The notes beneath the pieces are model-generated. The model did no database searches. It was not told where the DNA came from and saw only the letters and a list, made by a program, of their open reading frames with translations. From contig NZ_JAMCOJ010000001.1 in NCBI RefSeq assembly GCF_023476645.1, forward strand, positions 558,001-622,000: 64,000 bases of DNA. The letters run 5' to 3'. This document shows positions 1 to 64,000 of the stretch, piece after piece (position 1 is the first letter of the stretch; every line of letters starts with the position of its first letter). Source of the DNA: Cellulophaga sp. 20_2_10. Its GTDB lineage: Bacteria; Bacteroidota; Bacteroidia; Flavobacteriales; Flavobacteriaceae. Both the position numbers and the translations under genes were made by a program.

Positions 1-996
1 TTTATCATAATAATCTTCTTTAGATTTATCTATAGATTCTATTTTAAATGAATAGTAAATTGAGAGAAAAATTAAAATTATTATGTAAAGGATAACAAAA
101 ACAAACGGAAAACTTATATACTGCAAACTATCTAAAAATGATAATATCCATGAACCACCATCGTTTACTTCATAAGTAACATCGTTAGAATATATATAAT
201 CTATAGTATCTGGGTTTTCTACAAATTCTTTTACCCTGTCTGCAGCTTTTAAAAGGCCTTCGCCATATTCACCTTCTTTAAAAAATGGAACAATTTCATC
301 TGTACCAATTCTGTAGCAAATATTATCGGTTAATATAGCCTCTAAACCATACCCAGTTTCAAACTCCGTTCTACGTTGGTCCATTACGGTTAAAATTAAT
401 AACCCATTGTCTTTATCTGCTTTACCAATTCCCCATTCATTAAAAAGTTTAGTTGCAAAAGTTTTGGGAATCTCATCTCCTATACTTTTAACAATAACAA
501 CAATAACTTCTGCAGAGGTATGTACTTCTAGCTCAAACAACACTTTATTTATTTCCTCTTCATATATGGCAGAGATATAACCATCTGGATCAGAAACATA
601 CCCTAAAACACCTTTTCCTCTAGGTTTAGGAATTTCTAATATAGAGTAATATTCTATTTCTCTATTAGAATAGCTTGGAGCTTTAAAAACTGGATATTCT
701 ACTGGGTTGTAAGATTTATTTTCAGGTCCTGGTTCAGATTCTGGTTCTGGTTCTGTTACTGCGATTACAGTTTCTGGAATATCTAGATCTTGATCTATGT
801 CTTCTTCTTCAGCTATATCAATTGAATCTTCCTCAACTATTGGTGCTACAAAAATAACATCTTCAAAAGCATCATCTTCAAGATAGGATACTTCAATTTC
901 CGTTTCAGAAATGTCAATCTCTTCTGGTTTTTTATTCGTACAAGATTGTAGTATAAAAAGTAAAAGAAATAGATAGCCGTATTGTTTAAAATTCAT
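1..996 (-). CDS. TPM-domain lipoprotein (partial, C-terminus off the window)
   Basis: The reading frame opens with ATG at 996 and runs off the left edge without a stop, giving 332 residues. The N-terminus is a lipoprotein signal with a lipobox LQSC (Cys19). An acidic, Pro/Glu-rich linker follows to about residue 100 (PEPESEPGPE). Residues about 115-240 look like a TPM domain (YgcG/TPM_phosphatase family): the segment AEVIVVIVKSIGDEIP, then WGIGKADKDNGLLI and the RRTEFETGYGLE stretch are typical. One transmembrane helix lies near residues 295-315, so both ends would hold the domain at a membrane. TPM domains occur in proteins linked to membrane-protein or photosystem maintenance; a phosphatase activity is known for some members but is not shown here. 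The function in this organism is inferred only at family level. Confidence 0.85.
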   Translation of the reverse strand, partial: MNFKQYGYLFLLLFILQSCTNKKPEEIDISETEIEVSYLEDDAFEDVIFVAPIVEEDSIDIAEEEDIDQDLDIPETVIAVTEPEPESEPGPENKSYNPVEYPVFKAPSYSNREIEYYSILEIPKPRGKGVLGYVSDPDGYISAIYEEEINKVLFELEVHTSAEVIVVIVKSIGDEIPKTFATKLFNEWGIGKADKDNGLLILTVMDQRRTEFETGYGLEAILTDNICYRIGTDEIVPFFKEGEYGEGLLKAADRVKEFVENPDTIDYIYSNDVTYEVNDGGSWILSFLDSLQYISFPFVFVILYIIILIFLSIYYSFKIESIDKSKEDYYDK

Positions 997-1065
997 TGGT
1001 TAGTTTTATATCAAACTAAACTAGAAATAAAAAACAAGCTTGGCAAGATAATATGACCCGACTAA

Positions 1066-2256
1066 TTAGTGATTGGAGTTATTTGCTTTCTTTTGTCTTC
1101 TTCTACTTAAAACAATAGCCACAGCAATTAAAGCACCTGTACCTGCTAAAATAGCACCAACATAGCTAGAAGAGATAACGCTATACCCCATTGCTATAGG
1201 CAAACCAGCTAAATAAGCTCCGGATGCATTACCCAAATTAAAAGCACTTTGGTTCATAGAAGAACCCAACATTTCTGCACCCTTAGATGCATTTATAATT
1301 GCCATTTGTAATGGTGTAAGCACACTAAAAGATATTGCACCAATTACAAAAGTTAAAACTAAAACTAAAACGGGGTTAGCCGCAAACGAAGCATTAATTA
1401 TTAAAGCTAAAGCCATTAAACCTAAACTTGTAATTACAGCCCTCATTGGCGATAACCTCTCTGTTAATTTTGCTCCTAAAAAATTACCTGCAACCATTCC
1501 TAATCCTGCTAAAATCATAGCATAACCGATCATATATTCAGGGTATTTAGATACGTCTGTAATTAATGGAGCTATGTAACTATACCAAGCAAAAAAACCA
1601 CCTGTACCCACTGTAGTTAACAAAATAAGGACCCAAAGCTCTAATCGTTTAAAAATCTGAAAATCTTTCTTTACATTTTCTGATGATGATGGAGGTAATT
1701 TTGGCATCCAAAAGTAAACACTTAGCATAGCCATAATACCAACAATACCCACCAACATAAAAGCTACATTCCAGCTAAAATGATGCCCAAAATACGTACC
1801 TATAGGTACACCTATAACATTGGCTACAGTAAGTCCTGCAAACATTATTGCCATTGCTTGTGGTTCTTTACCTGGCGTTGCTAATTTACCAGCAACTACA
1901 GCTCCAATACCAAAAAAAGCACCGTGAGGAAGACCTGATAAAAATCTAAAAATTAATAAACTAGAGTAACTCTCCGAAAAAGCAGAAAGTGTATTAAAAA
2001 CAGTAAACCAAAGCATTAAAGCCAATAACATTTTATGAGATGGCCACTTGCTACCAATTGTAGATAATATTGGAGCACCAACTACAACTCCTAAAGCGTA
2101 TGCTGCTATAAAATGACCTGCTTGTGGTATAGTTATTTGTAATGCCGTTGCTACATCTGGTAAAATACCCATAATAACAAACTCGGTCATTCCAATACCA
2201 AAACCTCCAATAGCTAAAGCAATTAATGCTTTATTATTCATTTTTTTACCGTTCAT
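1066..2256 (-). CDS. MFS transporter, AraJ/YdhP-like (DHA1) exporter
   Basis: A 396-residue integral membrane protein with about twelve hydrophobic segments. The opening ALIALAIGGFGIGMTEFVIMG is typical of the AraJ/YdhP/PbuE group of DHA1 major facilitator exporters, which export sugars, purines or drugs by proton antiport. The substrate cannot be read from the sequence. The frame is open further upstream to a TTG at 2313, but that TTG lies inside a -7 promoter element (TACCTTTG, minus strand, 2311-2318), so transcription should begin downstream of it. The ATG at 2256 (MNGKKMNNK) is therefore the likely start; the ATG at 2241 is a second choice. It is a single-gene unit divergent from the TonB receptor gene. 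Family assignment is firm, substrate unknown. Confidence 0.88.
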   Translation of the reverse strand: MNGKKMNNKALIALAIGGFGIGMTEFVIMGILPDVATALQITIPQAGHFIAAYALGVVVGAPILSTIGSKWPSHKMLLALMLWFTVFNTLSAFSESYSSLLIFRFLSGLPHGAFFGIGAVVAGKLATPGKEPQAMAIMFAGLTVANVIGVPIGTYFGHHFSWNVAFMLVGIVGIMAMLSVYFWMPKLPPSSSENVKKDFQIFKRLELWVLILLTTVGTGGFFAWYSYIAPLITDVSKYPEYMIGYAMILAGLGMVAGNFLGAKLTERLSPMRAVITSLGLMALALIINASFAANPVLVLVLTFVIGAISFSVLTPLQMAIINASKGAEMLGSSMNQSAFNLGNASGAYLAGLPIAMGYSVISSSYVGAILAGTGALIAVAIVLSRRRQKKANNSNH

Positions 2257-2310
2257 TTTTCTACTTCTTTCTGAATAAATTAGACTACAATTCAACCATA
2301 AACAAGCCGA

Positions 2311-2318
2311 CAAAGGTA
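2311..2318 (-). promoter_or_regulatory. Bacteroidota -7 promoter element of the MFS gene
   Basis: The minus strand reads TACCTTTG, a full match to the Bacteroidota -7 consensus TAnnTTTG. Transcription would begin near 2305, about 50 bases before the ATG at 2256. No clear TTG -33 element is seen at the usual distance, so this is a consensus match only. Confidence 0.5.
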
Positions 2319-2424
2319 ACTAGAATACTATTGAAACTTGTGTATAGCATTAACACATTTATGTTAATTATTAAATAAAAAAACAGTTGGTCTCACAATT
2401 ATGACAATTCGGTATTTATTATTC

Positions 2425-2453
2425 TTGGTTTGGTATAATGTACTTCATTTTTG
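2425..2453 (+). promoter_or_regulatory. possible promoter of the TonB receptor operon
   Basis: TTG (2425-2427) is followed after 18 bases by CATTTTTG (2446-2453), one mismatch from TAnnTTTG. The start would fall near 2460, which agrees with translation from the ATG at 2488 rather than from the upstream ATG at 2401. Confidence 0.35.
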
Positions 2454-2487
2454 TTGCATCAATCAGAAAACAATAAACCTTATTAAA

Positions 2488-4644
2488 ATGAAACAGTTCT
2501 TTTTTTTAGTACTTGTAATAATCCAGTTATCACTAACCGCACAAACCACAATTTACGGAAAAGTAACAGATAGTAAAGGAGTCCCTATTGCCGGAGCCAA
2601 CGTTTATTTAGATGGTACTTATGACGGTACAGCCACAGCAAAAAATGGAAAATTCTCTTTTACAACTGAAGAAAAAGGACAACAAACATTAATAGTATCT
2701 TTTATTTCTTTTGAAACTTTTTATACGACTACCATAGTTAAAAACCTAAGTAATTTACAAATAAAACTTAGAGATGATGTAAATACCTTAGACGCTGTTA
2801 CTGTAAATGCTGGTTCTTTTAAAGCAGGAGAAAATGCCAAAGTTACTGCGCTAAAACCTTTGGATATTGTTACTACAGCTGGTGCAATGGGCGATTTTAT
2901 TGGTGCCTTACAAACACTACCCGGAACATCTAATGTTGCAGAAGATGGTCGTTTATTTGTTCGGGGTGGAGATGCTGAGGAAACACAGATTTTTGTAGAC
3001 GGTATGCGTGTTTTTACACCTTACTCACCTACTGCAAATAATATACCCACACGTGGTAGATTATCTCCTTTTTTATTTAAAGGAATAACATTTTCAACTG
3101 GCGGATATTCTGCAGAATATGGACAAGCATTATCTAGCGTTTTATTACTAAATAGTATAGACGAACCTGAAGAAAACAAAACTGATATTTCTTTAATGAC
3201 AGTTGGCTTAGGAGTAGGTAATACTCAAAAATGGAAGAATAACTCTTTAAGTATAAATGCTTCTTATATAAATTTAAAACCTTATCAAGAACTTTATCCA
3301 GATAGTAATGAGTGGCATAAACCTGTACAATCTCTAGGCGGAGAAGCTGTTTATAGACATAAAATAAATGATAATGGCTTACTTAAACTCTACGGTGCTT
3401 TTAGCGCTGTGACTTTTGATGTAACACAAGAAGATATTAATACCGAAGAAGGCACACGTTTTGGTATGAAAAATAGAAACTTATATTTTAATGCTTCATA
3501 TAAAGATTTTTTACCTAACGATTGGAGTGTACAAACTGGTGTCTCTTTTGCTAATGATTATTCTGATATTGATATCGTATCTAATAACGTAAAAGACACA
3601 GAAAGCGCTGCTCATTTTAAAGTGAAACTAAGCAAGTTTTACAGCAGTAGGTTTCGTTTAAATTTTGGTTCTGAATACTTTATGACCAATTTTAAAGAAG
3701 ATTACATTACGGATACCAATGAAAACTACAACTTTGATTTTAACACTAATATAGCTGCTTCTTTTGTTGAGGCAAACATCTTTTTCTCTAAAAAACTTGC
3801 TGCAAACATTGGCTTGCGTGGTGAATATGCTAGTTTATTTAACGATTTTACAGTATCGCCTAGAGTATCAGTTGCATACAAATCTGGAGCTAATTCTCAA
3901 GTTTCCTTAGCATACGGACAGTTTTACCAAAACCCTAAAAACGATTATTTAAAATTTAATACCGATTTTTCAGCAGAGAACACATCACATTTAATTGCTA
4001 ATTATCAATATGTAAAAAACAAGCAAATATTTAGAGCAGAGGCTTACTATAAAGATTATAATCACCTTGTAAAATATAACACAGAACAACCCTTACAAAC
4101 TTCAAATTATAGCAATAGTGGTTCTGGTTTCGCAAAGGGTTTAGATTTGTTTTGGCGAGATAATAAAAGCATAAAAAACACAGAATACTGGGTGTCTTAC
4201 TCCTATTTAGATACAGAACGAGACTATAAAAACTACCCCACTAAAGCTACACCAAGTTTTGCATCACAACACAACGCTTCATTAGTTATAAAACATTTCA
4301 TAACCAATTTAAAAAGTCAGGTTGGCTTAAGTTACAATTTTGCATCTGGGCGTAATTACACAGATCCAAATAAAAATGATTTTTTAAGCAGCAAAGCAAA
4401 AAACTACAATGCTGTAAATGCGAATTGGGCATATTTAATTAGTCAACAAAAAATATTGTATTTCTCTGTCAGTAATGTATTTGGAACACAAAACGTTAAT
4501 GGATATCAATTTAAAAACCAAGCAAATACCAATGGTGTTTTTGAAAGCAGAACTATTAGACCTGCTGCAGACCGCTTTTTCTTTGTTGGTTTCTTTTGGA
4601 CTATAAGTGAAACTAAAAAAGACAATCAATTAGATAATTTATAA
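2488..4644 (+). CDS. TonB-dependent outer-membrane receptor with CarboxypepD_reg-like N-domain
   Basis: A 718-residue outer-membrane protein. The start at 2488 gives a clean signal peptide (MKQFFFLVLVIIQLSLTAQ); an upstream ATG at 2401 would add 29 residues in front of it and is unlikely. After the signal comes a carboxypeptidase-regulatory-like beta-sandwich (about 20-100, GKVTDSKGVPIAGANV). The plug domain follows (about 125-230, with FVRGGDAEETQIFVDGM and GGYSAEYGQALSS), and the rest is alternating beta-strand barrel ending in an aromatic-rich strand (FFFVGFFWTISE). Such receptors import ligands with energy from TonB-ExbBD. The ligand is unknown; no SusD-like partner is present. The next gene, 111 bases downstream, encodes a small periplasmic TPR-like protein and is probably cotranscribed. 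Confidence 0.9.
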   Translation: MKQFFFLVLVIIQLSLTAQTTIYGKVTDSKGVPIAGANVYLDGTYDGTATAKNGKFSFTTEEKGQQTLIVSFISFETFYTTTIVKNLSNLQIKLRDDVNTLDAVTVNAGSFKAGENAKVTALKPLDIVTTAGAMGDFIGALQTLPGTSNVAEDGRLFVRGGDAEETQIFVDGMRVFTPYSPTANNIPTRGRLSPFLFKGITFSTGGYSAEYGQALSSVLLLNSIDEPEENKTDISLMTVGLGVGNTQKWKNNSLSINASYINLKPYQELYPDSNEWHKPVQSLGGEAVYRHKINDNGLLKLYGAFSAVTFDVTQEDINTEEGTRFGMKNRNLYFNASYKDFLPNDWSVQTGVSFANDYSDIDIVSNNVKDTESAAHFKVKLSKFYSSRFRLNFGSEYFMTNFKEDYITDTNENYNFDFNTNIAASFVEANIFFSKKLAANIGLRGEYASLFNDFTVSPRVSVAYKSGANSQVSLAYGQFYQNPKNDYLKFNTDFSAENTSHLIANYQYVKNKQIFRAEAYYKDYNHLVKYNTEQPLQTSNYSNSGSGFAKGLDLFWRDNKSIKNTEYWVSYSYLDTERDYKNYPTKATPSFASQHNASLVIKHFITNLKSQVGLSYNFASGRNYTDPNKNDFLSSKAKNYNAVNANWAYLISQQKILYFSVSNVFGTQNVNGYQFKNQANTNGVFESRTIRPAADRFFFVGFFWTISETKKDNQLDNL

Positions 4645-4755
4645 AATCAACAATTCAGAAATTAAAAACTACAACTCAGTAACTTAAAAATGCACAACCA
4701 ACCTAAGGTTATGATATTTGATGAAACAATTAACAGCAACATAAAATTTAACAAA

Positions 4756-5394
4756 ATGAAAAAGATTGCCCTATTATTAGCCTTTGTATGTGTTGCAACA
4801 ATAAGTGCACAAACACCATATGAAAAAGGAATGACCAAAGCTTTTGAACTATGGAAAAGCAACGAGAGTACAAAAGCAATTCAAATGTTTGAGCGTATTT
4901 CTAACGTAGAAAAAGACAATTGGTTGCCACCATACTATGCTGCTACAGTAGAAATTATTAGTGCTTTTGAGATAAAAGATGAAACTGTATTAACTGCCAA
5001 ATTAAACAAAGCCAAATCTTTTTTAGATATTGCTGACACACTATCTAAAAACAACCCAGAAATACTAATGTCTTATGCATTATTAAACACAGCATATATT
5101 GCTTTTGACGGACAAAAATACGGAATGATATTATCTGGTAAAAACGTGGCTATTTATAACAAAGCATTAGCAATTGTGCCAAATAATCCAAGGGTAGTTT
5201 TAGGTAAAGCAGAATGGGATATGGGAGCAGCAAAGTTCTTTGGACAACCACTAGAACCGTTTTGTAAAGATGTAAAAAAAGCTATAGAATTATTTAAAAA
5301 AGAAGAACAAACTATTAAATTTTACCCGTATAGTGGTTTAGGCAGAGCTAATGAAATATTAGAAAAGTGTGAAAAAAAATCCTCTCAAAATTAA
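4756..5394 (+). CDS. periplasmic TPR-like protein, partner of the TonB receptor
   Basis: A 212-residue protein starting at the ATG 4756, which gives a signal peptide (MKKIALLLAFVCVATISAQ); the longer frame from 4690 would put 22 polar residues in front and is rejected. The mature part is helical with TPR-like spacing (GMTKAFELWKSNESTKAIQMFERIS; later YNKALAIVPNNPRVVLGKAEW), so it is probably a soluble periplasmic helical-repeat protein. It lies directly behind the TonB-dependent receptor and ends at a strong terminator, so the two form an operon. A role in capturing or handling the receptor's substrate is an inference from position only; no enzymatic motif is visible. Confidence 0.8.
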   Translation: MKKIALLLAFVCVATISAQTPYEKGMTKAFELWKSNESTKAIQMFERISNVEKDNWLPPYYAATVEIISAFEIKDETVLTAKLNKAKSFLDIADTLSKNNPEILMSYALLNTAYIAFDGQKYGMILSGKNVAIYNKALAIVPNNPRVVLGKAEWDMGAAKFFGQPLEPFCKDVKKAIELFKKEEQTIKFYPYSGLGRANEILEKCEKKSSQN

Positions 5395-5410
5395 TTGAGA
5401 GGATTATTAT
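5373..5410 (+). terminator. bidirectional terminator between the TPR gene and gapN
   Basis: A perfect stem CCTCTCAA (5381-5388) / TTGAGAGG (5395-5402) overlaps the TPR gene's stop codon. It is flanked by an A-run upstream and a T-rich run downstream, so it can serve both converging genes. Confidence 0.7.
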
Positions 5411-5430
5411 ATAGCTCTAAAACTATAGCG

Positions 5431-7017
5431 TTATAAAATATAATCTGTGCTAATAAAATTAGACAATCTAGTTTCTAACAATTGCTCCATAATTTCGTTA
5501 TTAATATCATTATCTTTAGACGCTACAAACGTACGTACAGAGAAAGAACGTAAAGCATCATGTACACTTAATGTTGCTTGTGCAGAATCTTTACGACCTG
5601 TAAATGGGTAAACGTCTGGTCCTCTTTGGCAAGAACTGTTTAAGTTTACTCTACAAACCAAATTTACCAACGTATCTATTAACGGAGCTAAAGTATATAC
5701 ATCTTTACCAAATAAACTTACTTGTTGTCCGTAATTAGACGCAGCCATATCATCTAAAGGTTCTTCTATATTACTAAAAGGAACAATTGGTACTACTGGT
5801 CCAAATTGCTCTTCTTGGTACACGCGCATATCTTTAGTAACAGGGTATAAAACTGCAGGCCAAATATAGTTGTCTGTAGTTTCTCCGCCTTTTGTATTTA
5901 GTATTGATGCTCCTTTTGCTGTAGCATCATCTATAAGTTCTTGAATGTAGGCAGGCTTACTTGGTTCTGGTAATGGCGTAAGTTTTGCTCCGTTTTCCCA
6001 AGGGTTACCAAACTTAAGTTCATCTACTCGTTTTGCAAAACGCTTGTTAAATTCTTCTGCAATACTCTCGTGTACGTATACAACTTTAAGTGCTGTACAA
6101 CGCTGACCGTTAAAAGATAAGGTCCCAGCAATACATTCGTCTATGGTTAAATCTAAATCGGCATCTGGTAAAATAATTGCAGGATTTTTAGCCTCTAGAC
6201 CTAAAACCAAACGCAATCTGTTACTTTTTGGGTGTTGGTCTTGTAAAGCATTTGCAGATTTACTGTTACCAATTAAAGCAAGTACATCTACTTTACCCGT
6301 TTTCATAATAGGGCTAGCCACTGCTCTACCTCTACCAAAAATAATATTTACAACACCATTAGGGAATGAGGATTGAAAAGCCTCTAACAATGGTGTAATT
6401 AGTAAAACACCGTGTTTAGCAGGTTTAAAAATTGTTGTGTTTCCCATTATTATTGCAGGAATAAGCAATGCAAATGTCTCGTTTAATGGGTAGTTGTAAG
6501 GCCCTAAACAAAGAACAACTCCTAATGGTCCTCTGCGTATGTGCGCATAAACGCCATCACTCTTCTGAAACTTTGCAGCGTCTCTATCTAACTGCTTATA
6601 ATCTTCAATTGTATCTTTAATATAAATTACTGTACGGTCAAATTCTTTTTCAGAATCTGGAAGAGATTTACCAATTTCCCACATTAAAAGTTTTACAACT
6701 TCATCTCGCTTGGTAACCATTTTGTCTACAAACTTCTCCATACAATCTATACGTTCTTTAACACGCATAGTTGGCCAAGCACCTTGTCCTTGGTCGTAAG
6801 CCTTTAGAGCAGCATTTAAAGCGTCTAATGCTTCTTCTTCTCCCATATCCGGAATACTTCCTAACAATGTTGGCTTGTATTCTTCTGTAGATGATATTGT
6901 AGAAAATACTTCTGTTGTTACGCCATCCCATTTTTTAAGATCGCCACCAACTAAGTATTCTTTTTGTTCTATTAGTTCTGTAATTTTATATTCTTCAGGT
7001 ATCGTTGTTGTGCTCAT
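5431..7017 (-). CDS. gapN: NADP-dependent non-phosphorylating glyceraldehyde-3-phosphate dehydrogenase
   Basis: A 528-residue aldehyde dehydrogenase superfamily enzyme. The ALDH landmarks are in order: PYNYP (Asn175), FKPAK (Lys198 and Lys201), the general base Glu275 in GLEAKNPA, and the catalytic Cys307 in [10 protein letters not shown]. The segment around [10 protein letters not shown] and the [17 protein letters not shown] stretch are typical of GapN, which oxidises glyceraldehyde 3-phosphate directly to 3-phosphoglycerate with NADP, bypassing one ATP-yielding step and supplying NADPH. It is somewhat longer than the streptococcal enzyme. It is transcribed alone, convergent with the TPR gene; a 12-base palindrome lies about 106 bases upstream of the start. 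The GapN call over other ALDH subfamilies is by sequence resemblance, not by assay. Confidence 0.88.
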
Positions 7018-7122
7018 TTTTTATCAATTTAAAGACTATTTCTAGTATCTTGAGTAGTGAATTTACTAAATCTTACGTTTAAACTTGCTGTTATAATCGA
7101 TTAAATTTTCGGCATTTGGAAC

Positions 7123-7134
7123 GAAAACGTTTTC
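7123..7134. promoter_or_regulatory. perfect 12-base palindrome upstream of gapN
   Basis: GAAAACGTTTTC is a perfect palindrome with a central CG, the shape of LacI-family operators. It sits in the gap between the end of ilvA and the start of gapN. No regulator gene is adjacent, so an operator role is only suggested. Confidence 0.3.
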
Positions 7135-7173
7135 AATTTCATTTTTTAATAAAAAATTACCTAAATGTGTCTT

Positions 7174-8424
7174 TTATACTAAGTATTGAAACAAGTCTGG
7201 CTTATTATTTAAGTAATCACCAAAGAAGTTATTCTCTTTCATTCTTGTAATCAATGGTTCTAAATCTTCAGTATATTTTAACTCTATACCAACAACCGCA
7301 GGAGCATTTTCTTTGCTCGATTTTTTAGAGTATTCAAAATGAGTAATATCATCCGTTGGTCCTAAAATTTCTGCGACAAACTCTTTTAAAGCTCCAGGAC
7401 GCTGCGGAAAACGTACAATAAAGTAATGCTTTAAATTAGCGAACAAAAGGGCCCGTTCTTTAATTTCTGCCGTTCTAGTAATATCGTTATTACTACCACT
7501 AACAACACAAACTACGTTTTTACCTTCTATTTGTTTTACATACTGGTCTAGTGCAGCAATTGTAAGCGCTCCGGCAGGTTCTACTACAATAGCATCTCTG
7601 TTGTACAAGTCTAAAATAGTTTGGCACACTTTGCCTTCTGGTACTGTAATAACAGCATCTAAATACTCTTTACAAATCTCAAAAGTTAAATCTCCCACAC
7701 GTTGTACAGCAGCACCATCTACAAATTTGTCTATTTGTGTTAGCTCTGTATTAACTCCGTTTTCTATGCTCGTTTTCATAGAAGGAGCACCAGCAGGCTC
7801 TACACCTATTATTTTTGTATTGGGTGATAAAGCTTTAAAGACACCGCATAAACCGGCAGCTAAACCACCTCCTCCAATAGCAACAAAAATATAATCTATT
7901 TCTGTTTTAGATTGATGAATGGCTTCTAAACCAACTGTAGCCTGTCCCTCAATAGTTTTAGGATCGTTAAAAGGATGTACAAAAACTTTTTGATGTTCCT
8001 CGCAAAATTGAATAGCTGCTTTAGAAGAATCGTCAAAAGTATCACCTACTAAAACAATAGTTACCCAATCGCCACCAAACATTTCAGTTTGTTCTACCTT
8101 TTGTTTTGGCGTAACCGAAGGCATATAAATAGTTCCTTTTATACCTAAATGATTACACGCAAAAGCAACTCCTTGTGCATGATTGCCTGCACTTGCGCAA
8201 ACAACACCTTTTTTTCTTTCTGAATCGGATAATGAATTAATTTTATTAAAAGCACCTCTAATCTTATAAGATCTTACACGGTGTAAATCTTCTCTTTTTA
8301 ATAAAATAGTAGCATTAAAAAGTTTAGAATAGCGAATACTTTCTAGTAATGGGGTGATATCTGCAACGGCACTAATTGTAGTAGCTGCTTTACGTATGTC
8401 TTCTATATTTGGGAAATAACTCAT
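7174..8424 (-). CDS. ilvA: threonine deaminase (threonine ammonia-lyase)
   Basis: A 416-residue PLP enzyme that converts threonine to 2-oxobutanoate, the first committed step to isoleucine. The PLP lysine is Lys54 in VRSYKIRGAFN. The glycine-rich phosphate loop appears as IGGGGLAAGL, and the usual SAGNHAQG substrate loop is present. The C-terminal 80 or so residues form one ACT-like regulatory domain (FPQRPGALKEFVAEIL), as in the shorter IlvA type, which suggests feedback control by isoleucine. It is the last gene of the ilv operon, 70 bases after ilvC, and a terminator-like hairpin lies in that gap, so its expression may be lower than, or partly separate from, the upstream genes. Confidence 0.93.
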   Translation of the reverse strand: MSYFPNIEDIRKAATTISAVADITPLLESIRYSKLFNATILLKREDLHRVRSYKIRGAFNKINSLSDSERKKGVVCASAGNHAQGVAFACNHLGIKGTIYMPSVTPKQKVEQTEMFGGDWVTIVLVGDTFDDSSKAAIQFCEEHQKVFVHPFNDPKTIEGQATVGLEAIHQSKTEIDYIFVAIGGGGLAAGLCGVFKALSPNTKIIGVEPAGAPSMKTSIENGVNTELTQIDKFVDGAAVQRVGDLTFEICKEYLDAVITVPEGKVCQTILDLYNRDAIVVEPAGALTIAALDQYVKQIEGKNVVCVVSGSNNDITRTAEIKERALLFANLKHYFIVRFPQRPGALKEFVAEILGPTDDITHFEYSKKSSKENAPAVVGIELKYTEDLEPLITRMKENNFFGDYLNNKPDLFQYLV

Positions 8425-8435
8425 TTTAATAAAAA

Positions 8436-8473
8436 TAAAAAAACCTGTCTGATTTCTAAGAAACCAGACAGGC
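8436..8473 (-). terminator. terminator-like hairpin between ilvC and ilvA
   Basis: On the minus strand a stem of CCTGTCTG pairs with CAGACAGG (8465-8472 with 8444-8451), extended by an inner TTTCT/AGAAA arm. A run of seven T follows (8443-8437). This has the form of an intrinsic terminator inside the operon, directly before ilvA. Confidence 0.65.
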
Positions 8474-8494
8474 TATAGAATAGTTTGGTTGGGT

Positions 8495-9970
8495 TTACAC
8501 AATAGGTTTCATTGCAGTCATAGACGCTCTTAATCTAGCTCCTACAATTTCTACCGGATGCTCTCTTAATGCTTTGTTTACAGCAATTAATTTAGCGTTA
8601 TCTACACCATTACCTGCACCCGCAGCATATGGTTTGCCAATAATAGAAGTATCTACTTTAGCCATAAAGTCTTTTAATAAAGGCTTACAAGCATGATCAA
8701 ATAAATAACAACCATATTCAGCAGTATCAGAGATAACCCTGTTCATTTCAAATAACTTTTTACGTGCAATTGTATTGGCAATAAGTGGCGTTTCGTGTAA
8801 AGATTCGTAGTAGGCAGATTCTGCAATAATACCAGACTCCGTCATAGCTTCAAAAGCAAGTTCTACACCAGCTCTAACCATAGCAATCATTAATACACCG
8901 TTATCATAAAATTCTTGTTCAGAAATTTCTACATCACCAGCTGCTGTTTTTTCAAATGCAGTTTCACCAGTAGCAGCACGCCAATCTAATAAGTTTTTAT
9001 CACCATTAGCCCAATCTTCCATCATTGTTTTAGAAAATTCGCCTTCCATAATATCATCCATATGTTTTTGAAATAATGGACGCATAATATCTTTTAATTC
9101 TTCAGCTAACTCAAACGCTTTTATTTTAGCAGGATTAGACAAACGATCCATCATATTTGTGATACCACCATATTTAAGACCTTCTGTAACAGTTTCCCAA
9201 CCGTATTGTATTAATTTAGAAGCATAACCAGCATCTACGCCTTCTGCTACCATTTTATCAAAACAAAGAATAGAACCTGTTTGTAACAAACCACATAAAA
9301 TAGTTTGCTCACCCATTAAATCTGATTTTACTTCGGCAACAAAAGAAGACTCTAAAACACCAGCTTTATGTCCGCCTGTAGCAGCAGCATAAGCTTTAGC
9401 TTGCGCCAAACCTTTACCTTCTGGATCGTTTTCTGGGTGAACAGCAATAAGTGTTGGTACACCAAAACCTCTTTTATACTCCTCACGAACCTCTGAACCT
9501 GGAGACTTTGGGGCCACCATAATTACAGTTAAATCTTTACGTACTTGTGTACCTTCTTCAACAATATTAAAACCGTGAGAATAAGATAATGTAGCACCAT
9601 TTTTCATTAATGGCATTACGGTATTTACCACATTTGTATGTTGCTTGTCTGGAGTAAGATTAATTACTAAATCCGCAGTTGGTACCAACTCTTTATAATT
9701 ACCTACTGTAAATCCGTTTTCTGAAGCATTTTTAAACGACGCTCTTTTTTCTTGTATAGCAGCATCACGTAAAGCATAAGAAATATCTAAACCAGAATCT
9801 CTCATATTTAAACCTTGATTTAGGCCTTGAGCTCCACAGCCAATAATTACTATTTTTTTTCCTTTTAATACTGTTACTCCATCAGAGAATTCTATAGTAT
9901 CCATAAATCTACATTTACCCAACTGAGTTAATTTGTCTCTTAGTGATAAGGTGTTAAAATAATTTGACAT
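8495..9970 (-). CDS. ilvC: ketol-acid reductoisomerase (class II, long form)
   Basis: A 491-residue enzyme, the length of the E. coli long-form KARI, that isomerises and reduces acetolactate or acetohydroxybutyrate with NADPH and Mg2+. The nucleotide-binding loop is [19 protein letters not shown]. Two C-terminal knotted domains follow, with the conserved acidic stretch [16 protein letters not shown] in the first. The ATG at 9970 is followed by [21 protein letters not shown], the usual start of this class. It lies 46 bases after ilvN in the ilv operon. No oddities seen. Confidence 0.96.
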
Positions 9971-10016
9971 TTTCTGTACTCTTTTTTATCTCAATAGGTA
10001 TACTGAGAATGATTAA

Positions 10017-10544
10017 TTAATTATGTTGAAATTCTTCTAATAAGCTACTAATACGCATTTCGGCTTTACTTACTGCAATTCTGCCTGAATGTACAAATTG
10101 CATTATTCCGTAAGGTTCTAGTTGCTCATGCATTTTATTTATTTCGTCTCTTCTTCCAGATTTAGAAATCACAAAAAAGTCTCGTGCCACAGTTACTATT
10201 TGTGAGTTGTTCTCTTTTATTATGTTCTGAATCTCTCGTTCATCAAACAATAAATCTGATTTAATTTTAAACAAAGCGGACTCTTGGTAAATTATATCAT
10301 CATCATTATGATAAAATGCCTTTATGACCTCTATTTGTTTTTCAATCTGACCCACAATGTTTATAACCCATTGCTCTGTAGTATGCACAACAATAGTAAA
10401 CTTAGAAACGCTGTTAATTTCTGATTTAGAAACATTTAAAGCCTCTATATTAATGTGCCTTTTTAAAAATATGCCTGATATTCTGTTTAACAATCCTACG
10501 TTGTTTTCAGAATAAACCGATATGGTATACCAATTATTTTCCAT
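10017..10544 (-). CDS. ilvN: acetolactate synthase small (regulatory) subunit
   Basis: A 175-residue regulatory subunit with an N-terminal ACT domain (ISVYSENNVGLLNRISGIF; HINIEALNVSKSE) and a C-terminal ALS_ss domain (about 85-165). It binds valine and confers feedback inhibition on the large subunit encoded directly upstream, 58 bases away. It ends 46 bases before ilvC. The name ilvN is used for the small subunit; ilvH would be equivalent. Confidence 0.93.
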   Translation of the reverse strand: MENNWYTISVYSENNVGLLNRISGIFLKRHINIEALNVSKSEINSVSKFTIVVHTTEQWVINIVGQIEKQIEVIKAFYHNDDDIIYQESALFKIKSDLLFDEREIQNIIKENNSQIVTVARDFFVISKSGRRDEINKMHEQLEPYGIMQFVHSGRIAVSKAEMRISSLLEEFQHN

Positions 10545-10602
10545 TCTTTTATTGCCCCAATTTTATGCTACTAAAGCCTTTATTGGAATTTTTTAATTAA
10601 AC

Positions 10603-12336
10603 TTATTTTAATCTAACGTCTGATACTGATGCCCCAGAAGGAATCATAGGAAATACGTTATCCTCTTGTTCTACTTTAACTTCTAAAAAATATGCTTCCT
10701 TAGATGCTAACATCTCTTCTATAGTAGATTTTAACTCGCTACGTTCACTAACGCGTTTAGATTTGATGTGATACCCTTCTGCTATTTTTACAAAATCTGG
10801 ATTTACCATTACAGTAGATGCGTATCTTTTTTCAAAAAATAGCTCTTGCCATTGACGAACCATTCCTAAATGATCATTATTTAATACAATAATTTTTACA
10901 GGTACTTTATGCTGAAAAATAACACCTAATTCCTGTATTGTCATTTGATAACCACCATCGCCAATAATAGCTACTACTTCCCTATCCATTGCTCCCATTT
11001 TGGCACCAATAGCAGCTGGTAAAGCAAAGCCCATAGTTCCTAAACCACCAGATGTAATATTACTTTTTGTCTGGTTAAATTTTGCGTATCTACAAGCAAT
11101 CATTTGGTGCTGACCAACATCACTAACTATAACAGCGCTATTTTTTGAAGCTAAATTAACCTGCTCTATAACTTCGCCCATTGTAAGCTTTTCTTTAGTT
11201 GGACGAATATCTTTTTCTATAACCGTATCAAACTCTACCTGATACATTTCTTTAAAAACAGTGTGCCAAGCTTTATGCTCATTCTCTTTTACAAAAGGAA
11301 GTAAAGCCTCTAAACTATCTTTAGCATTACCTAAAACGGCAACATCTGTAGGTACGTTTTTATTAATTTCTGCAGGGTCAATATCAAAATGAATAATTTT
11401 CGCCTGTTTAGCGTAGCTATCTAAATTACCAGTTACACGATCATCAAAACGCATACCTATGGCAATTAAAACATCGCACTGGTTAGTTAATACATTTGGA
11501 GCATAATTACCGTGCATACCAACCATACCAACATTTAGAGGGTGGTCACTATTTAGTGCTGCTACACCTAAAATAGTCCAAGCAGATGGTATACCTGCTT
11601 TCTCTATTAATGCTTTAAGCTGAGCTTCTGCCTCTCCTAAGATTACACCTTGACCAAATACAATTAGTGGCTTTTTTGCTGAATTAATTAATGCTGCCGC
11701 AGCTTCTACTTTTGCTGTATCTATTTTTGGATATGGATTGTAACTACGAACACCTACACAGGCTTCATAACTAAAATCAAATTCTTCAAACTGTGCATCT
11801 TTAGTAATATCTACTAGTACAGGACCAGGTCTGCCAGATCTAGCAATGTAAAAAGCCTTTGCTACTATTTCTGGAATTTCTTCAGCTCTTGTAATTTGGT
11901 AGTTCCATTTTGTAACTGGTGTAGAAATACCAACAATATCTGTCTCTTGAAAAGCATCTGTACCTAATAAATGCCTAGGAACCTGGCCTGTAATACACAC
12001 CATTGGTGTAGAATCTATTTGGGCATCTGCCAATCCTGTAACTAAATTTGTTGCTCCAGGACCAGAAGTTGCTAATGCAACACCTACTTTGCCAGAAACC
12101 CTTGCATACCCCTGTGCAGCGTGCGTTGCGCCTTGCTCGTGACGCGTTAAAATATGTGTTAATTTATCTTGAAACTTGTATAATTCGTCATATACAGGCA
12201 TAATGGCACCACCTGGATAGCCATAAATTAAATCTACGCCTTCTGCTAGTAAGCAATGAATAATTGCCTCTGCTCCACTTATTTTTATGGCCTTTTTAGT
12301 TTTTGATATTGTCTTTTTTTCTTTTACTGTCTCCAT
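10603..12336 (-). CDS. ilvB: acetolactate synthase large (catalytic) subunit
   Basis: A 577-residue ThDP- and FAD-dependent enzyme making acetolactate (valine, leucine) or acetohydroxybutyrate (isoleucine). Visible are the N-terminal YGYPGGAIMPVYDELY loop, the catalytic glutamate in RHEQGATHAAQGYAR, and the ThDP/Mg motif beginning GDGGYQMTIQELG and ending in NND. The frame extends to a TTG at 12342, but the ATG at 12336 (METVKEKK) is two codons away and preferred. It lies 76 bases after ilvD, second in the operon. Confidence 0.95.
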   Translation of the reverse strand: METVKEKKTISKTKKAIKISGAEAIIHCLLAEGVDLIYGYPGGAIMPVYDELYKFQDKLTHILTRHEQGATHAAQGYARVSGKVGVALATSGPGATNLVTGLADAQIDSTPMVCITGQVPRHLLGTDAFQETDIVGISTPVTKWNYQITRAEEIPEIVAKAFYIARSGRPGPVLVDITKDAQFEEFDFSYEACVGVRSYNPYPKIDTAKVEAAAALINSAKKPLIVFGQGVILGEAEAQLKALIEKAGIPSAWTILGVAALNSDHPLNVGMVGMHGNYAPNVLTNQCDVLIAIGMRFDDRVTGNLDSYAKQAKIIHFDIDPAEINKNVPTDVAVLGNAKDSLEALLPFVKENEHKAWHTVFKEMYQVEFDTVIEKDIRPTKEKLTMGEVIEQVNLASKNSAVIVSDVGQHQMIACRYAKFNQTKSNITSGGLGTMGFALPAAIGAKMGAMDREVVAIIGDGGYQMTIQELGVIFQHKVPVKIIVLNNDHLGMVRQWQELFFEKRYASTVMVNPDFVKIAEGYHIKSKRVSERSELKSTIEEMLASKEAYFLEVKVEQEDNVFPMIPSGASVSDVRLK

Positions 12337-12418
12337 CTTCAAAGAGTTAAAGTAAAAAGTACTATTGTAATGTTTTATAAACCAATCAATAATACTTTTC
12401 TAATTTTTAAGTTTTTAG

Positions 12419-14095
12419 TTAAAATTCATCCGTTACACAACCTTGTGCTGCAGATGATACAGAACGTGCGTATTTGTATAACACACCTTTTTTAAATTTT
12501 AATTCTGGAGCCACCCAAGATTCTTTACGTTTTGCAAGTTCTTCTTCGCTTACATCTACATTAATTGCATTTGTTTCTGCATCTATAGTAATAATATCTC
12601 CATCTTTTACAAGTGCTATTGTACCACCATCTTGAGCTTCTGGCGCAATATGACCAACAACAAAACCGTGCGTACCACCAGAAAAACGACCATCTGTAAT
12701 TAATGCTACTTCTTTACCTAAACCAGCGCCCATAATAGCTGCCGTTGGTTTAAGCATTTCTGGCATTCCTGGTCCACCTTTAGGCCCTTCATACCTAATG
12801 ACGACTACATCTCCTTTTTTAACTTTTCCGTCTCTTATACCATCATTAGCATCGTATTCGCTATTAAAAACTCTTGCAGAACCTTTAAATAATAAACCTT
12901 CTTTACCCGTAATTTTTGCTACAGAACCATTTTCTGCCAAATTACCATACAACATACACAAATGTCCAGTTGCCTTGATTGGGTTTTCTAGAGGACGAAT
13001 AACATCTTGCCCCTCTATAAAACCAGGAACATCTTTTAAGTTTTCTGCTAATGTTTTACCGGTAACAGTTAAACAATCACCGTGTAATAATCCATTTTCT
13101 AATAAGTATTTTAATACTGCCGGAATACCACCAATACGGTGTACGTCTTCCATTAAATATTTACCACTAGGTTTTAGATCTGCTATAAAAGGAGTAGTAT
13201 CACTAATTTTTTGAAAATCTTGAAGTGTAAAATCTATATCAGCTGCTCTAGCAATAGCTAAAAAGTGCAATACTGCATTTGTAGAACCACCCATAATTGT
13301 TACCAAACGAATTGCATTCTCTATCGATTTTCTTGTAACAATATCTAATGGTTTAATATCTTTTTCTAGCAGGTAATACATTTGTTTACCTGCATCTATA
13401 CATTCTTGTTTTTTTTCTTTACCTGTAGCTGGATTAGATGAGTTATATGGCAAAGACATACCTAAAGCCTCTATAGCCGAAGCCATTGTATTTGCAGTAT
13501 ACATACCACCGCAAGCGCCTGCACCAGGAATTGCTTTTTTAATAATACAACCAAATTCTTCTTCTTCCATTGTACCAGCTACCTTTTCTCCCCAAGCTTC
13601 AAAAGCAGAAACAATATCTAGTTTTCTATCATTATGACAACCCGAGGCAATGGTACCGCCATAAACCAATATAGATGGTCTATTTAAACGAATCATAGCC
13701 ATAAGCGCACCAGGCATATTTTTATCACAACCAACAACAGTAACTAAACCGTCATAAGACATACCTTGTACAACAGTCTCCATAGAGTCTGCAATAATAT
13801 CTCTGGAAGGCAATGAAAAACGCATACCAGGAGTTCCCATAGAAATACCATCACTAACACCAATTGTATTAAAAATTAGTCCAACAGATTCATTAGAATT
13901 AACACCTTCCTTAACGTCTTTGGCCAAATCATTTAGGTGCATATTACATGGGTTACCCTCGTACCCTGTACTTGCAATACCCACAATTGGTTTACTAAAA
14001 TCTTCATCTTTAAAACCTATACCATACAACATAGCTTGTGCTGCTGGTTGCGTAGGATCTTGTGTTACGTTCTTACTATACTTATTTAACTCCAT
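12419..14095 (-). CDS. ilvD: dihydroxy-acid dehydratase
   Basis: A 558-residue Fe-S dehydratase that converts dihydroxy-isovalerate and dihydroxy-methylvalerate to the 2-oxo acids of valine and isoleucine. The cluster cysteines are recognisable in [20 protein letters not shown] and [14 protein letters not shown], and the C-terminus carries the [20 protein letters not shown] motif. It is the first structural gene of the ilv operon. Some 230 bases separate it from an upstream attenuator hairpin preceded by an Ile/Val/Leu-rich leader peptide. Confidence 0.95.
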
Positions 14096-14144
14096 TTGGT
14101 TATATATTGTAATTCTTTGACTTTATTGAATATAATTTACTATT

Positions 14145-14152
14145 CAAATATA
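14145..14152 (-). promoter_or_regulatory. possible second promoter of ilvD, downstream of the attenuator
   Basis: The minus strand reads TATATTTG, a match to TAnnTTTG, about 50 bases before the ilvD ATG. No TTG -33 element is seen. If active it would bypass the attenuator. The region is very AT-rich, so chance matches are likely. Confidence 0.25.
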
Positions 14153-14307
14153 ATTCTTTCACTTTCTTCATTTTTTTAACATTGTTTTTTAATATAAATT
14201 CAACCTTCTACATATTCACATAACAAACTGATTAACAATAGAATAAAACCTTAATTTGTATAACACTCAGCTATTTTTATTTAGAGTATTTCCCCCTAAC
14301 ATCTTAG

Positions 14308-14319
14308 CTTTACGTAAAG
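14308..14319. promoter_or_regulatory. 12-base palindrome just after the ilv attenuator
   Basis: CTTTACGTAAAG is a perfect palindrome 9 bases beyond the attenuator T-run on the ilvD side. The remaining sequence to ilvD (14096-14307) is AT-rich and shows no convincing gene. A protein-binding role is only a possibility. Confidence 0.25.
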
Positions 14320-14327
14320 TTTAAAAC

Positions 14328-14364
14328 AAAAAAAAAGCCTGTGTCAATTTGTATGACACAGGCT
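14328..14364 (-). terminator. ilv operon transcription attenuator
   Basis: On the minus strand a perfect 10-bp stem GCCTGTGTCA / TGACACAGGC (14363-14354 with 14346-14337), loop TACAAAT, is followed by nine T (14336-14328). It starts 27 bases after the stop codon of the leader peptide and lies 230 bases before ilvD. An alternative pairing is available: TGATACGG at the leader stop codon (14393-14386) can pair with CCTGTGTCA of the terminator's first arm, using a G-U pair and one bulge, which would form an antiterminator. Confidence 0.85.
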
Positions 14365-14390
14365 TTTCTTAAAATCAATATAAGACCGTA

Positions 14391-14450
14391 TCACCCCCAG
14401 AGAGAGATAATAATGACTAATACGATACTAATTATGCTGTTTGTTTTCAT
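14391..14450 (-). CDS. ilvL: ilv operon leader peptide
   Basis: A 19-codon reading frame, ATG at 14450 and TGA at 14393-14391, encoding MKTNSIISIVLVIIISLWG. Ten of 14 consecutive residues (6 to 19) are Ile, Val or Leu, the three products of the pathway downstream. It is placed just before a strong intrinsic terminator and the ilvDBNCA genes, the arrangement of ribosome-mediated attenuation known for ilv/leu leaders in other bacteria. When branched-chain aminoacyl-tRNAs run low the ribosome would stall on these codons and favour the alternative RNA fold. A 5-base segment inside the leader (minus-strand GTATC, 14428-14424) can pair with GATAC at the leader's end. The gene symbol is given by analogy. 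Confidence 0.82.
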   Translation of the reverse strand: MKTNSIISIVLVIIISLWG

Positions 14451-14537
14451 TCTGATAACAATATTAAAATAATATTTTAAAATGAGCACTATTTATTCTT
14501 TAGAAAAAAAAATAAAATGCATTATTAGCTCCAAAAA

Positions 14538-14579
14538 GTGTATTTCATCTAAAAGTTTACAAGTTGTGTGTATTTCATC
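14538..14579. repeat. 12-base direct repeat, 30-base period, upstream of the nuclease-like gene
   Basis: GTGTATTTCATC occurs exactly at 14538-14549 and again at 14568-14579. The 30-base period is close to three helical turns, so two proteins could bind on the same DNA face. It sits 69-110 bases before the gene at 14648 and about 90-130 bases upstream of the divergent ilv leader. It could be a paired regulator site for either unit; nothing else shows which. Confidence 0.4.
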
Positions 14580-14647
14580 GAAACGAAAATAATAAACTAA
14601 AAAAAGTACGGTTATAATAACCCCAAACCTTATTAAACCTACTATTA

Positions 14648-15091
14648 ATGATATGTTTAGAATGTAAGAAAGAGCTAAGCTATATTGACCACAAAAATGC
14701 CATAGATGCATTTGGTGTTGAATTATGTGCTAAGCATCAAGTGAGATTAAACAGATTAATCTTAAAAAACAATACGCCTAAAGAGGCTATACAATTATAT
14801 TATGGCCTAAAGAAAAGAAATCTAAACCCTATGTTAGAATGGTGGGACGGTAAAAAATCTATAGATATTGCCGTTTCTAGAGTAAAACTTAATATAGAAA
14901 TAGATACGGAGTACAATATGCTAACCCATGAACAAGCTATAAACGATTTAGAAGAAGCAATGCATTCTTTTAAAAATGGGTTTACAACTATACGCATACC
15001 AAATGATTTAATTAAACATCATTTTACAGAGACTATCAATAACATAATTGGTATAGTTGAAGGGTTAAACGCGAATATTAAAAAAATATAA
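14648..15091 (+). CDS. hypothetical protein: N-terminal zinc-finger-like site plus DUF559/Vsr-like nuclease-type domain
   Basis: A 147-residue cytosolic protein I do not recognise as a named family. Residues 3-30 carry Cys3-x2-Cys6-x20-Cys27-x2-His30, a plausible zinc site. The C-terminal half (SIDIAVSRVKLNIEID, then HEQAINDLEEAMHSFKNGFTTIRIPNDLI) resembles the order of DUF559/Vsr-like PD-(D/E)xK proteins: an acidic residue (Asp73), a strand ending in Glu84-x-Asp86, then a helix and a strand with Ile-Arg-Ile. That suggests a small DNA-binding or nuclease-like protein. The usual histidine after the acidic pair is less clear here. It stands alone, read away from the ilv operon and closed by a strong terminator. 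Confidence 0.7.
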   Translation: MICLECKKELSYIDHKNAIDAFGVELCAKHQVRLNRLILKNNTPKEAIQLYYGLKKRNLNPMLEWWDGKKSIDIAVSRVKLNIEIDTEYNMLTHEQAINDLEEAMHSFKNGFTTIRIPNDLIKHHFTETINNIIGIVEGLNANIKKI

Positions 15092-15109
15092 ATAGCACAA
15101 ATACGTCTT

Positions 15110-15152
15110 TAAATTGAAGCACAAGAACGCCTACTTCTTGCGCTTCAATTTA
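15110..15152 (+). terminator. strong terminator hairpin
   Basis: TAAATTGAAGC (15110-15120) pairs with GCTTCAATTTA (15142-15152), and an inner CAAGAA/TTCTTG arm continues the stem with one mismatch between. It closes the nuclease-like gene and separates it from the SGNH hydrolase gene. Confidence 0.75.
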
Positions 15153-15171
15153 ATACTAGTGTATTTTTAAT

Positions 15172-15179
15172 TACCTTCG
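15172..15179 (+). promoter_or_regulatory. possible -7 element of the SGNH hydrolase gene
   Basis: TACCTTCG matches TAnnTTTG at all but one position and lies 21 bases before the ATG at 15201, just after the preceding terminator. No TTG -33 element is evident. Confidence 0.35.
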
Positions 15180-15200
15180 GTCTTTAACTAAAATTAAAAG

Positions 15201-15887
15201 ATGAAAAAAGTAATAGCTTATAGTACTTTAATTCTCTGTTTTTTTATGTCACGTAACTCACAAGCACAAGACTGGGCTAATTTAACTAAATACAAAGAAG
15301 TTAATACCCAATTAAAGACACCTGCCAAAAACGAAAATCGAATCGTTTTTATGGGTAATTCTATCACTGAAGGCTGGAGCAATGCTATGCCTAGTTTCTT
15401 TAAAGACAAACCATACATAAACCGTGGTATAAGTGGACAAACTACACCACAAATGTTATTGCGCTTTAGACAAGATGTAATAAGTCTTACCCCTAAAGTA
15501 GTGGTTATTTTAGCTGGTACTAATGATATCGCTGGCAACACTGGCCCTACCACTTTAAATGAAATTGCCGATAATATTAAGAGTATGGCTGAGTTAGCGA
15601 GCCAACATAATATTAAAGTTGTAATATCTTCTACACTCCCCGCATTTGACTATCCTTGGGCTCCCAATAAAGAACCTAATACAAAAATACCTGCATTAAA
15701 TACAATGCTAAAAACATACGCCAAAGAAAAAAAATTTATATATCTAGATTACTTTTCTGCAATGGCGACAAAAGAAAACGGATTGCAAAAAATGCATTCT
15801 GGCGATGGTGTACATCCAAATAAGTTAGGCTACCAGATTATGGCCCCTTTAGCAGAAGAGGCAATTGCCAAAGCGCTAAACAAATAG
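15201..15887 (+). CDS. exported SGNH/GDSL-family hydrolase
   Basis: A 228-residue protein with a signal peptide (cleavage after SQAQ, about residue 23). All four SGNH blocks are present: Ser54 in MGNSITEGW, Gly79 in RGISGQT, Asn108 in LAGTNDI, and Asp202/His205 in DGVHPNKLGY. It is therefore a serine esterase or acetylhydrolase acting outside the cytoplasm, probably on acylated sugars or lipids; the substrate is not visible. The glycosyltransferase gene begins four bases after its stop, so the two are an operon, which hints at a role in surface-glycan modification. Confidence 0.9.
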   Translation: MKKVIAYSTLILCFFMSRNSQAQDWANLTKYKEVNTQLKTPAKNENRIVFMGNSITEGWSNAMPSFFKDKPYINRGISGQTTPQMLLRFRQDVISLTPKVVVILAGTNDIAGNTGPTTLNEIADNIKSMAELASQHNIKVVISSTLPAFDYPWAPNKEPNTKIPALNTMLKTYAKEKKFIYLDYFSAMATKENGLQKMHSGDGVHPNKLGYQIMAPLAEEAIAKALNK

Positions 15888-15891
15888 TACA

Positions 15892-16899
15892 ATGCAAACC
15901 CCTTTAGTTAGTATTCTTATACCGTTTAAAAATGTTGAAAAATTTTTAGACGAGTGTATCTCTTCCATAATTTCACAGACCTACACAAACTGGGAAATAA
16001 TAGCTATAAATGACCATTCTACAGATAATAGCGCCGATATACTGGATACATACGCTAAAAAAGACAATAGAATAAGAACAAAATTAAATACAGGTAAAGG
16101 TATTATTAGCGCCTTACAACTTGCTTACAAATTAGCAAACGGAAGCTATATTACCAGAATGGATTCTGATGACATAATGACTCCTACCAAGATTGAAGTT
16201 TTACTTTCTTTACTCCTAAAAAACGGACAAAAACATATTGCAATTGGTAAGGTTAAATATTTTGCCGAAAACGGTGTTAATGATGGTTATAAAATGTATG
16301 AAGAATGGTTAAACAAACTAACCATAGACGGGAGTAACTATTCCGAGATATACAAAGAATGCGTTGTACCGTCTCCTTGTTGGATGGTACATAAAACAGA
16401 TTTTGACTTAGTAGATGGCTTTAATCCAAATAGATACCCAGAAGATTACGATTTAGCTTTTAGATTTTATAAACATAATTTAAAATGTATTCCTTGTAAT
16501 TTAACCTTGCATTTATGGCGTGACTATTCTACAAGAACCTCTAGAACGAGTGAACATTATGCTCAAAATTATTTCTTAGATATTAAGTTAGATTATTTTT
16601 TAGAATTAGAGTACAAAACAAGTAATACAATAATTGTATGGGGTGCGGGCAAAAAAGGAAAGGAAATAGCCAAGAAATTACTAACCAAACAGATTCCGTT
16701 TTCCTGGGTATGCAACAACAATAAAAAAATAGGAAAAGACATCTACGATCAAAAATTACATCACTTCTCCTCTGTTGCAAAACAAATAAACCCACAAATA
16801 ATTATTACTGTTGCTAACCAAGAAGAACAGGTAAACATAAAAACATATCTTAATTCTTTAAACCTTAACACTGTAAAAGATTATTTTTTCTTTTGCTAA
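15892..16899 (+). CDS. family 2 glycosyltransferase with C-terminal Rossmann-like domain
   Basis: A 335-residue protein. Residues 1-210 are a GT2 (GT-A fold) domain: VSILIPFKNVEKFLDECISS at the start and the metal-binding DSDD at 91-94. A separate C-terminal unit (about 245-335) opens with a beta-strand and glycine loop IIVWGAGKKGKEIAKKLL (GAGKKG at 251-256), like the nucleotide-binding half of PglD/LbH-type or CoA-binding proteins. No membrane helix is predicted. It transfers a sugar from a nucleotide donor; acceptor unknown. It follows the SGNH hydrolase by four bases. The added Rossmann-like domain is uncommon and its ligand unknown. Confidence 0.87.
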   Translation: MQTPLVSILIPFKNVEKFLDECISSIISQTYTNWEIIAINDHSTDNSADILDTYAKKDNRIRTKLNTGKGIISALQLAYKLANGSYITRMDSDDIMTPTKIEVLLSLLLKNGQKHIAIGKVKYFAENGVNDGYKMYEEWLNKLTIDGSNYSEIYKECVVPSPCWMVHKTDFDLVDGFNPNRYPEDYDLAFRFYKHNLKCIPCNLTLHLWRDYSTRTSRTSEHYAQNYFLDIKLDYFLELEYKTSNTIIVWGAGKKGKEIAKKLLTKQIPFSWVCNNNKKIGKDIYDQKLHHFSSVAKQINPQIIITVANQEEQVNIKTYLNSLNLNTVKDYFFFC

Positions 16900-16906
16900 A
16901 GTACTA

Positions 16907-16935
16907 TTTGCTTTGCGCCAATTTGTTTATATTTG
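16907..16935 (+). promoter_or_regulatory. promoter of the BatA-like/dihydroorotase-like operon
   Basis: TTTG (16907-16910), then 17 bases, then TATATTTG (16928-16935): both elements of the Bacteroidota housekeeping promoter match fully. Transcription would begin near 16942, about ten bases before the ATG at 16953. Confidence 0.65.
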
Positions 16936-16952
16936 AAAAATTAAATTAAGGA

Positions 16953-18875
16953 ATGCAGTTTAAATATCCGGATCTTCTTTGGGCTTTATTTTTACTATTG
17001 GTTCCGCTATTTATTCATCTTTTTCAACTCCGTAGATTTAAAAAAACTCCTTTTACCAATGTAGCATTGCTTCAAAAAGTAAAAATTGAATCTAAAAAAG
17101 CACGAAACTTAAAAAAATTGCTTCTTTTATGCACTAGACTCTTATTGTTTGCTGCTATTGTAATTGCTTTTGCTCAACCTTATTTTGCCAAAAAAGACGC
17201 CTTTAGAAAAAGAGAAACTGTAATTTATATAGATAACTCTTTTAGCATGCAAGCTTTAAAAAACGGAACTAGTCTTTTAGAATCCGCAGTGCAAGAGCTT
17301 ATTAAAAATACTGATAAAGAAAAAGAATTTAGTCTATTTACCAATACAGAGACATTTAAAAATGTTGCCTTAAAAGAAATTCAAAACAATTTACTTTCTC
17401 TAGACTATAGCAACAACCAACTAACCATAAATGAAGTTTTACTAAAGGCAAACACGCTTTTTAGCACTTCTAATAGTAGTATAAAAGATATTATTGTGCT
17501 GTCAGATTTTCAGCAAAAAACAAAAAATACAACTATAGACACACTAAAAACTACTAATGTACATTTTGTAAAGTTAGCTCCAGATACTTTTACAAATACC
17601 AGTATAGATAGTGTTTATATTTCTAAAACCGATGCAACCAATATTGAACTTAGCGCTAAATTATCTGCAAATAATAGTGCAGAAAATACCCCAGTAGCAT
17701 TATATAATAACGATACTTTAATAGCCAAAACTTCTGCTAATTTTAATGGTACAAAGTCAGCTTTAGTCTACTTTACACTACCAAAAAATAGTGCTATTAA
17801 TGGTGAAATTAAATTAGTTGATGCTGGTTTAAAATACGATAACAACTTCTTTTTTAACATCAACAAAAGAGAAAAAATAAAAGTCCTCACAATCTCTAAT
17901 GCAGATAATAGTTTTATCAACAGAATTTTTACTGAAGATGAGTTTGTAACCAACACCACATCATTAAATCAGGTAAATTACAGTAGTATAAACGACCAAA
18001 ATTTAATTGTTCTAAACGAAATTAATTCAATTCCAGAATCATTAAAAAATGCTTTACTCTCATATACAAACAATGGTGGTAGCCTAGTTGTAATTCCGTC
18101 TAAGGATATTAATATTAACAGTTATAATTCTCTTTTATCTAATTACTTTTTAACCAGTATAAAAGGCCTTATTCAACGAGAAAATAAAGTTATAAGTATT
18201 AATTTTTCTCACCCCCTGTACCAAAATGTTTTTCAAAAAAAAGTAACTAATTTTCAGTATCCAACTGTAAACAGCTATTTTAAAATACAAAGCTCTGCCC
18301 CTAGCCTATTAAGTTATCAGGATAATACTCCGTTTTTACTTGGAGCTAATGGTATCTACTTTTTTACCTCTAGCTTACTAAAAGAAAATTCTAACTTTAA
18401 AGGTTCTCCTTTAATTGTACCTACGTTGTATAATATGGGATATAATAGCTTTAGCATTCCTAAATTATATACAATACTAGGGACATCTTCTAAAGTGGAT
18501 ATTGCGACTACGTTAGACAATGACCTTATTTTAAAAATTGATAAAAACGGTGAAGAGTTTATTCCTCTACAACAATCTTTTACAACTAAGACTACACTTA
18601 GTTTTACAAATAATCCTGATAAAGATGGTATTTACACTATAAAAAAAGGAGATTTAAAATTAGGTTCGCTTAGTTTTAATTACAACAGAGAAGAGAGTAA
18701 CCTTGTGTATATAAATAGTAATTCTATTGCTAAGCTTAAACAAAATAATAGCATAAGTCAGTTATTTAGAGATTTAGAAAATAACCAAAAGGTATCTGAG
18801 CTTTGGAAATGGTTTGCTATTTTTGCTTTGTTTTTCTTAGTCTTAGAAGTTCTTATTCAAAAATATCTTAAATGA
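16953..18875 (+). CDS. BatA-like membrane protein with vWA domain
   Basis: A 640-residue membrane protein. The N-terminus is a BatA (aerotolerance N-terminal) module with two helices (about 8-27 and 57-78; LLWALFLLLVPLFIHLFQLRRFKK... then AFAQPYF). A vWA domain follows with the metal-ion motif DNSFS (Asp94, Ser96, Ser98). The middle and C-terminal regions look like a glutamine-amidotransferase-like/receptor fold, and a final helix lies near the C-terminus (WFAIFALFFLVLEVLIQ). This layout matches the Bacteroidota proteins with BatA N-domain found near dihydroorotase genes. The bulk would face the periplasm. The stop overlaps the start of the next gene by four bases (ATGA), so translation is coupled. 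Function unknown beyond a structural, protein-binding role. Confidence 0.85.
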   Translation: MQFKYPDLLWALFLLLVPLFIHLFQLRRFKKTPFTNVALLQKVKIESKKARNLKKLLLLCTRLLLFAAIVIAFAQPYFAKKDAFRKRETVIYIDNSFSMQALKNGTSLLESAVQELIKNTDKEKEFSLFTNTETFKNVALKEIQNNLLSLDYSNNQLTINEVLLKANTLFSTSNSSIKDIIVLSDFQQKTKNTTIDTLKTTNVHFVKLAPDTFTNTSIDSVYISKTDATNIELSAKLSANNSAENTPVALYNNDTLIAKTSANFNGTKSALVYFTLPKNSAINGEIKLVDAGLKYDNNFFFNINKREKIKVLTISNADNSFINRIFTEDEFVTNTTSLNQVNYSSINDQNLIVLNEINSIPESLKNALLSYTNNGGSLVVIPSKDININSYNSLLSNYFLTSIKGLIQRENKVISINFSHPLYQNVFQKKVTNFQYPTVNSYFKIQSSAPSLLSYQDNTPFLLGANGIYFFTSSLLKENSNFKGSPLIVPTLYNMGYNSFSIPKLYTILGTSSKVDIATTLDNDLILKIDKNGEEFIPLQQSFTTKTTLSFTNNPDKDGIYTIKKGDLKLGSLSFNYNREESNLVYINSNSIAKLKQNNSISQLFRDLENNQKVSELWKWFAIFALFFLVLEVLIQKYLK

Positions 18876-20128
18876 ATATATTAATAAAATCTGCCAAAAT
18901 ATTTAATAGCACTAACAAAGATATACATCTTAAAACAAAAGATATTTTAGTAATAGATGGTATTATAACTAAAATAGCGGACGCTATAACTCCCGAAAAA
19001 GAAACTAAAGTTATATCTAAAAAGAATCTTTGTGTTTCTATAGGCTGGTTAGATACTAGTGTTTCTTTTGGTGAACCTGGTTTTGAGGAAAGAGAAACTA
19101 TTGCAAACGGCTTAAAAACTGCTGCTAAAGGAGGATTTACAGATATTATATTAAACACCAACACCAACCCTATACCTTACACTAGCTCTACTATTGCATT
19201 TATTAAAGATAAAGCTAAAGAGCAAGTAACAAATTTATACCCACTTGGAGCATTAACGGTTAACAGCGAGACGGTAGATTTAGCTGAGTTGTATGATATG
19301 AAAAATGCTGGTGCTGTGGGTTTTTCAGATTATAAGAAACCTACAAGCAACTCTAACCTTTTAAAAATAGCATTACAATACGCTCAAAATTTTAATGCTT
19401 TAATTTATTCTTTTCCTATGGATACTAAAATCGCAGGAAAAGGGATCGTAAATGAAGGTGTTGTATCTACAGGTTTAGGTTTAAAAGGTATACCTTCTCT
19501 AGCCGAAGAATTACAAATAGCAAGAGACTTATTTATTTTAGAATATACTGGAGGTAAACTACACATACCAACTATTTCTACATCCGGTGCAGTAAAATTA
19601 ATTGCAGAAGCTAAAAAGAAAGGCTTAGATGTTAGTTGTAGTGTTGCTCTACACAACCTATTATATACTGATGAAAAATTAGAAGATTTTGATACTGTTT
19701 ATAAAGTATTACCACCTTTAAGAACCAAAAAAGATGTTACTGCACTTGTAAAAGGTGTTAAAAACGGAACAATAGATTTTGTAACTACAGATCATGCTCC
19801 TTTAGATATTGAACAGAAAAAGATTGAGTTTGATAATGCTGCTTATGGTACTACGGGTTTAGAATCTTCCTTTGGAATTCTAAATTCTATTTTTGATACA
19901 GAAACTGCTGTAGAATTATTAGTTAAAGGAAGAGAGAGATACGGTTTACAAACTCCTGAAATTAAAGAAGGAAATACAGCTTGTTTTACATTGTTTGATA
20001 ATGATACGCTGCACTATGTTACAAAACAAACAAGCATAAGCACAGCTAAAAACTGTATGTTTTATCAAGAAAAGTTAAAAGGACAAGTATTTGGTATTAT
20101 AAATAACACAAAATTAGATATACTATAA
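18872..20128 (+). CDS. dihydroorotase-like protein without metal ligands (probable pseudoenzyme)
   Basis: A 418-residue amidohydrolase-superfamily protein aligned over its whole length with class I dihydroorotase (PyrC). The catalytic site is degraded. The HxH after the first strand is Ser63-x-Ser65 (DTSVSFGEPG instead of DxHVHxREPG). The histidine equivalents near 180 and 234 are Ser and Thr (IYSFPMD; LHIPTIST). DHAPH reads DHAPL (Asp307 kept, last His lost). Asp153 is kept but the adjacent Asp is Tyr. It should not bind the zinc pair. Inactive dihydroorotase homologues are known as structural partners of aspartate transcarbamoylase in some bacteria, so such a role is possible. It is translationally coupled to the BatA-like gene. 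Some databases will simply call it dihydroorotase. Confidence 0.85.
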   Translation: MNILIKSAKIFNSTNKDIHLKTKDILVIDGIITKIADAITPEKETKVISKKNLCVSIGWLDTSVSFGEPGFEERETIANGLKTAAKGGFTDIILNTNTNPIPYTSSTIAFIKDKAKEQVTNLYPLGALTVNSETVDLAELYDMKNAGAVGFSDYKKPTSNSNLLKIALQYAQNFNALIYSFPMDTKIAGKGIVNEGVVSTGLGLKGIPSLAEELQIARDLFILEYTGGKLHIPTISTSGAVKLIAEAKKKGLDVSCSVALHNLLYTDEKLEDFDTVYKVLPPLRTKKDVTALVKGVKNGTIDFVTTDHAPLDIEQKKIEFDNAAYGTTGLESSFGILNSIFDTETAVELLVKGRERYGLQTPEIKEGNTACFTLFDNDTLHYVTKQTSISTAKNCMFYQEKLKGQVFGIINNTKLDIL

Positions 20129-20197
20129 TACATATAGCTGCGTTAAACTAATGGCTAAACGTTAGTCAACTTTTTTAACCAACTAATAAATAAAACT

Positions 20198-20620
20198 ATG
20201 ATTTTTGGAATTACGCTAATACTATTAGGTATTTTAGCAGCACCATCGTTACTACTATCAAAAAAACCAAATGCACAAGAACTTTTAGACAAGATTACAC
20301 CTTACCAAGGATGGATAGGCTTAGGATTTTGTGTTTGGGGTGTAATTAGTATTGTTCAAGCTATTTTTAGAATAGGTTGGTTAACTACTTATCCTATTTA
20401 CTGGATAACTTATATTGCCGTAGCCGTTGTTACTGCTGCCTTAGGTTTTATTTTAGGTTACGGAATGATAAACAAACATTTACTATCTAAAAATGAAGAA
20501 GCCAAAGCAAAAGGAGAAGCTTTACTTGCAAAACTTAGACCCCTACAAGGTAAATTAGGTTTAGCTGCTATTATCTTAGGAATTTGGGCTATAATTTCTA
20601 GCGTATTATTCTTTATGTAA
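20198..20620 (+). CDS. small membrane protein with an internal duplication
   Basis: A 140-residue protein with four hydrophobic segments (about 2-18, 40-58, 65-92, 118-139) and no recognised family. It contains two related halves: [20 protein letters not shown] (about 29-48) and [20 protein letters not shown] (about 106-125) share the pattern LLxK-x-P-xQG-x-GL. The gene stands alone between the dihydroorotase-like gene (69 bases upstream) and a terminator. Function unknown. Confidence 0.75.
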
Positions 20621-20643
20621 TTATAAGCATTTATAAAATTTAA

Positions 20644-20674
20644 AAAGAGGTCTTAAATAGACCTCTTTTTTTTT
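20644..20674 (+). terminator. terminator after the duplicated membrane protein
   Basis: AAAGAGGTCT (20644-20653) and AGACCTCTTT (20659-20668) form a 10-bp stem with a 5-base loop, followed by a T-run. Confidence 0.75.
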
Positions 20675-20705
20675 GCAAAATTTTTACCTTGCACAAAAAA
20701 ATAAA

Positions 20706-21029
20706 ATGAGTGTAAATCCTAAAGGAAAAACGACTGCAATTGTATCTTACCTTACTGGTGTTGGTACCTTAATTGCTATTACGATGAATATGGACGATAA
20801 GCATGAATTTGCTCGTTTTCATATTAGACAAAACTTTGGTCTAAACTTGTTTTTTTTAGGTTTTGCGCTATTCATTAGTCAATGGCTTAATATGTATGCC
20901 TCTATGGGGTTATATATATCTTACATAGTACTTTGGACCTATGGGTTTATTGGTATGTTAAATAACAAAAAACAAGAAATTCCATTTATAGGAAAAGCTT
21001 CTCAAAAATGGTTCACCTTTATTAATTAG
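20706..21029 (+). CDS. small DUF4870-like membrane protein
   Basis: A 107-residue protein starting at the ATG 20706; the frame opens earlier (20673) but without a better start. It has three hydrophobic segments (about 9-27, 43-58, 62-84). The sequence HEFARFHIRQNFGLNLF followed by the membrane segments and the closing PFIGKASQKW resembles the DUF4870/YtjA-like small membrane proteins common in Flavobacteriaceae. The following hydrolase gene begins one base after its stop, so the two are cotranscribed. Function unknown. Confidence 0.75.
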   Translation: MSVNPKGKTTAIVSYLTGVGTLIAITMNMDDKHEFARFHIRQNFGLNLFFLGFALFISQWLNMYASMGLYISYIVLWTYGFIGMLNNKKQEIPFIGKASQKWFTFIN

Positions 21030-21030
21030 T

Positions 21031-21690
21031 ATGACAACTGCACCTTTATCCTTAGAACACATTATACAACCAGCAACTGTACAACAAGATAAAACCCCTG
21101 TTTTATTTATGCTTCACGGTTATGGCAGTAATGAAGAAGACCTTTTCTCTTTTGCTACAGAATTACAAAAAGAGTTATGTATTATTTCTGTACGTGCTCC
21201 CTACCCTATGCAACCTTCTGGCAATGCTTGGTATGCTATTAATTTTGATGAAGAAAAAGGAAAATGGAGTGACGATGAGCAAGCTGCCGAATCTATCCAA
21301 AAAATACTAGCATTTATTGATGAAGCTTGTAGTACGTATCATTTAGATAAAGAAAATGTTACATTATTAGGTTTTAGTCAGGGTGCAATTTTAAGCTATA
21401 CAACAGCTATAGCATATCCAGAAAAAATTAAAAACGTTATTGCTCTTAGTGGTTATATCAACGAAAATTTAATTGATAAATTAAAAACAGATAAAGACCC
21501 AAGCAAATTAAACATATATGCATCTCACGGTAGTGTAGACCAGGTAATACCTGTGAGTTGGGCACAAAAAACACCCGAATACTTAAAAAGTTTAGGTATA
21601 AATTGTACGTATGAAGAATACCCTGTTGGTCACGGAGTAGCACCACAAAACTTTTATTCTTTTAAAGAGTGGTTGTCTAACAAAATATAA
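21031..21690 (+). CDS. carboxylesterase/phospholipase-type alpha/beta hydrolase
   Basis: A 219-residue cytosolic hydrolase of the Abhydrolase_2 family (YpfH/EstA-like carboxylesterases). The oxyanion loop is MLHGYGSNEEDL, the nucleophile Ser116 is in LLGFSQGA, the acid is Asp170 in GSVDQVIP, and the base is His201 in VGHGV. Members cleave short-chain acyl esters or lysophospholipids. It is coupled to the small membrane protein upstream (one base between stop and start) and closed by a terminator. No signal peptide. The real substrate is unknown. Confidence 0.88.
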   Translation: MTTAPLSLEHIIQPATVQQDKTPVLFMLHGYGSNEEDLFSFATELQKELCIISVRAPYPMQPSGNAWYAINFDEEKGKWSDDEQAAESIQKILAFIDEACSTYHLDKENVTLLGFSQGAILSYTTAIAYPEKIKNVIALSGYINENLIDKLKTDKDPSKLNIYASHGSVDQVIPVSWAQKTPEYLKSLGINCTYEEYPVGHGVAPQNFYSFKEWLSNKI

Positions 21691-21709
21691 ACACAACAAT
21701 TTACTAAAT

Positions 21710-21749
21710 AAAAGAAAAGCCCTGAATTTACATTCAGAGCTTTTCTTTT
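21710..21749 (+). terminator. bidirectional terminator between converging genes
   Basis: AAAAGAAAAGC (21710-21720) pairs with GCTTTTCTTTT (21739-21749), with an inner CTGAAT/ATTCAG arm. It serves the hydrolase gene and the gene ending at 21771. Confidence 0.7.
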
Positions 21750-21770
21750 GGCCTTAAAATAGACTATTAC

Positions 21771-22283
21771 TTAATCTCTTCTATATAAAAGATGATCCAT
21801 CATTGTAAAATCTACACCTAAATCGTCTTTAAGGTTATATTTTATAAGAAGTTCTCCCCAATATTTTCCATCAGAAAAATCTGCTAAAATCCACTTATGG
21901 TTTAAGACTTTAATTTTATTAATTTTAAAATCTCCTTCCATACCTTCATAAGGCACTAATGGGTTATCTCCTTTAGTTTCGTTTGTTTCTATTAATTTAT
22001 CTGCAATATATCTAGCAGGTTTGTCTATATCTAAATGATCAAAATAAGATAAAGCGTCATCATTATTTTCCAATAAAAAATACTTTAGATCTAATATATT
22101 TATTGCTGTTGTTTGTAAAGAATCTTCAAGCTTAGTATTACTCGCTTCAAGGTTTTCAATCTTAGCCTTTAATTTTCCAAATTTAGTATTGGTCGCTTCA
22201 ATCATATTATTTGCACTTACAAATTGGTAAAGTGCTATTAACGCAGCAAAAATAAATAGGTACAGATATAAATACTTTTTCAT
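21771..22283 (-). CDS. membrane-anchored coiled-coil hypothetical protein
   Basis: A 170-residue protein with one N-terminal membrane helix (about 4-24), a coiled-coil stretch (about 30-65, NTKFGKLKAKIENLEASNTKLEDSL), and a C-terminal globular part (about 90-170, FKINKIKVLNHKWILADFSDGKYWGELLIKYNL). The last part resembles proteins of the same length seen near MBL hydrolase genes in Flavobacteriaceae, but I cannot name a family. It would face the periplasm. It follows the PhnP-like gene by 11 bases in the same direction, so the two are an operon. Confidence 0.75.
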   Translation of the reverse strand: MKKYLYLYLFIFAALIALYQFVSANNMIEATNTKFGKLKAKIENLEASNTKLEDSLQTTAINILDLKYFLLENNDDALSYFDHLDIDKPARYIADKLIETNETKGDNPLVPYEGMEGDFKINKIKVLNHKWILADFSDGKYWGELLIKYNLKDDLGVDFTMMDHLLYRRD

Positions 22284-22294
22284 TATATATAATT

Positions 22295-23062
22295 CTAAAT
22301 GTTTATGGTTAAATTATCGTAGGCCAAATGTACATTTTTTGGCAATATTTTTTCTACTTCTTCATGAAAACCTAATAAATGACTTATATGAGTAAGATAA
22401 GCTGTCTCTGGTTGTACCTCTTTAATAAAATCTAAAGCCTCTTCTAAATTAAAATGAGAATGATGTGCTTCTATACGCAATGCATTAACAACTAATATTT
22501 TTACACCTGTTAACTTAGCTATCTCTTCTTTAGAAATACTTTTAACATCAGTTAGGTACACAAAATCATCAATTCTAAAGCCAAAAACTTCTAATCTATT
22601 GTGCAATACTTTAAGAGGTATTGCAACTTTATTACCTAATTTAAAAGGTGTGTTCTCTTTAATTTCGTTAATGGTGACAGCTGGCGCACCTGGATATCTG
22701 TTTTCATCAGCAAATATATAAGCAAAACGTCTTTTTAGAGCAGCTATTACTTGTTTGTCTGCATATACTGGTATGTCTCCTTGTCTAAAGAAAAAGGGTC
22801 TAATATCATCTAAACCCGCGGTATGGTCAGAGTGTTCATGTGTAAATAAAACACCACTTAAATTAGGTATAGGGTTTTGCAATAACTGCTGCCTAAAATC
22901 TGGTCCACAATCTATTATGTAGTTATAATTATCCCAAGAAAGTAGAACAGATACTCTAAGTCTTTTGTCTTTGGGGTCTTTACTTAGACATACAGGATGT
23001 TTGCTACCTATTACTGGTATTCCTTGAGATGTACCTGTGCCCAAAAATGTGATTTTTAACAA
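22295..23062 (-). CDS. PhnP-like MBL-fold metallo-hydrolase
   Basis: A metallo-beta-lactamase-fold hydrolase (255 residues from the TTG at 23062). The metal motif is THEHSDHTAGLDDIRP (HxHxDH), with the later ligand histidines in THISHLLG. The opening ITFLGTGTSQGIPVIG is typical of the PhnP-like phosphoribosyl cyclic phosphodiesterase group, but no phn genes are nearby, so the substrate is open. The start is unusual. There is no ATG. The frame can begin at TTG 23080, but that codon lies inside a -7 element (TAAATTTG), so the next TTG at 23062, preceded by AAGG five bases away, is taken. Confidence 0.85.
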   Translation of the reverse strand: MLKITFLGTGTSQGIPVIGSKHPVCLSKDPKDKRLRVSVLLSWDNYNYIIDCGPDFRQQLLQNPIPNLSGVLFTHEHSDHTAGLDDIRPFFFRQGDIPVYADKQVIAALKRRFAYIFADENRYPGAPAVTINEIKENTPFKLGNKVAIPLKVLHNRLEVFGFRIDDFVYLTDVKSISKEEIAKLTGVKILVVNALRIEAHHSHFNLEEALDFIKEVQPETAYLTHISHLLGFHEEVEKILPKNVHLAYDNLTINI

Positions 23063-23077
23063 TTCAGCCTTTTTTAT

Positions 23078-23085
23078 CAAATTTA
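23078..23085 (-). promoter_or_regulatory. -7 element of the PhnP-like gene
   Basis: The minus strand reads TAAATTTG, a full match to TAnnTTTG. Transcription would begin near 23071, about nine bases before the TTG start at 23062. It lies back to back with the promoter of the divergent gene. Confidence 0.5.
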
Positions 23086-23119
23086 TAACATATTTATTTA
23101 ATAGATAAATCTATCTTGT

Positions 23120-23127
23120 TAACTTTG
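23120..23127 (+). promoter_or_regulatory. -7 element of the conserved cytosolic gene at 23152
   Basis: TAACTTTG is a full match to TAnnTTTG, 24 bases before the ATG at 23152. It overlaps the TTG at 23125-23127 and excludes an upstream start there. Confidence 0.5.
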
Positions 23128-23151
23128 TATACCGTAAAAAACAAACAAAGA

Positions 23152-24597
23152 ATGTCATCAGTCTTAAAAAAAGATTTTGCTTTTGAGAATATACCTTCAA
23201 CAAAGGCCAAAACCCTGAGAATAAATTTAAATCCTGATATCTACGGTACTTTTGCCGAAATTGGTGCCGGACAAGAGACTGCTAGACACTTTTTTAGATC
23301 TGGTGGCGCATCTGGAACCATTGCCAAAGCAATGAGTGCTTACGATAAGGATTTTAGCGATGCCATATACGGTGTAGAAACCGATGGTAGATATGTTACT
23401 CAAGCTCGTTTAAAAACGATGCTTTCTCATGAAATGGGACTTATGGAAGAACGTATTAGTAGAGAAAAGCACCCTGAACGTTTATTTTTCTCTTACGCAA
23501 ATACTGTTGCAACTATAGATTTTGCAAAAAAATACAAAGGTCATGGATGGATTGGAATACGTTTTCAGTTAGATCCAGATCAAAAAGAATTTGATGAGAT
23601 TATCATGCACATTCGTTTTAAACAAAACGAAGCAAGATTACAGCAAGAAACTTTAGGTCTTTTAGGTGTTAACCTTATTTATGGTGCTTTTTACAAATAC
23701 CATAAACCTCGTAAATTACTTAAATATTTATATGACCATATAGATAAGGATACGGTAGAGATTGATATGATTAATTTTTCTGGTCCTAATTTTGAAAAAG
23801 TAGACAACAGACTAATTAGCCTACAGTTAATTAAGAATGATATGACCGATGCGGTTATGTTTGGGCCTGATGGTAACAACCTTTTACCTGCTGCTGTTTT
23901 ATACAAAAAAAATATACTTGCATTACGTGGTAGTTATAGACCCGTAACTAAAGTAAATATGGATATGTTTGAAAAGTCTCATAATATTTTTATGAATGAG
24001 CAAACAGTAAATCCAGATAAAACCATTGTAATTTTTGAAATTACCTTAGCAAACTTAAAGGCAAGCGGAGAGATAGATGAACAAGATTTTATGGATAGAG
24101 CAGAACTACTTTGTTCGCTTGGCCATACTGTAATGATTTCTAAATTTCAAGAATACTTTAGACTAGTAGAATACTTTAGTAATTATACAAAAGCCAAGAT
24201 TGGTTTAACAATGGGAGTTAATAACCTTGTAGAGGTTTTTGATGAAAAATATTACAGACACTTAAGTGGTGGTATACTAGAAGCTTTTGGTAAGTTATTC
24301 TTTAAAGATTTAAAGGTGTATTTATACCCTATGAAAAATGAAGAAACTGGGCAAATAATGACTAGTAACAATGTTAAAGTACACCCTAGGATGAAAGAGC
24401 TTTATAAGTTCTTTAAATACAACGGTAAAGTAATGGACATTTTTGATTACGATCCAGAGATACTACATATATTCTCTAGAGATGTACTTAAAAAAATTAC
24501 AAACGGAGAAAAAGGATGGGAAAAGATGTTGCCAGAAGGTATTTCCGAAATAATTAAACGTAAAGAATTGTTTACCAGAAAAGAAAGTAAAAAATAA
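23152..24597 (+). CDS. conserved cytosolic protein of unknown function (481 aa)
   Basis: Start at the ATG 23152 (MSSVLKKDFAFENIPS); a longer frame would start inside the promoter. The protein has no signal peptide and no membrane helix. Recognisable conserved stretches are NPDIYGTFAEIGAGQETAR, FRSGGASGTIAKAMSAYDK, FSYANTVATIDFAKK, GPDGNNLLPA and LSGGILEAFGKLF. I know this as a widespread bacterial family that databases sometimes label TonB-dependent receptor or nicotinate-nucleotide adenylyltransferase; nothing in the sequence supports an outer-membrane barrel. The glycine-rich AEIGAGQETAR could be a nucleotide or cofactor loop. It is transcribed alone and ends at a terminator. Confidence 0.8.
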   Translation: MSSVLKKDFAFENIPSTKAKTLRINLNPDIYGTFAEIGAGQETARHFFRSGGASGTIAKAMSAYDKDFSDAIYGVETDGRYVTQARLKTMLSHEMGLMEERISREKHPERLFFSYANTVATIDFAKKYKGHGWIGIRFQLDPDQKEFDEIIMHIRFKQNEARLQQETLGLLGVNLIYGAFYKYHKPRKLLKYLYDHIDKDTVEIDMINFSGPNFEKVDNRLISLQLIKNDMTDAVMFGPDGNNLLPAAVLYKKNILALRGSYRPVTKVNMDMFEKSHNIFMNEQTVNPDKTIVIFEITLANLKASGEIDEQDFMDRAELLCSLGHTVMISKFQEYFRLVEYFSNYTKAKIGLTMGVNNLVEVFDEKYYRHLSGGILEAFGKLFFKDLKVYLYPMKNEETGQIMTSNNVKVHPRMKELYKFFKYNGKVMDIFDYDPEILHIFSRDVLKKITNGEKGWEKMLPEGISEIIKRKELFTRKESKK

Positions 24598-24600
24598 TTA

Positions 24601-24633
24601 AAAAAGCCGCAGTATAAAACTGCGGCTTTTTTT
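24601..24633 (+). terminator. bidirectional terminator before bcp
   Basis: AAAAAGCCGCAG (24601-24612) and CTGCGGCTTTTT (24620-24631) form a GC-rich stem with a 7-base loop, flanked by A and T runs. It lies between converging genes. Confidence 0.8.
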
Positions 24634-24637
24634 GCTT

Positions 24638-25090
24638 TTATTCTAATATTTGTGCCGCATGGTCTTTTGTCTTAACCTTGTCTATGACCTTAGTTACAAC
24701 ACCCGCTTCATCTATAAGGAATGTTTTTCTATGAATACCATCGTAGACTTTACCCATAAACTTTTTAGTTCCCCAAACACCAAAAATATTTAAAATAGTA
24801 TGGTCCTCATCTGCTAGTAATGGAAAAGGAAACTCGTACTTATTTTTAAAATTAGATTGTCTCTTTTCTGAATCTGCACTTACTCCTAAAAGCTCATAGC
24901 CTTCTGCTTGCAATTCTTTATAATTGTCTCTTAAATTACAAGCTTCTGCCGTACATCCTGGTGTACTTGCTTTTGGATAAAAAAATACAATTAACTTTTT
25001 ACCTTTATAATCTGCCAAGCTAACGGCGTTACCATCTTGATCTTTTGATGTAAAATCTGCTACTTTGTCTCCTACTTTTAAAGTATTCAT
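24638..25090 (-). CDS. bcp: thioredoxin-dependent thiol peroxidase (Bcp/PrxQ)
   Basis: A 150-residue peroxiredoxin of the Bcp/PrxQ group. The active-site segment is ASTPGCTAEACNLRD, with the peroxidatic Cys46 and the resolving Cys51 five residues later, the E. coli Bcp arrangement. It reduces hydroperoxides with electrons from thioredoxin in the cytoplasm. It is divergent from nth, with 52 bases between the start codons, and closed by a shared terminator. Confidence 0.93.
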   Translation of the reverse strand: MNTLKVGDKVADFTSKDQDGNAVSLADYKGKKLIVFFYPKASTPGCTAEACNLRDNYKELQAEGYELLGVSADSEKRQSNFKNKYEFPFPLLADEDHTILNIFGVWGTKKFMGKVYDGIHRKTFLIDEAGVVTKVIDKVKTKDHAAQILE

Positions 25091-25142
25091 AAGTAATTTA
25101 ATTAAATTCGTTTATTCTAATTTTTAGTAAAGCTAATCAAAA

Positions 25143-25805
25143 ATGACGAAGGCAGAAAAAGTAACGTTTACAATAAACACTCTAAAAGAGCTGTACCCAT
25201 CTATACCAGTTCCGTTAGACCATAAAGATCCTTACACGCTATTAATAGCGGTATTACTATCTGCACAAAGTACAGATGTTGGGGTAAACAAAATTACGCC
25301 TCTTTTGTTTAAAAAAGCAGATAACCCATACGACATGGTAAAGTTAACTGTAGAAGAAATTAGAGAAATTATTAGACCCGTAGGCTTATCACCTATGAAA
25401 GCCAAAGGAATACACGGTTTATCGCAAATGCTAATAGATGAGCATAACGGTATTGTACCACAAGATTTAGAATCTCTAGAAAAATTTCCTGCAGTAGGCC
25501 ACAAAACTGCAAGTGTTGTAATATCACAAGCATTTGGTATACCTGCTTTTCCAGTAGATACACACATACATAGACTTATGTATAGATGGGGTTTTACAAA
25601 CGGTAAAAATGTAGTGCAAACAGAGAAAGATGCAAAAAGATTGTTTCCCAAAGAGCTATGGAACGATCTGCATTTGCAAATAATTTGGTACGGAAGAGAA
25701 TACTCGCCCGCAAGAGGCTGGAATTTAGAAAATGATATAATTACCAAAACTATTGGCAGGAAAACTGTAATTGAAGCGTATTATAAAACAAAAAAGAGCC
25801 ATTAA
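25143..25805 (+). CDS. nth: endonuclease III-type DNA glycosylase lacking the Fe-S cluster
   Basis: A 220-residue HhH-GPD DNA glycosylase/AP lyase. The helix-hairpin-helix LEKFPAVGHKTASVV carries the catalytic Lys121, and Asp139 is in FPVDTHIHRL; both align with the catalytic pair of E. coli Nth. It would remove oxidised pyrimidines. The C-terminus (REYSPARGWNLENDIITKTIG...) lacks all four cysteines (C-x6-C-x2-C-x5-C) that bind the 4Fe-4S cluster in most Nth proteins. The first position is Ser in YSPARG. This looks like a stable form without the cluster rather than a truncation, since both ends are complete. Confidence 0.92.
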   Translation: MTKAEKVTFTINTLKELYPSIPVPLDHKDPYTLLIAVLLSAQSTDVGVNKITPLLFKKADNPYDMVKLTVEEIREIIRPVGLSPMKAKGIHGLSQMLIDEHNGIVPQDLESLEKFPAVGHKTASVVISQAFGIPAFPVDTHIHRLMYRWGFTNGKNVVQTEKDAKRLFPKELWNDLHLQIIWYGREYSPARGWNLENDIITKTIGRKTVIEAYYKTKKSH

Positions 25806-25820
25806 GGCTCTTTCTTTTTT
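25793..25820 (+). terminator. terminator after nth
   Basis: AAAGAGCC (25793-25800) and GGCTCTTT (25806-25813) form an 8-bp stem around the nth stop codon, followed by CTTTTTT. Confidence 0.7.
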
Positions 25821-25962
25821 AGTTTAAAATGTTTTCAAATTGCATTTCCTTGTAATTAATCACATTCAACGATTTAGAATAGTTCATAATAAATTGAACT
25901 GTACTTGCTGATGTTGTCATTCTACAAGAGTTGTTTTGTTGTTTAGAGTAAATTTTTTCCAT
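25819..25962 (-). CDS. 47-residue conserved small protein behind the sigma factor gene
   Basis: A 47-codon frame from ATG 25962 to TAA 25821-25819. The core MTTSASTVQFIMNYSKSL resembles very small Flavobacteriaceae proteins with an MTxSAxTxQFIxNYSKSL pattern that I recall as recurring in this family; this is from memory, not from a search. The N-terminus is MEKIYSKQQNNS. There is no signal peptide or membrane helix. It lies 71 bases downstream of the ECF sigma factor gene on the same strand, so the two are probably cotranscribed. Function unknown; a regulatory partner is possible but unproven. Confidence 0.7.
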   Translation of the reverse strand: MEKIYSKQQNNSCRMTTSASTVQFIMNYSKSLNVINYKEMQFENILN

Positions 25963-25968
25963 ATAAAA

Positions 25969-26000
25969 TAGTATTGTTATAGTAAGATAACGGTACTATT
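25969..26000. repeat. inverted repeat between the sigma factor gene and the small gene
   Basis: ATAGTA-x2-GTTAT and ATAAC-x2-TACTAT are separated by about six bases, giving a hairpin of 6 and 5 bp with an internal mismatch. It lies in the intercistronic gap, just before the start codon of the small gene, and could be a stability or processing hairpin. Confidence 0.35.
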
Positions 26001-26033
26001 TTAGAAATATTATACTTTAAGGTTAAAAACCTA

Positions 26034-26615
26034 TTAATTCGTTAAAACGATATTATGTTTTTCTATTATTTTTCTCATGTTAATTAAAGCGTATCTCATT
26101 CTTCCTAATGCAGTGTTAATGCTAACTCCTGTATTTTCAGAGATTTCTTTAAAGCTCATATCCTTGTAGATACGCATTAATAAAACTTCTTTTTGATCTT
26201 CTGGCAATTCTTCAATAAGAACTTTAAGATCAGAATCGATCTGATTTTTTATCAATTGCTTTTCTGCGTTTAACTTATCATCACTTATTACAGAAAAAAT
26301 ATTAAAATCATCGCTGCCTTCAAACATCGGCATGCGCTTGTTTTTTCTAAAGTGATCTATAATTAAGTTGTGTGCAATTCTCATTACCCACGGTAAAAAT
26401 TTACCTTCTTCACTATAAGAACCCTTTTTTAAAGTTTTTATAACCTTAATAAATGTATCTTGAAATATATCCTCAGTAATGTCTCTATCTAAAACTTTAG
26501 AGTAAATAAAACTACTAATTCTTTGGTTGTGTCTATTTATTAATACTTCTAGAGATTTTTCGTCTCCGTTAATATATTTTTTTACTAATACTGAGTCTTC
26601 AATTTGTAGATCCAT
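26034..26615 (-). CDS. ECF-type RNA polymerase sigma factor
   Basis: A 193-residue sigma-70 family protein with only regions 2 and 4. Region 2 shows TEDIFQDTFIKVIKTL and then LPWVMRIAHNLIIDHFRKNKR. Region 4 shows LPEDQKEVLLMRIYKDMSFKEIS and the recognition helix VSINTALGRMRYAL. It would direct RNA polymerase to a set of promoters, commonly stress or envelope functions. No membrane anti-sigma factor gene is next to it, unlike the usual FecI/FecR pair. The 47-residue small gene follows. A 15-base palindrome lies about 40 bases upstream. Confidence 0.9.
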   Translation of the reverse strand: MDLQIEDSVLVKKYINGDEKSLEVLINRHNQRISSFIYSKVLDRDITEDIFQDTFIKVIKTLKKGSYSEEGKFLPWVMRIAHNLIIDHFRKNKRMPMFEGSDDFNIFSVISDDKLNAEKQLIKNQIDSDLKVLIEELPEDQKEVLLMRIYKDMSFKEISENTGVSINTALGRMRYALINMRKIIEKHNIVLTN

Positions 26616-26653
26616 TTCGAGTTACTTTTTTGGTTATTTAATGCGTACCCCTT

Positions 26654-26668
26654 CCCATTATGGGAATA
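26654..26668. promoter_or_regulatory. 15-base palindrome upstream of the sigma factor gene
   Basis: TTCCCATTATGGGAA is a perfect palindrome around a central base, about 40-55 bases before the sigma factor start at 26615. It could be an operator or a 5' leader hairpin. A further 12-base palindrome, TATAGGCCTATA, is at 26717-26728. The rest of the gap to uvrA (26616-26869) holds no gene that I can see. Confidence 0.3.
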
Positions 26669-26818
26669 AGTTCATGCAATAGTGTTTAATAATTTTTAAA
26701 AAAGTAATGTTCGCTATATAGGCCTATAAGTTTAATTACACTTCAAATATATATAAAATAAGAGGTTCCGAAAAAATCTATGTTGTGATTACCCCTATTT
26801 TTGATGTAAAAGCGTGTT

Positions 26819-26852
26819 TTGTGGTTATTAAAAGGTACATATTGTATCTTTA
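26819..26852 (+). promoter_or_regulatory. possible uvrA promoter
   Basis: TTG at 26819-26821 and TATCTTTA at 26845-26852 (one mismatch from TAnnTTTG), 23 bases apart. The predicted start near 26859 is 11 bases before the uvrA ATG at 26870. Confidence 0.35.
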
Positions 26853-26869
26853 CAGTATTAATTACGAAC

Positions 26870-29647
26870 ATGAATACACTTTTAGACGTCGACCCAAAAC
26901 ATAATATTATTATCAAAGGTGCTAAACTGCACAACCTCAAAAATATAGATGTAGTAATTCCTAGAAATAAATTAGTTGTTATTACAGGATTATCTGGTTC
27001 TGGTAAATCTAGCCTTGCCTTTGACACGCTTTATGCAGAGGGACAACGTAGATACGTAGAAAGTCTATCTTCATATGCACGTCAGTTTTTAGGTAAATTA
27101 GATAAACCTAAAGTAGACTATATAAAAGGTATAGCTCCTGCAATTGCAATAGAACAAAAAGTAAATTCTACAAACCCTCGTTCTACCGTAGGTACTACAA
27201 CAGAAATTTATGACTACCTAAAGTTGTTGTATGCAAGAATTGGTAGAACAATATCTCCTGTTTCTGGTAAGCAAGTAAAAAAACATACCGTAACAGATGT
27301 AATCAACTTTATTAAGGAATATAACGACAATACAAAGCTGTTATTGTTAGCCCCTATAAATGTTACAAAAGATCGTGAGCCTTTAAAGGCTTTGGAAATG
27401 TTTTCTAAACAAGGCTATGCTAGAATAAAATATAAAGGTAAAGTAATACGTATAGATGATTCTATTACGGAAATAGATAGAAAGTTTGATTTGGTTGTAG
27501 ATAGAGTTATAACTAAGGATGATGAAGATTTTTACAACAGATTAGCTAATGCAGTAGACACAGCCTTTTTTGAAGGACAAGGAGATTGTATTATAGAAGA
27601 ACTAGAAACGGGCAAGCAAACTCCTTTTAGTAATAAGTTTGAACTAGACGGTATTAAGTTTGTAGAACCTAATGTGCACCTATTTAGTTTTAACAACCCT
27701 TTTGGCGCCTGTCCTACTTGCGAGGGTTATGGAGAAGTAATTGGTATAGATCAAGATTTGGTTGTGCCCAATACTGCGCTATCAGTTTATGAAGGTGCCC
27801 TTTTTCCGTGGAAAGGAGAACGTATGGGTAAATATAAAGACGACTTTGTAGCTGCTGCTTATAAATTTGATTTTCCTGTGCACAAACCTTGGTTTGAGTT
27901 AACCGATGAGCAAAAGCAATTGGTTTGGGATGGTAATAAATATTTTACTGGCTTACATAAGTTTTTTGCCCTGTTAGAAGACAAGAGTTACAAAATACAA
28001 AACCGAGTAATGTTATCTCGCTACAGAGGTAAAACTAAATGTACTACTTGCAAGGGAAAACGTTTACGTCCAGAAACAGACTATGTAAAGGTTAATGATA
28101 AATGTATATCAGAATTAGTAGAGCTGCCTATAGAACTACTAACTAACTTTTTTGAAACTTTTTCTTTAAACAAGTATGATGAGCAAATTGCAAAACGACT
28201 TTTAATAGAAATAACAACAAGACTAAGCTTTTTAAACAAAGTAGGTTTAAGTTACCTAACACTGAATAGAAAATCTAACACATTATCTGGTGGAGAGAGT
28301 CAGCGTATAAACCTAGCAACATCTTTAGGTAGTAGTTTGGTTGGTTCTATGTATATATTAGATGAACCTAGTATTGGTTTACACCCAAAAGATACAGAGA
28401 ACTTAATAGATGTATTAAAATCTTTACGAGATTTAGGAAACACCGTTATTGTTGTAGAACATGACGAGGACATTATGAATGCCGCAGACCAGGTTATAGA
28501 TATAGGTCCGGAAGCCGGCACACACGGAGGCGAAGTTGTTGCGAATGGTACAATGGCAGATATTTTAAAGTCGTCTTCTTTAACAGCTAGCTACCTTAAT
28601 GGAACCAAACAAATTGAAGTTCCTAAAAAAAGAAGAAACTTTACCGAGTTTATTAGAATAATTGGTGCTAGAGAAAATAATCTTAAAAATATAGATGTAA
28701 CCTTTCCTTTAGGTATATTAACTGTAATAACAGGAGTATCTGGTAGCGGAAAAAGTACATTGGTAAAAAAACTCCTCTATCCTATAGTATTAAAAGAAAT
28801 TGGAGGCTACGGAGAAAAAGCGGGTCAGTTTACCTCTGTAGAAGGTAGCTTTAAAAGTATTAAAAATGTAGAGTTTGTAGATCAAAACCCAATTGGTAGA
28901 TCTTCTAGATCTAACCCTGTTACCTATATAAAGGCTTACGATGATATTAGAGCTTTATTTGCTTCACAAAAATTAAGCAAGCTTAGAGCGTACCAAGCAA
29001 AACACTTTTCTTTTAATGTAGATGGTGGTCGTTGTGAAAAATGTAAAGGTGAAGGTGAAATTACGGTAGAAATGCAGTTTATGGCAGATGTACATTTAGA
29101 GTGCGATGCTTGTTATGGTAAACGATTTAAGAAAGAAGTATTAGAAGTAAAGTTTCAGGACGCCAACATAGATGATATTTTAACAATGACTATTGATGAT
29201 GCCATTGCTTTTTTTGAAGAACATCAACAAACAAAAATAATGAATAAGCTTAAACCTTTACAAGATGTTGGTTTGGGCTACGTAACATTAGGTCAGTCCT
29301 CTTCTACTCTATCTGGTGGCGAGGCACAACGAATTAAATTAGCATCGTTCTTAATTAAAGGAAAAACAACTAATAAGTCGTTATTTATTTTTGATGAACC
29401 TACAACAGGTTTACATTTTCATGATATTAAAAAATTACTTAAATCTTTTAATGCATTATTGGCTAAAGGACATTCGGTTATTGTAATAGAACACAATATA
29501 GATCTAATAAAATGTGCCGACTTTATTATAGATTTAGGACCAGAAGGTGGTTCTAAAGGAGGAGAACTTATTGCTGAAGGTACACCAGAACAAATTGCGA
29601 AAAACAAAAAATCTTTTACCGCTAAATACTTAAGAGAAAAACTATAA
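26870..29647 (+). CDS. uvrA: excinuclease ABC subunit A
   Basis: A 925-residue UvrA, start at ATG 26870 (MNTLLDVDPKHNIIIKGA). It recognises DNA damage in nucleotide excision repair as a dimer with UvrB. Two ABC ATPase halves are complete: Walker A ITGLSGSGKSSLAFD (about 38-52) and a second VITGVSGSGKSTLVKK, signatures LSGGESQRI and LSGGEAQRI, and two EPSIGLHP / EPTTGLHF D-loop regions. Zinc modules are seen in CPTCEGYGEV, CTTCKGKRL, CEKCKGEGE and CDACYGKRF. The family assignment is firm; no second gene of the system is nearby. Confidence 0.95.
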   Translation: MNTLLDVDPKHNIIIKGAKLHNLKNIDVVIPRNKLVVITGLSGSGKSSLAFDTLYAEGQRRYVESLSSYARQFLGKLDKPKVDYIKGIAPAIAIEQKVNSTNPRSTVGTTTEIYDYLKLLYARIGRTISPVSGKQVKKHTVTDVINFIKEYNDNTKLLLLAPINVTKDREPLKALEMFSKQGYARIKYKGKVIRIDDSITEIDRKFDLVVDRVITKDDEDFYNRLANAVDTAFFEGQGDCIIEELETGKQTPFSNKFELDGIKFVEPNVHLFSFNNPFGACPTCEGYGEVIGIDQDLVVPNTALSVYEGALFPWKGERMGKYKDDFVAAAYKFDFPVHKPWFELTDEQKQLVWDGNKYFTGLHKFFALLEDKSYKIQNRVMLSRYRGKTKCTTCKGKRLRPETDYVKVNDKCISELVELPIELLTNFFETFSLNKYDEQIAKRLLIEITTRLSFLNKVGLSYLTLNRKSNTLSGGESQRINLATSLGSSLVGSMYILDEPSIGLHPKDTENLIDVLKSLRDLGNTVIVVEHDEDIMNAADQVIDIGPEAGTHGGEVVANGTMADILKSSSLTASYLNGTKQIEVPKKRRNFTEFIRIIGARENNLKNIDVTFPLGILTVITGVSGSGKSTLVKKLLYPIVLKEIGGYGEKAGQFTSVEGSFKSIKNVEFVDQNPIGRSSRSNPVTYIKAYDDIRALFASQKLSKLRAYQAKHFSFNVDGGRCEKCKGEGEITVEMQFMADVHLECDACYGKRFKKEVLEVKFQDANIDDILTMTIDDAIAFFEEHQQTKIMNKLKPLQDVGLGYVTLGQSSSTLSGGEAQRIKLASFLIKGKTTNKSLFIFDEPTTGLHFHDIKKLLKSFNALLAKGHSVIVIEHNIDLIKCADFIIDLGPEGGSKGGELIAEGTPEQIAKNKKSFTAKYLREKL

Positions 29648-29696
29648 CTTAAAAAAAAGATTGATTTCCAGATAGTTAACTTGTTTTTTGTTTTTT

Positions 29697-29712
29697 TGGC
29701 ACGCTGTTTGTA
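29697..29712 (+). promoter_or_regulatory. sigma-54-type promoter (-24/-12)
   Basis: TGGCACGCTGTTTGTA matches the sigma-54 consensus TGGCACG-N4-TTGC-A/T at every fixed position except the last C of TTGC, which is T. The -24 GG and -12 region are correctly spaced. Transcription would begin near 29723, 44 bases before the ATG at 29767. No TAnnTTTG element is in the same place. Sigma-54 promoters need an enhancer-binding activator; none is encoded nearby. Confidence 0.55.
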
Positions 29713-29724
29713 TTATAGATAACA

Positions 29725-29744
29725 GAATGTAAATAGGTACATTC
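29725..29744 (+). promoter_or_regulatory. 5' leader hairpin of the exported repeat-rich protein
   Basis: GAATGTA (29725-29731) and TACATTC (29738-29744) form a 7-bp stem with a 6-base loop beginning right after the predicted sigma-54 start. It may stabilise the mRNA's 5' end or bind a regulator. Confidence 0.4.
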
Positions 29745-29766
29745 AGAATTTATAAAACCTTATAGT

Positions 29767-31032
29767 ATGAAAAAATCAGTACTCCTTTTTACAGCACTTA
29801 TCGTTGGTACGTTTAGTACCATGGCTGTAACTATAGAAAACACAGAGAATAAGGTTGCAACAAGCAATACTTTTAGACAAAACAATTCTTTCATCTTTGT
29901 AGAAAACGGTGTCACGTTTTCAGTTTTCCCAGATGGTGAATTCGACTTTTATATTGATAATAGAGTAAATGTAAACGCTAACATAAGCTTAGGTAGAAAT
30001 AGCAACATCACTTTTAATACAGGATATAATTATAATGGTTATGTACAGTATGATGATTATGGAGCTGTAATACAAGTAGAAAACGTTGGTATCTATTATG
30101 ACTATTATGGTAGGGTAGAACAAATTGGTGACATAAACATTGACTACAGAAATAATAGAGTTAATAGATTGGGTGGTATGTATGTTTATTATAACAACAG
30201 AGGTTATTATGATTACCATAGAGGATATATAAACAGGTATAACAGAAACTATACCTTTAACAGTTACCATAACTATTTTCATAGACCTGCAACAAGCTAT
30301 TGTTTAGTACAATCTAGACCATACAGAAGATACTATGCTCCTGTTAGATATACATATTATAGTCCGTATAGAAACAACTATAGAAAATCTTATGTAAAAG
30401 TTGGAAAAAATTACAAGCAAGACAGACGTAACAATTACAGGTCTCCTAATGTATATAGAAATGACACTAGAGTAACGCAAAGAAGTAACAGAACAGTTGG
30501 TCCTGCTACACAGAGAACAAATTCTAGAACTGTTGCACATAACTCAGCTAAAAGTAACAGAGCTGTAGATTACAACAGAAGAGGTACTAATAGTCGTATT
30601 TCTCAAAGAAGTAACAATGCTGTTATTAATAGCAACGCTCGTAGAGGTAGCACAACAAGTAGATCTACAACAAAAAATCCAGTAGCTACTAGAACTGTAA
30701 CAAGGTCTACTACGTATAAAACACCATCTAGAACTAGTAATACAAATAGTAGAGTTGGTACTACAAGAAGCACAACAAACAGAAGTGTTGCTAAAGCACC
30801 AGCAAGAACAACTACTCAAAGAACTTCAACGGTTAGTAGAAAACCTAGGAGTACAAATAGTAGAGCTACAAGAAGTACTACAACAACAACTAGAACTGTT
30901 ACAAAAGCACCTAGTAGAAGTAGTTCTTCTAAAAGTAGAGCCTCTTCAACAAGAAGCAGTTCTAGCAGTAGCAAAGCAAAAACACCATCTAGATCTAGTA
31001 GAACTAGTTCTAGTACAAGAAGTAGAAGTTAA
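29767..31032 (+). CDS. exported Tyr/Asn-rich protein with a basic Ser/Arg/Thr-rich C-terminal tail
   Basis: A 421-residue protein with a signal peptide (cleavage around residue 20-24). Residues about 40-140 form a beta-rich domain with short repeats (FVENGVTFSVFPDGEFDFYI, GIYYDYYGRVEQIGDI, and further YY/NY units). Residues about 145-225 are rich in Tyr, Arg and Asn (GYYDYHRGYINRYNRN, RPYRRYYAPVRYTYY). From about 235 to the end the composition collapses to Ser, Thr, Arg, Asn and Lys (RSTTNRSVAKAPARTTTQR), with almost no acidic residues, so the tail is disordered and strongly basic. It should bind polyanions such as LPS, wall polymer or DNA outside the cytoplasm. Only the N-terminal domain resembles something I have seen in other flavobacteria; function unknown. 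Confidence 0.8.
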   Translation: MKKSVLLFTALIVGTFSTMAVTIENTENKVATSNTFRQNNSFIFVENGVTFSVFPDGEFDFYIDNRVNVNANISLGRNSNITFNTGYNYNGYVQYDDYGAVIQVENVGIYYDYYGRVEQIGDINIDYRNNRVNRLGGMYVYYNNRGYYDYHRGYINRYNRNYTFNSYHNYFHRPATSYCLVQSRPYRRYYAPVRYTYYSPYRNNYRKSYVKVGKNYKQDRRNNYRSPNVYRNDTRVTQRSNRTVGPATQRTNSRTVAHNSAKSNRAVDYNRRGTNSRISQRSNNAVINSNARRGSTTSRSTTKNPVATRTVTRSTTYKTPSRTSNTNSRVGTTRSTTNRSVAKAPARTTTQRTSTVSRKPRSTNSRATRSTTTTTRTVTKAPSRSSSSKSRASSTRSSSSSSKAKTPSRSSRTSSSTRSRS

Positions 31033-31061
31033 TAAAGGCAGTTTTTTAGGTTGTTAGTTGT

Positions 31062-31110
31062 TAAAGCCCTTGGAGAATTAATTCTTCAGGGGCTTTACTT
31101 TTTTTTTAGA
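31062..31110 (+). terminator. bidirectional terminator before the flippase gene
   Basis: TAAAGCCC (31062-31069) pairs with GGGCTTTA (31090-31097), with an imperfect inner arm (GAGAAT/ATTCTT), followed by a long T-run. It lies between converging genes. Confidence 0.7.
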
Positions 31111-31115
31111 ACAGC

Positions 31116-32576
31116 TTACTTTTTCTTTTTTAAGTAAGATGATACAATACTGTAGACATCTTCAGAAACTCGTAATTTAAACAACACCAACACATATACT
31201 ACACTTATTAAAATGCTTTTTAAAGCGATGTTAAGTATCGGATGAAAATTAAAATTGATAAAATAAAAGAGAGCGCCTAAACCACTTAAGATAAGTAAAA
31301 CTTTAAGAGTATCTAAACTAAACGGATGCATTTTAAACTTTGCATATACATACGTAATCTTAGCGAAGTTAAAACTCGCAATTGCAATAAAAGTAGCCCA
31401 AGCAGCTCCTTCTAGACCATAAGCAGGAATTAAAATGTAGTTTAAGAAAACAACTAAAATAGCTAGTAACACTCCCATTACAAGAATAGCTCTGTAATAA
31501 TCCGAATTAAAAAGAATAGAATTACTATTTCCTAAAATAGAATCTAATACTTTAGTTAGTCCTATTAAAAAAACAACCAATACGCCTCCTCTATAAGCAA
31601 CAGGCATTAACTTATATAATTCCTGAAGGTTTAGCATAATTAGTAAAAATATAATTCCTGAAATAATAAATAAGGTCAAGGAAGATTTCTTATACAGTTT
31701 TCTAAGCTCTGGCTTGTCTTTATTGTTTAATAATTTTGCCGTTAATGGGTGCGTTATTTGGTGCATTGCCCTAGACGGAACAGTTATAACTGTGGCTATA
31801 AAAACCGAAACTCCGTAGAAAGCAACATTTTCTATTTCTACATATTGGTTTAGCATAAATTTATCTATCTCTAACAATATTACTGCTGCAGAACCTCCCA
31901 AAATAATTAACGCACTATACTTTACAATAGACACATAATTATTGGGCAACTTAAAACTGAAACTTGGCATTTGCAACCTAAAAGCATAAATCTTCATTAC
32001 TACCATTCGTAAGACATAAACACCTACTAATGCTTTTAAAAAAAAGTCTACTGTTATTGTGTTGAAATAAACTAGCACTAATAAAATAGCAATACACAAC
32101 CTCCCAAAAACCTCTTTCATAAAGTTTCCAAAAACAGATTTCATATGCACTTTTACCCAAGAGTAAAAAATCTCAAAATAAGACATTGCTAAGCCTATAA
32201 AAAATATGTACCAGACATAATCTTTTACTTCTTCATTCTTTTCTGCAATAAAGTTTCCAATAAGGTCATTCGCAAAATAACTAAAAATGCCTAAGGGTAT
32301 AATTAAAATCAAAGGCAAATACAGCATTAAGCTTAAAAACGAATTAACATCTTTACTATCCTTATAACTGCTGTAAAATTTAACCAATGTATTTTGTGCA
32401 CCAAAAGTTAAAATGGGCATTAACAAAGCGGCGGTAGCTAGTATAACAGTAACTAAACCATAGTATTCTTTGGATAAAAAATTGGTGTATAAAAAAAGTG
32501 TATTTATGGCACCAATGCCAAAACCGACAAAGGTAACAATGGTATTATTAAAAGTTTGTTTAAATACGATACCCAT
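31116..32576 (-). CDS. polysaccharide flippase (Wzx/MATE-like)
   Basis: A 486-residue protein with about 12-14 transmembrane segments, of the oligosaccharide/lipopolysaccharide flippase family. The opening FKQTFNNTIVTFVGFGIGAINTLFL and the segment SKEYYGLVTVILATAALLMPIL are typical. It moves lipid-linked glycan units across the inner membrane. It overlaps the GT4 gene by 17 bases and is the last gene of a run with YfhO and the glycosyltransferase, so it belongs to surface polysaccharide or glycolipid assembly. Which glycan is not visible. Confidence 0.87.
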   Translation of the reverse strand: MGIVFKQTFNNTIVTFVGFGIGAINTLFLYTNFLSKEYYGLVTVILATAALLMPILTFGAQNTLVKFYSSYKDSKDVNSFLSLMLYLPLILIIPLGIFSYFANDLIGNFIAEKNEEVKDYVWYIFFIGLAMSYFEIFYSWVKVHMKSVFGNFMKEVFGRLCIAILLVLVYFNTITVDFFLKALVGVYVLRMVVMKIYAFRLQMPSFSFKLPNNYVSIVKYSALIILGGSAAVILLEIDKFMLNQYVEIENVAFYGVSVFIATVITVPSRAMHQITHPLTAKLLNNKDKPELRKLYKKSSLTLFIISGIIFLLIMLNLQELYKLMPVAYRGGVLVVFLIGLTKVLDSILGNSNSILFNSDYYRAILVMGVLLAILVVFLNYILIPAYGLEGAAWATFIAIASFNFAKITYVYAKFKMHPFSLDTLKVLLILSGLGALFYFINFNFHPILNIALKSILISVVYVLVLFKLRVSEDVYSIVSSYLKKKK

Positions 32577-33846
32577 ATAAATGCTTCGCTAATTTAGCTG
32601 TACGTTCTTTTCTACTGTATGTATTAATAGTAGTAGAAGCGACTCTTAATTCTTGTTTTTTATAATCTGTAAACCAATCTAAAAGTAAACTTTTTAAACT
32701 AGACTTATCATCATAATTAAAAGCTACTCCTGTATTTGTTTCTTTTATTATAGTACTTACCTCCCAACCTTTAGGACCTATTCCTAAAATTGGCCTTTGT
32801 GCTCGCATATACTCAAACAACTTACCTGCAATAATACCAACAGTATCCGGTGAGTTTATTTCCGACAACAATAATAACTGCGATTTTTCTTGATATGCCA
32901 AAGCTTCTGTGTGAGATACATAACCTATTATGCTTACATAAGGCTTCAACTTATGTTTATAAATAGTTTCTAGAACATCTTCACTTACAACACCAACAAA
33001 CTGAAGGGATAAACTATTTTTAAAATCCTGGTTTTCATCACACAATTCTGATAATGTCTCCCATAAATTCTCTGGGTTTCTGCCTGTTAATAAAGAACCA
33101 ATGTGAGATATGGTAAACTTATTATCTAAAACAATCTGTTCTGCAACGGCACCATCAAACCCATTTGTAATTACCTCAATTGGTTTAGTTGTAATGCCTA
33201 AAAATTCTTTCTTAGTTGTTTCACTGGTAACCACAATACTATCTGCACTATTTAAAACTAAATGCTCTAAATATTTGTGCTTTTTAGCAGATGCTTTACT
33301 TAAACGCAATTTTTTATGATACCCAATAGAAGTCCAAGGGTCTCTAAAGTCTGCAACCCAATTTATACCAAGGTTTTGTTTCAGTTTATGACCTATTAAA
33401 TGTACACTATGTGGCGGACCCGTAGTAATAACCGTATTTATTTGTTCTTTTTCTAATACCGTTGTCAAATAAGAAACCGATGGCTTAATCCAGTTTTTAC
33501 GGGCATCGGGAATAAAAAAATTACCGCGTACCCAAAGTAAAAATTTTTCTACTGTAGATTGATTTTTATGTTGTATTAACCCAGAACTTATTTGTTTTGT
33601 TTTATTTTTAGATAGAAAACTTGCCCAGCCATAAGGCTCCCTAATCTTATGTTTGTATATTTTTATACCTTCTGGAATTTGGTTTACAAATGAAGTATCT
33701 GTAATTGGGTAATTAGGATTCTCTGGTACATAAACCACAGGCTCAATATCAAACTCTCTTAAGTACTTTACAAACTTAAGCCACCTCTGCACACCTGGAC
33801 CACCAGCTGGTGGCCAATAATAGGTTATAATAAGTACCTTTTGCAT
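32560..33846 (-). CDS. family 4 glycosyltransferase
   Basis: A 428-residue GT-B-fold glycosyltransferase. The N-terminus ITYYWPPAGGPGVQRWLKF is typical of GT4 enzymes acting in exopolysaccharide synthesis. The C-terminal half has the usual EVITNGFD hinge and the NSPDTVGIIAGKLFEYMRAQ donor-binding region with the conserved glutamate. It uses a nucleotide sugar in the cytoplasm. The start codon overlaps the stop of yfhO (TAATG), and its end overlaps the flippase gene by 17 bases, so the three are translationally coupled. Confidence 0.87.
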   Translation of the reverse strand: MQKVLIITYYWPPAGGPGVQRWLKFVKYLREFDIEPVVYVPENPNYPITDTSFVNQIPEGIKIYKHKIREPYGWASFLSKNKTKQISSGLIQHKNQSTVEKFLLWVRGNFFIPDARKNWIKPSVSYLTTVLEKEQINTVITTGPPHSVHLIGHKLKQNLGINWVADFRDPWTSIGYHKKLRLSKASAKKHKYLEHLVLNSADSIVVTSETTKKEFLGITTKPIEVITNGFDGAVAEQIVLDNKFTISHIGSLLTGRNPENLWETLSELCDENQDFKNSLSLQFVGVVSEDVLETIYKHKLKPYVSIIGYVSHTEALAYQEKSQLLLLSEINSPDTVGIIAGKLFEYMRAQRPILGIGPKGWEVSTIIKETNTGVAFNYDDKSSLKSLLLDWFTDYKKQELRVASTTINTYSRKERTAKLAKHLYGYRI

Positions 33847-36281
33847 TACGCCTCTTCTTTTTTGTCCGTTTTTCTAAAAGACAAAAATACACCACCAAGA
33901 ACAATCAAAGCCAATAGCAAATTACTAGCGAGAGCAATTTTACTTCCATTTTTAACAATTTCTGGTTCAAATTTAAATTCTATTTTATGCTTTCCTGCAG
34001 GAATTTCTAAAGCACGCAGTGTATAGTTTACTTTAAAGTAAGGTACGCTTTTACCATCTATATAAGCATTCCATCCATTTTTATAATACATCTCAGAAAA
34101 AACTGCTAAGGCATCATTCTTACTAATAGCTGTATATGTTAAATGGTTAGGCTCGTAATTATCTAAATTTAGTACTGATGTAGAATCTTTTACAAAGTTA
34201 AACTTAGACAAAGTTGGAAACTCCTTAATATTTACAACAGCCTCTGTCTTAACATTTAAACTATCTAAAGCCATAATTTCTTCATTAGCAGAAGATACTT
34301 TTTTTAGGTTTTCTACAAACCAAGCATTGCCATTAGCGTTAGGGTTAACCGCTGGGTAACTGCGCCCTTCTTCGTCTTGCTGTATTACATACTTTACGTT
34401 AAGCATACTTAATACCCTAACATTGTTCTTGTAAATATGAAAATCGAATAAATCTTGCATTGCTGCAGGCTTAGCTCCGTGATAACCACCAATGGAATTG
34501 TGATAGTAAGATGTACTTGCGCCATTTAATCCTTCTTGCGGATTGTAAACTCTGTATACAGATTTGTCTTGTTTAATCTGCTCATCTGTTTTTGTTTTAG
34601 GAAAAGGTTGCTCCATTTTTCTAGCGCTAACAAAATCGTCTTCTGTTACATACCTCTTATCTACAGAAATTAAATCTGCTATAATTAAAACACCAATAGC
34701 TAAGGCAAATATATTTTTAGATAGTTTGTTGTAAATAAATAAATACAAGACTAACATAGCTAAAAACACATACATTATAGACCTTAGTATATCACTAGAA
34801 TAAACTTCTTGCCTATCTAACTTTATCATTGTTAATACTTCTTCTCCAAAATACTTTCTGTAAGTATCATCACTAAGTGCATCAAAAGAAAACATCCCTT
34901 TAGAGAACAATAATAAAAGTAAAGTTCCCAATACTACAACCGCACTAATTAATAAATGTGGCTTGTATTTGGCTCTATTTTCTTTTTCTTTAAACAAAGT
35001 CATTAAAGCTAAAATACCTAACAGCGGTATACAAAGTTCTAGTACTACTTGTATAGATGATACTGCCCTAAATTTATCATACAGCGGAAAATTATCTATC
35101 ATAAAATTGGTAAGCAAGCTAAAGTTTTTACCCCAAGAAAGAAGTAAAGACATCATAACACCCGCCAAAAGCCACCATTTTACTTTTCCTCTTACAATTA
35201 AAAGTCCCAGTATAAATAAGAAAAATAGAACTACTCCAACATATGCAGCACCAGAAACTCCTGGTTGATCTCCCCAATATAGCGGCAAACTTTCTGTAAA
35301 ATCTAATGCTTTAGATCTAGATAAACCCTTATTAGTTAAAAAAGCATAAGTTTTAGAATCCGTACCTAAATTTTCGGCATTAGAACCACCAAACAGCCTA
35401 GGTGCTATAATATTAAAAGACTCCACAATACCATAACTGTACTGGGTAATATATTCTTTATCCAAACCACCTGTACTTATTCTAGGTGTACCATCAGGAT
35501 TAATTGTTAAACTAGACTTACCTCTAGTGCTCCAATCCGAGTATTCTTTGGTTGCCATTAAATTGGTTGCGTTTGTAGCAATACCCAGAACAACAGCTAC
35601 AATTAATAAGCCAACAGAAATAAAGTAGTGTTTTAATTCTTTTTGTACAATGGCATATATTAAATAAATTACACCTAAAATAAGTATTAAAAGCATAAAA
35701 TAATAGGTCATTTGGTAATGGTTTGCATTTACCTCCAAAGCCATAGCAAATGCCGTGAGAATAAAACCTAGTATATATTTTTTTCGAAACATTAATACTA
35801 TACCACCCAAAAGCATAGGAATATAGCCTAAAGCGTGCGCTTTAGCATTATGACCAACACCTAAAATAATAATTAAGTAAGTACTAAAACCAAAAGCCAA
35901 TGCACCAACTACTGCCAATCTATAATCTACTTTTAAACAACACAATAGTATATAAAAACCTAGAAAATAAAGAAATAAATAATCTGCTGGTCTAGGTAAA
36001 AATCGTATAACTTTATCTAATTTCTTAATATAGTTATTGGGATAATTAGCTCCTAATTGATAGGTTGGCATACCACCAAAAGCACTATTTGTCCAGTATG
36101 GTTCTGAATCTGTTTTATCTCTAAAATTATTTTGCTCTTTTGCCATCCCAGTATACTGAGCAATATCTGATTGAAATATTTTTTTTCCTTGAAGAACAGG
36201 CGTAAAATAAGCCAAAGAAGCAACTACAAATAAGACAAGAACAAAAAAGTTTGTTAAGATTGATTTAAAGCTGATTTTCAT
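33846..36281 (-). CDS. YfhO-family integral membrane protein
   Basis: An 811-residue membrane protein with about 13 transmembrane segments and a large hydrophilic C-terminal region before a final helix. It matches the YfhO family: after the first helix comes the periplasmic loop FQSDIAQYTGMAKEQNNFRDKTDSEP, and later the NANHYQMTYYFML and EYSDWSTRGKSS stretches. YfhO homologues in Gram-positive bacteria glycosylate lipoteichoic acid; in Bacteroidota the family is probably a GT-C-type glycosyltransferase acting on the outer face of the inner membrane. It is the first of three coupled glycan genes. Confidence 0.87.
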   Translation of the reverse strand: MKISFKSILTNFFVLVLFVVASLAYFTPVLQGKKIFQSDIAQYTGMAKEQNNFRDKTDSEPYWTNSAFGGMPTYQLGANYPNNYIKKLDKVIRFLPRPADYLFLYFLGFYILLCCLKVDYRLAVVGALAFGFSTYLIIILGVGHNAKAHALGYIPMLLGGIVLMFRKKYILGFILTAFAMALEVNANHYQMTYYFMLLILILGVIYLIYAIVQKELKHYFISVGLLIVAVVLGIATNATNLMATKEYSDWSTRGKSSLTINPDGTPRISTGGLDKEYITQYSYGIVESFNIIAPRLFGGSNAENLGTDSKTYAFLTNKGLSRSKALDFTESLPLYWGDQPGVSGAAYVGVVLFFLFILGLLIVRGKVKWWLLAGVMMSLLLSWGKNFSLLTNFMIDNFPLYDKFRAVSSIQVVLELCIPLLGILALMTLFKEKENRAKYKPHLLISAVVVLGTLLLLLFSKGMFSFDALSDDTYRKYFGEEVLTMIKLDRQEVYSSDILRSIMYVFLAMLVLYLFIYNKLSKNIFALAIGVLIIADLISVDKRYVTEDDFVSARKMEQPFPKTKTDEQIKQDKSVYRVYNPQEGLNGASTSYYHNSIGGYHGAKPAAMQDLFDFHIYKNNVRVLSMLNVKYVIQQDEEGRSYPAVNPNANGNAWFVENLKKVSSANEEIMALDSLNVKTEAVVNIKEFPTLSKFNFVKDSTSVLNLDNYEPNHLTYTAISKNDALAVFSEMYYKNGWNAYIDGKSVPYFKVNYTLRALEIPAGKHKIEFKFEPEIVKNGSKIALASNLLLALIVLGGVFLSFRKTDKKEEA

Positions 36282-36383
36282 TTTATTTTTAATGGTATTA
36301 GATTAGCACGCATAACAGTAGTTAACAGCAATTAAGCAATTGTTAGGCTACTAATATAATTTGGGTTGGTTGTATTTTTGATA

Positions 36384-36638
36384 CTACTCTACTTCCTCAA
36401 AATCTATATATTCCCCAACTTTTTTAGATGGGTTAGACTTTAAGTTGTCTTTTTTAGTTGTAGTACTATTTGTTGCATTCTGATTAGAGTCTTGAGCAAA
36501 TTGCTCAAATTTTTTCTTCAAATGTTCTTCCGTTTTCTTAGCTGCATAGTTCATCATTTTAGGCGCAAACAAACGCACTAAAAACTTTAACAGGTAATAA
36601 ACAGCAATAATTACTAGAATGGCTATTAAAAAATTCAT
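36384..36638 (-). CDS. DUF4834 small membrane protein
   Basis: An 84-residue protein with one N-terminal membrane helix (about 2-24, FLIAILVIIAVYYLLKFLVRLF) followed by APKMMNYAAKKTEEHLKKKFE and an acidic end (GEYIDFEEVE), the pattern of DUF4834. It is small and conserved in Flavobacteriia, commonly near yfhO genes. It lies 102 bases upstream of yfhO in the same direction. Function unknown. Confidence 0.85.
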   Translation of the reverse strand: MNFLIAILVIIAVYYLLKFLVRLFAPKMMNYAAKKTEEHLKKKFEQFAQDSNQNATNSTTTKKDNLKSNPSKKVGEYIDFEEVE

Positions 36639-36659
36639 AATTGTTGTAAAAATTTATAT

Positions 36660-36667
36660 CAAAAATA
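36660..36667 (-). promoter_or_regulatory. -7 element of the DUF4834/yfhO unit
   Basis: The minus strand reads TATTTTTG, a full match to TAnnTTTG. Transcription would begin near 36653, 15 bases before the ATG at 36638. Confidence 0.45.
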
Positions 36668-36742
36668 CAATTCTGTCGTTGTATATAAAGAGTAATTCTC
36701 TTAAAATAATAATAAAAGTGACTTTTAGGCAACCTTATTGAT

Positions 36743-37768
36743 ATGAAAAACTTAAAAAATATATTCTCTTTATTTCTATTTACACTTCCTTTTTTAGGAA
36801 TATCACAATACACAGACGTTATAAACTCTAACAGACCAGGACAATCTGTAAGCGCATATGCAATTGGCACAGGTGTTATACAATCGGAATTTGGCGTTTC
36901 TTATGAAAAACAAAGCCACAACACCTTGCAAACCGATTCTAAGTTTTTAGGTGTAGATTTAGCGCTTAGATATGGTTTGCTTTTTGAAGAATTAGAACTT
37001 ATTTACGAAGCCACCTACTCTAACGAAAACAGAACATACTCTGCTATTGGTTTTCCTGATCAAAAATTTACAGATTTTAGAAGAAATAGAATTGGACTTA
37101 AATATTTAATTTTTGATCCTTATAAAAGTGAAGAAGCCAATAAGCCAAATTTATATAGTTGGAAAGCAAACAACACGTTTCAACTTAAAAATTTAATTCC
37201 TGCCATTTCTGTATATGCAGGAGCTAATTTTGTTTTAGGAGACAATCCATTTTATCCAAACGAAGCAACAATATCTCCAAGAGGGATGATAGCTACACAA
37301 AGTAGATTATCCTCTAAATTTGTACTTATTACAAATGTAGCTTACGACAGAATAGGTACCGATTTCCCAGAATGGAATTATGTAGTTTCTTTATCTCATG
37401 CATTAAGAAACCCTAAGTGGAGTGTTTTTGTAGAAAACCAAGGTATAAAAAGCGATAGATATTCTGATGTGGTTTTTAGAGGAGGTACAGCTTATTTAAT
37501 TGCAGAAAATATGCAAGTAGATTTTAATTTAGGTGCTAACATAAAGGATACACCAACAAGAATGTTTGCTACAGCAGGTTTTTCATACAGAATAGACAAC
37601 CACAAAGACAAAGAAATTGCTATAGAAGATCAAAATGCAACCACTAAAGACGGAAAAATCAGAAAAAAAGATTTAAAGAAATCTCAAAAAGAAGCAAAAA
37701 GAGCTGCTAAAGCAAAAAAAGGTAAAAAGAAGAAAAAATCTAAGGACGACGAGCCAATTGATTTTTAA
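36743..37768 (+). CDS. outer-membrane beta-barrel protein (transporter, Phenol_MetA_deg-like)
   Basis: A 341-residue exported protein with a signal peptide (cleavage near LGISQ, about residue 21). After it, INSNRPGQSVSAYAIGTGVIQSEFGVSY is the start of a beta-barrel, followed by about ten alternating strands (LDLALRYGLLFEELELIYE; KYLIFDPYK). This resembles the Bacteroidota transporter annotation (PF13557-like). The last 55 residues are a lysine-rich tail (KKSQKEAKRAAKAKKGKKKK) ending in EPIDF; a charged tail on an outer-membrane barrel is odd, as is its length. Substrate unknown. It stands alone, divergent from the DUF4834 gene. Confidence 0.77.
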   Translation: MKNLKNIFSLFLFTLPFLGISQYTDVINSNRPGQSVSAYAIGTGVIQSEFGVSYEKQSHNTLQTDSKFLGVDLALRYGLLFEELELIYEATYSNENRTYSAIGFPDQKFTDFRRNRIGLKYLIFDPYKSEEANKPNLYSWKANNTFQLKNLIPAISVYAGANFVLGDNPFYPNEATISPRGMIATQSRLSSKFVLITNVAYDRIGTDFPEWNYVVSLSHALRNPKWSVFVENQGIKSDRYSDVVFRGGTAYLIAENMQVDFNLGANIKDTPTRMFATAGFSYRIDNHKDKEIAIEDQNATTKDGKIRKKDLKKSQKEAKRAAKAKKGKKKKKSKDDEPIDF

Positions 37769-37844
37769 AATAAAATAGTAAACCACAAGCTTTTTCTTAT
37801 TAATTAATATCCCTAATATTGATGTAGCAAAAAGATATTAGAAT

Positions 37845-38963
37845 ATGATTACTATTGTTGAAGCTAAAACGACTTCAGAATTAAAGAAATTTGTAAAATT
37901 TCCATTTACCATATATAAAGATTCACCATATTGGGTTCCGCCCATTATTAGTGACGAATTAGATTCTTTTAACAAAGATAAAAATCCTGTTTTTAAAGAT
38001 GCAGATGCTTGGTTTTTTCTAGCTTACGATGGAGATAAACTTGTTGGTAGAGTTGCTGCTATGATTAATTGGATTGAAATTAAGCAACAAAAAGTAAAGA
38101 AAATGCGTTTTGGTTGGTTTGATTTTATTGATGACACAAACGTATCTGAAGCACTTTTACAAAAGGTTGAAGAATTAGGTAAGCTAAACGATTTAGAATA
38201 TATGGAAGGTCCTGTAGGCTTTTCTAATCTAGATAAAGTTGGAGTGGTAACAGAAGGTTACGATCATATAGGTAATATGATTACCTGGTACAACCACCCG
38301 TATTATGTAAACCACTACGAGCGTTTAGACTTTAAAAAGGAAAAAGAATACTTAGAAAACAAATTCCCGTTTGCTAATGTGAAGCCAGAGTTTTTTGAAA
38401 GGATACAAACGCTAATAAAAAAGCGATACAACTTAAGAGAAATGAACTTTACTAAAACTAAAGAAGTAATGCCTTTAGCAGACGAAATGTTCGATCTTTT
38501 TAACGAGTCTTACGCTTCACTATCTTCTTTTGTTCCTATAAACGACATTCAAAAAGAACACTTTAAAAAGAAATACATCAGTTTTATAAATCCAGAGTAC
38601 ATAAAATTTGTTGTAGATAAGGATGATAAAATAATTGCATTTTCTATCGTAATGCCTTCTTTTTCTAAAGCACTACAAAAATCAAATGGAAAATTATTTC
38701 CTTTTGGTGCTTACCATTTATTACAAGCTAAAAAACATAGTAAAGATGTTATATTCTATTTAATCGGTGTACACCCAGATTATCAAAACAAAGGTGTAAC
38801 TGCTATTCTTTTTAATGAATGTTATAAAACCTTTAAAGCCAAAAATATAGAAAACTGTATTAGAACTCCTGAGTTAGAAGAAAATACAGCCATTAGGCAA
38901 ATTTGGAAAAACTTTGACCCTAAAATTTTTAGAAGACGTAGAACATATCGTAAAAACTTATAA
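37845..38963 (+). CDS. GNAT-family protein with an N-terminal fused domain
   Basis: A 372-residue protein of a Bacteroidota-specific type. The N-terminal half (PFTIYKDSPYWVPPI, DGDKLVGRVAAMINW, FGWFDFIDD, GPVGFSNLDKVGVVTEG) has GNAT-like elements, and the C-terminal part shows acetyl-CoA-binding motif A (FYLIGVHPDYQNKGVTAILFNE). It is probably an N-acyltransferase of unknown substrate. No membrane helix. It ends at a strong terminator shared with ettA. The two-part arrangement suggests duplication of a GNAT fold; the first copy has lost most of the cofactor loop. Confidence 0.8.
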   Translation: MITIVEAKTTSELKKFVKFPFTIYKDSPYWVPPIISDELDSFNKDKNPVFKDADAWFFLAYDGDKLVGRVAAMINWIEIKQQKVKKMRFGWFDFIDDTNVSEALLQKVEELGKLNDLEYMEGPVGFSNLDKVGVVTEGYDHIGNMITWYNHPYYVNHYERLDFKKEKEYLENKFPFANVKPEFFERIQTLIKKRYNLREMNFTKTKEVMPLADEMFDLFNESYASLSSFVPINDIQKEHFKKKYISFINPEYIKFVVDKDDKIIAFSIVMPSFSKALQKSNGKLFPFGAYHLLQAKKHSKDVIFYLIGVHPDYQNKGVTAILFNECYKTFKAKNIENCIRTPELEENTAIRQIWKNFDPKIFRRRRTYRKNL

Positions 38964-38968
38964 TATAA

Positions 38969-39003
38969 AAAAGCTCCTTAGAATTATCTAAGGAGCTTTT
39001 TTG
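38969..39003 (+). terminator. bidirectional terminator between the GNAT gene and ettA
   Basis: AAAAGCTCCTTAG (38969-38981) and CTAAGGAGCTTTT (38988-39000) form a 13-bp stem with a 6-base loop, flanked by A and T runs. Confidence 0.8.
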
Positions 39004-39023
39004 TTGTTGTACCAATTAGAAAA

Positions 39024-40715
39024 TTATCTAATTAACTTTTTATACTTAATACGTTTTGGAATTAAATCTCCTCCCAAACGTTTTTTCTTATTTTCTTCAT
39101 AATCAGAGAAAGATCCTTCAAAGAAATAAACCTGAGAATCACCTTCAAAAGCTAAGATATGTGTACAAACACGATCTAAAAACCATCTATCATGAGAAAT
39201 AACTACAGCACAACCTGCAAAGTTATCTAAACCTTCTTCTAACGCTCTTAATGTATTTACATCCAAGTCGTTAGTAGGTTCATCTAAAAGTAAAACGTTA
39301 CCTTCTTCTTTTAGTGTCATTGCTAAGTGTAAACGGTTACGCTCACCACCAGACAACATACTTACTTTTTTGTTTTGTTCACTTCCAGAGAAATTAAACC
39401 TACTTAAATAAGCTCTAGAGTTTACTTGTTTACCACCCATCATTACCAGCTCTTGCTCATCGCTAAAGTTTTGCCAGATTGTTTTTTCTGGATCAATTTT
39501 AGAGTGACTTTGATCTACGTAAGCAATTTTAGCTGTTTCACCCACGCTAAACTCTCCCTTATCAGGAGCTTCCTCACCCATTATCATTCTAAATATTGTA
39601 GTTTTACCTGCTCCGTTAGGGCCAATAATACCTACAATACCTGCTTGTGGTAAATTAAAGTTTAAATCTTCATACAATAACTTATCATCAAAAGCTTTAC
39701 TAACACCTTTAGCCTCTATTACATTTGTTCCTAAACGTGGACCGTTAGGTATGTAAATCTCCAATTTATCGTCAAGCTGTTTTTGATCTTGACTCATTAA
39801 TTTATCGTAATTCTTTAAACGTGCTTTTTGTTTTGTTTGGCGTCCTTTAGCTCCTTGGCGTACCCAATCTAACTCTCGTTCTAATGTTTTTTGGCGTTTA
39901 GATGCTACTTTACTTTCATCTGCCATACGCTTCGATTTTTGCTCTAACCAACTAGAGTAGTTCCCTTTCCAAGGAATACCTTCACCTCTATCTAATTCTA
40001 AAATCCAACCAGCAACGTTATCTAAAAAGTATCTATCGTGCGTTACAGCAATAACGGTACCTTTATATTGTGCTAAATGATGTTCTAACCAGTGTACAGA
40101 TTCTGCATCCAAGTGGTTGGTAGGTTCATCTAATAATAAAATCTCTGGTTCTTGTAATAAAAGTCTACATAAAGCAACTCTTCTACGCTCACCACCAGAT
40201 AATACACTAATCTTTTTATCGCCATCTGGAGTACGTAAAGCATCCATAGCAATTTCTAATTTAGTATCTAATTCCCAAGCGTTACTAGCATCTATCTCAT
40301 CTTGCAATACAGCTTGTCTAGCCATTAGCTTGTCCATCTTATCTGCATCAGAATACACTTCTTCTAAGCCAAACATATCGTTTATCTTATTGTATTCATC
40401 TAAAATAGCTACTGTTTCTGCAACACCTTCTTTAACTATTTCTATTACCGTTTTATCTTCGTCTAGTTTAGGTTCTTGCTCTAAATAGCCAACATTATAC
40501 CCTGGAGAAAAAACAACATCTCCTTGGTAGTTTTTATCTAAACCTGATATAATTTTTAACAAGGTAGATTTACCAGAGCCGTTAAGACCTAGAATACCAA
40601 TTTTTGCACCGTAGAAGAAACTTAAATATATATTTTTTAATACTGGAGTATTGGCCGTTTTAAAGGTTTTTGTTACACCAGACATTGAAAAAATGACTTT
40701 CTTATCGTCAGACAT
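39024..40715 (-). CDS. ettA: energy-dependent translational throttle protein EttA (ABC-F)
   Basis: A 563-residue ABC-F ATPase with two nucleotide-binding domains and no membrane part. First domain: Walker A GLNGSGKST, signature LSGGERRRVALC. Second: GPNGAGKTT and LSGGERNRLHLA. Between them lies the long coiled linker (LEQKSKRMADESKVASKRQK...). The first domain contains the arm insert that identifies EttA. It binds the ribosomal E site and holds back translation when ATP is low. The length is right for EttA. It is a single-gene unit. Confidence 0.92.
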   Translation of the reverse strand: MSDDKKVIFSMSGVTKTFKTANTPVLKNIYLSFFYGAKIGILGLNGSGKSTLLKIISGLDKNYQGDVVFSPGYNVGYLEQEPKLDEDKTVIEIVKEGVAETVAILDEYNKINDMFGLEEVYSDADKMDKLMARQAVLQDEIDASNAWELDTKLEIAMDALRTPDGDKKISVLSGGERRRVALCRLLLQEPEILLLDEPTNHLDAESVHWLEHHLAQYKGTVIAVTHDRYFLDNVAGWILELDRGEGIPWKGNYSSWLEQKSKRMADESKVASKRQKTLERELDWVRQGAKGRQTKQKARLKNYDKLMSQDQKQLDDKLEIYIPNGPRLGTNVIEAKGVSKAFDDKLLYEDLNFNLPQAGIVGIIGPNGAGKTTIFRMIMGEEAPDKGEFSVGETAKIAYVDQSHSKIDPEKTIWQNFSDEQELVMMGGKQVNSRAYLSRFNFSGSEQNKKVSMLSGGERNRLHLAMTLKEEGNVLLLDEPTNDLDVNTLRALEEGLDNFAGCAVVISHDRWFLDRVCTHILAFEGDSQVYFFEGSFSDYEENKKKRLGGDLIPKRIKYKKLIR

Positions 40716-40805
40716 ATTCTTTATAGTATTAGTTATTAAATAATTTAATTAAAAAAAGGCAAAACAGTGTATGGTTAATACTGTTTTACCTTAATGTTTT
40801 ATGTT

Positions 40806-40982
40806 TTACACTCTACCTTTAAGTGCATTAAAAACCCATGCAATAGCAAAAAAGCCAAAACCTACGGCTGCAAATCCCCATCCGGCAACATCATCATATC
40901 TAAAAGCACCAAGTGCAATTAACGCCAAGCCTACAAATATCATTATAAAAGTAGCCCACGCTAAAACTGTATTTTTATTCAT
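40806..40982 (-). CDS. small membrane protein (CAL67264 type)
   Basis: A 58-codon frame from ATG 40982 to TAA 40808-40806, encoding a protein with two hydrophobic segments (VLAWATFIMIFVGLALIALG and a second GFAAVGFGFFAIAWVF) and a short basic end. I recall this as a small, highly conserved membrane protein of Flavobacteriaceae named after Gramella locus CAL67264. It lies 90 bases after ettA's start, on the same strand and upstream of it. Function unknown. The opposite-strand frame here is only its shadow. Confidence 0.78.
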   Translation of the reverse strand: MNKNTVLAWATFIMIFVGLALIALGAFRYDDVAGWGFAAVGFGFFAIAWVFNALKGRV

Positions 40983-41047
40983 CTTCTAATTTTGTTGGTT
41001 TAGTAATTGTCAAATATCGTGATTTTATAGGTAATTTACCTAATAAT

Positions 41048-42031
41048 TTAGACTTCAAAAGGAAAAACTATGTTTGTTTTTTCTCTAATTTGATCTAGTA
41101 AATGTATTAAATCTAAGCTATTTTGATGCGACCATAGTGCACTTTCAACTTTTCCGTTTCTAATACAAGTATGTACTTCTTTAATTTCATGTGTATACCC
41201 TACTCCTATTTTGGGAGTTTTAAAGTATTCTTTTTCTCTATTTTTCTCAATATAATACCCCTCTGCTTCGTGCCATCTGGTTTCTAATTTTAGAAGTCCC
41301 TTCTCTCCAGAAATTTCTGAACTAGTCTCTGTGTTTGCAGTTAAAGCACTATACAAATGCGCCTGTGCGTTATCATACTTAAAAATAATAGAAATTTGTT
41401 TTTCTACACCTGTACTATAAAAGTTTGCCGTTGCTACTATTTCCTTTGGCTTACCTAAAAGCAAATATGCTAAAAACACAGGGTAAATACCAATATCTAG
41501 TAAAGAACCTCCTGCTAAATTTGGATTTAATAACCGGCTATCTTCTGCTCTATCTAAACCATAAAAAGCAAAATCAGATTTTATATAGCTTATTTCCCCT
41601 AACTCTTTAGCCTCTACAATTTGCTTTACTTTTTGTATAGATGGTAGAAATCTACTCCACAAAGCCTCCATTAAAAAAACATTATTTTTAATGGAGGCAG
41701 CTATCATTTCTTCTACTTGTGCTGTATTAACACCCATCGGTTTTTCACATAAAACGTGCTTACCACTGTTCATAGCTAAAACAGCAAGTTCTGCATGTAT
41801 TGTATGTGGTGTAGCAATATAAACCACATCTACCTCTTTACAATTACATAAATCTAGCGCGTTAGAATATCTATTTTTTACACTGTATTTTTCTGCAAAA
41901 GAAGTGCTTTTTTCTGCGTTTCTAGAGGATACAGAAACCAGTTCTGCATCTTTAACCAAGGCCAAATCTTTAGCAAATTTTTCAGCTATATTACCTAAGC
42001 CTATAATTCCCCAGCGTATTTTATCTCGCAT
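41048..42031 (-). CDS. Gfo/Idh/MocA-family NAD(P)-dependent oxidoreductase
   Basis: A 327-residue oxidoreductase from ATG 42031 (MRDKIRWGIIGLGNIAEKF). The Rossmann loop is IIGLGNIAEKFAKDL (about 9-23), and the catalytic-lysine region is HVLCEKPMGVN. The C-terminal alpha/beta domain follows. Members oxidise or reduce sugars, inositols and related compounds; the substrate is not visible. The frame is open to a TTG at 42061, but that codon falls on the -7 element TAACTTTG, so it is rejected. It is a single gene, divergent from the carboxylase gene. Confidence 0.9.
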   Translation of the reverse strand: MRDKIRWGIIGLGNIAEKFAKDLALVKDAELVSVSSRNAEKSTSFAEKYSVKNRYSNALDLCNCKEVDVVYIATPHTIHAELAVLAMNSGKHVLCEKPMGVNTAQVEEMIAASIKNNVFLMEALWSRFLPSIQKVKQIVEAKELGEISYIKSDFAFYGLDRAEDSRLLNPNLAGGSLLDIGIYPVFLAYLLLGKPKEIVATANFYSTGVEKQISIIFKYDNAQAHLYSALTANTETSSEISGEKGLLKLETRWHEAEGYYIEKNREKEYFKTPKIGVGYTHEIKEVHTCIRNGKVESALWSHQNSLDLIHLLDQIREKTNIVFPFEV

Positions 42032-42058
42032 TAAAATAATTTTATTTATATATTTTAT

Positions 42059-42066
42059 CAAAGTTA
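42059..42066 (-). promoter_or_regulatory. -7 element of the oxidoreductase gene
   Basis: The minus strand reads TAACTTTG, a full match to TAnnTTTG. The start would be near 42052, about 20 bases before the ATG at 42031. It overlaps the upstream TTG that could otherwise be read as a start. Confidence 0.45.
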
Positions 42067-42123
42067 ATCAATATCATATATATTATTCCACTTATCTTTA
42101 TGGTCTAAAGCAATTTTTAAAGA

Positions 42124-43752
42124 ATGGATATAAATTTCAATAAGAACGAAGATCACAACAAACTTCTTTTATCAGATTTAAGATATAAATTTAATACAGT
42201 AAAGTTGGGTGGTGGCAAAAGTAAAATTGAAAAACAACACGCAAAAGGCAAAATGACAGCCAGAGAGCGTATAGATTACTTATTAGATCCCAAAGCAGAC
42301 GTTATAGAAATAGCTGCTTTTGCTGGCGAAGGTATGTATAAAGAACACGGTGGCTGCCCTTCTGGTGGCGTTGTGGTTAAAATGGGATACATACAAGGCA
42401 AACAATGTATTGTTGTTGCTAATGATGCAACCGTTAAGGCTGGGGCCTGGTTCCCAATTACAGGAAAGAAAAACTTAAGAGCGCAAGAAATTGCAATAGA
42501 AAATAAATTACCAATTATATATTTGGTAGACAGTGCAGGTGTTTATTTACCAATGCAAGACGAAATTTTCCCGGACAAAGAACATTTTGGGCGTATTTTT
42601 AGAAACAATGCTAGAATGAGCAGTATGGGAATTATTCAAATTTCTGCCATTATGGGAAGCTGTGTTGCTGGTGGTGCTTACCTACCAATTATGAGTGATG
42701 AAGCTATAATTGTAGATAAAACAGCTAGTATATTTTTAGCCGGTAGCTATTTGGTAAAAGCTGCTATTGGAGAAAATATTGATAATGAAACGTTAGGAGG
42801 GGCAACTACACATTGCGAAATTTCCGGAGTTACAGATTACAAGGCTAAGGACGATGCAGACGCCCTAGATAAAATAAAAAATTTAGTAAGTAAAATTGGC
42901 GATTACGATAAAGCTGGTTTTAATAGAGTTGAAGCTAAAAAGCCCAAAGAAGATCCAAAAGATATTTACGGTATTCTACCAAAATCTAGAAGCGACCAGT
43001 ATGATATGCTTGAGATTATAAAGCGTCTAGTTGATGATTCTGATTTTGAAGAATACAAAGAAGGCTACGGTAAAACTATAATTACAGGTTATGCGCGTAT
43101 TAATGGATGGGCTGTTGGTATAGTTGCCAACCAACGTAAATTAGTAAAAACTACAAAAGGAGAAATGCAGTTTGGTGGTGTTATTTATAACGATAGTGCA
43201 GATAAATCTACCCGTTTTATCGCCAACTGTAACCAAAAGAAAATTCCGCTTGTATTTTTACAAGATGTTACTGGTTTTATGGTAGGTAGTAAAAGTGAGC
43301 ATAGCGGTATTATTAAAGATGGCGCCAAAATGGTAAACGCTGTTAGTAATTCTGTTGTACCTAAGTTTACTATTATTATTGGTAATAGCTATGGTGCTGG
43401 TAATTATGCTATGTGTGGAAAAGCATATGACCCTAGATTAATTGCCGCTTGGCCAAGTGCAGAACTTGCTGTAATGAGTGGTAAATCTGCGGCTAAAGTA
43501 TTAATGCAGATTGAAAAAGCTTCTTTACTTAAAAAAGGAGAAGAAATAGACGAAAAGAAAGAAAAGGAACTGTTTGATAAAGTGAAAGCTAGGTATGACG
43601 AGCAAATATCTCCTTATTACGCTGCTTCTCGTATTTGGACAGATGGTGTAATAGATCCGTTAGATACTAGAAAATGGATCTCTATGGGTATTGAAGCTGC
43701 AAACCACGCTCCTATTGAAAAGCCTTTTAACTTAGGAGTTATACAGGTTTAA
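42124..43752 (+). CDS. acyl-CoA carboxylase beta subunit (methylcrotonyl-/propionyl-CoA type)
   Basis: A 542-residue carboxyltransferase subunit. The N-terminal biotin-carboxyl half (GGCPSGGVVVKMGYI, ANDATVKAGAWFPITGKKNLRAQEIA, VDSAGVYLPMQDEIFPDKEHFGRIF) and the C-terminal CoA half (FLQDVTGFMVGSKSEHSGIIKDGAKMVNAV, IIGNSYGAGNYAMCGKAYDPR) are both complete. The pattern is close to the methylcrotonyl-CoA carboxylase beta subunit, involved in leucine degradation, so that is the favoured call; propionyl-CoA carboxylase is the alternative. The alpha (biotin) subunit is not in the window. It is transcribed alone or with the MFS gene after it. Confidence 0.88.
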   Translation: MDINFNKNEDHNKLLLSDLRYKFNTVKLGGGKSKIEKQHAKGKMTARERIDYLLDPKADVIEIAAFAGEGMYKEHGGCPSGGVVVKMGYIQGKQCIVVANDATVKAGAWFPITGKKNLRAQEIAIENKLPIIYLVDSAGVYLPMQDEIFPDKEHFGRIFRNNARMSSMGIIQISAIMGSCVAGGAYLPIMSDEAIIVDKTASIFLAGSYLVKAAIGENIDNETLGGATTHCEISGVTDYKAKDDADALDKIKNLVSKIGDYDKAGFNRVEAKKPKEDPKDIYGILPKSRSDQYDMLEIIKRLVDDSDFEEYKEGYGKTIITGYARINGWAVGIVANQRKLVKTTKGEMQFGGVIYNDSADKSTRFIANCNQKKIPLVFLQDVTGFMVGSKSEHSGIIKDGAKMVNAVSNSVVPKFTIIIGNSYGAGNYAMCGKAYDPRLIAAWPSAELAVMSGKSAAKVLMQIEKASLLKKGEEIDEKKEKELFDKVKARYDEQISPYYAASRIWTDGVIDPLDTRKWISMGIEAANHAPIEKPFNLGVIQV

Positions 43753-43807
43753 TTTCACATTGTAAAATCTATTTATCGACACTAAAAAAAAACATAACTG
43801 GCTCTAT

Positions 43808-45049
43808 TTGTTTCTCCTAATTTTATCTGGAGAAGCTGTGTTTATATTACCTTTTGTTTTAGCAAGAGTTTTTAGACCTACCGTATTAGAGGTCTTTAAT
43901 CTAACCAATTTAGAGCTAGGTACTTGTTTTTCTGTTTACGGATTTGTTGCTATGGCGTCTTACTTATTAGGGGGACCAATAGCAGATAAGTTTTCTCCTA
44001 GAAAATTAATTTCAGTTGCATTATTTGCTACTGCATTAGGCGGATTGGTACTTGCTGCCAACCCTAGCTATTTTGTACTTAAAGTATTGTATGGCTATTG
44101 GGGTTTTACAACCATTTTTTTGTTTTGGGCTCCTATGATAAAAGCTACTCGTGTTTGGGGCGGAAATACCTCGCAGGGTAAAGCATTTGGCTTTTTAGAT
44201 GGTGGTCGAGGCTTAGTTGGTGCTAGTTTTGGTGCTTTAGGTGTTTTTATATTTTCTTTATTTATAATTGGTGCCGTAGAGACTGCAAGCTTAGCAAATA
44301 GAACAGAAGCTTTTAATTATATTGTTTGGGTAACATCTGCCATTATAGTTGTAATTGGTATTATAGTTTGGTTTTTTCTAAAGTCTGATAGTATAAAAGA
44401 AGAAGAAATACAGATACAGTCTATCTCTACGCATCAAATAAAAACCGTTTTAAAAATACCTGCAATTTGGTTGTTAATGGTCATTATTTTATGTGCCTAC
44501 GTTGGGTACAAAATAACAGATATTTTTTCACTATACGCAAAAGAAGTAATGCTATATAACGAGGTAAAAGCCGCTGAAATTGGCACACTTTTACTATTTA
44601 TTAGACCAATAATAGGTGTTTTAATAGGTTTTATTGCTGATAGAAGCAAAACTACACTATGGCTTATTATTAGTTTTATACTTAGTATTTTAGGAGCTTT
44701 GCTATTTGCTTCTGGTATTATAACTCCGAACAGCACAACACTGTTTTTAGTTTCTATTCTAATTACGGTTACCGGTGTTTATGCAGTGCGTTCTTTATAT
44801 TTTGCAACTATGCAAGAAGGACACATACCTTTGATTTTAACGGGAACTGCAGTTGGACTTATTTCTATTATTGGCTATACACCAGATATTTTTGCAGGAC
44901 CATTAATGGGCGTTTTACTAGATAATTCTCCGGGTGAATTAGGACATCAACACGTTTTTATTATGCTTGCAAGTTTCTCTTTAATTGGCTTATTAGCATC
45001 TGTCTTATTTTATAGATTACAGCATAAAAAAAGTGCTAACCATAATTAG
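43808..45049 (+). CDS. MFS transporter; start codon uncertain
   Basis: A 413-residue, roughly 12-helix transporter of the major facilitator superfamily (GGPIADKFSPRKLISVALFA in loop 2-3, and a mid-loop between helices 6 and 7). No substrate is evident. The start is the puzzle. TTG at 43808 would begin inside the first helix (LFLLILSGEAVFILP), while the same frame stays open back to 43766 and reads NLFIDTKKKHNWLY just ahead of it, the hydrophilic N-terminal lead expected of such a transporter. There is no ATG, GTG or TTG in that stretch; ATC at 43775 or another unusual codon may be used, or the start was lost. The gene is 55 bases behind the carboxylase gene and may be cotranscribed. Confidence 0.78.
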   Translation: MFLLILSGEAVFILPFVLARVFRPTVLEVFNLTNLELGTCFSVYGFVAMASYLLGGPIADKFSPRKLISVALFATALGGLVLAANPSYFVLKVLYGYWGFTTIFLFWAPMIKATRVWGGNTSQGKAFGFLDGGRGLVGASFGALGVFIFSLFIIGAVETASLANRTEAFNYIVWVTSAIIVVIGIIVWFFLKSDSIKEEEIQIQSISTHQIKTVLKIPAIWLLMVIILCAYVGYKITDIFSLYAKEVMLYNEVKAAEIGTLLLFIRPIIGVLIGFIADRSKTTLWLIISFILSILGALLFASGIITPNSTTLFLVSILITVTGVYAVRSLYFATMQEGHIPLILTGTAVGLISIIGYTPDIFAGPLMGVLLDNSPGELGHQHVFIMLASFSLIGLLASVLFYRLQHKKSANHN

Positions 45050-45059
45050 CTAGCACTTT
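45030..45059 (+). terminator. bidirectional terminator between the MFS and vWA genes
   Basis: AAAGTGCTA (45030-45038) and TAGCACTTT (45051-45059) form a 9-bp stem that contains the end of the MFS gene, flanked by A and T runs. Confidence 0.65.
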
Positions 45060-45081
45060 AAAAACACAACCACTATCTATT

Positions 45082-47172
45082 TTATAATTCTTTATTTGTA
45101 GCACGTACTAAGCGTATAAACTCTGCTCTATATCCTTGCTTGTCTTCCCCTCTACCTTGTTCTGCTAAGTTAGTTACCGTATTAAAATCTGCATTATTTG
45201 TAAACTGAGATTTACGTAATTGCAATCCGAATAAAGCTACTGCTGAAGCAAATTTAAAATCTACTGACATTGCTGTATCTTCATTTTTTTGAATGTGAAC
45301 CATTTCTATACTGGTATCTGAATCTGGTTTCTTATATCTAAACTTAACCGTAAACAACTCGTCAGTATAACTATCTGTTGCTTCTGTCTTGGTGTATTTT
45401 AAATCTGCTACATCTTTTACATAGTCACTTTTTACACCAAAAGGAACCACCTCGTAAAGAGCCGTTACTTTATGTCCGCTTCCCAACTCACCTGCATCTT
45501 TAGTATCATCTACAAAATCTTCATCTGCCAAAAGTCTGTTTTCATAACCTATTAAACGGTATGCTTGTACTTTAGCAGGGTTAAACTCAACCTGAATTTT
45601 CACATCTTTTGCTATAGTGTACAACGTACCACCAAACTCTTTACCAAATACTTTCTGAGCCTCTTGCATAGTATCTATATACGCGTGGTTACCATTACCT
45701 TTATCTGCTAGAGTTTCTAACTTAGAATCTTTATAATTACCCATACCAAAACCTAAAACAGATAAAAATACACCAGAGGTTCTCTTTTCTTCAATTAACT
45801 TTTCCATATCGCTGTTACTAGACGCACCAACATTAAAATCACCATCTGTAGCAAGTATTACTCTGTTATTCCCGTTCTTTTTAAAGTTTTTTTCAGCTAT
45901 TTTATACGCTAGCTCTATACCCTCGCCACCAGCGGTAGAACCACCTGCTTCTAATTTAGATAATGCTTTTATTATTTTTTCTTTTTGATGTCCGCTTGTT
46001 GGCTCTAAAACAACACCAGCTGCACCAGCATAAACAACGATAGCCACTTTATCTTTTTCTCTAAGTTGTTGCACCAATAATTTAAACGCAGATACCAAAA
46101 GCGGTAATTTATTTTGATTGTTCATAGATCCAGATACATCTATTAAAAAAGTAAGATTAGATGCTGGTAACTCTTCATTTAAATACGTTTTGCCTTGCAA
46201 ACCAATACGAACTAATTTTGTTTGCGTATTCCAAGGAGTTTTGGCCACATCTGTAGTTATAGAAAATGGATGTTCGTCTGTTGGTTGCGGATAATCATAA
46301 TCAAAATAATTTACCATTTCTTCAACCTTAACAGCATTAAAAGGAATATTTTCTCCATTATTTATCATTCTTCTTATATTACTATAACCAGCCTTATCAA
46401 CATCTATAGAGAAAGTAGAAAGCGGATCTAGTGCAACTTTTTTAAACTGACTTTCTGATAACTTAGCATATTCTTCATCATAGTTAATTGTACTAGTGTA
46501 TCCTTTTGTTGTAATAATTACGCATCCATTTTTACCTGCTTCACCAAACAAAACACTTGCCTTAGGAGATTTAAAAACCTCCATAGATTTAATTTTTGAT
46601 GGTTTAATTTTATAAATAGCTCTGTTACCTTCTTTTGCCGGAACTCCGTCTACAATATATAGTGGCTGGTTATCTATGTTAGTTGAAGATACTCCTCTAA
46701 TCTGTATTGGTTTAGCCGTGTTTTTTGTACCCTTTGTAATCTGCACACCTGCAACACTACCCGCTAACTGATTAGAAATTTTGTTTTGTATTTTCTCTCT
46801 CTTTGTAACCTTTCTAACATTATTACCTGTGTATGCTATCTCTGAAGAACCTACATAACCTGTAATAACTACTTCTTCTAAACTAGCAGTATCCTCTTCT
46901 AAGACAATATCAATTTTAAGACTATCTTTTACTATAACTTCTTTGTATTTATAACCTATGTAGGTGAATGCTAACGTGTCCCCTTTTTTGGTTTTTATAG
47001 TATATAGGCCATCAAAATCTGTGGTTGTTCCATATTTTGTTCCTGAACTAATAACATTTACTCCTGGTAAAGGATCAGAAGCATCTGTAACTGTACCCGT
47101 AATTGTTAGTTCTTGTGCGTTTGCTTGTATGCTACATACAATTATGCAAAGTATAAATAATAGATTTTTCAT
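45082..47172 (-). CDS. vWA protein fused to a CarboxypepD_reg-like/TonB plug module
   Basis: A 696-residue exported protein in four parts. Signal peptide to residue 20. A CarboxypepD_reg-like beta-sandwich (21-95, GTVTDASDPLPGVNVISSGT), then a TonB plug-like module (about 115-225, IQIRGVSSTNIDNQPLYIVDGV and GKNGCVIITTKG). From about 235 a YfbK-type region with vWA domain: metal-ion motif DVSGS (Asp345, Ser347, Ser349) and a C-terminal DUF3520-like part to the end. YfbK-type vWA proteins occur without the plug module elsewhere; here a plug-like domain is joined to them, and no beta-barrel follows. It is periplasmic or outer-membrane associated. The gene for a 198-residue paralogue of its N-terminus ends four bases upstream. 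Confidence 0.85.
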   Translation of the reverse strand: MKNLLFILCIIVCSIQANAQELTITGTVTDASDPLPGVNVISSGTKYGTTTDFDGLYTIKTKKGDTLAFTYIGYKYKEVIVKDSLKIDIVLEEDTASLEEVVITGYVGSSEIAYTGNNVRKVTKREKIQNKISNQLAGSVAGVQITKGTKNTAKPIQIRGVSSTNIDNQPLYIVDGVPAKEGNRAIYKIKPSKIKSMEVFKSPKASVLFGEAGKNGCVIITTKGYTSTINYDEEYAKLSESQFKKVALDPLSTFSIDVDKAGYSNIRRMINNGENIPFNAVKVEEMVNYFDYDYPQPTDEHPFSITTDVAKTPWNTQTKLVRIGLQGKTYLNEELPASNLTFLIDVSGSMNNQNKLPLLVSAFKLLVQQLREKDKVAIVVYAGAAGVVLEPTSGHQKEKIIKALSKLEAGGSTAGGEGIELAYKIAEKNFKKNGNNRVILATDGDFNVGASSNSDMEKLIEEKRTSGVFLSVLGFGMGNYKDSKLETLADKGNGNHAYIDTMQEAQKVFGKEFGGTLYTIAKDVKIQVEFNPAKVQAYRLIGYENRLLADEDFVDDTKDAGELGSGHKVTALYEVVPFGVKSDYVKDVADLKYTKTEATDSYTDELFTVKFRYKKPDSDTSIEMVHIQKNEDTAMSVDFKFASAVALFGLQLRKSQFTNNADFNTVTNLAEQGRGEDKQGYRAEFIRLVRATNKEL

Positions 47173-47176
47173 AATT

Positions 47177-47773
47177 TTAGTTTTTATAGATTAGTAAATA
47201 ATTAGAAGCCGCAACAGAATTAGCAACGTATACTTTTTCTATATCTAAGGGGTTTATAGTTTGCAAGATTGAAGTATCTGTATAGCGAACACCATCTATA
47301 ATTACAATGGTATTGCTATCGCCTCTCATTGTAATTTTTGGTGCATTGTTATTTTGAGCATTGCTTATTTGAACCCCAGGAACCTTAGTCCTTATTGCAT
47401 TATAGAGGTCTTGTTGCGTGTTTATGCTTTCTGCACCAAACTCATAGATATTAAAAGGTAAAAAATATGATAAGCTAGTAAAACAAATTGTAGAATCTTC
47501 CTGTAGCTTAACTGTTGACTTTATTTTTTTCTGTTTAATTTCTTTAGGTTTAAAACCTAAATAGGTAAACACTAGTTTATCATACTTATTAACTTCTATT
47601 GAAAAATGACCATCAAAATCCGTTAACACTCCTTTTTTTGTTCCTTTAACAACAACATTTACCCCTGGCAAAGGGCTGTTTCCGTCCATTACAGTTCCTG
47701 TAACTGTTTTCTTTTGAGCACTTAATTGTGTGCTACAAAAAATAATACATAAGGCAAATAAAAAGTTTTTCAT
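47177..47773 (-). CDS. stand-alone CarboxypepD_reg-like/TonB plug mini-protein
   Basis: A 198-residue exported protein with a signal peptide (MKNFLFALCIIFCSTQLSAQ), a CarboxypepD_reg-like domain (21-95) and a plug-like C-terminus (about 105-195; VPGVQISNAQNNNAPKITMRG, IVIIDGVRYTD). There is no barrel. Its signal peptide and first domain match the neighbouring vWA fusion closely (for example GTVMDGNSPLPGVNVVVKGT against GTVTDASDPLPGVNVISSGT), so the two are tandem paralogues. The stop is four bases from the start of the vWA fusion gene, so they are translated together. It probably works with that protein; mechanism unknown. Confidence 0.8.
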   Translation of the reverse strand: MKNFLFALCIIFCSTQLSAQKKTVTGTVMDGNSPLPGVNVVVKGTKKGVLTDFDGHFSIEVNKYDKLVFTYLGFKPKEIKQKKIKSTVKLQEDSTICFTSLSYFLPFNIYEFGAESINTQQDLYNAIRTKVPGVQISNAQNNNAPKITMRGDSNTIVIIDGVRYTDTSILQTINPLDIEKVYVANSVAASNYLLIYKN

Positions 47774-47797
47774 CTTGATTGGTTTATAAGTTTAAAA

Positions 47798-47805
47798 CAA
47801 ACCTA
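47798..47805 (-). promoter_or_regulatory. -7 element of the plug/vWA operon
   Basis: The minus strand reads TAGGTTTG, a full match to TAnnTTTG. The start would be near 47791, 18 bases before the ATG at 47773. Confidence 0.45.
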
Positions 47806-47865
47806 CGATACAGTCATTACTAGAAAAACACGGAATTAGGGAAGTGTACTTTTGAGTGAGTGAAG

Positions 47866-48921
47866 TTACTTTTTAAGTAATGCTAAAGTTTTAGCTCGTT
47901 GAATTTTACCAGATTCAGTGCGAGCAAACTCAGAAATACAATAAACTTCTTTAGGTATTTCATAAGAAGTAAACGCTGTTGACTTTTTTAGTGTAGCAAT
48001 TAAATCATCATTTATCTGTTCACCTTCAATTAACAGAACAAGCTTATTTTGTAGCACGGCATCTGGCAAACTCGCTACAAAAAAATCGGTTTTAATATAG
48101 TTAGATAGTTTAGCTTCTATCTGTTCGGGATTTAACTTTATACCGCCTGAGTTAATAATAGTATCAAACCTACCCAACCATTTAAATTCAGTTTTAGAAA
48201 CTAGTTCTACAACATCATTAGTGGTAATAATTTCGTTAGAAACTTGTGGAGCTTCTATAACTAAACAATTACGATTATCTAAAGAAATAGTTACATTAGG
48301 CAAAGTTTTAAAAGAAGTTGCATTAATTTCTTTTACTGCTATATGGGTAATAGTCTCCGTCATCCCATAGGTCTCAAACAATTTGTTTGGCACAGCTTTA
48401 AGTTGTTTTTTTAAATCTAAAGAAACTGCCGCTCCGCCAATTATAAGTATATCTATTAAATGTAGCTTATCTATACAATTAAAAACCTGCATAGGAACCA
48501 TTGCAGAAAACTTGTATTGTTTACCTACTTTTTCTAATGGATTAGAACTTGGGTCAACATAATCTATCTCTAACCCTAAAACAAGAGCTCTAACCAGCAT
48601 CATTTTACCGGCAATGTAACTAGCGGGTAAACACAACAAAGCTGTATCACCTTCTTTTAAATTAAAAAATTTACCAGTCGCTAAAGCAGAATTTACCATC
48701 TGCTCTTTTTGTATTATTATTGGTTTTGGTGTACCTGTAGAACCAGAAGTATGGACCACCAAATCTTTACCATCAGACAACCATAGTCGTAAAAACAAGC
48801 CAATGGCATTTTCAAAATTATCTTTCTTAATCAATTCTAAAGCAAATGCTTTTAGACTATCATTAGAAAAAGAAATACCATTTAATTTAAATCTAGGATG
48901 AATAGTTTTAAAATACGTCAT
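47866..48921 (-). CDS. menE: o-succinylbenzoate-CoA ligase
   Basis: A 351-residue acyl-adenylate ligase that activates o-succinylbenzoate to its CoA thioester for menaquinone. The AMP-binding P-loop VHTSGSTGTPKPI is near residues 57-69, the ETYGMTETITH adenine loop later, and the C-terminal SGKIQRAK with its catalytic lysine near the end. It is shorter than E. coli MenE, as usual for this phylum. The ATG at 48921 is preferred to the TTG at 48927. It overlaps the CPBP protease gene by 14 bases and is the last gene of the menC-CPBP-menE run. Confidence 0.92.
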   Translation of the reverse strand: MTYFKTIHPRFKLNGISFSNDSLKAFALELIKKDNFENAIGLFLRLWLSDGKDLVVHTSGSTGTPKPIIIQKEQMVNSALATGKFFNLKEGDTALLCLPASYIAGKMMLVRALVLGLEIDYVDPSSNPLEKVGKQYKFSAMVPMQVFNCIDKLHLIDILIIGGAAVSLDLKKQLKAVPNKLFETYGMTETITHIAVKEINATSFKTLPNVTISLDNRNCLVIEAPQVSNEIITTNDVVELVSKTEFKWLGRFDTIINSGGIKLNPEQIEAKLSNYIKTDFFVASLPDAVLQNKLVLLIEGEQINDDLIATLKKSTAFTSYEIPKEVYCISEFARTESGKIQRAKTLALLKK

Positions 48922-49846
48922 CTGCAAGTTGCTCAGGAGTCATTTCTTCTTCTTTTAAAACTTTACCTGTTAGTTTTTCTTTCCAGTTAGTCCACTTGTA
49001 TTTTTTAGCAAAAAGCAATATTAAAATAGGATATATTACTAAAACTGGAACAAAAATATCCCATCCTAATTCTGGCTTACTCACATCTACATAAATAGAA
49101 TCTGTCTGGAAAACGGTCCAATCTGCAGTAACAAGTAGTGCTCCAATTAAATTATTAGCAGCGTGAAAACCTAGTGACAATTCTAAACCTTCGTCCATTA
49201 GTGTAATAATACCTAAAAAGAAACCTGTACCAATATAATATACCATAATACCATAACCTAGGGTTTCTACCTCTGGATTAGCCATATGCATAACACCAAA
49301 CAAAACAGATGTTATAATTAATGGCACTAATTTATTACCCGCCAAGAGTCCTAGACCTTGCATCATATGCCCTCTAAAAAGATATTCTTCAAAACTAGTT
49401 TGTAAAGGTATTAACAACAAACTTATAATCGCCAAGGTTATAAAAGGCCCAGCTTTAAAATTGAAAACAAAATCGTTTGGAGATAACACAAAACCAACGG
49501 CAAATAAAACTACAGTTAATAAACCCCAAAAAGCAAATGAAAAACCAATGCGCTTAAAATCTATTTTTTTTCGAGCTGTGGTTAAAGATGTTATAGATTG
49601 TCTGTGAACCAGCTTTGTCCATCCTAAAACGAGTAGCAAGCCAAACGCTAACGGTAATAAATTAAGAGCAAAAACAGTATTTCTTCCCAACTGATTAATC
49701 AACTGATCCATCATTTCACCCATATCTACAGGTGATGCTTTTACTGCTATATAATTAAAAATCATTAAAATAATAAAAGCTGTAGGAATAATAAAATATT
49801 TCCATAAACCTCTAGTTTTTGCTTTAAGACCTTGTTCTATATACAT
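48908..49846 (-). CDS. CPBP-family intramembrane glutamic endopeptidase
   Basis: A 312-residue multi-pass membrane protein (about eight helices) with the CPBP/CAAX motif SFEEYLFRGHMMQG (EExxxR) and later the conserved histidines (FGVMHMANP; GFHAANN). These act as glutamic intramembrane proteases. The frame runs to an ATG at 49873, but the ATG at 49846 (MYIEQGLKAKTRG) overlaps menC by only ten bases and fits coupled translation, so it is used. It lies between menC and menE; a link to menaquinone synthesis is not known. Confidence 0.85.
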   Translation of the reverse strand: MYIEQGLKAKTRGLWKYFIIPTAFIILMIFNYIAVKASPVDMGEMMDQLINQLGRNTVFALNLLPLAFGLLLVLGWTKLVHRQSITSLTTARKKIDFKRIGFSFAFWGLLTVVLFAVGFVLSPNDFVFNFKAGPFITLAIISLLLIPLQTSFEEYLFRGHMMQGLGLLAGNKLVPLIITSVLFGVMHMANPEVETLGYGIMVYYIGTGFFLGIITLMDEGLELSLGFHAANNLIGALLVTADWTVFQTDSIYVDVSKPELGWDIFVPVLVIYPILILLFAKKYKWTNWKEKLTGKVLKEEEMTPEQLADDVF

Positions 49847-50886
49847 AAATCTGTAATTAAATTGTTCTGCCATTCTAAGTTTTTACGGTAACTAATAGCA
49901 CCGTTACGAACCTCTAAAGGACTATTAAAATTATTGGTATACAGACTACCTGTACCCAAACCTTGTGGCATTTTACTTTGCAAACCATACGTCCATTGCG
50001 CAATGGCATTTAGACCAATATTGCTTTCTAATGCACTGGTAACCCACCAACCAATATTATACTTTTCTGCAATAGAAATCCATTCTTCACACCCTTTAAA
50101 ACCACCAACTAAACTAGGTTTTAAAATAATATATTGTGGTTGTATAGTTTGTAGCAGTTCTTCCTTTTTTGTTACACCAAATACGCCAATTAATTCTTCG
50201 TCTAAAGCAATAGGTAATGGTGTAACAGCACAAAGATTCTTCATTTTCGTATAATTACCCTGCTTAATTGGCTGTTCTATAGAATGTAAATCTAAATCTG
50301 ATAAAATCTTCAACTTATCTAAAGCGTCATCTTTAAAAGCACCATTAGCATCTACACGCAATTCTATTTCCTCTTTTTTATATTTTGCTCTAATCGATTT
50401 TAAAAGCGCTATTTCTTTATCAAAATCGATTGCACCTATTTTCATTTTAATACAACTAAAACCATCTTCTAGTTTTTGCTGTATTTGTTGATGCATAAAA
50501 GATTCTTCTCCCATCCAGATTAATCCGTTAATCGGAATACTAGCTTCATTGTTTGAAAAATCGTTTTTAAATGTAATAAAAGGATCTTTGGATGCTAAAG
50601 ATAAAAATGCTTGTTCTAGTCCAAATTGTATACTAGGAAACTCTGTTAAATAATTTAAAAGCGAATCTAAGCCCAAATGGATGTTACTACATGCCCATTT
50701 TAGCTTTGCTTCATAATTAGGAACGTCGTCTATACTTAAACCTCTTAATATGCCGCACTCACCTATACCTACTTTATCATTTTGTTTTAAAATAATAAAC
50801 CAAGTTTCTTTTTGTGTAAGTACACCTCTAGAGGTTCCGCTAGGTCTTTTAAAGTCTAGTGTATATTTTTTATAAGTTGCTTTCAT
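49837..50886 (-). CDS. menC: o-succinylbenzoate synthase
   Basis: A 349-residue enolase-superfamily enzyme that dehydrates SHCHC to o-succinylbenzoate. The general-acid/base lysine pair is in GFSCIKMKIGAIDFD (K-x-K), and the Mg ligands are in LRVDANGAF, HSIEQPI and ALDEELIG. The second catalytic lysine is in YIILKPSLVGGF. It is part of the menaquinone cluster, ten bases behind the MBL-fold hydrolase gene and overlapping the CPBP gene. Confidence 0.93.
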   Translation of the reverse strand: MKATYKKYTLDFKRPSGTSRGVLTQKETWFIILKQNDKVGIGECGILRGLSIDDVPNYEAKLKWACSNIHLGLDSLLNYLTEFPSIQFGLEQAFLSLASKDPFITFKNDFSNNEASIPINGLIWMGEESFMHQQIQQKLEDGFSCIKMKIGAIDFDKEIALLKSIRAKYKKEEIELRVDANGAFKDDALDKLKILSDLDLHSIEQPIKQGNYTKMKNLCAVTPLPIALDEELIGVFGVTKKEELLQTIQPQYIILKPSLVGGFKGCEEWISIAEKYNIGWWVTSALESNIGLNAIAQWTYGLQSKMPQGLGTGSLYTNNFNSPLEVRNGAISYRKNLEWQNNLITDLCI

Positions 50887-50896
50887 TACAGCTAAA

Positions 50897-51577
50897 TTAG
50901 ACTGTAAGTGATGCGCCTATTGGCAATAGATGTAGTTGTTTACCAGCAGCTTTAAATTTTTCTACAGCTTTTGTTTCATCAATCTCTATAAAACCAAAAG
51001 TATCAAAATGATAACCCAAAACTGTAGTACACTCCACAAAGTTTGATGCAATAATAGCATCATCTACCCCCATAGTAAAATTATCTCCTATTGGTAAAAT
51101 AGCTAGGTCTAACGTTGTAAACATAGGGATAAGTTTCATATCCATAGTTAAAGCTGTATCACCTGCTATATAGATACTTTTTTCATTCGTCGTAACTATA
51201 AAGCCTCCTGGTAAGCCTCCATTAGATCCATCTGCAAAAGAAGATGTGTGTATCGCGTTTACGTATTTTACAGTTCCAAAATCAAAAGTCCAACTACCAC
51301 CGTGGTTCATTGGGTGTACTTTTAGTCCTTTGTTCTCGTAATGCGTAGCAATTTCAAAATTACTAACTATTACGGCATCGGTTCTCTTAGCTATATCTTC
51401 TACATCTAAAACGTGGTCTTGATGTGCGTGTGTAACTAATATGTAGTCTGGGTTTAAAGTATCTTTATCTACTAAATTAGTATTCTTTGGATTTCCTGAA
51501 ATAAATGGATCTACCAATACAGTTTTGTCACCAATTTCTAGTAATAAAGTTGCGTGACCAAGGAATGTAATTTTCAT
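50897..51577 (-). CDS. UPF0173-type metal-dependent hydrolase
   Basis: A 226-residue metallo-beta-lactamase-fold protein of the UPF0173 group: ITFLGHATLLLEIGDKTVLVDPF, then THAHQDHVLD (HxHxDH) and later the Asp and His ligands (GDTALTMD; GYHFDTFGF). The substrate is unknown. It lies between the histidine kinase gene (22 bases upstream) and menC (ten bases downstream) in the same direction and is often found beside menC in flavobacteria. Confidence 0.88.
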   Translation of the reverse strand: MKITFLGHATLLLEIGDKTVLVDPFISGNPKNTNLVDKDTLNPDYILVTHAHQDHVLDVEDIAKRTDAVIVSNFEIATHYENKGLKVHPMNHGGSWTFDFGTVKYVNAIHTSSFADGSNGGLPGGFIVTTNEKSIYIAGDTALTMDMKLIPMFTTLDLAILPIGDNFTMGVDDAIIASNFVECTTVLGYHFDTFGFIEIDETKAVEKFKAAGKQLHLLPIGASLTV

Positions 51578-51599
51578 AGTATTTTATTTTAATTCAAAT

Positions 51600-53630
51600 T
51601 TATTTAAAATTGAACCAAAAACGAACTCCTTCTACAGATTTATCTATATTAAGTGTAGATTGTAACTGATTTACTAAACGATTCATTAATCGAATACCCA
51701 TAGAAGACTTTGTTCTTTCGTCTGTATCATCTGGCAAACCTACTCCATTATCTGTATACTCAAAATAACCACCAGTTTCTGTGTTTCTTAAATGTATATA
51801 GATTTTCCCATTATCGTCATTCTCTGGAAATGCATATTTAAACGAGTTAGATACAAGTTCGTTTAATATTAAACCAAACGGAATTGCTCTATCTATATCT
51901 AGTTCTACACCCTCTGCATCTATGGTTATAGTAATGTTGTGGCCACCCTTTTTAAATACGGATTGCACACTATTTACCAAACTCTCTACATAACCTTGCA
52001 TTTCTATGACAGATAAATCATCATTCTGATATAATTTTTGGTGTATTAAAGCCATTGCCTTAACCCTACTCTTACCTTCTTCTAAAGCCATAATAGCAGC
52101 TTTACTTTTAGTGTTTTTAGTTTGTAGACTTAACAAACTAGATACCATCTGAAGGTTATTTTTTACCCTATGATGAATTTCTTTTAATAATGAATCTTTC
52201 TCTATTAATTGACTTTCTATAATGTTGTTTTGTTTTGCTATAACACGTTGATTTTTAATACTCTTTATGTAAGCAAAAACCAAACCACCCAAACCTAACA
52301 ATGTAAATATTAAAGAAATTAAGATAAGACTCATACGCTCATCATTGGCCTGAGCCTCAATTTTCGCATTTTCTAATTCTATCTTCTTCTCATCTAGTCT
52401 ATCTTCAGAATTCTCTAACTCTTTTTCAAAGACTGTTGCTATTTGCTGATGTTTTTTAAGTGTCTCGTTAACTCTAATAGAATCGTTTATTCTAATATTA
52501 TTATTTAAATAATAGTTAGCTCTCCTAAAATCGTTCATTTTTTCGTAATAGACAGCTAACAATTGGTTTTTACGCAATACATTAGAAACCTTAATCGTAC
52601 GTAAATCACCATTAATTAACTCTAAAACCTTATCTAATTTATTGGTTTGCAAATAACAATTGGCTAAGTCCAATGTATTTTCTACTGCATCTTGCGAGTA
52701 TACTTCTACGTTGTTTTCTCTTATTTTAACTAAACTAGAATCTAACAGCGGTATAGCTTCATCATATCTTTTTAAGATCATATAACATTTACCAATATTA
52801 CCTTCTATAACACCTTTTAAAAGAGCTCCTTTAACCAAATCGTCTTCAGTTTTAGGTCTTGCAATAGTATCTAAATAAGTGTTTATAAATTTTCTTGCTT
52901 CTTGGTACTTTTCTAAAGCTACTTGTGACGACTTGTCTAATCTTAGAAAATCACCAATTTTATTATTGTATTGTGCCTGTCCGTAGTAATCTTTACTACT
53001 AACAGAGTTGCTCATTTCTCTAATGTACTCGCTTCTAGCTTTTTGGTATAAGCCTTGGTCTGCATAAATATCGAAAAAAGAGATATTATCTGCCAAACCC
53101 AATTCCTTTTTTTCTTTACGAATAGCTATTTGCTTTTCATATAATTTAAGTTGAGAATAATTCTCATCCATTATATCTAATAAAGCACTTTTTAGAGTAT
53201 CCGTGAGCTTCGTTTTGTCTATATATAGTTCGTTGGTAATTGCTATACTCTTATCATACTGTACTAAATCCTGATGAATATGAGCCTGAAGAATTTTATA
53301 GTATTCAATAGAGCCATCATCTTGGGCTGTCCTAGCTTTAGTAAGCATAGAATCTATACGCTCTAACCACTCGTAACTAGAATTTTCTTTGTATCTATTT
53401 GGTGTTTTATAAAAATAGCTAAACTTGTCTTTTGCAGATGGTATTTTTACAAAGCTATCTAGAACCGTTTGTTGTAGTTGTATTTCTTGCGCAACTAAAT
53501 CACTTGTTGCTATAAATAACAAAATAAGAGCACTACAACACATTTTAGTGCTTAATACGCTTATTGTTGGAGTTAAATTAGTTGTTCTCGTTCTTGGTTT
53601 GCTCAATATACCAGCAATTATAGTAATCAT
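51600..53630 (-). CDS. TPR-containing sensor histidine kinase (HisKA_2 type)
   Basis: A 676-residue histidine kinase. A hydrophobic, signal-like stretch lies at 31-48 (CCSALILLFIATSDLVAQ), so an alternative start is Met30 at 53543. Residues about 70-400 are helical TPR-like repeats (sensor), facing the periplasm. A membrane helix is at 433-455, a coiled linker before it (403-430). The phospho-acceptor is His487 in LLKEIHHRVKNNLQM, a HisKA_2 box, followed by an ATPase domain (NELVSNSFKYAF, DNGVGLP). It probably acts with the LytTR response regulator encoded upstream, separated by a 413-base gap. Such pairs sense envelope or nutrient state; the signal is not known. Confidence 0.88.
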   Translation of the reverse strand: MITIIAGILSKPRTRTTNLTPTISVLSTKMCCSALILLFIATSDLVAQEIQLQQTVLDSFVKIPSAKDKFSYFYKTPNRYKENSSYEWLERIDSMLTKARTAQDDGSIEYYKILQAHIHQDLVQYDKSIAITNELYIDKTKLTDTLKSALLDIMDENYSQLKLYEKQIAIRKEKKELGLADNISFFDIYADQGLYQKARSEYIREMSNSVSSKDYYGQAQYNNKIGDFLRLDKSSQVALEKYQEARKFINTYLDTIARPKTEDDLVKGALLKGVIEGNIGKCYMILKRYDEAIPLLDSSLVKIRENNVEVYSQDAVENTLDLANCYLQTNKLDKVLELINGDLRTIKVSNVLRKNQLLAVYYEKMNDFRRANYYLNNNIRINDSIRVNETLKKHQQIATVFEKELENSEDRLDEKKIELENAKIEAQANDERMSLILISLIFTLLGLGGLVFAYIKSIKNQRVIAKQNNIIESQLIEKDSLLKEIHHRVKNNLQMVSSLLSLQTKNTKSKAAIMALEEGKSRVKAMALIHQKLYQNDDLSVIEMQGYVESLVNSVQSVFKKGGHNITITIDAEGVELDIDRAIPFGLILNELVSNSFKYAFPENDDNGKIYIHLRNTETGGYFEYTDNGVGLPDDTDERTKSSMGIRLMNRLVNQLQSTLNIDKSVEGVRFWFNFK

Positions 53631-53823
53631 ATTCTGAGAGGTCTGTTATAAATATTTAGCCTAACTAAATGTTAAGTAAAAAGAGGCTGAAACTCTAAAA
53701 TTTCTCTTTTCCCTAAGTTTCTGTTAAAGTCTAGGGCAAGTTATGATTTTCTACATAATAATAAGCTTAAAATAGCAAAAATAATAAGGCAAAACTTCTT
53801 TGTTTTTACAAAAAATGCGCCCT

Positions 53824-53849
53824 ATTGTAAGAATTACTTACAATTCTTT
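53824..53849. repeat. two overlapping inverted repeats upstream of the histidine kinase gene
   Basis: ATTGTAAG (53824-53831) / CTTACAAT (53837-53844) and AAGAATT (53830-53836) / AATTCTT (53843-53849) interlock. They lie in the 413-base gap between the kinase and regulator genes, about 200 bases upstream of the kinase start. The remaining gap shows no gene I can support. A switch between two hairpins, or a regulator site, are possible readings. Confidence 0.4.
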
Positions 53850-53990
53850 AAAACAAGAGCCCTAATTTGCTAAAATAAACCACTTTTAGCACAACACCAT
53901 AGGACTTAAAAAGATAAGGGTAGAAACCCATTTGCCATAAACTAAATAACATTAAATATATTGTAGTAAAAACCTACACTAACAACCAAT

Positions 53991-54026
53991 AAAAAAAGCC
54001 TTACTAATTCTAGTAAGGCTTTTTTT
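53991..54026 (-). terminator. terminator after the response regulator gene
   Basis: AAAAAAAGCCTTACTA (53991-54006) pairs perfectly with TAGTAAGGCTTTTTTT (54011-54026), loop ATTC. It ends the regulator transcript and separates it from the histidine kinase gene, so the kinase must have its own promoter. Confidence 0.8.
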
Positions 54027-54043
54027 ATTTTATACATTTAATT

Positions 54044-54790
54044 TTATGAATTCATTGAAGAAATTATGAACTCTTTAAATTCTTTAGAGATTGGAATTAA
54101 TTTATCATTAATCATAACATCTTTAGAATTTACAGCTCCAATATGATCTACATTTACAATATAAGATTTATGAGCTCTGTAAAATTTATCTCTAGGCAAT
54201 TTCTCTAAATAATCTTTTAGTGGCGACCTTACCAAGAACTTCTTATCTACAGTGTTTACCTCTAGGTATACATTATCAGCCTTTATAAACTGTATATCTG
54301 TAAAATTAATTCTGTAGTATAGGTGTTGTTTTTTAACAAAGATAGAATCTTTTAAAACTGAGTTAGACATAGGCTTATCTACATCATCTTCTGTAAGACC
54401 TTGTTTATCTAAATAATTAAAATTAGATAAAGCTATCTCTATAGATGTATATAAATCTTGTTGCTCAAAAGGTTTTACTAAATACCCGTTTGGTTTAACA
54501 ACTTTTGCTTTTTCTACTGTAGCTCTGTCCGAGTTAGACGTAACAAATATAAAAGGGATATTATAGTTTGCTCTAATATGCTTACCTAGATCTATACCTG
54601 TTTTATCTGATGCCAATATTATATCTATAAGTACTAAATCTACTTCTGTAGTTCTTAATACTTCCTCTGCCTGCTCATAAACAATAACGTTACCTACTAT
54701 TTCATAACCTATCTCCTCTAGCATTGATTGCATATCATCTGCTATGATAACATTATCTTCTACAATTAGTATTTTTATGGGTTTTTCCAA
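54044..54790 (-). CDS. LytTR-family response regulator
   Basis: A 248-residue response regulator. The receiver domain (about 5-120) has Glu11/Asp12, the phospho-acceptor Asp56 and Lys106 (LVKPFEQQD). The LytTR DNA-binding domain follows (about 145-245: FVKKQHLYYRINFTDIQFIKADNVYLEV, LPRDKFYRAHKSYIVNV). The reading frame begins with TTG at 54790; no ATG is available near the conserved MEKPIKILIVEDN start. It is likely the partner of the TPR histidine kinase. It follows menA by 37 bases, so it may be cotranscribed with it, and a terminator closes it. Confidence 0.9.
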   Translation of the reverse strand: MEKPIKILIVEDNVIIADDMQSMLEEIGYEIVGNVIVYEQAEEVLRTTEVDLVLIDIILASDKTGIDLGKHIRANYNIPFIFVTSNSDRATVEKAKVVKPNGYLVKPFEQQDLYTSIEIALSNFNYLDKQGLTEDDVDKPMSNSVLKDSIFVKKQHLYYRINFTDIQFIKADNVYLEVNTVDKKFLVRSPLKDYLEKLPRDKFYRAHKSYIVNVDHIGAVNSKDVMINDKLIPISKEFKEFIISSMNS

Positions 54791-54827
54791 TTTTGTTGGT
54801 TTTAGGATGGACTTTATATACGCTAAT

Positions 54828-55733
54828 TTACAAAAAAATATTAAAACTAAAATAAAACAAAATAGCGAATAAAAAACTGCTCAAAGCTACTATTTTTAAC
54901 TCAGGATCCATTGTTAATGAATCTTTCATTTTAACAATTCGTGTAAAATGTTTAGCTATAGGTATATAAGCTAATATCCATATAAAATTAATATAACTTG
55001 TATAGCTGTATAGCGTGAAAACTAATGCACAAATAAAGCTAACAATAAGTATTGAATAATGGTACTTTTTTCCGTTTAAAAAGCCCATTTTAACAACTAT
55101 TGTATTTTTTCCGGAGTTTTTATCGGATATAATGTCTCTTAAATTATTTAAATTTAAAACCGCTACGCTTAACAGCCCAACTGTTATTGCGGGTAGAAAT
55201 GCTATTGCATATAATTTACTAGTAAGCAAAAACATACACCCTAATACACTAACTAAGCCAAAAAAGATAAATACAAAAACATCTCCTAAGCCTCTATAGC
55301 CATAAGCAGATTCTCCTACCGTATATTTTATAGAAGCCCATACTGCCAATACACCTAACACAAAAAAGATGGCAATATATAAAAGGCTATCTCTACTAAA
55401 TGCAGACAATATTAGCGCTACTATTAAAGCTAAACTTACAACTATGGCTATAATAATACCCCTTTTAAGCTCCTTTCTAGTAAGTATACCGCTTTGGTAA
55501 GCACGTTTTGGCCCTATTCTTGTTTCGTTATCTGTACCTTTAACTCCGTCTCCATAGTCGTTTGCAAAATTAGAAGTTACTTGTAACGCTACGGTTGTTA
55601 GTAAAGCTATTATAAAAATAGTGCTGTTAGTAAAGCCAAATAGGCTAGCAAGCGCATAACCAACTATGATTCCAGATACAGACAAAGGTAAGGTTCTTAA
55701 CCTCGCTGCATTTACCCAAGCTTTTAATTTCAT
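54828..55733 (-). CDS. menA: 1,4-dihydroxy-2-naphthoate polyprenyltransferase
   Basis: A 301-residue UbiA-superfamily membrane protein with about eight or nine helices. The two Mg-diphosphate motifs are present: NDYGDGVKGTDN (NDxxDxxxD) and DIISDKNSGKNT (DxxxD). It prenylates 1,4-dihydroxy-2-naphthoate to demethylmenaquinone. It begins two bases after the SPOR-like gene's stop, so the two are coupled, and is followed by the response regulator gene. Confidence 0.93.
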   Translation of the reverse strand: MKLKAWVNAARLRTLPLSVSGIIVGYALASLFGFTNSTIFIIALLTTVALQVTSNFANDYGDGVKGTDNETRIGPKRAYQSGILTRKELKRGIIIAIVVSLALIVALILSAFSRDSLLYIAIFFVLGVLAVWASIKYTVGESAYGYRGLGDVFVFIFFGLVSVLGCMFLLTSKLYAIAFLPAITVGLLSVAVLNLNNLRDIISDKNSGKNTIVVKMGFLNGKKYHYSILIVSFICALVFTLYSYTSYINFIWILAYIPIAKHFTRIVKMKDSLTMDPELKIVALSSFLFAILFYFSFNIFL

Positions 55734-55735
55734 TC

Positions 55736-56344
55736 TTAATTAGGATTCTCTATTTTTAATCGTTTGCCATCTTTATAAGAGGCAACAAAAGCATCTTCAA
55801 ACCCCATTTTCACAAGCTGCAACCTAAATGTTCTAGCTTCATCAATAGTTTCAAAATTACCAATGGAATAGGTATAAAAAGGGTTGTTCTTTACAAACAG
55901 TGTGTTTGCCAATGTATTAGACACTAACGTTACATTGTTATCTACAAATGTTTTTATTTGAACAGAATATATTATTTCTTTATCTAAAATATTTTTAGCG
56001 AGATAAAAATCGTTGACAAAGTTAAGCTCTTCATTTTGCTCTTTAAGATTATTGATCCTAGACTTAATAACATCTAAACTATCTATAGATACCAATATAT
56101 TATTGTTCTCCTGCGTATTAAAAGCTCTTGCCCTTGTAGATAAACCTGCGGAAAACGATGTAAAAACTAAGGTGCCAAGAAAAAAAACAGCAGCTATTAC
56201 ACCTAAAACATTACGTTGTCTTTTTTTTCTTTTAAGTTCTTTATTTTTAAACTTAATTTGATCTAGCAAACGCTCGTTCATTAACTGAGCCTTGTCTATG
56301 TCTTTATGCAATTCTAGTAAATCTACTTCTTCTATAAATGGCAT
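55736..56344 (-). CDS. membrane-anchored protein with a SPOR-like C-terminal domain
   Basis: A 202-residue protein. A basic, helical N-terminus (to about 45) precedes one membrane helix (about 47-67), then coiled coil (about 85-110, INNLKEQNEELNFVND). The C-terminus (about 125-198) resembles a SPOR peptidoglycan-binding domain: YSVQIKTFVDNN, YTYSIGNFETIDEARTFRLQLVKMGF and ASYKDGKRL. It would be an inner-membrane protein reaching into the periplasm to bind septal peptidoglycan. It is coupled to menA (two bases). In other flavobacteria the menB gene would be expected near here; none is seen. Confidence 0.8.
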   Translation of the reverse strand: MPFIEEVDLLELHKDIDKAQLMNERLLDQIKFKNKELKRKKRQRNVLGVIAAVFFLGTLVFTSFSAGLSTRARAFNTQENNNILVSIDSLDVIKSRINNLKEQNEELNFVNDFYLAKNILDKEIIYSVQIKTFVDNNVTLVSNTLANTLFVKNNPFYTYSIGNFETIDEARTFRLQLVKMGFEDAFVASYKDGKRLKIENPN

Positions 56345-56502
56345 ATGTTTTTAATTTAATGGTTAGTTAAATAGTAATTATAAAGACATTACCGTCTATG
56401 CAATTTAACAATTTTTTAGACGAATAAAGAATGTTGCACTATTAAATGTAAGTTACAAAATTAATCTTGTGCGTTTAAATTTACAAACGAACAGTTCCTT
56501 TT

Positions 56503-57330
56503 TTAAAGCAAATAAAGACCGTCTTCTCTTATTTCTATCTTACGTTCTCTGTATAAAGTGCCTACACCTTTTTTAAATGCCTTTTTACTTAACTGTAATT
56601 GCATTTTAATATCTTCTGGATCAGATTTATCGTGTAGACCTAAATAACCTCCATCGTCCTTAATTTTTTGTAAAATTTTGGCAGCAACAGGTTCTAAACT
56701 TAAATGACCTAAAGGTTGTAAAGAAACATCTATTTTATTATCTGTTCTTATGTTTTTCACATACCCTATTTGCTTATCGCCTATAGCTATATCTTTAAAA
56801 ACTTCATTAGAATATACTAAACCTTTGTGCAAGCTGTTAATTATAACTTCCCAACCAAGATCTGTTTTACGCGTAAACAAGATATTAACCTCATCGTTAT
56901 CTTCTACAGTTAATTCTTCATTAGATAAAAACTTATCTAGTTTGTTAGAAGCAACTAACCTATCTGTTTTTTCATCTAAATAGCAATATACAATGTACCA
57001 TTGTCCGTCTACCATTTTAGTACGCTGCTCTCTAAAAGGAACCAACAAGTGTTTCTCTAATCCCCATTCCATAAAAGCACCAAAGTTATTTACCTCAGCT
57101 ACTCTTAGTAAATGAAAATCGTTACGGGTAATATATGGTTTTAATGTAGTAGAAACCGGTCTCTCATCATAATCCAAGTAACAGAAAACCGTAAGCATAT
57201 CTCCTATCTCAAAATTCTCTGGCACGTATTTGTTAGGCAACAAAACGTCATTACCTTCTTCATCTCCTAAAAACAAACCAACACTGGTGTCTCTTAAAAT
57301 TTCTAGTGTGTTATATTTTCCTAATTCCAT
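56503..57330 (-). CDS. CvfB-like S1-type RNA-binding protein
   Basis: A 275-residue cytosolic protein of the CvfB/YitL family: several OB/S1-like modules (GVGLFLGDEEGNDVLLPNKYV-type first unit, then FHLLRVAEVNNFGAFMEWGLEKHLLVPF, and a third, QIGYVKNIRTDNKIDVSLQ) and a winged-helix-like end (KAFKKGVGTLYRERKIEI). Members bind RNA and regulate virulence and expression in Gram-positive species. It lies in the men cluster but has no known menaquinone role. The gap to the next gene (56345-56502) is AT-rich with no clear gene. Confidence 0.85.
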   Translation of the reverse strand: MELGKYNTLEILRDTSVGLFLGDEEGNDVLLPNKYVPENFEIGDMLTVFCYLDYDERPVSTTLKPYITRNDFHLLRVAEVNNFGAFMEWGLEKHLLVPFREQRTKMVDGQWYIVYCYLDEKTDRLVASNKLDKFLSNEELTVEDNDEVNILFTRKTDLGWEVIINSLHKGLVYSNEVFKDIAIGDKQIGYVKNIRTDNKIDVSLQPLGHLSLEPVAAKILQKIKDDGGYLGLHDKSDPEDIKMQLQLSKKAFKKGVGTLYRERKIEIREDGLYLL

Positions 57331-57363
57331 TTTACAATTGTATGCTACAAAAATACAGTAAAA

Positions 57364-57397
57364 AAAAGAGGCTACCTTACTTAAGGTAGCCTCTTTT
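57364..57397 (-). terminator. perfect 16-bp terminator stem after the DUF2853 gene
   Basis: AAAAGAGGCTACCTTA (57364-57379) and TAAGGTAGCCTCTTTT (57382-57397) pair fully with a two-base loop, with an A-run on the far side that gives the U-tract on the minus strand. Confidence 0.8.
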
Positions 57398-57417
57398 AAA
57401 TTATTTTATTAAAAGTT

Positions 57418-57762
57418 CTATTTGTTATAAACAGATTCTTTTTTAAAATGCTGTGCTAATTTATAATATACAACAGCCCTATGCTTATTTCTATTAGAAG
57501 AACCATACTTGTCCATAACAGCTTTTACACCTTCCATTAATTTAGGATCATCACTCATCCCTAATTTTTTCATTAAAAAGTTTTTCTTAACTGTTTCTAA
57601 TTCTTTTTCGTCAGAACCAGACACTAACGAAGAGTCTTTATTGTAAATAGACGGACCTAAACCAATAGTAACTTTAGTTAATAAATCCATATCGGCAGTT
57701 TCTCCAAATTTATCCTTTATGTCTGCTGCATATTTTGTAATTAAATCATCTCTTTGACTCAT
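57418..57762 (-). CDS. DUF2853 family protein
   Basis: A 114-residue cytosolic, mostly helical protein: MSQRDDLITKYAADIKDKFGE, then VTIGLGPSIYNKDSSLV and VKKNFLMKKLGMSDDPKLMEGV, the pattern of DUF2853. Such proteins often sit in the men cluster of flavobacteria; role unknown. It lies 41 bases downstream of menD in the same direction and is closed by a terminator. Confidence 0.9.
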   Translation of the reverse strand: MSQRDDLITKYAADIKDKFGETADMDLLTKVTIGLGPSIYNKDSSLVSGSDEKELETVKKNFLMKKLGMSDDPKLMEGVKAVMDKYGSSNRNKHRAVVYYKLAQHFKKESVYNK

Positions 57763-57803
57763 AATTTTAATGTTCTTTTTTATAGTTAATGTTAATAATG
57801 CTT

Positions 57804-59561
57804 CTAAGATATAAAATCAAAATAACTAAGCAAAATTTTATTGTTTATTATTCTAGGTGTTTTCACCTCTAATAATTTAGGCCCGTCAGATTCTTCATAA
57901 AAATTCTCTAACTGTTTTTCCAACATTTCATCATCTTCAGCGAGCTTATAATCAATACTATACATTTTACACAAATTAGAAATATCTAAGTTATGGGTCG
58001 TTTCAAAATATGTTTTGTAGTTCTCTGTCTCTTCTTGCCCTGGTAATATTCTAAAAATACCACCTCCGCTATTATTTATTACAATAACTCTAAAATTAGG
58101 TTTTATATAGTTATTCCAAAGTGCATTACTGTCGTACAAAAAACTTAAATCACCTGTTATTAAAACAGTAGGTTTTTTTGCATAGATTGATGAACCTACG
58201 GCTGTAGATGTGCTACCATCTATACCACTGGTTCCTCTATTACAATATACTTTTAACGCACTTTTTAGAGGAAAAAGCTGTGCATACCTTACCGTAGAAC
58301 TATTAGACAAATGCACTTGGTAGCCGTCTGGTATGTTTGGTAGTATTTTTGAAAAGGCCAACATATCTGAAAACGGAATCGTTTCTAAATATGCTTCTCT
58401 TTTTTGTTCGTAGCTGAGTTTAACCTTAGACCAATACTCATAATAACTACTTTCTTTATAATTTGTCTTATCTAAAAAAGCATTAAAAAACGTATTTGTA
58501 TCTACTTTAAAATGATGCGATAAACTAAAAAACGTATCGTAAGCCTTTTTACCATCAATATGCCAATGATGTTTTGGCTTGTACGTACGTAAAAATTGTT
58601 TTATTTTTTTAGAAACTACTAAACCACCAAAGGTTAACAACACATCTGGTTGCAATGCCTTAAACAACTCTTCTTTATTTTCTAATTTTTCAATAGGAGC
58701 CAAAATACTGTCTATGCTATTAAAAAAAGAAGGATGATGTATATTAGATGTTGTCTCGGTAAAAACAATTACAGATTCATCTTCAGCCAATTCATCTAAA
58801 AACTGTTGTTCTACCACACTGGGTTTATTAACACCCACTAAAATCATTTTTTTGCTAGCACTATTCCATATAGCTGCAAAATCATCTAAACGAGAGCACG
58901 TTTCTATTACAGGGTCTTCTTCCTCCTTTATACTAGGAAAAACAGACACTTGCCCTTGCGTATTATATAAAGGCTCCTCAAAAGGAACATTTATATGCAC
59001 AGGTGAGCGCTCTTCTAAGGCATAATCTATCGCTTTTTGCAGCTCTGCTCCATTGTAATTATTTATGCTATTTTGCTGCGTCTCTGGAGATTCTTTAGTA
59101 GACAATAATGCCTTGCCATATTTTTGAACGGTTGCTGTAGCGTGTAAAACATCTTGCTTTAAATTAGCTTGATATCCTATATGGTTTTTAAACACATTAG
59201 CTTGTCTAATGGTTTGTCCGTCTCCTATGTCTATTCTATAGCTTGGTCTATCTGCAGAAATAACCAACAAAGGAATATCACTGTAAAAAGCTTCCGCAAT
59301 TGCCGGATAGTAATTAAGCAACGCACTCCCAGATGTACAAACAACAGCAACACCCTTACCCGTGTTCTGAGCCAAGCCTAATGCAAAAAAAGCAGCACAA
59401 CGCTCGTCTACAATACTGTAACACTTAAAATAAGGATCTTCTGTAAAACCAATAGTCAATGGCGCATTTCTAGAACCTGGTGATATTACGATATCTTTAA
59501 CTCCTTTTGCCTTACAATGTAATATAACAGATTGGGCGCTAGGTATACTGGAGTATCTCAA
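57804..59561 (-). CDS. menD: SEPHCHC synthase (MenD)
   Basis: A 585-residue ThDP enzyme that joins isochorismate and 2-oxoglutarate in menaquinone synthesis. Typical stretches are KDIVISPGSRNAPLTIGF, IGDGQTIRQANVF, the active GTSGIDGSTSTAVG segment and the ThDP/Mg loop LITGDLSFLYDSNALWNN. The start is TTG at 59561, which gives the usual MRYSSIPSAQSVILHCKA beginning; there is no ATG nearby. A -7 element and a palindrome lie just upstream, so menD may be transcribed separately from menF. Confidence 0.94.
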   Translation of the reverse strand: MRYSSIPSAQSVILHCKAKGVKDIVISPGSRNAPLTIGFTEDPYFKCYSIVDERCAAFFALGLAQNTGKGVAVVCTSGSALLNYYPAIAEAFYSDIPLLVISADRPSYRIDIGDGQTIRQANVFKNHIGYQANLKQDVLHATATVQKYGKALLSTKESPETQQNSINNYNGAELQKAIDYALEERSPVHINVPFEEPLYNTQGQVSVFPSIKEEEDPVIETCSRLDDFAAIWNSASKKMILVGVNKPSVVEQQFLDELAEDESVIVFTETTSNIHHPSFFNSIDSILAPIEKLENKEELFKALQPDVLLTFGGLVVSKKIKQFLRTYKPKHHWHIDGKKAYDTFFSLSHHFKVDTNTFFNAFLDKTNYKESSYYEYWSKVKLSYEQKREAYLETIPFSDMLAFSKILPNIPDGYQVHLSNSSTVRYAQLFPLKSALKVYCNRGTSGIDGSTSTAVGSSIYAKKPTVLITGDLSFLYDSNALWNNYIKPNFRVIVINNSGGGIFRILPGQEETENYKTYFETTHNLDISNLCKMYSIDYKLAEDDEMLEKQLENFYEESDGPKLLEVKTPRIINNKILLSYFDFIS

Positions 59562-59594
59562 TTTATAAGAATATTTATTAGTAATTTAATTGTG

Positions 59595-59602
59595 CAAAAG
59601 TA
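59595..59602 (-). promoter_or_regulatory. -7 element of menD
   Basis: The minus strand reads TACTTTTG, a full match to TAnnTTTG. The transcript would begin near 59588, about 26 bases before the TTG start at 59561. An 18-base palindrome abuts it. Confidence 0.5.
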
Positions 59603-59619
59603 CAATAGTAAACTATTGT
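59602..59619. promoter_or_regulatory. palindrome overlapping the menD promoter
   Basis: ACAATAGT (59602-59609) and ACTATTGT (59612-59619) are inverted around AA. The palindrome touches the menD -7 element, where a bound repressor would block the polymerase. It lies between the stop of menF and the start of menD. Confidence 0.4.
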
Positions 59620-59627
59620 TTACCCAT

Positions 59628-60734
59628 TTATTTTAGAATAATACGCAACATAGTGCCACTTTTAGCTACGGTCTCTTCCCATTCTTTTTCGGGATTAGAG
59701 GCTTTTGTTATTCCGCCTCCTACATAGACCTTTACTCCTGTATTAGTTACCTCTGCACAACGTAGGTTCACATAGATATTAGAAACTTTTTTAATTGCAG
59801 TATATGCTCTATTTTCTATATTACGTCTTGTCTTTGCTCTATGCAGTTCTTTGCTAAAATTAAGTTCCCCTAAAAAGCCTGTATAATAGCTTCTATTGTA
59901 ATTTTCGTTTGCCAAAATAAACTCTTTTGCTGTTTGTTTTGGTAAACCACAAGTTGCCGGTGTAGGGTGCAATGCTACTAAAATATCTTTTAAGTTGTTT
60001 TGCATTACTCCTGTAATCTTAGTTCTAAGGTGCCATAATTTACCTGCTTTTACAGACGCTACATCTGTTACTTTTAGATTGGTTACCTTATCCTCTAATT
60101 CTTTTTTTATAAACTGAGTTACTACGTCTTGCTCATTATATTCTTTTTCTCCCCATATTGGTTCTTGCCCTTCTTTATAAACCTGAGTACCTGCCAAAGA
60201 TGAAGTTTCTAAACGTTGGTTTTCTGTTTTTAACAAAACTTCTGGTGTTGCACCAAACCACATCCCCACTTTAGGATGGTACCACAAATAACAAAATGCC
60301 GTAGCATATGTATCTAATAATTGTTTAAATAAATCTAAAGGAGCTTTTTTTGTTGATACTTCTATGGTACGCGACAACACCACTTTTTGCAACTGATCTT
60401 CTACTATTGCTTCAATTCCTTTTTTTACTAGGTTGATATGACTCTCTCTTGCAGCTACAACCGACGCTACAAAAGAATCAACTCCAGAACTAGTATTTAG
60501 CTCTTCTGATGTATAAGTTGCCGTTAAAACAGTTGTATTTGGTATTAAGATTGATGCATCCTCGCTATTAAAGGGTGCAAACACAAAGCCCGACTCCTGG
60601 TAGTCTTTTACGTAGTGCAAAACAGTATCTGCTTGTAGCACTGCATTAACTATAATTTCATTCGGTTTTCTGTAAACTACAAAAGGTTTAGCCTGGTCTA
60701 AATGTGTTTGTAGTTGCTCAAAAAAATGTTTCAT
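59628..60734 (-). CDS. menF: isochorismate synthase
   Basis: A 368-residue chorismate-binding enzyme that isomerises chorismate to isochorismate for menaquinone. The chorismate-binding fold shows LQKVVLSRTIEV, WFGATPEVLL, LAGTQVY, ALHPTPATCGLPK and the final YVGGGITKASNPEKEWEET. It lies three bases after the menI-like gene and ends 66 bases before menD. Confidence 0.92.
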   Translation of the reverse strand: MKHFFEQLQTHLDQAKPFVVYRKPNEIIVNAVLQADTVLHYVKDYQESGFVFAPFNSEDASILIPNTTVLTATYTSEELNTSSGVDSFVASVVAARESHINLVKKGIEAIVEDQLQKVVLSRTIEVSTKKAPLDLFKQLLDTYATAFCYLWYHPKVGMWFGATPEVLLKTENQRLETSSLAGTQVYKEGQEPIWGEKEYNEQDVVTQFIKKELEDKVTNLKVTDVASVKAGKLWHLRTKITGVMQNNLKDILVALHPTPATCGLPKQTAKEFILANENYNRSYYTGFLGELNFSKELHRAKTRRNIENRAYTAIKKVSNIYVNLRCAEVTNTGVKVYVGGGITKASNPEKEWEETVAKSGTMLRIILK

Positions 60735-60737
60735 CTA

Positions 60738-61163
60738 TTACTTTTTTCTTGGCAGAGAAATAGTTGTTAATTTACATAAAGAAACCAACTCACCTGCATC
60801 ATTGGTAATTCTAATCTCCCAAAGTTGCGTAGTTCTCCCCTTGTGTACTATACTTGCTTTTGCATAAACAGCACCTTCTTTAACACTTTTTACGTGATTT
60901 GCCGTAATTTCTAATCCACGTACAAAAAAATCTTGTCCGTTTAAAAAAATATAAGAAGCAGCACTACCAACACTTTCTGCCAATGCAGCTGTAGCACCGC
61001 CGTGTAAAATTCCGTCTGGCTGATACACCTTTGGTCCTACTGGCATTTTACCTACTAAAAAATTCTCTCCCACCTCAACATACTCTATATCTAACGTTTC
61101 CATTAAAGTATTCTTAGAGTTCTCATTACAAATACGTAGTATTTTCTCTTGAATTTCGTTCAT
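60738..61163 (-). CDS. menI: hotdog thioesterase, probable 1,4-dihydroxy-2-naphthoyl-CoA hydrolase
   Basis: A 141-residue PaaI/YdiI-type hotdog thioesterase. The catalytic region is GILHGGATAALAESVGSAAS, with His54 and Glu63; Glu63 aligns with the catalytic Glu63 of E. coli YdiI (MenI). It should release 1,4-dihydroxy-2-naphthoate from its CoA ester. It is the first gene of the men run, three bases before menF. The symbol is assigned by context and motif; phenylacetyl-type thioesterase is the alternative. Confidence 0.82.
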   Translation of the reverse strand: MNEIQEKILRICNENSKNTLMETLDIEYVEVGENFLVGKMPVGPKVYQPDGILHGGATAALAESVGSAASYIFLNGQDFFVRGLEITANHVKSVKEGAVYAKASIVHKGRTTQLWEIRITNDAGELVSLCKLTTISLPRKK

Positions 61164-61177
61164 ACCCTATTTTTTTG

Positions 61178-61204
61178 TAAAAATAATCAATCCTAATACA
61201 ACAA
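61178..61204 (-). promoter_or_regulatory. possible promoter of the menI-menF unit
   Basis: On the minus strand TTG (61204-61202) is followed after 16 bases by TATTTTTA (61185-61178), one mismatch from TAnnTTTG. The start would lie near 61171, eight bases before the ATG at 61163. Confidence 0.4.
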
Positions 61205-61252
61205 AAGCTATAACTTTAAATTTTGATTTTAGACCTCAACAAAGCACATTTT

Positions 61253-61900
61253 ATGCAGCTAATAGAAAAAGAAGTAAGCTACACAACAACCAACTCTTAT
61301 GCTACACTTAATGCCATAACAAAAGACACTAAAAATATCTGGCTTGTGTGTCACGGTATAGGATACTTAAGTAAATACTTTTTGCGCTATTTTAACGAAC
61401 TCCCAGAAACCGAAAACTATATTATTGCCCCACAGGCACCGTCTAAATATTACTTAAACAATAAATTTACGCATATTGGCGCTAGCTGGCTCACTAGAGA
61501 AAATACGATTACAGAAACCGAAAATTTAATATCTTATTTAAATACGGTATACCAGGCAGAACATATACCTGACCATTGTAATTTTATTGTATTAGGGTAT
61601 TCCCAAGGTGTATCGGTAGTTACAAGGTGGTTAGCTAAAGAAAAAATAAAGTGTACCAACTTTGTATTGTATGCGGGTACAGTACCAAAAGAACTACACA
61701 AAGAAGATTTTACTTTCTTAAAAGATAACAATACCAAAACAACATTTATAGTCGGCAACAAGGATGCTTATTTTGATGATGACCGCAAAGAACTAGAAAA
61801 AATAAGGGTTAAGAATATTATAGATCCAAATACAAATTTTATAATCTTTAATGGCACACACGAAGTAAAAAAAGAAGTCCTAAATAATCTAATAAAATGA
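61253..61900 (+). CDS. esterase-like alpha/beta hydrolase
   Basis: A 215-residue cytosolic alpha/beta hydrolase from ATG 61253 (MQLIEKEVSYTTTN); a TTG at 61223 is rejected. The nucleophile elbow is VLGYSQGVSV, and the oxyanion region is LVCHGIGYLS. The acid and base are in VGNKDAYFDDD and NGTHEVKK. It resembles the esterase group related to Abhydrolase_2. No known substrate. Its TGA overlaps the start of the GNAT pseudogene (ATGA). Confidence 0.82.
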   Translation: MQLIEKEVSYTTTNSYATLNAITKDTKNIWLVCHGIGYLSKYFLRYFNELPETENYIIAPQAPSKYYLNNKFTHIGASWLTRENTITETENLISYLNTVYQAEHIPDHCNFIVLGYSQGVSVVTRWLAKEKIKCTNFVLYAGTVPKELHKEDFTFLKDNNTKTTFIVGNKDAYFDDDRKELEKIRVKNIIDPNTNFIIFNGTHEVKKEVLNNLIK

Positions 61901-62463
61901 TAAACACTACGCGAGTATTAGAGGATAATATTGTTAAGTTAATTCCATTAGAACATAGTCACGCAGACTTATTATGGCCAGTTGCTCAACAAGTAGATTT
62001 ATAGAAATATGGCTCTAATGATATATCTACCCGGGTTAATTTAAAGGAGTATATCTCTGACGCTCTAAAAGCAGATAATGTAATTGCTTTTGCCATATAC
62101 GACAAAAAAGCAACTAGCTATGTAGGTTCTACACGGTTTGGAAATATAGATACAAAAAACAAAGTGCTACACATAGGGTGGACTTGGATCTCTCCTGCTA
62201 CACAAGGCACGGGTCTTAATCATAAAATGAAGTTTCTAATGCTTTCCTATGCGTTTGAATACTTGGATTTTGAAAAAGTAGAATTTCGTATTGATGAAAG
62301 AAATATAAAATCTAGAAAAGCTGTTGAAAAACTTGGTGCTAGTTTAGAGGGTATCCTAAGAAAAAATGTAACTACAAAAGGTGATTTTAGACGTAGCTCT
62401 TGTTGTTACGGTATTTTAAAAGAAGAATGGCCTACTCTAAAACAAATACATTTTAATAAGTAA
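61897..62463 (+). pseudogene. GNAT acetyltransferase gene with an in-frame TAG
   Basis: The frame begins at the ATG overlapping the esterase gene and encodes MINTTRVLEDNIVKLIPLEH and further, with RimJ/RimL-type N-acetyltransferase features (VGSTRFGNIDTKNKVLHIGWTW, ATQGTGLNHKMKFLMLSYAFE, RNIKSRKAVEKLGASLEG). It has a stop, TAG, at 62002-62004 (codon 36) in the middle of the fold, while the frame before and after is intact for 189 codons. In homologues of this type a tryptophan would fit (TGG changed to TAG by one base). Unless the stop is read through or is a sequencing error, the gene is inactive; GTG or TTG restarts further down give only partial domains. Confidence 0.75.
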
Positions 62464-62476
62464 CAGTTAGCAGATA

Positions 62477-63430
62477 TTAATTTTTTATGGTTTCTTCAGA
62501 CACGGGGGCTATTTCTTCTGGGTAGTATTGTATTTTTCTGGTGATGTATGTATTATCTGGTGAAATTACCTGCTTAATCCAATTACCATTCTCACCATCA
62601 AACTGGTGTAAATAAGTAATGTCGTATGTTTTCTTTGCTGTTTTAACCGTAATCTTATCTACTACTTGGTTGTCTTTTTTATAGGTGTACATTTCCTTTT
62701 TACGAAACACAAACTTAGTCTCAGCTGCATCTGTAGTAAAGTAATCTATAGACACTATGCTGCCATTCTCTTTTGTAACTACTTCTTCTGCTTTTAATGG
62801 TTTCCCCATTATAAACTCTTTGGTAAGTACTATCTTTAATTTTTCTGCCTTAGAGTTTGTTTTATAAGACTCTCTTATAGATTTTAAGAGCTTTCCGTTT
62901 AAGTAATATGCTTGTTCTGTTTCTGCGCCATATTCTGTATACTCAATAGTCGTTTCATCTACCTCCTCATCATTTATACGCTTAATTGCTTTTAATCTAT
63001 TTTCAGCATCAAACTCGTACTCGTATTGGTCTAAAAACTTTTTACTGTATGTTAATATTTTTTCGATTACTTTTTTATTAGCTGTAGTATCTATTTTATA
63101 GATATGAGCTATGGATGTATTTTTATCAAAAACACCATCTCTATAATTCTCTAAACGTTTTTCTAATATTTCATTATTAGCGTATTTGTAATATGTAATA
63201 CTATAGTCTTCATCTGTGTAGCGCGTAATAGACTTTGTAAGCCTTCCTTCTTTATTAAAATAAAACTCTTCCTTACCATAGTTCGTAATCACGGTACTCT
63301 TTTTTACGTTTCCGATTAAACTAAAATCTGCTTTGGTAAAAATACGTAGCTCTTGGGCGCCTATAGTTACAGGCAACAAAAAGATTAATACGAAGTAAAA
63401 GTTGTATAGGTTATGTTTAGTTATAGTCAT
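62477..63430 (-). CDS. exported hypothetical protein with repeated beta-strand units
   Basis: A 317-residue protein with a signal peptide (cleavage near TIGAQ, residue 25). The mature part consists of repeated short strand-turn units of the sort seen in YwqK/RHS-like proteins: FYFNKEGRLTKSITRY, YEFDAENRLKAIKRIN, YYLNGKLLKSIRESY, HQFDGENGNWIKQVIS. No catalytic residues are evident. It would be a periplasmic or surface protein of unknown role. It lies between the GNAT pseudogene and a terminator in front of dnaK. Confidence 0.72.
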   Translation of the reverse strand: MTITKHNLYNFYFVLIFLLPVTIGAQELRIFTKADFSLIGNVKKSTVITNYGKEEFYFNKEGRLTKSITRYTDEDYSITYYKYANNEILEKRLENYRDGVFDKNTSIAHIYKIDTTANKKVIEKILTYSKKFLDQYEYEFDAENRLKAIKRINDEEVDETTIEYTEYGAETEQAYYLNGKLLKSIRESYKTNSKAEKLKIVLTKEFIMGKPLKAEEVVTKENGSIVSIDYFTTDAAETKFVFRKKEMYTYKKDNQVVDKITVKTAKKTYDITYLHQFDGENGNWIKQVISPDNTYITRKIQYYPEEIAPVSEETIKN

Positions 63431-63502
63431 ACACCAAAATTAGTTCATTTATTAGTTATAAAAAATTAAATAAGAAGCAAAAGGTGGTTGTATTGTACTA
63501 AA

Positions 63503-63532
63503 AAACCCACTAAAAATTAATTTAGTGGGTTT
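63503..63532 (-). terminator. terminator of dnaK
   Basis: AAACCCACTAAA (63503-63514) and TTTAGTGGGTTT (63521-63532) form a perfect 12-bp stem, 20 bases beyond the dnaK stop codon. Confidence 0.8.
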
Positions 63533-63552
63533 AAATTGTATTGTGTAAAATA

Positions 63553-64000
63553 TTATTTTACTTCTTCAAAGTCAACATCTTCTACATCATCACCTTCTTT
63601 AGCTTCTGCACCAGCATCTGGTCCTGGAGCTGCACCACCTTGAGCTTCCGCTTGGGCTTTGTACATTTCTTCAGAAGCACCTTTCCATACTTCATTAATC
63701 TTATCTAAAGCTGGAGTAATAACTGCTAAGTCTCTAGTTTCGTAAGCTTTCTTTAATTCTTCTAAAGCTTCTTCTACTGGTTTCTTGTTATCATCAGAAA
63801 TCTTATCTCCAAATTCTTTTAATTGCTTTTCAGTTTGGAAGATCATTCCATCTGCTTCATTTAACTTATCTGCAGTTTCTTTAGCAATTTTATCAGATTC
63901 AGCATTAGCTTCTGCTTCAGCTTTCATTTTCTTGATTTCTTCTTCAGTTAAACCAGAAGAAGCTTCAATTCTAATGTCTTGCGTCTTGTTCGTAGCTTTA
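63553..64000 (-). CDS. dnaK: chaperone DnaK, C-terminal part (start outside the window)
   Basis: The frame enters from the right edge with [26 protein letters not shown] and reads through to the stop, 148 residues in the window. This is the end of the substrate-binding lid ([15 protein letters not shown]) and the flexible acidic tail ending EDVDFEEVK of a Bacteroidota DnaK. It is the Hsp70 chaperone; the ATPase domain lies beyond the window. The frame runs unbroken to the edge, so nothing suggests a pseudogene. Confidence 0.92.

Follow-up and report, generated by a model that had tools for sequence, protein, structure and literature searches.

A candidate isoleucine/valine leader-peptide attenuator ahead of the Cellulophaga ilvDBNCA operon, with single and serial relatives in Flavobacteriaceae

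The ilvDBNCA operon of Cellulophaga sp. 20_2_10 is preceded by an element that we read as a classical leader-peptide transcription attenuator responding to charged tRNA-Ile and tRNA-Val (we put the probability of this reading at roughly 0.87). The element was analysed within its window, that is, the whole 64-kb stretch of DNA at hand, and against the upstream regions of ilvD in other genomes, and its leader frame, its three alternative pairings and their placement relative to the leader stop codon are borne out by comparison among relatives. The covariation recorded there points to ribosome-mediated attenuation as a common way for Flavobacteriaceae to control the synthesis of branched-chain amino acids, and the serial use of such elements in some of the relatives is the more surprising and unusual part of the finding.

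Leader frame and operon

All five genes of the operon pass the NCBIfam cut-off of their own family (Table 1), and the ilvD protein of Cellulophaga fucicola, which is paired with that of the window in the ilvD tree, shares 99% identity with it. The leader frame starts 355 nt before ilvD on the minus strand and reads ATG AAA ACA AAC AGC ATA ATT AGT ATC GTA TTA GTC ATT ATT ATC TCT CTC TGG GGG TGA. Ten of the 18 codons after the ATG specify Ile, Val or Leu (six, two and two, respectively); the arrangement described by an earlier, sequence-only reading (a 19-codon frame with ten such codons ahead of a terminator and ilvDBNCA) is present as stated, with the codons counted and the genes now confirmed by profiles. 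No frame of 80 codons is listed in the approximately 235 nt between terminator and ilvD, and the nearest listed long frame upstream of the leader is divergent (14648-15091, plus strand).

Table 1. Features of the ilv region in the window (positions refer to the window)
Feature	Position	Strand	Remarks
Leader frame MKTNSIISIVLVIIISLWG	14450-14391	-	19 codons; stop TGA 14393-14391
ilvD	12419-14095	-	TIGR00110 above NCBIfam cut-off
ilvB	10603-12342	-	TIGR00118 above NCBIfam cut-off
ilvN	10017-10544	-	TIGR00119 above NCBIfam cut-off
ilvC	8495-9970	-	NF003557 and TIGR00465 above NCBIfam cut-off
ilvA	7174-8424	-	NF006390 and TIGR02079 above NCBIfam cut-off
P1, -7-like box TAATATTG	14459-14466	-	8 nt ahead of the leader ATG
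Segment 1, 5' arm of hairpin 1:2	14403-14412	-	covers Ile codons 13-15 and, in part, codon 16
3' arm of hairpin 1:2	14389-14398	-	9 of 10 pairs recovered by RNAalifold unaided
Segment 2, antiterminator TGATACGG	14386-14393	-	its TGA is the leader stop codon
Segment 3, core of first terminator arm	14354-14363	-	pairs with segment 2 or 4
Segment 4, core of second terminator arm	14337-14346	-	pairs with segment 3
Whole intrinsic terminator hairpin and start of T run	14330-14370	-	
Conserved block between terminator and P2	14169-14269	-	boxes in relatives TTGAATATGGTATAAAA, TG..AATCA, TTGAATTTA, TGTTAAAA
P2, -7-like box TATATTTG	14145-14152	-	49 nt before ilvD, downstream of the attenuator

Occurrence in Flavobacteriaceae and beyond

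The ilvD gene was found in 154 of 199 sampled genomes of the family; upstream DNA was taken from 148 of these loci, and 147 had at least 300 nt of it. A strict scan (ATG-started leader of 10-40 codons, at least 36% Ile, Val or Leu, terminator right behind it, no more than 700 nt upstream of ilvD) recovered leader and terminator in 62 of the 147 loci, against 1/147 on the reverse strand and 0-1/147 in five dinucleotide-shuffled sets. The conserved, Ile/Val-rich leaders for which the sequence-only reading had advised a search among related Flavobacteriaceae are thus there. With longer flanks, where available, the counts become 63/147 for the family loci and 40/70 for the loci of named genomes (80 minus 10 that duplicate unnamed loci). 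We stress that these counts are lower bounds: the strict scan missed loci caught by an earlier one, for instance L062, L097, L155 and L159, and its 700-nt limit excludes some leaders that stand farther off, ahead of ilvE. The strict scan, again with longer flanks where available, found no module in 84 of the 147 family loci, 32 of which have a same-strand open frame of at least 100 codons ending no more than 400 nt upstream. Six loci of close relatives in which no leader and terminator were found (L002, L157, L160, L162, L217 and L226, from Kriegella, three Maribacter and two Eudoraea) have kept the block associated with the downstream box P2.

By sequence, three main classes of terminator can be told apart, A (GCCTTCC, 59 modules), B (GCCTGTATC, 39 modules) and C (TCCCTT, 15 modules), besides eight others; that of the window belongs to class B, and all but one of the 15 class C modules come from genomes named or placed with Aquimarina. 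In the ilvD tree, all 15 rows with class B only are confined to one part of 28 rows, together with Cellulophaga, Maribacter and Zobellia, and the class A-only, serial and class C rows lie outside the class B-only part. With 31 changes needed for the class labels and 37 of 97 inner forks open, this tree does not settle the ancestry of the classes.

Run on the genome of the window, a covariance model of class B gave the element 79.7 bits; the next matches were the window terminator on the opposite strand (38.6 bits) and ordinary terminators at gene ends (38.5 and 37.8 bits). The own-genome matches L232 and L233, situated at ordinary gene ends, were rejected as plain terminators. Across the 199 family genomes the model reached at least 49.9 bits at 36 places in 35 genomes (23 of them in the model's own alignment, 13 outside), and each of the 36, compared by eye, is on the same strand as ilvD and no more than about 1.2 kb ahead of it; at an E-value of 0.01 the number of genomes is 114/199, mostly through weaker matches. 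When 296 genomes of the phylum were searched, four places exceeded 46 bits, all of them in Flavobacteriaceae and three from the model's alignment, and class B looks, by this score, family-restricted within the 296-genome sample. In some further families of the taxonomic class, too, ilv genes have leader-like frames with terminators ahead of them: in a scan irrespective of terminator class, 13 of 32 ilvD loci had both (10 with ATG; a count that stands without a shuffle control), the best by eye being L264, L271 (two in series), L274, L286, L292, L293 and L295, from six families. In the 64-kb window no Rfam family, T-box included, attained its gathering score, the best on the coding strand being Thr_leader (RF00506; 28.7 bits against a gathering score of 55). 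Models of the three terminator classes could annotate many genomes that Rfam leaves blank.

Two other operons of the same genome have comparable elements. Upstream of hisG (L304, contig C1) lies a leader that has a run of four His codons (MRNNNTHHHHFTPCYQAS) and is followed by a terminator; upstream of a prephenate dehydratase gene of the pheA type (L305, contig C23) lies a Phe/Tyr leader (MNTRYFWNGFYFYFFFKRGAGLL), likewise followed by a terminator. At two leuA-type (HMGL-like) loci, the ones scanned out of four HMGL-like places in the genome, no leader with terminator was found; at the two homoserine dehydrogenase loci the flanks end short of the gene starts.

Amino acids encoded by the leaders

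Among 128 leaders assigned to classes A, B and C, about 32% of the residues are Ile and 13-15% Val, and Leu makes up about 6% (classes A and B) or 2.6% (class C), as against 9.2% in ten genes of the window. Hence, of the Ile/Val/Leu signal proposed for the window leader, the Ile/Val part stands and the Leu part falls: judged from leader composition, the sensed amino acids would be Ile and Val, without Leu enrichment. The differences between class A leaders distribute over codon positions 1, 2 and 3 as 0.344/0.205/0.451 (513 pairs), compared with 0.334/0.314/0.352 in a non-coding control; for class B the values, from 13 pairs only, are 0.293/0.220/0.488. A bias of its own kind concerns the Val codon GTC, which makes up 36-52% of the leader Val codons in classes A, B and C and 8.2% of the Val codons of ilvD at the same 61 loci; pairing, sensitivity or both may be the cause of this excess.

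Three mutually exclusive hairpins

The RNA from 14460 to 14300 folds at -41.3 kcal/mol (z = -4.56; none of 200 shuffles was equally stable), and the fold check suggested by the sequence-only reading comes out in its favour. The terminator comprises 13 consecutive Watson-Crick pairs (AAAGCCTGTGTCA / TGACACAGGCTTT), or 17 pairs when one G-U is included, and runs into a stretch of T; described earlier as a perfect 10-bp intrinsic terminator, it was correctly recognised and its length understated. The antiterminator was rightly placed at the leader stop: segment 2 has the stop TGA as its first triplet and forms 8 bp with the first terminator arm, including two G-U pairs. What had been taken for a 5-base element in the leader does pair, its size being that of an arm of the 10-bp hairpin 1:2.

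Across 35 aligned class B sequences, hairpin 1:2 is paired in 89.7% of the cells (a slightly flattering figure, since four class B rows were left out) versus 34-54% in slid registers, pairing 2:3 in 98.2% versus 22-45%, and terminator 3:4 in 97.1% versus 21-54%; these slides account for relatedness but favour a structure that was derived from the same sequences. Double-changed cells, counted against shuffles that ignore relatedness, number 47 in hairpin 1:2 (17.9 ± 3.4 shuffled; 0/500) and 19 in the terminator (3.8 ± 1.6 shuffled; 0/500). The compensatory pairing that was to be looked for is therefore above shuffle in 1:2 and 3:4, and pairing 2:3, almost invariant, has no visible covariation among the 35 class B sequences. 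RNAalifold recovered 1:2 and 3:4 in class B without prior input. The four rows left out of the 39 (L018, L075, L090 and L152) have an irregular or misplaced segment-2 anchor; the fold is good in L075 and L152 and poor in L018 and L090. When the full set of 39 rows is used (38 of them distinct, and L075 misanchored), a 9-bp register of hairpin 1:2 is paired in 80.7% of the cells, versus 38-65% when shifted.

Segment 2 prefers the terminator arm of its own class, in class B at -9.2 kcal/mol versus -4.0 and -4.6 kcal/mol with the arms of the other classes and in class C at -9.5 versus -5.9 and -6.8 kcal/mol; the preference is weak in class A (-7.6 versus -6.3 and -6.9 kcal/mol). Against mononucleotide shuffles, the 2:3 duplex passes the 0.05 level in 27/59 class A, 23/39 class B and 14/15 class C modules. 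For class A, RNAalifold returned the terminator and a short GUGA/UCAC hairpin, and neither 1:2 nor 2:3 came out clearly; the claim of three hairpins is therefore based on class B, to which the window element belongs. There, with leader, 1:2, 2:3 and 3:4 conserved and the stop codon in segment 2, the three-part logic of ribosome-mediated attenuation attributed to the element is supported.

Proposed mechanism

From this point on, leader translation, ribosome stalling, the start site and the amino-acid response are steps that we infer. Transcription would start a few nucleotides before the leader ATG. Given ample Ile and Val, the ribosome would reach the stop codon and cover segment 2, whereupon segment 3 would pair with segment 4 and transcription would end. 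Were Ile or Val scarce, it would stall on the Val-Ile-Ile-Ile codons at and just before segment 1, leaving segment 2 free to pair with segment 3 before segment 4 is made, and the polymerase would enter ilvDBNCA. If the leader were not translated at all, 1:2 would form and the terminator would win again.

Ribosome positions were modelled by folding the RNA not covered by the ribosome, as far as segment 3 extends, with the 3' edge of the ribosome set at the first base of the A site plus 13. Folded with no ribosome on it, the RNA forms 1:2. When the A site lies at codons 5-12, 2:3 appears with 7-8 pairs alongside a partial 1:2, and at codons 13-16 it keeps 7-8 pairs and 1:2 is lost; at codon 17 it is down to 4 pairs, and from codon 18 on it is absent. 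In these folds, thus, a stalled ribosome would favour readthrough and a finishing one termination. The modelled sensing window is broad rather than sharp, 2:3 already having 7 pairs with the A site at codons 5-10. As regards energies, 2:3 (-6.3 kcal/mol) is far weaker than 3:4 (-21.2 kcal/mol), with 1:2 at -7.9 kcal/mol, and once segment 4 is included 3:4 forms at every A-site position tested (codons 5-20). Antitermination would therefore have to be kinetic, with 2:3 forming first.

Serial attenuators in relatives

The window holds one leader-terminator module, not two in series. At least two modules were found in 9/147 family loci and 16/70 named loci, and longer flanks bring in a further five genomes in which two modules precede ilvE-ilvD and one, L298, in which there are three; the gene between modules and ilvD passes the ilvE_I cut-off in both of the cases tested, and the other frames look alike. 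Wherever classes A and B were recognised together, in 22 rows that stem from 20 genomes (two of which appear twice), class A stands ahead of class B, and the reverse order never occurs. The three serial modules of L298 occupy the region 1340-900 nt upstream of ilvD, the last two being near-identical, with intact frames; to judge by this likeness, a fresh duplication is visible. Behind these modules, the ilvE-like gene is spread over two frames.

We lean, by a narrow balance, towards a view in which the ilv operon of Flavobacteriaceae would often be under serial attenuators, with two modules, or three in one genome, for the same amino acids on one nearly leaderless transcript, their stringency multiplied and a conserved promoter behind them acting as a bypass, and in which the single module of Cellulophaga would be a reduced form. 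This raises the question of what serial attenuators with the same signal gain.

Promoter-like boxes and alternative readings

In Flavobacterium psychrophilum the sigma-A box is reported at -12 to -5, and 5.5% of the mRNAs are leaderless (PMC9723704). Read in this light, the position of P1 gives a 5' leader of about 4 nt: transcription may start about 4 nt before the leader ATG, and the leader may be nearly leaderless. A TA-N2-4-TTG box, a pattern chosen after the sequences had been inspected, ends 0-25 nt before the first leader in 55/107 loci (shuffled 22.8 ± 3.7, maximum 31), at a median of 8 nt ahead of the ATG; it was seen before 2/29 second leaders and 9/56 ilvD genes. The strict form TTTG-N17-21-TANNTTTG is rare ahead of leaders (3/107, shuffled 0.66), where TANNTTTG by itself shows no clear enrichment either (20/107, shuffled 13.8, maximum 24). 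How a nearly leaderless frame would load ribosomes fast enough for coupling with the polymerase is a further question raised.

The main uncertainty over the physiological weight of the attenuator is P2, which may yield an extra, non-attenuated transcript that bypasses it. A transcript starting downstream of 14328, held by the sequence-only reading to speak against the element, is a live possibility, but such a transcript would leave the attenuator in place and provide a way around it: P1 transcripts would be attenuated while P2 would give a separate level. Taken further, the attenuator could be real but minor, with most ilv mRNA coming from P2 under a DNA-binding regulator of the conserved block, which we regard as unlikely, although several observations speak for it. 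TANNTTTG stands 45-51 nt ahead of ilvD in all 30 loci picked as class B-only or close relatives, six relatives without a leader frame included (shuffled mean 1.5, maximum 6), and TANNTT[TC]G, with a related block, in 19/21 class A loci (shuffled mean 2.0, maximum 5); by eye, similar blocks also follow the last terminator in serial loci and in other lineages. The conserved block ahead of P2, of about 110 nt and with its first box degenerate in the window, has no RNA consensus fold (alifold energy 0 in both lineages, as in shuffles), for which reason we read it as DNA, probably a promoter/operator. Against a dominant P2 stand four further class B loci, with the box at 45 nt in one, at 37-38 nt in two and missing from one, and the fact that leader, hairpins and P1-like box look maintained in many genera, unlike a bypassed relic.

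The two remaining readings would deny the leader its role altogether. That the element senses something else, as a riboswitch, a T-box or the target of a regulatory protein, with the leader incidental, is very improbable: a terminator and antiterminator would look the same, but in the window every Rfam family stays below its gathering score, leaders from each of the three terminator classes are rich in Ile and Val, and the codons of the same-genome leaders before hisG and the prephenate dehydratase gene match the product there as well. Scarcely credible is a hairpin that terminates another transcript next to a frame arisen by chance. Short frames are indeed common in AT-rich DNA, and the class B model awards as much as 38.5 bits to ordinary terminators in the genome, yet the shuffled and reverse-strand controls returned next to none of the modules, the nearest long upstream frame is divergent, and the compensatory changes in 1:2 fall outside the terminator; comparison among relatives refutes this reading. 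Leader-peptide attenuation by Ile and Val is the reading that we retain.

Comparison with known systems

Ribosome-mediated attenuators are known from E. coli ilvGMEDA and from the trp, his, thr, leu and phe operons, and a survey of attenuation in bacteria by Lopatovskaya (2010) may include cases from Bacteroidetes. By general description, rather than by comparison of sequences, the window element resembles the ilvGMEDA type in its short frame rich in codons for the product, the stop codon near segment 2, the three exclusive hairpins and the terminator before the first gene. Unlike that type, it stays below the gathering scores of the Rfam leader families, is not enriched in Leu codons, and has a predicted, nearly leaderless 5' end, the gene order ilvDBNCA and a second promoter-like box behind the attenuator.

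Within the same bacterial family, a transcriptome paper on F. psychrophilum from 2021 presents strong clues for leader-peptide attenuation ahead of amino-acid operons, with conserved 5' elements ahead of pheA and hisG (PMC9723704). The ilv element thus joins a kind already noted; the passages of that paper on attenuation give neither a structure nor a serial arrangement, and 'ilv' is absent from its main text. Among the matches listed from the open-licence literature (titles and abstract openings), none describes an ilv leader in Bacteroidota or serial leader-peptide attenuators with the same signal. Outside Gammaproteobacteria, the ilvBNC operon of Corynebacterium, in a phylum other than that of the window element, is likewise described as preceded by a three-hairpin attenuator or conserved uORF (PMC11857589, PMC10272879), a likeness at the level of description. 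As to the serial relatives, the nearest parallel is Salmonella mgtCBR, whose tandem attenuators with different signals have been termed a singular example (PMC3641672). There, too, two short frames share one leader, as in the serial flavobacterial loci; the Salmonella signals differ (ATP and proline), whereas both flavobacterial modules look Ile/Val-sensing and each has a terminator of its own.
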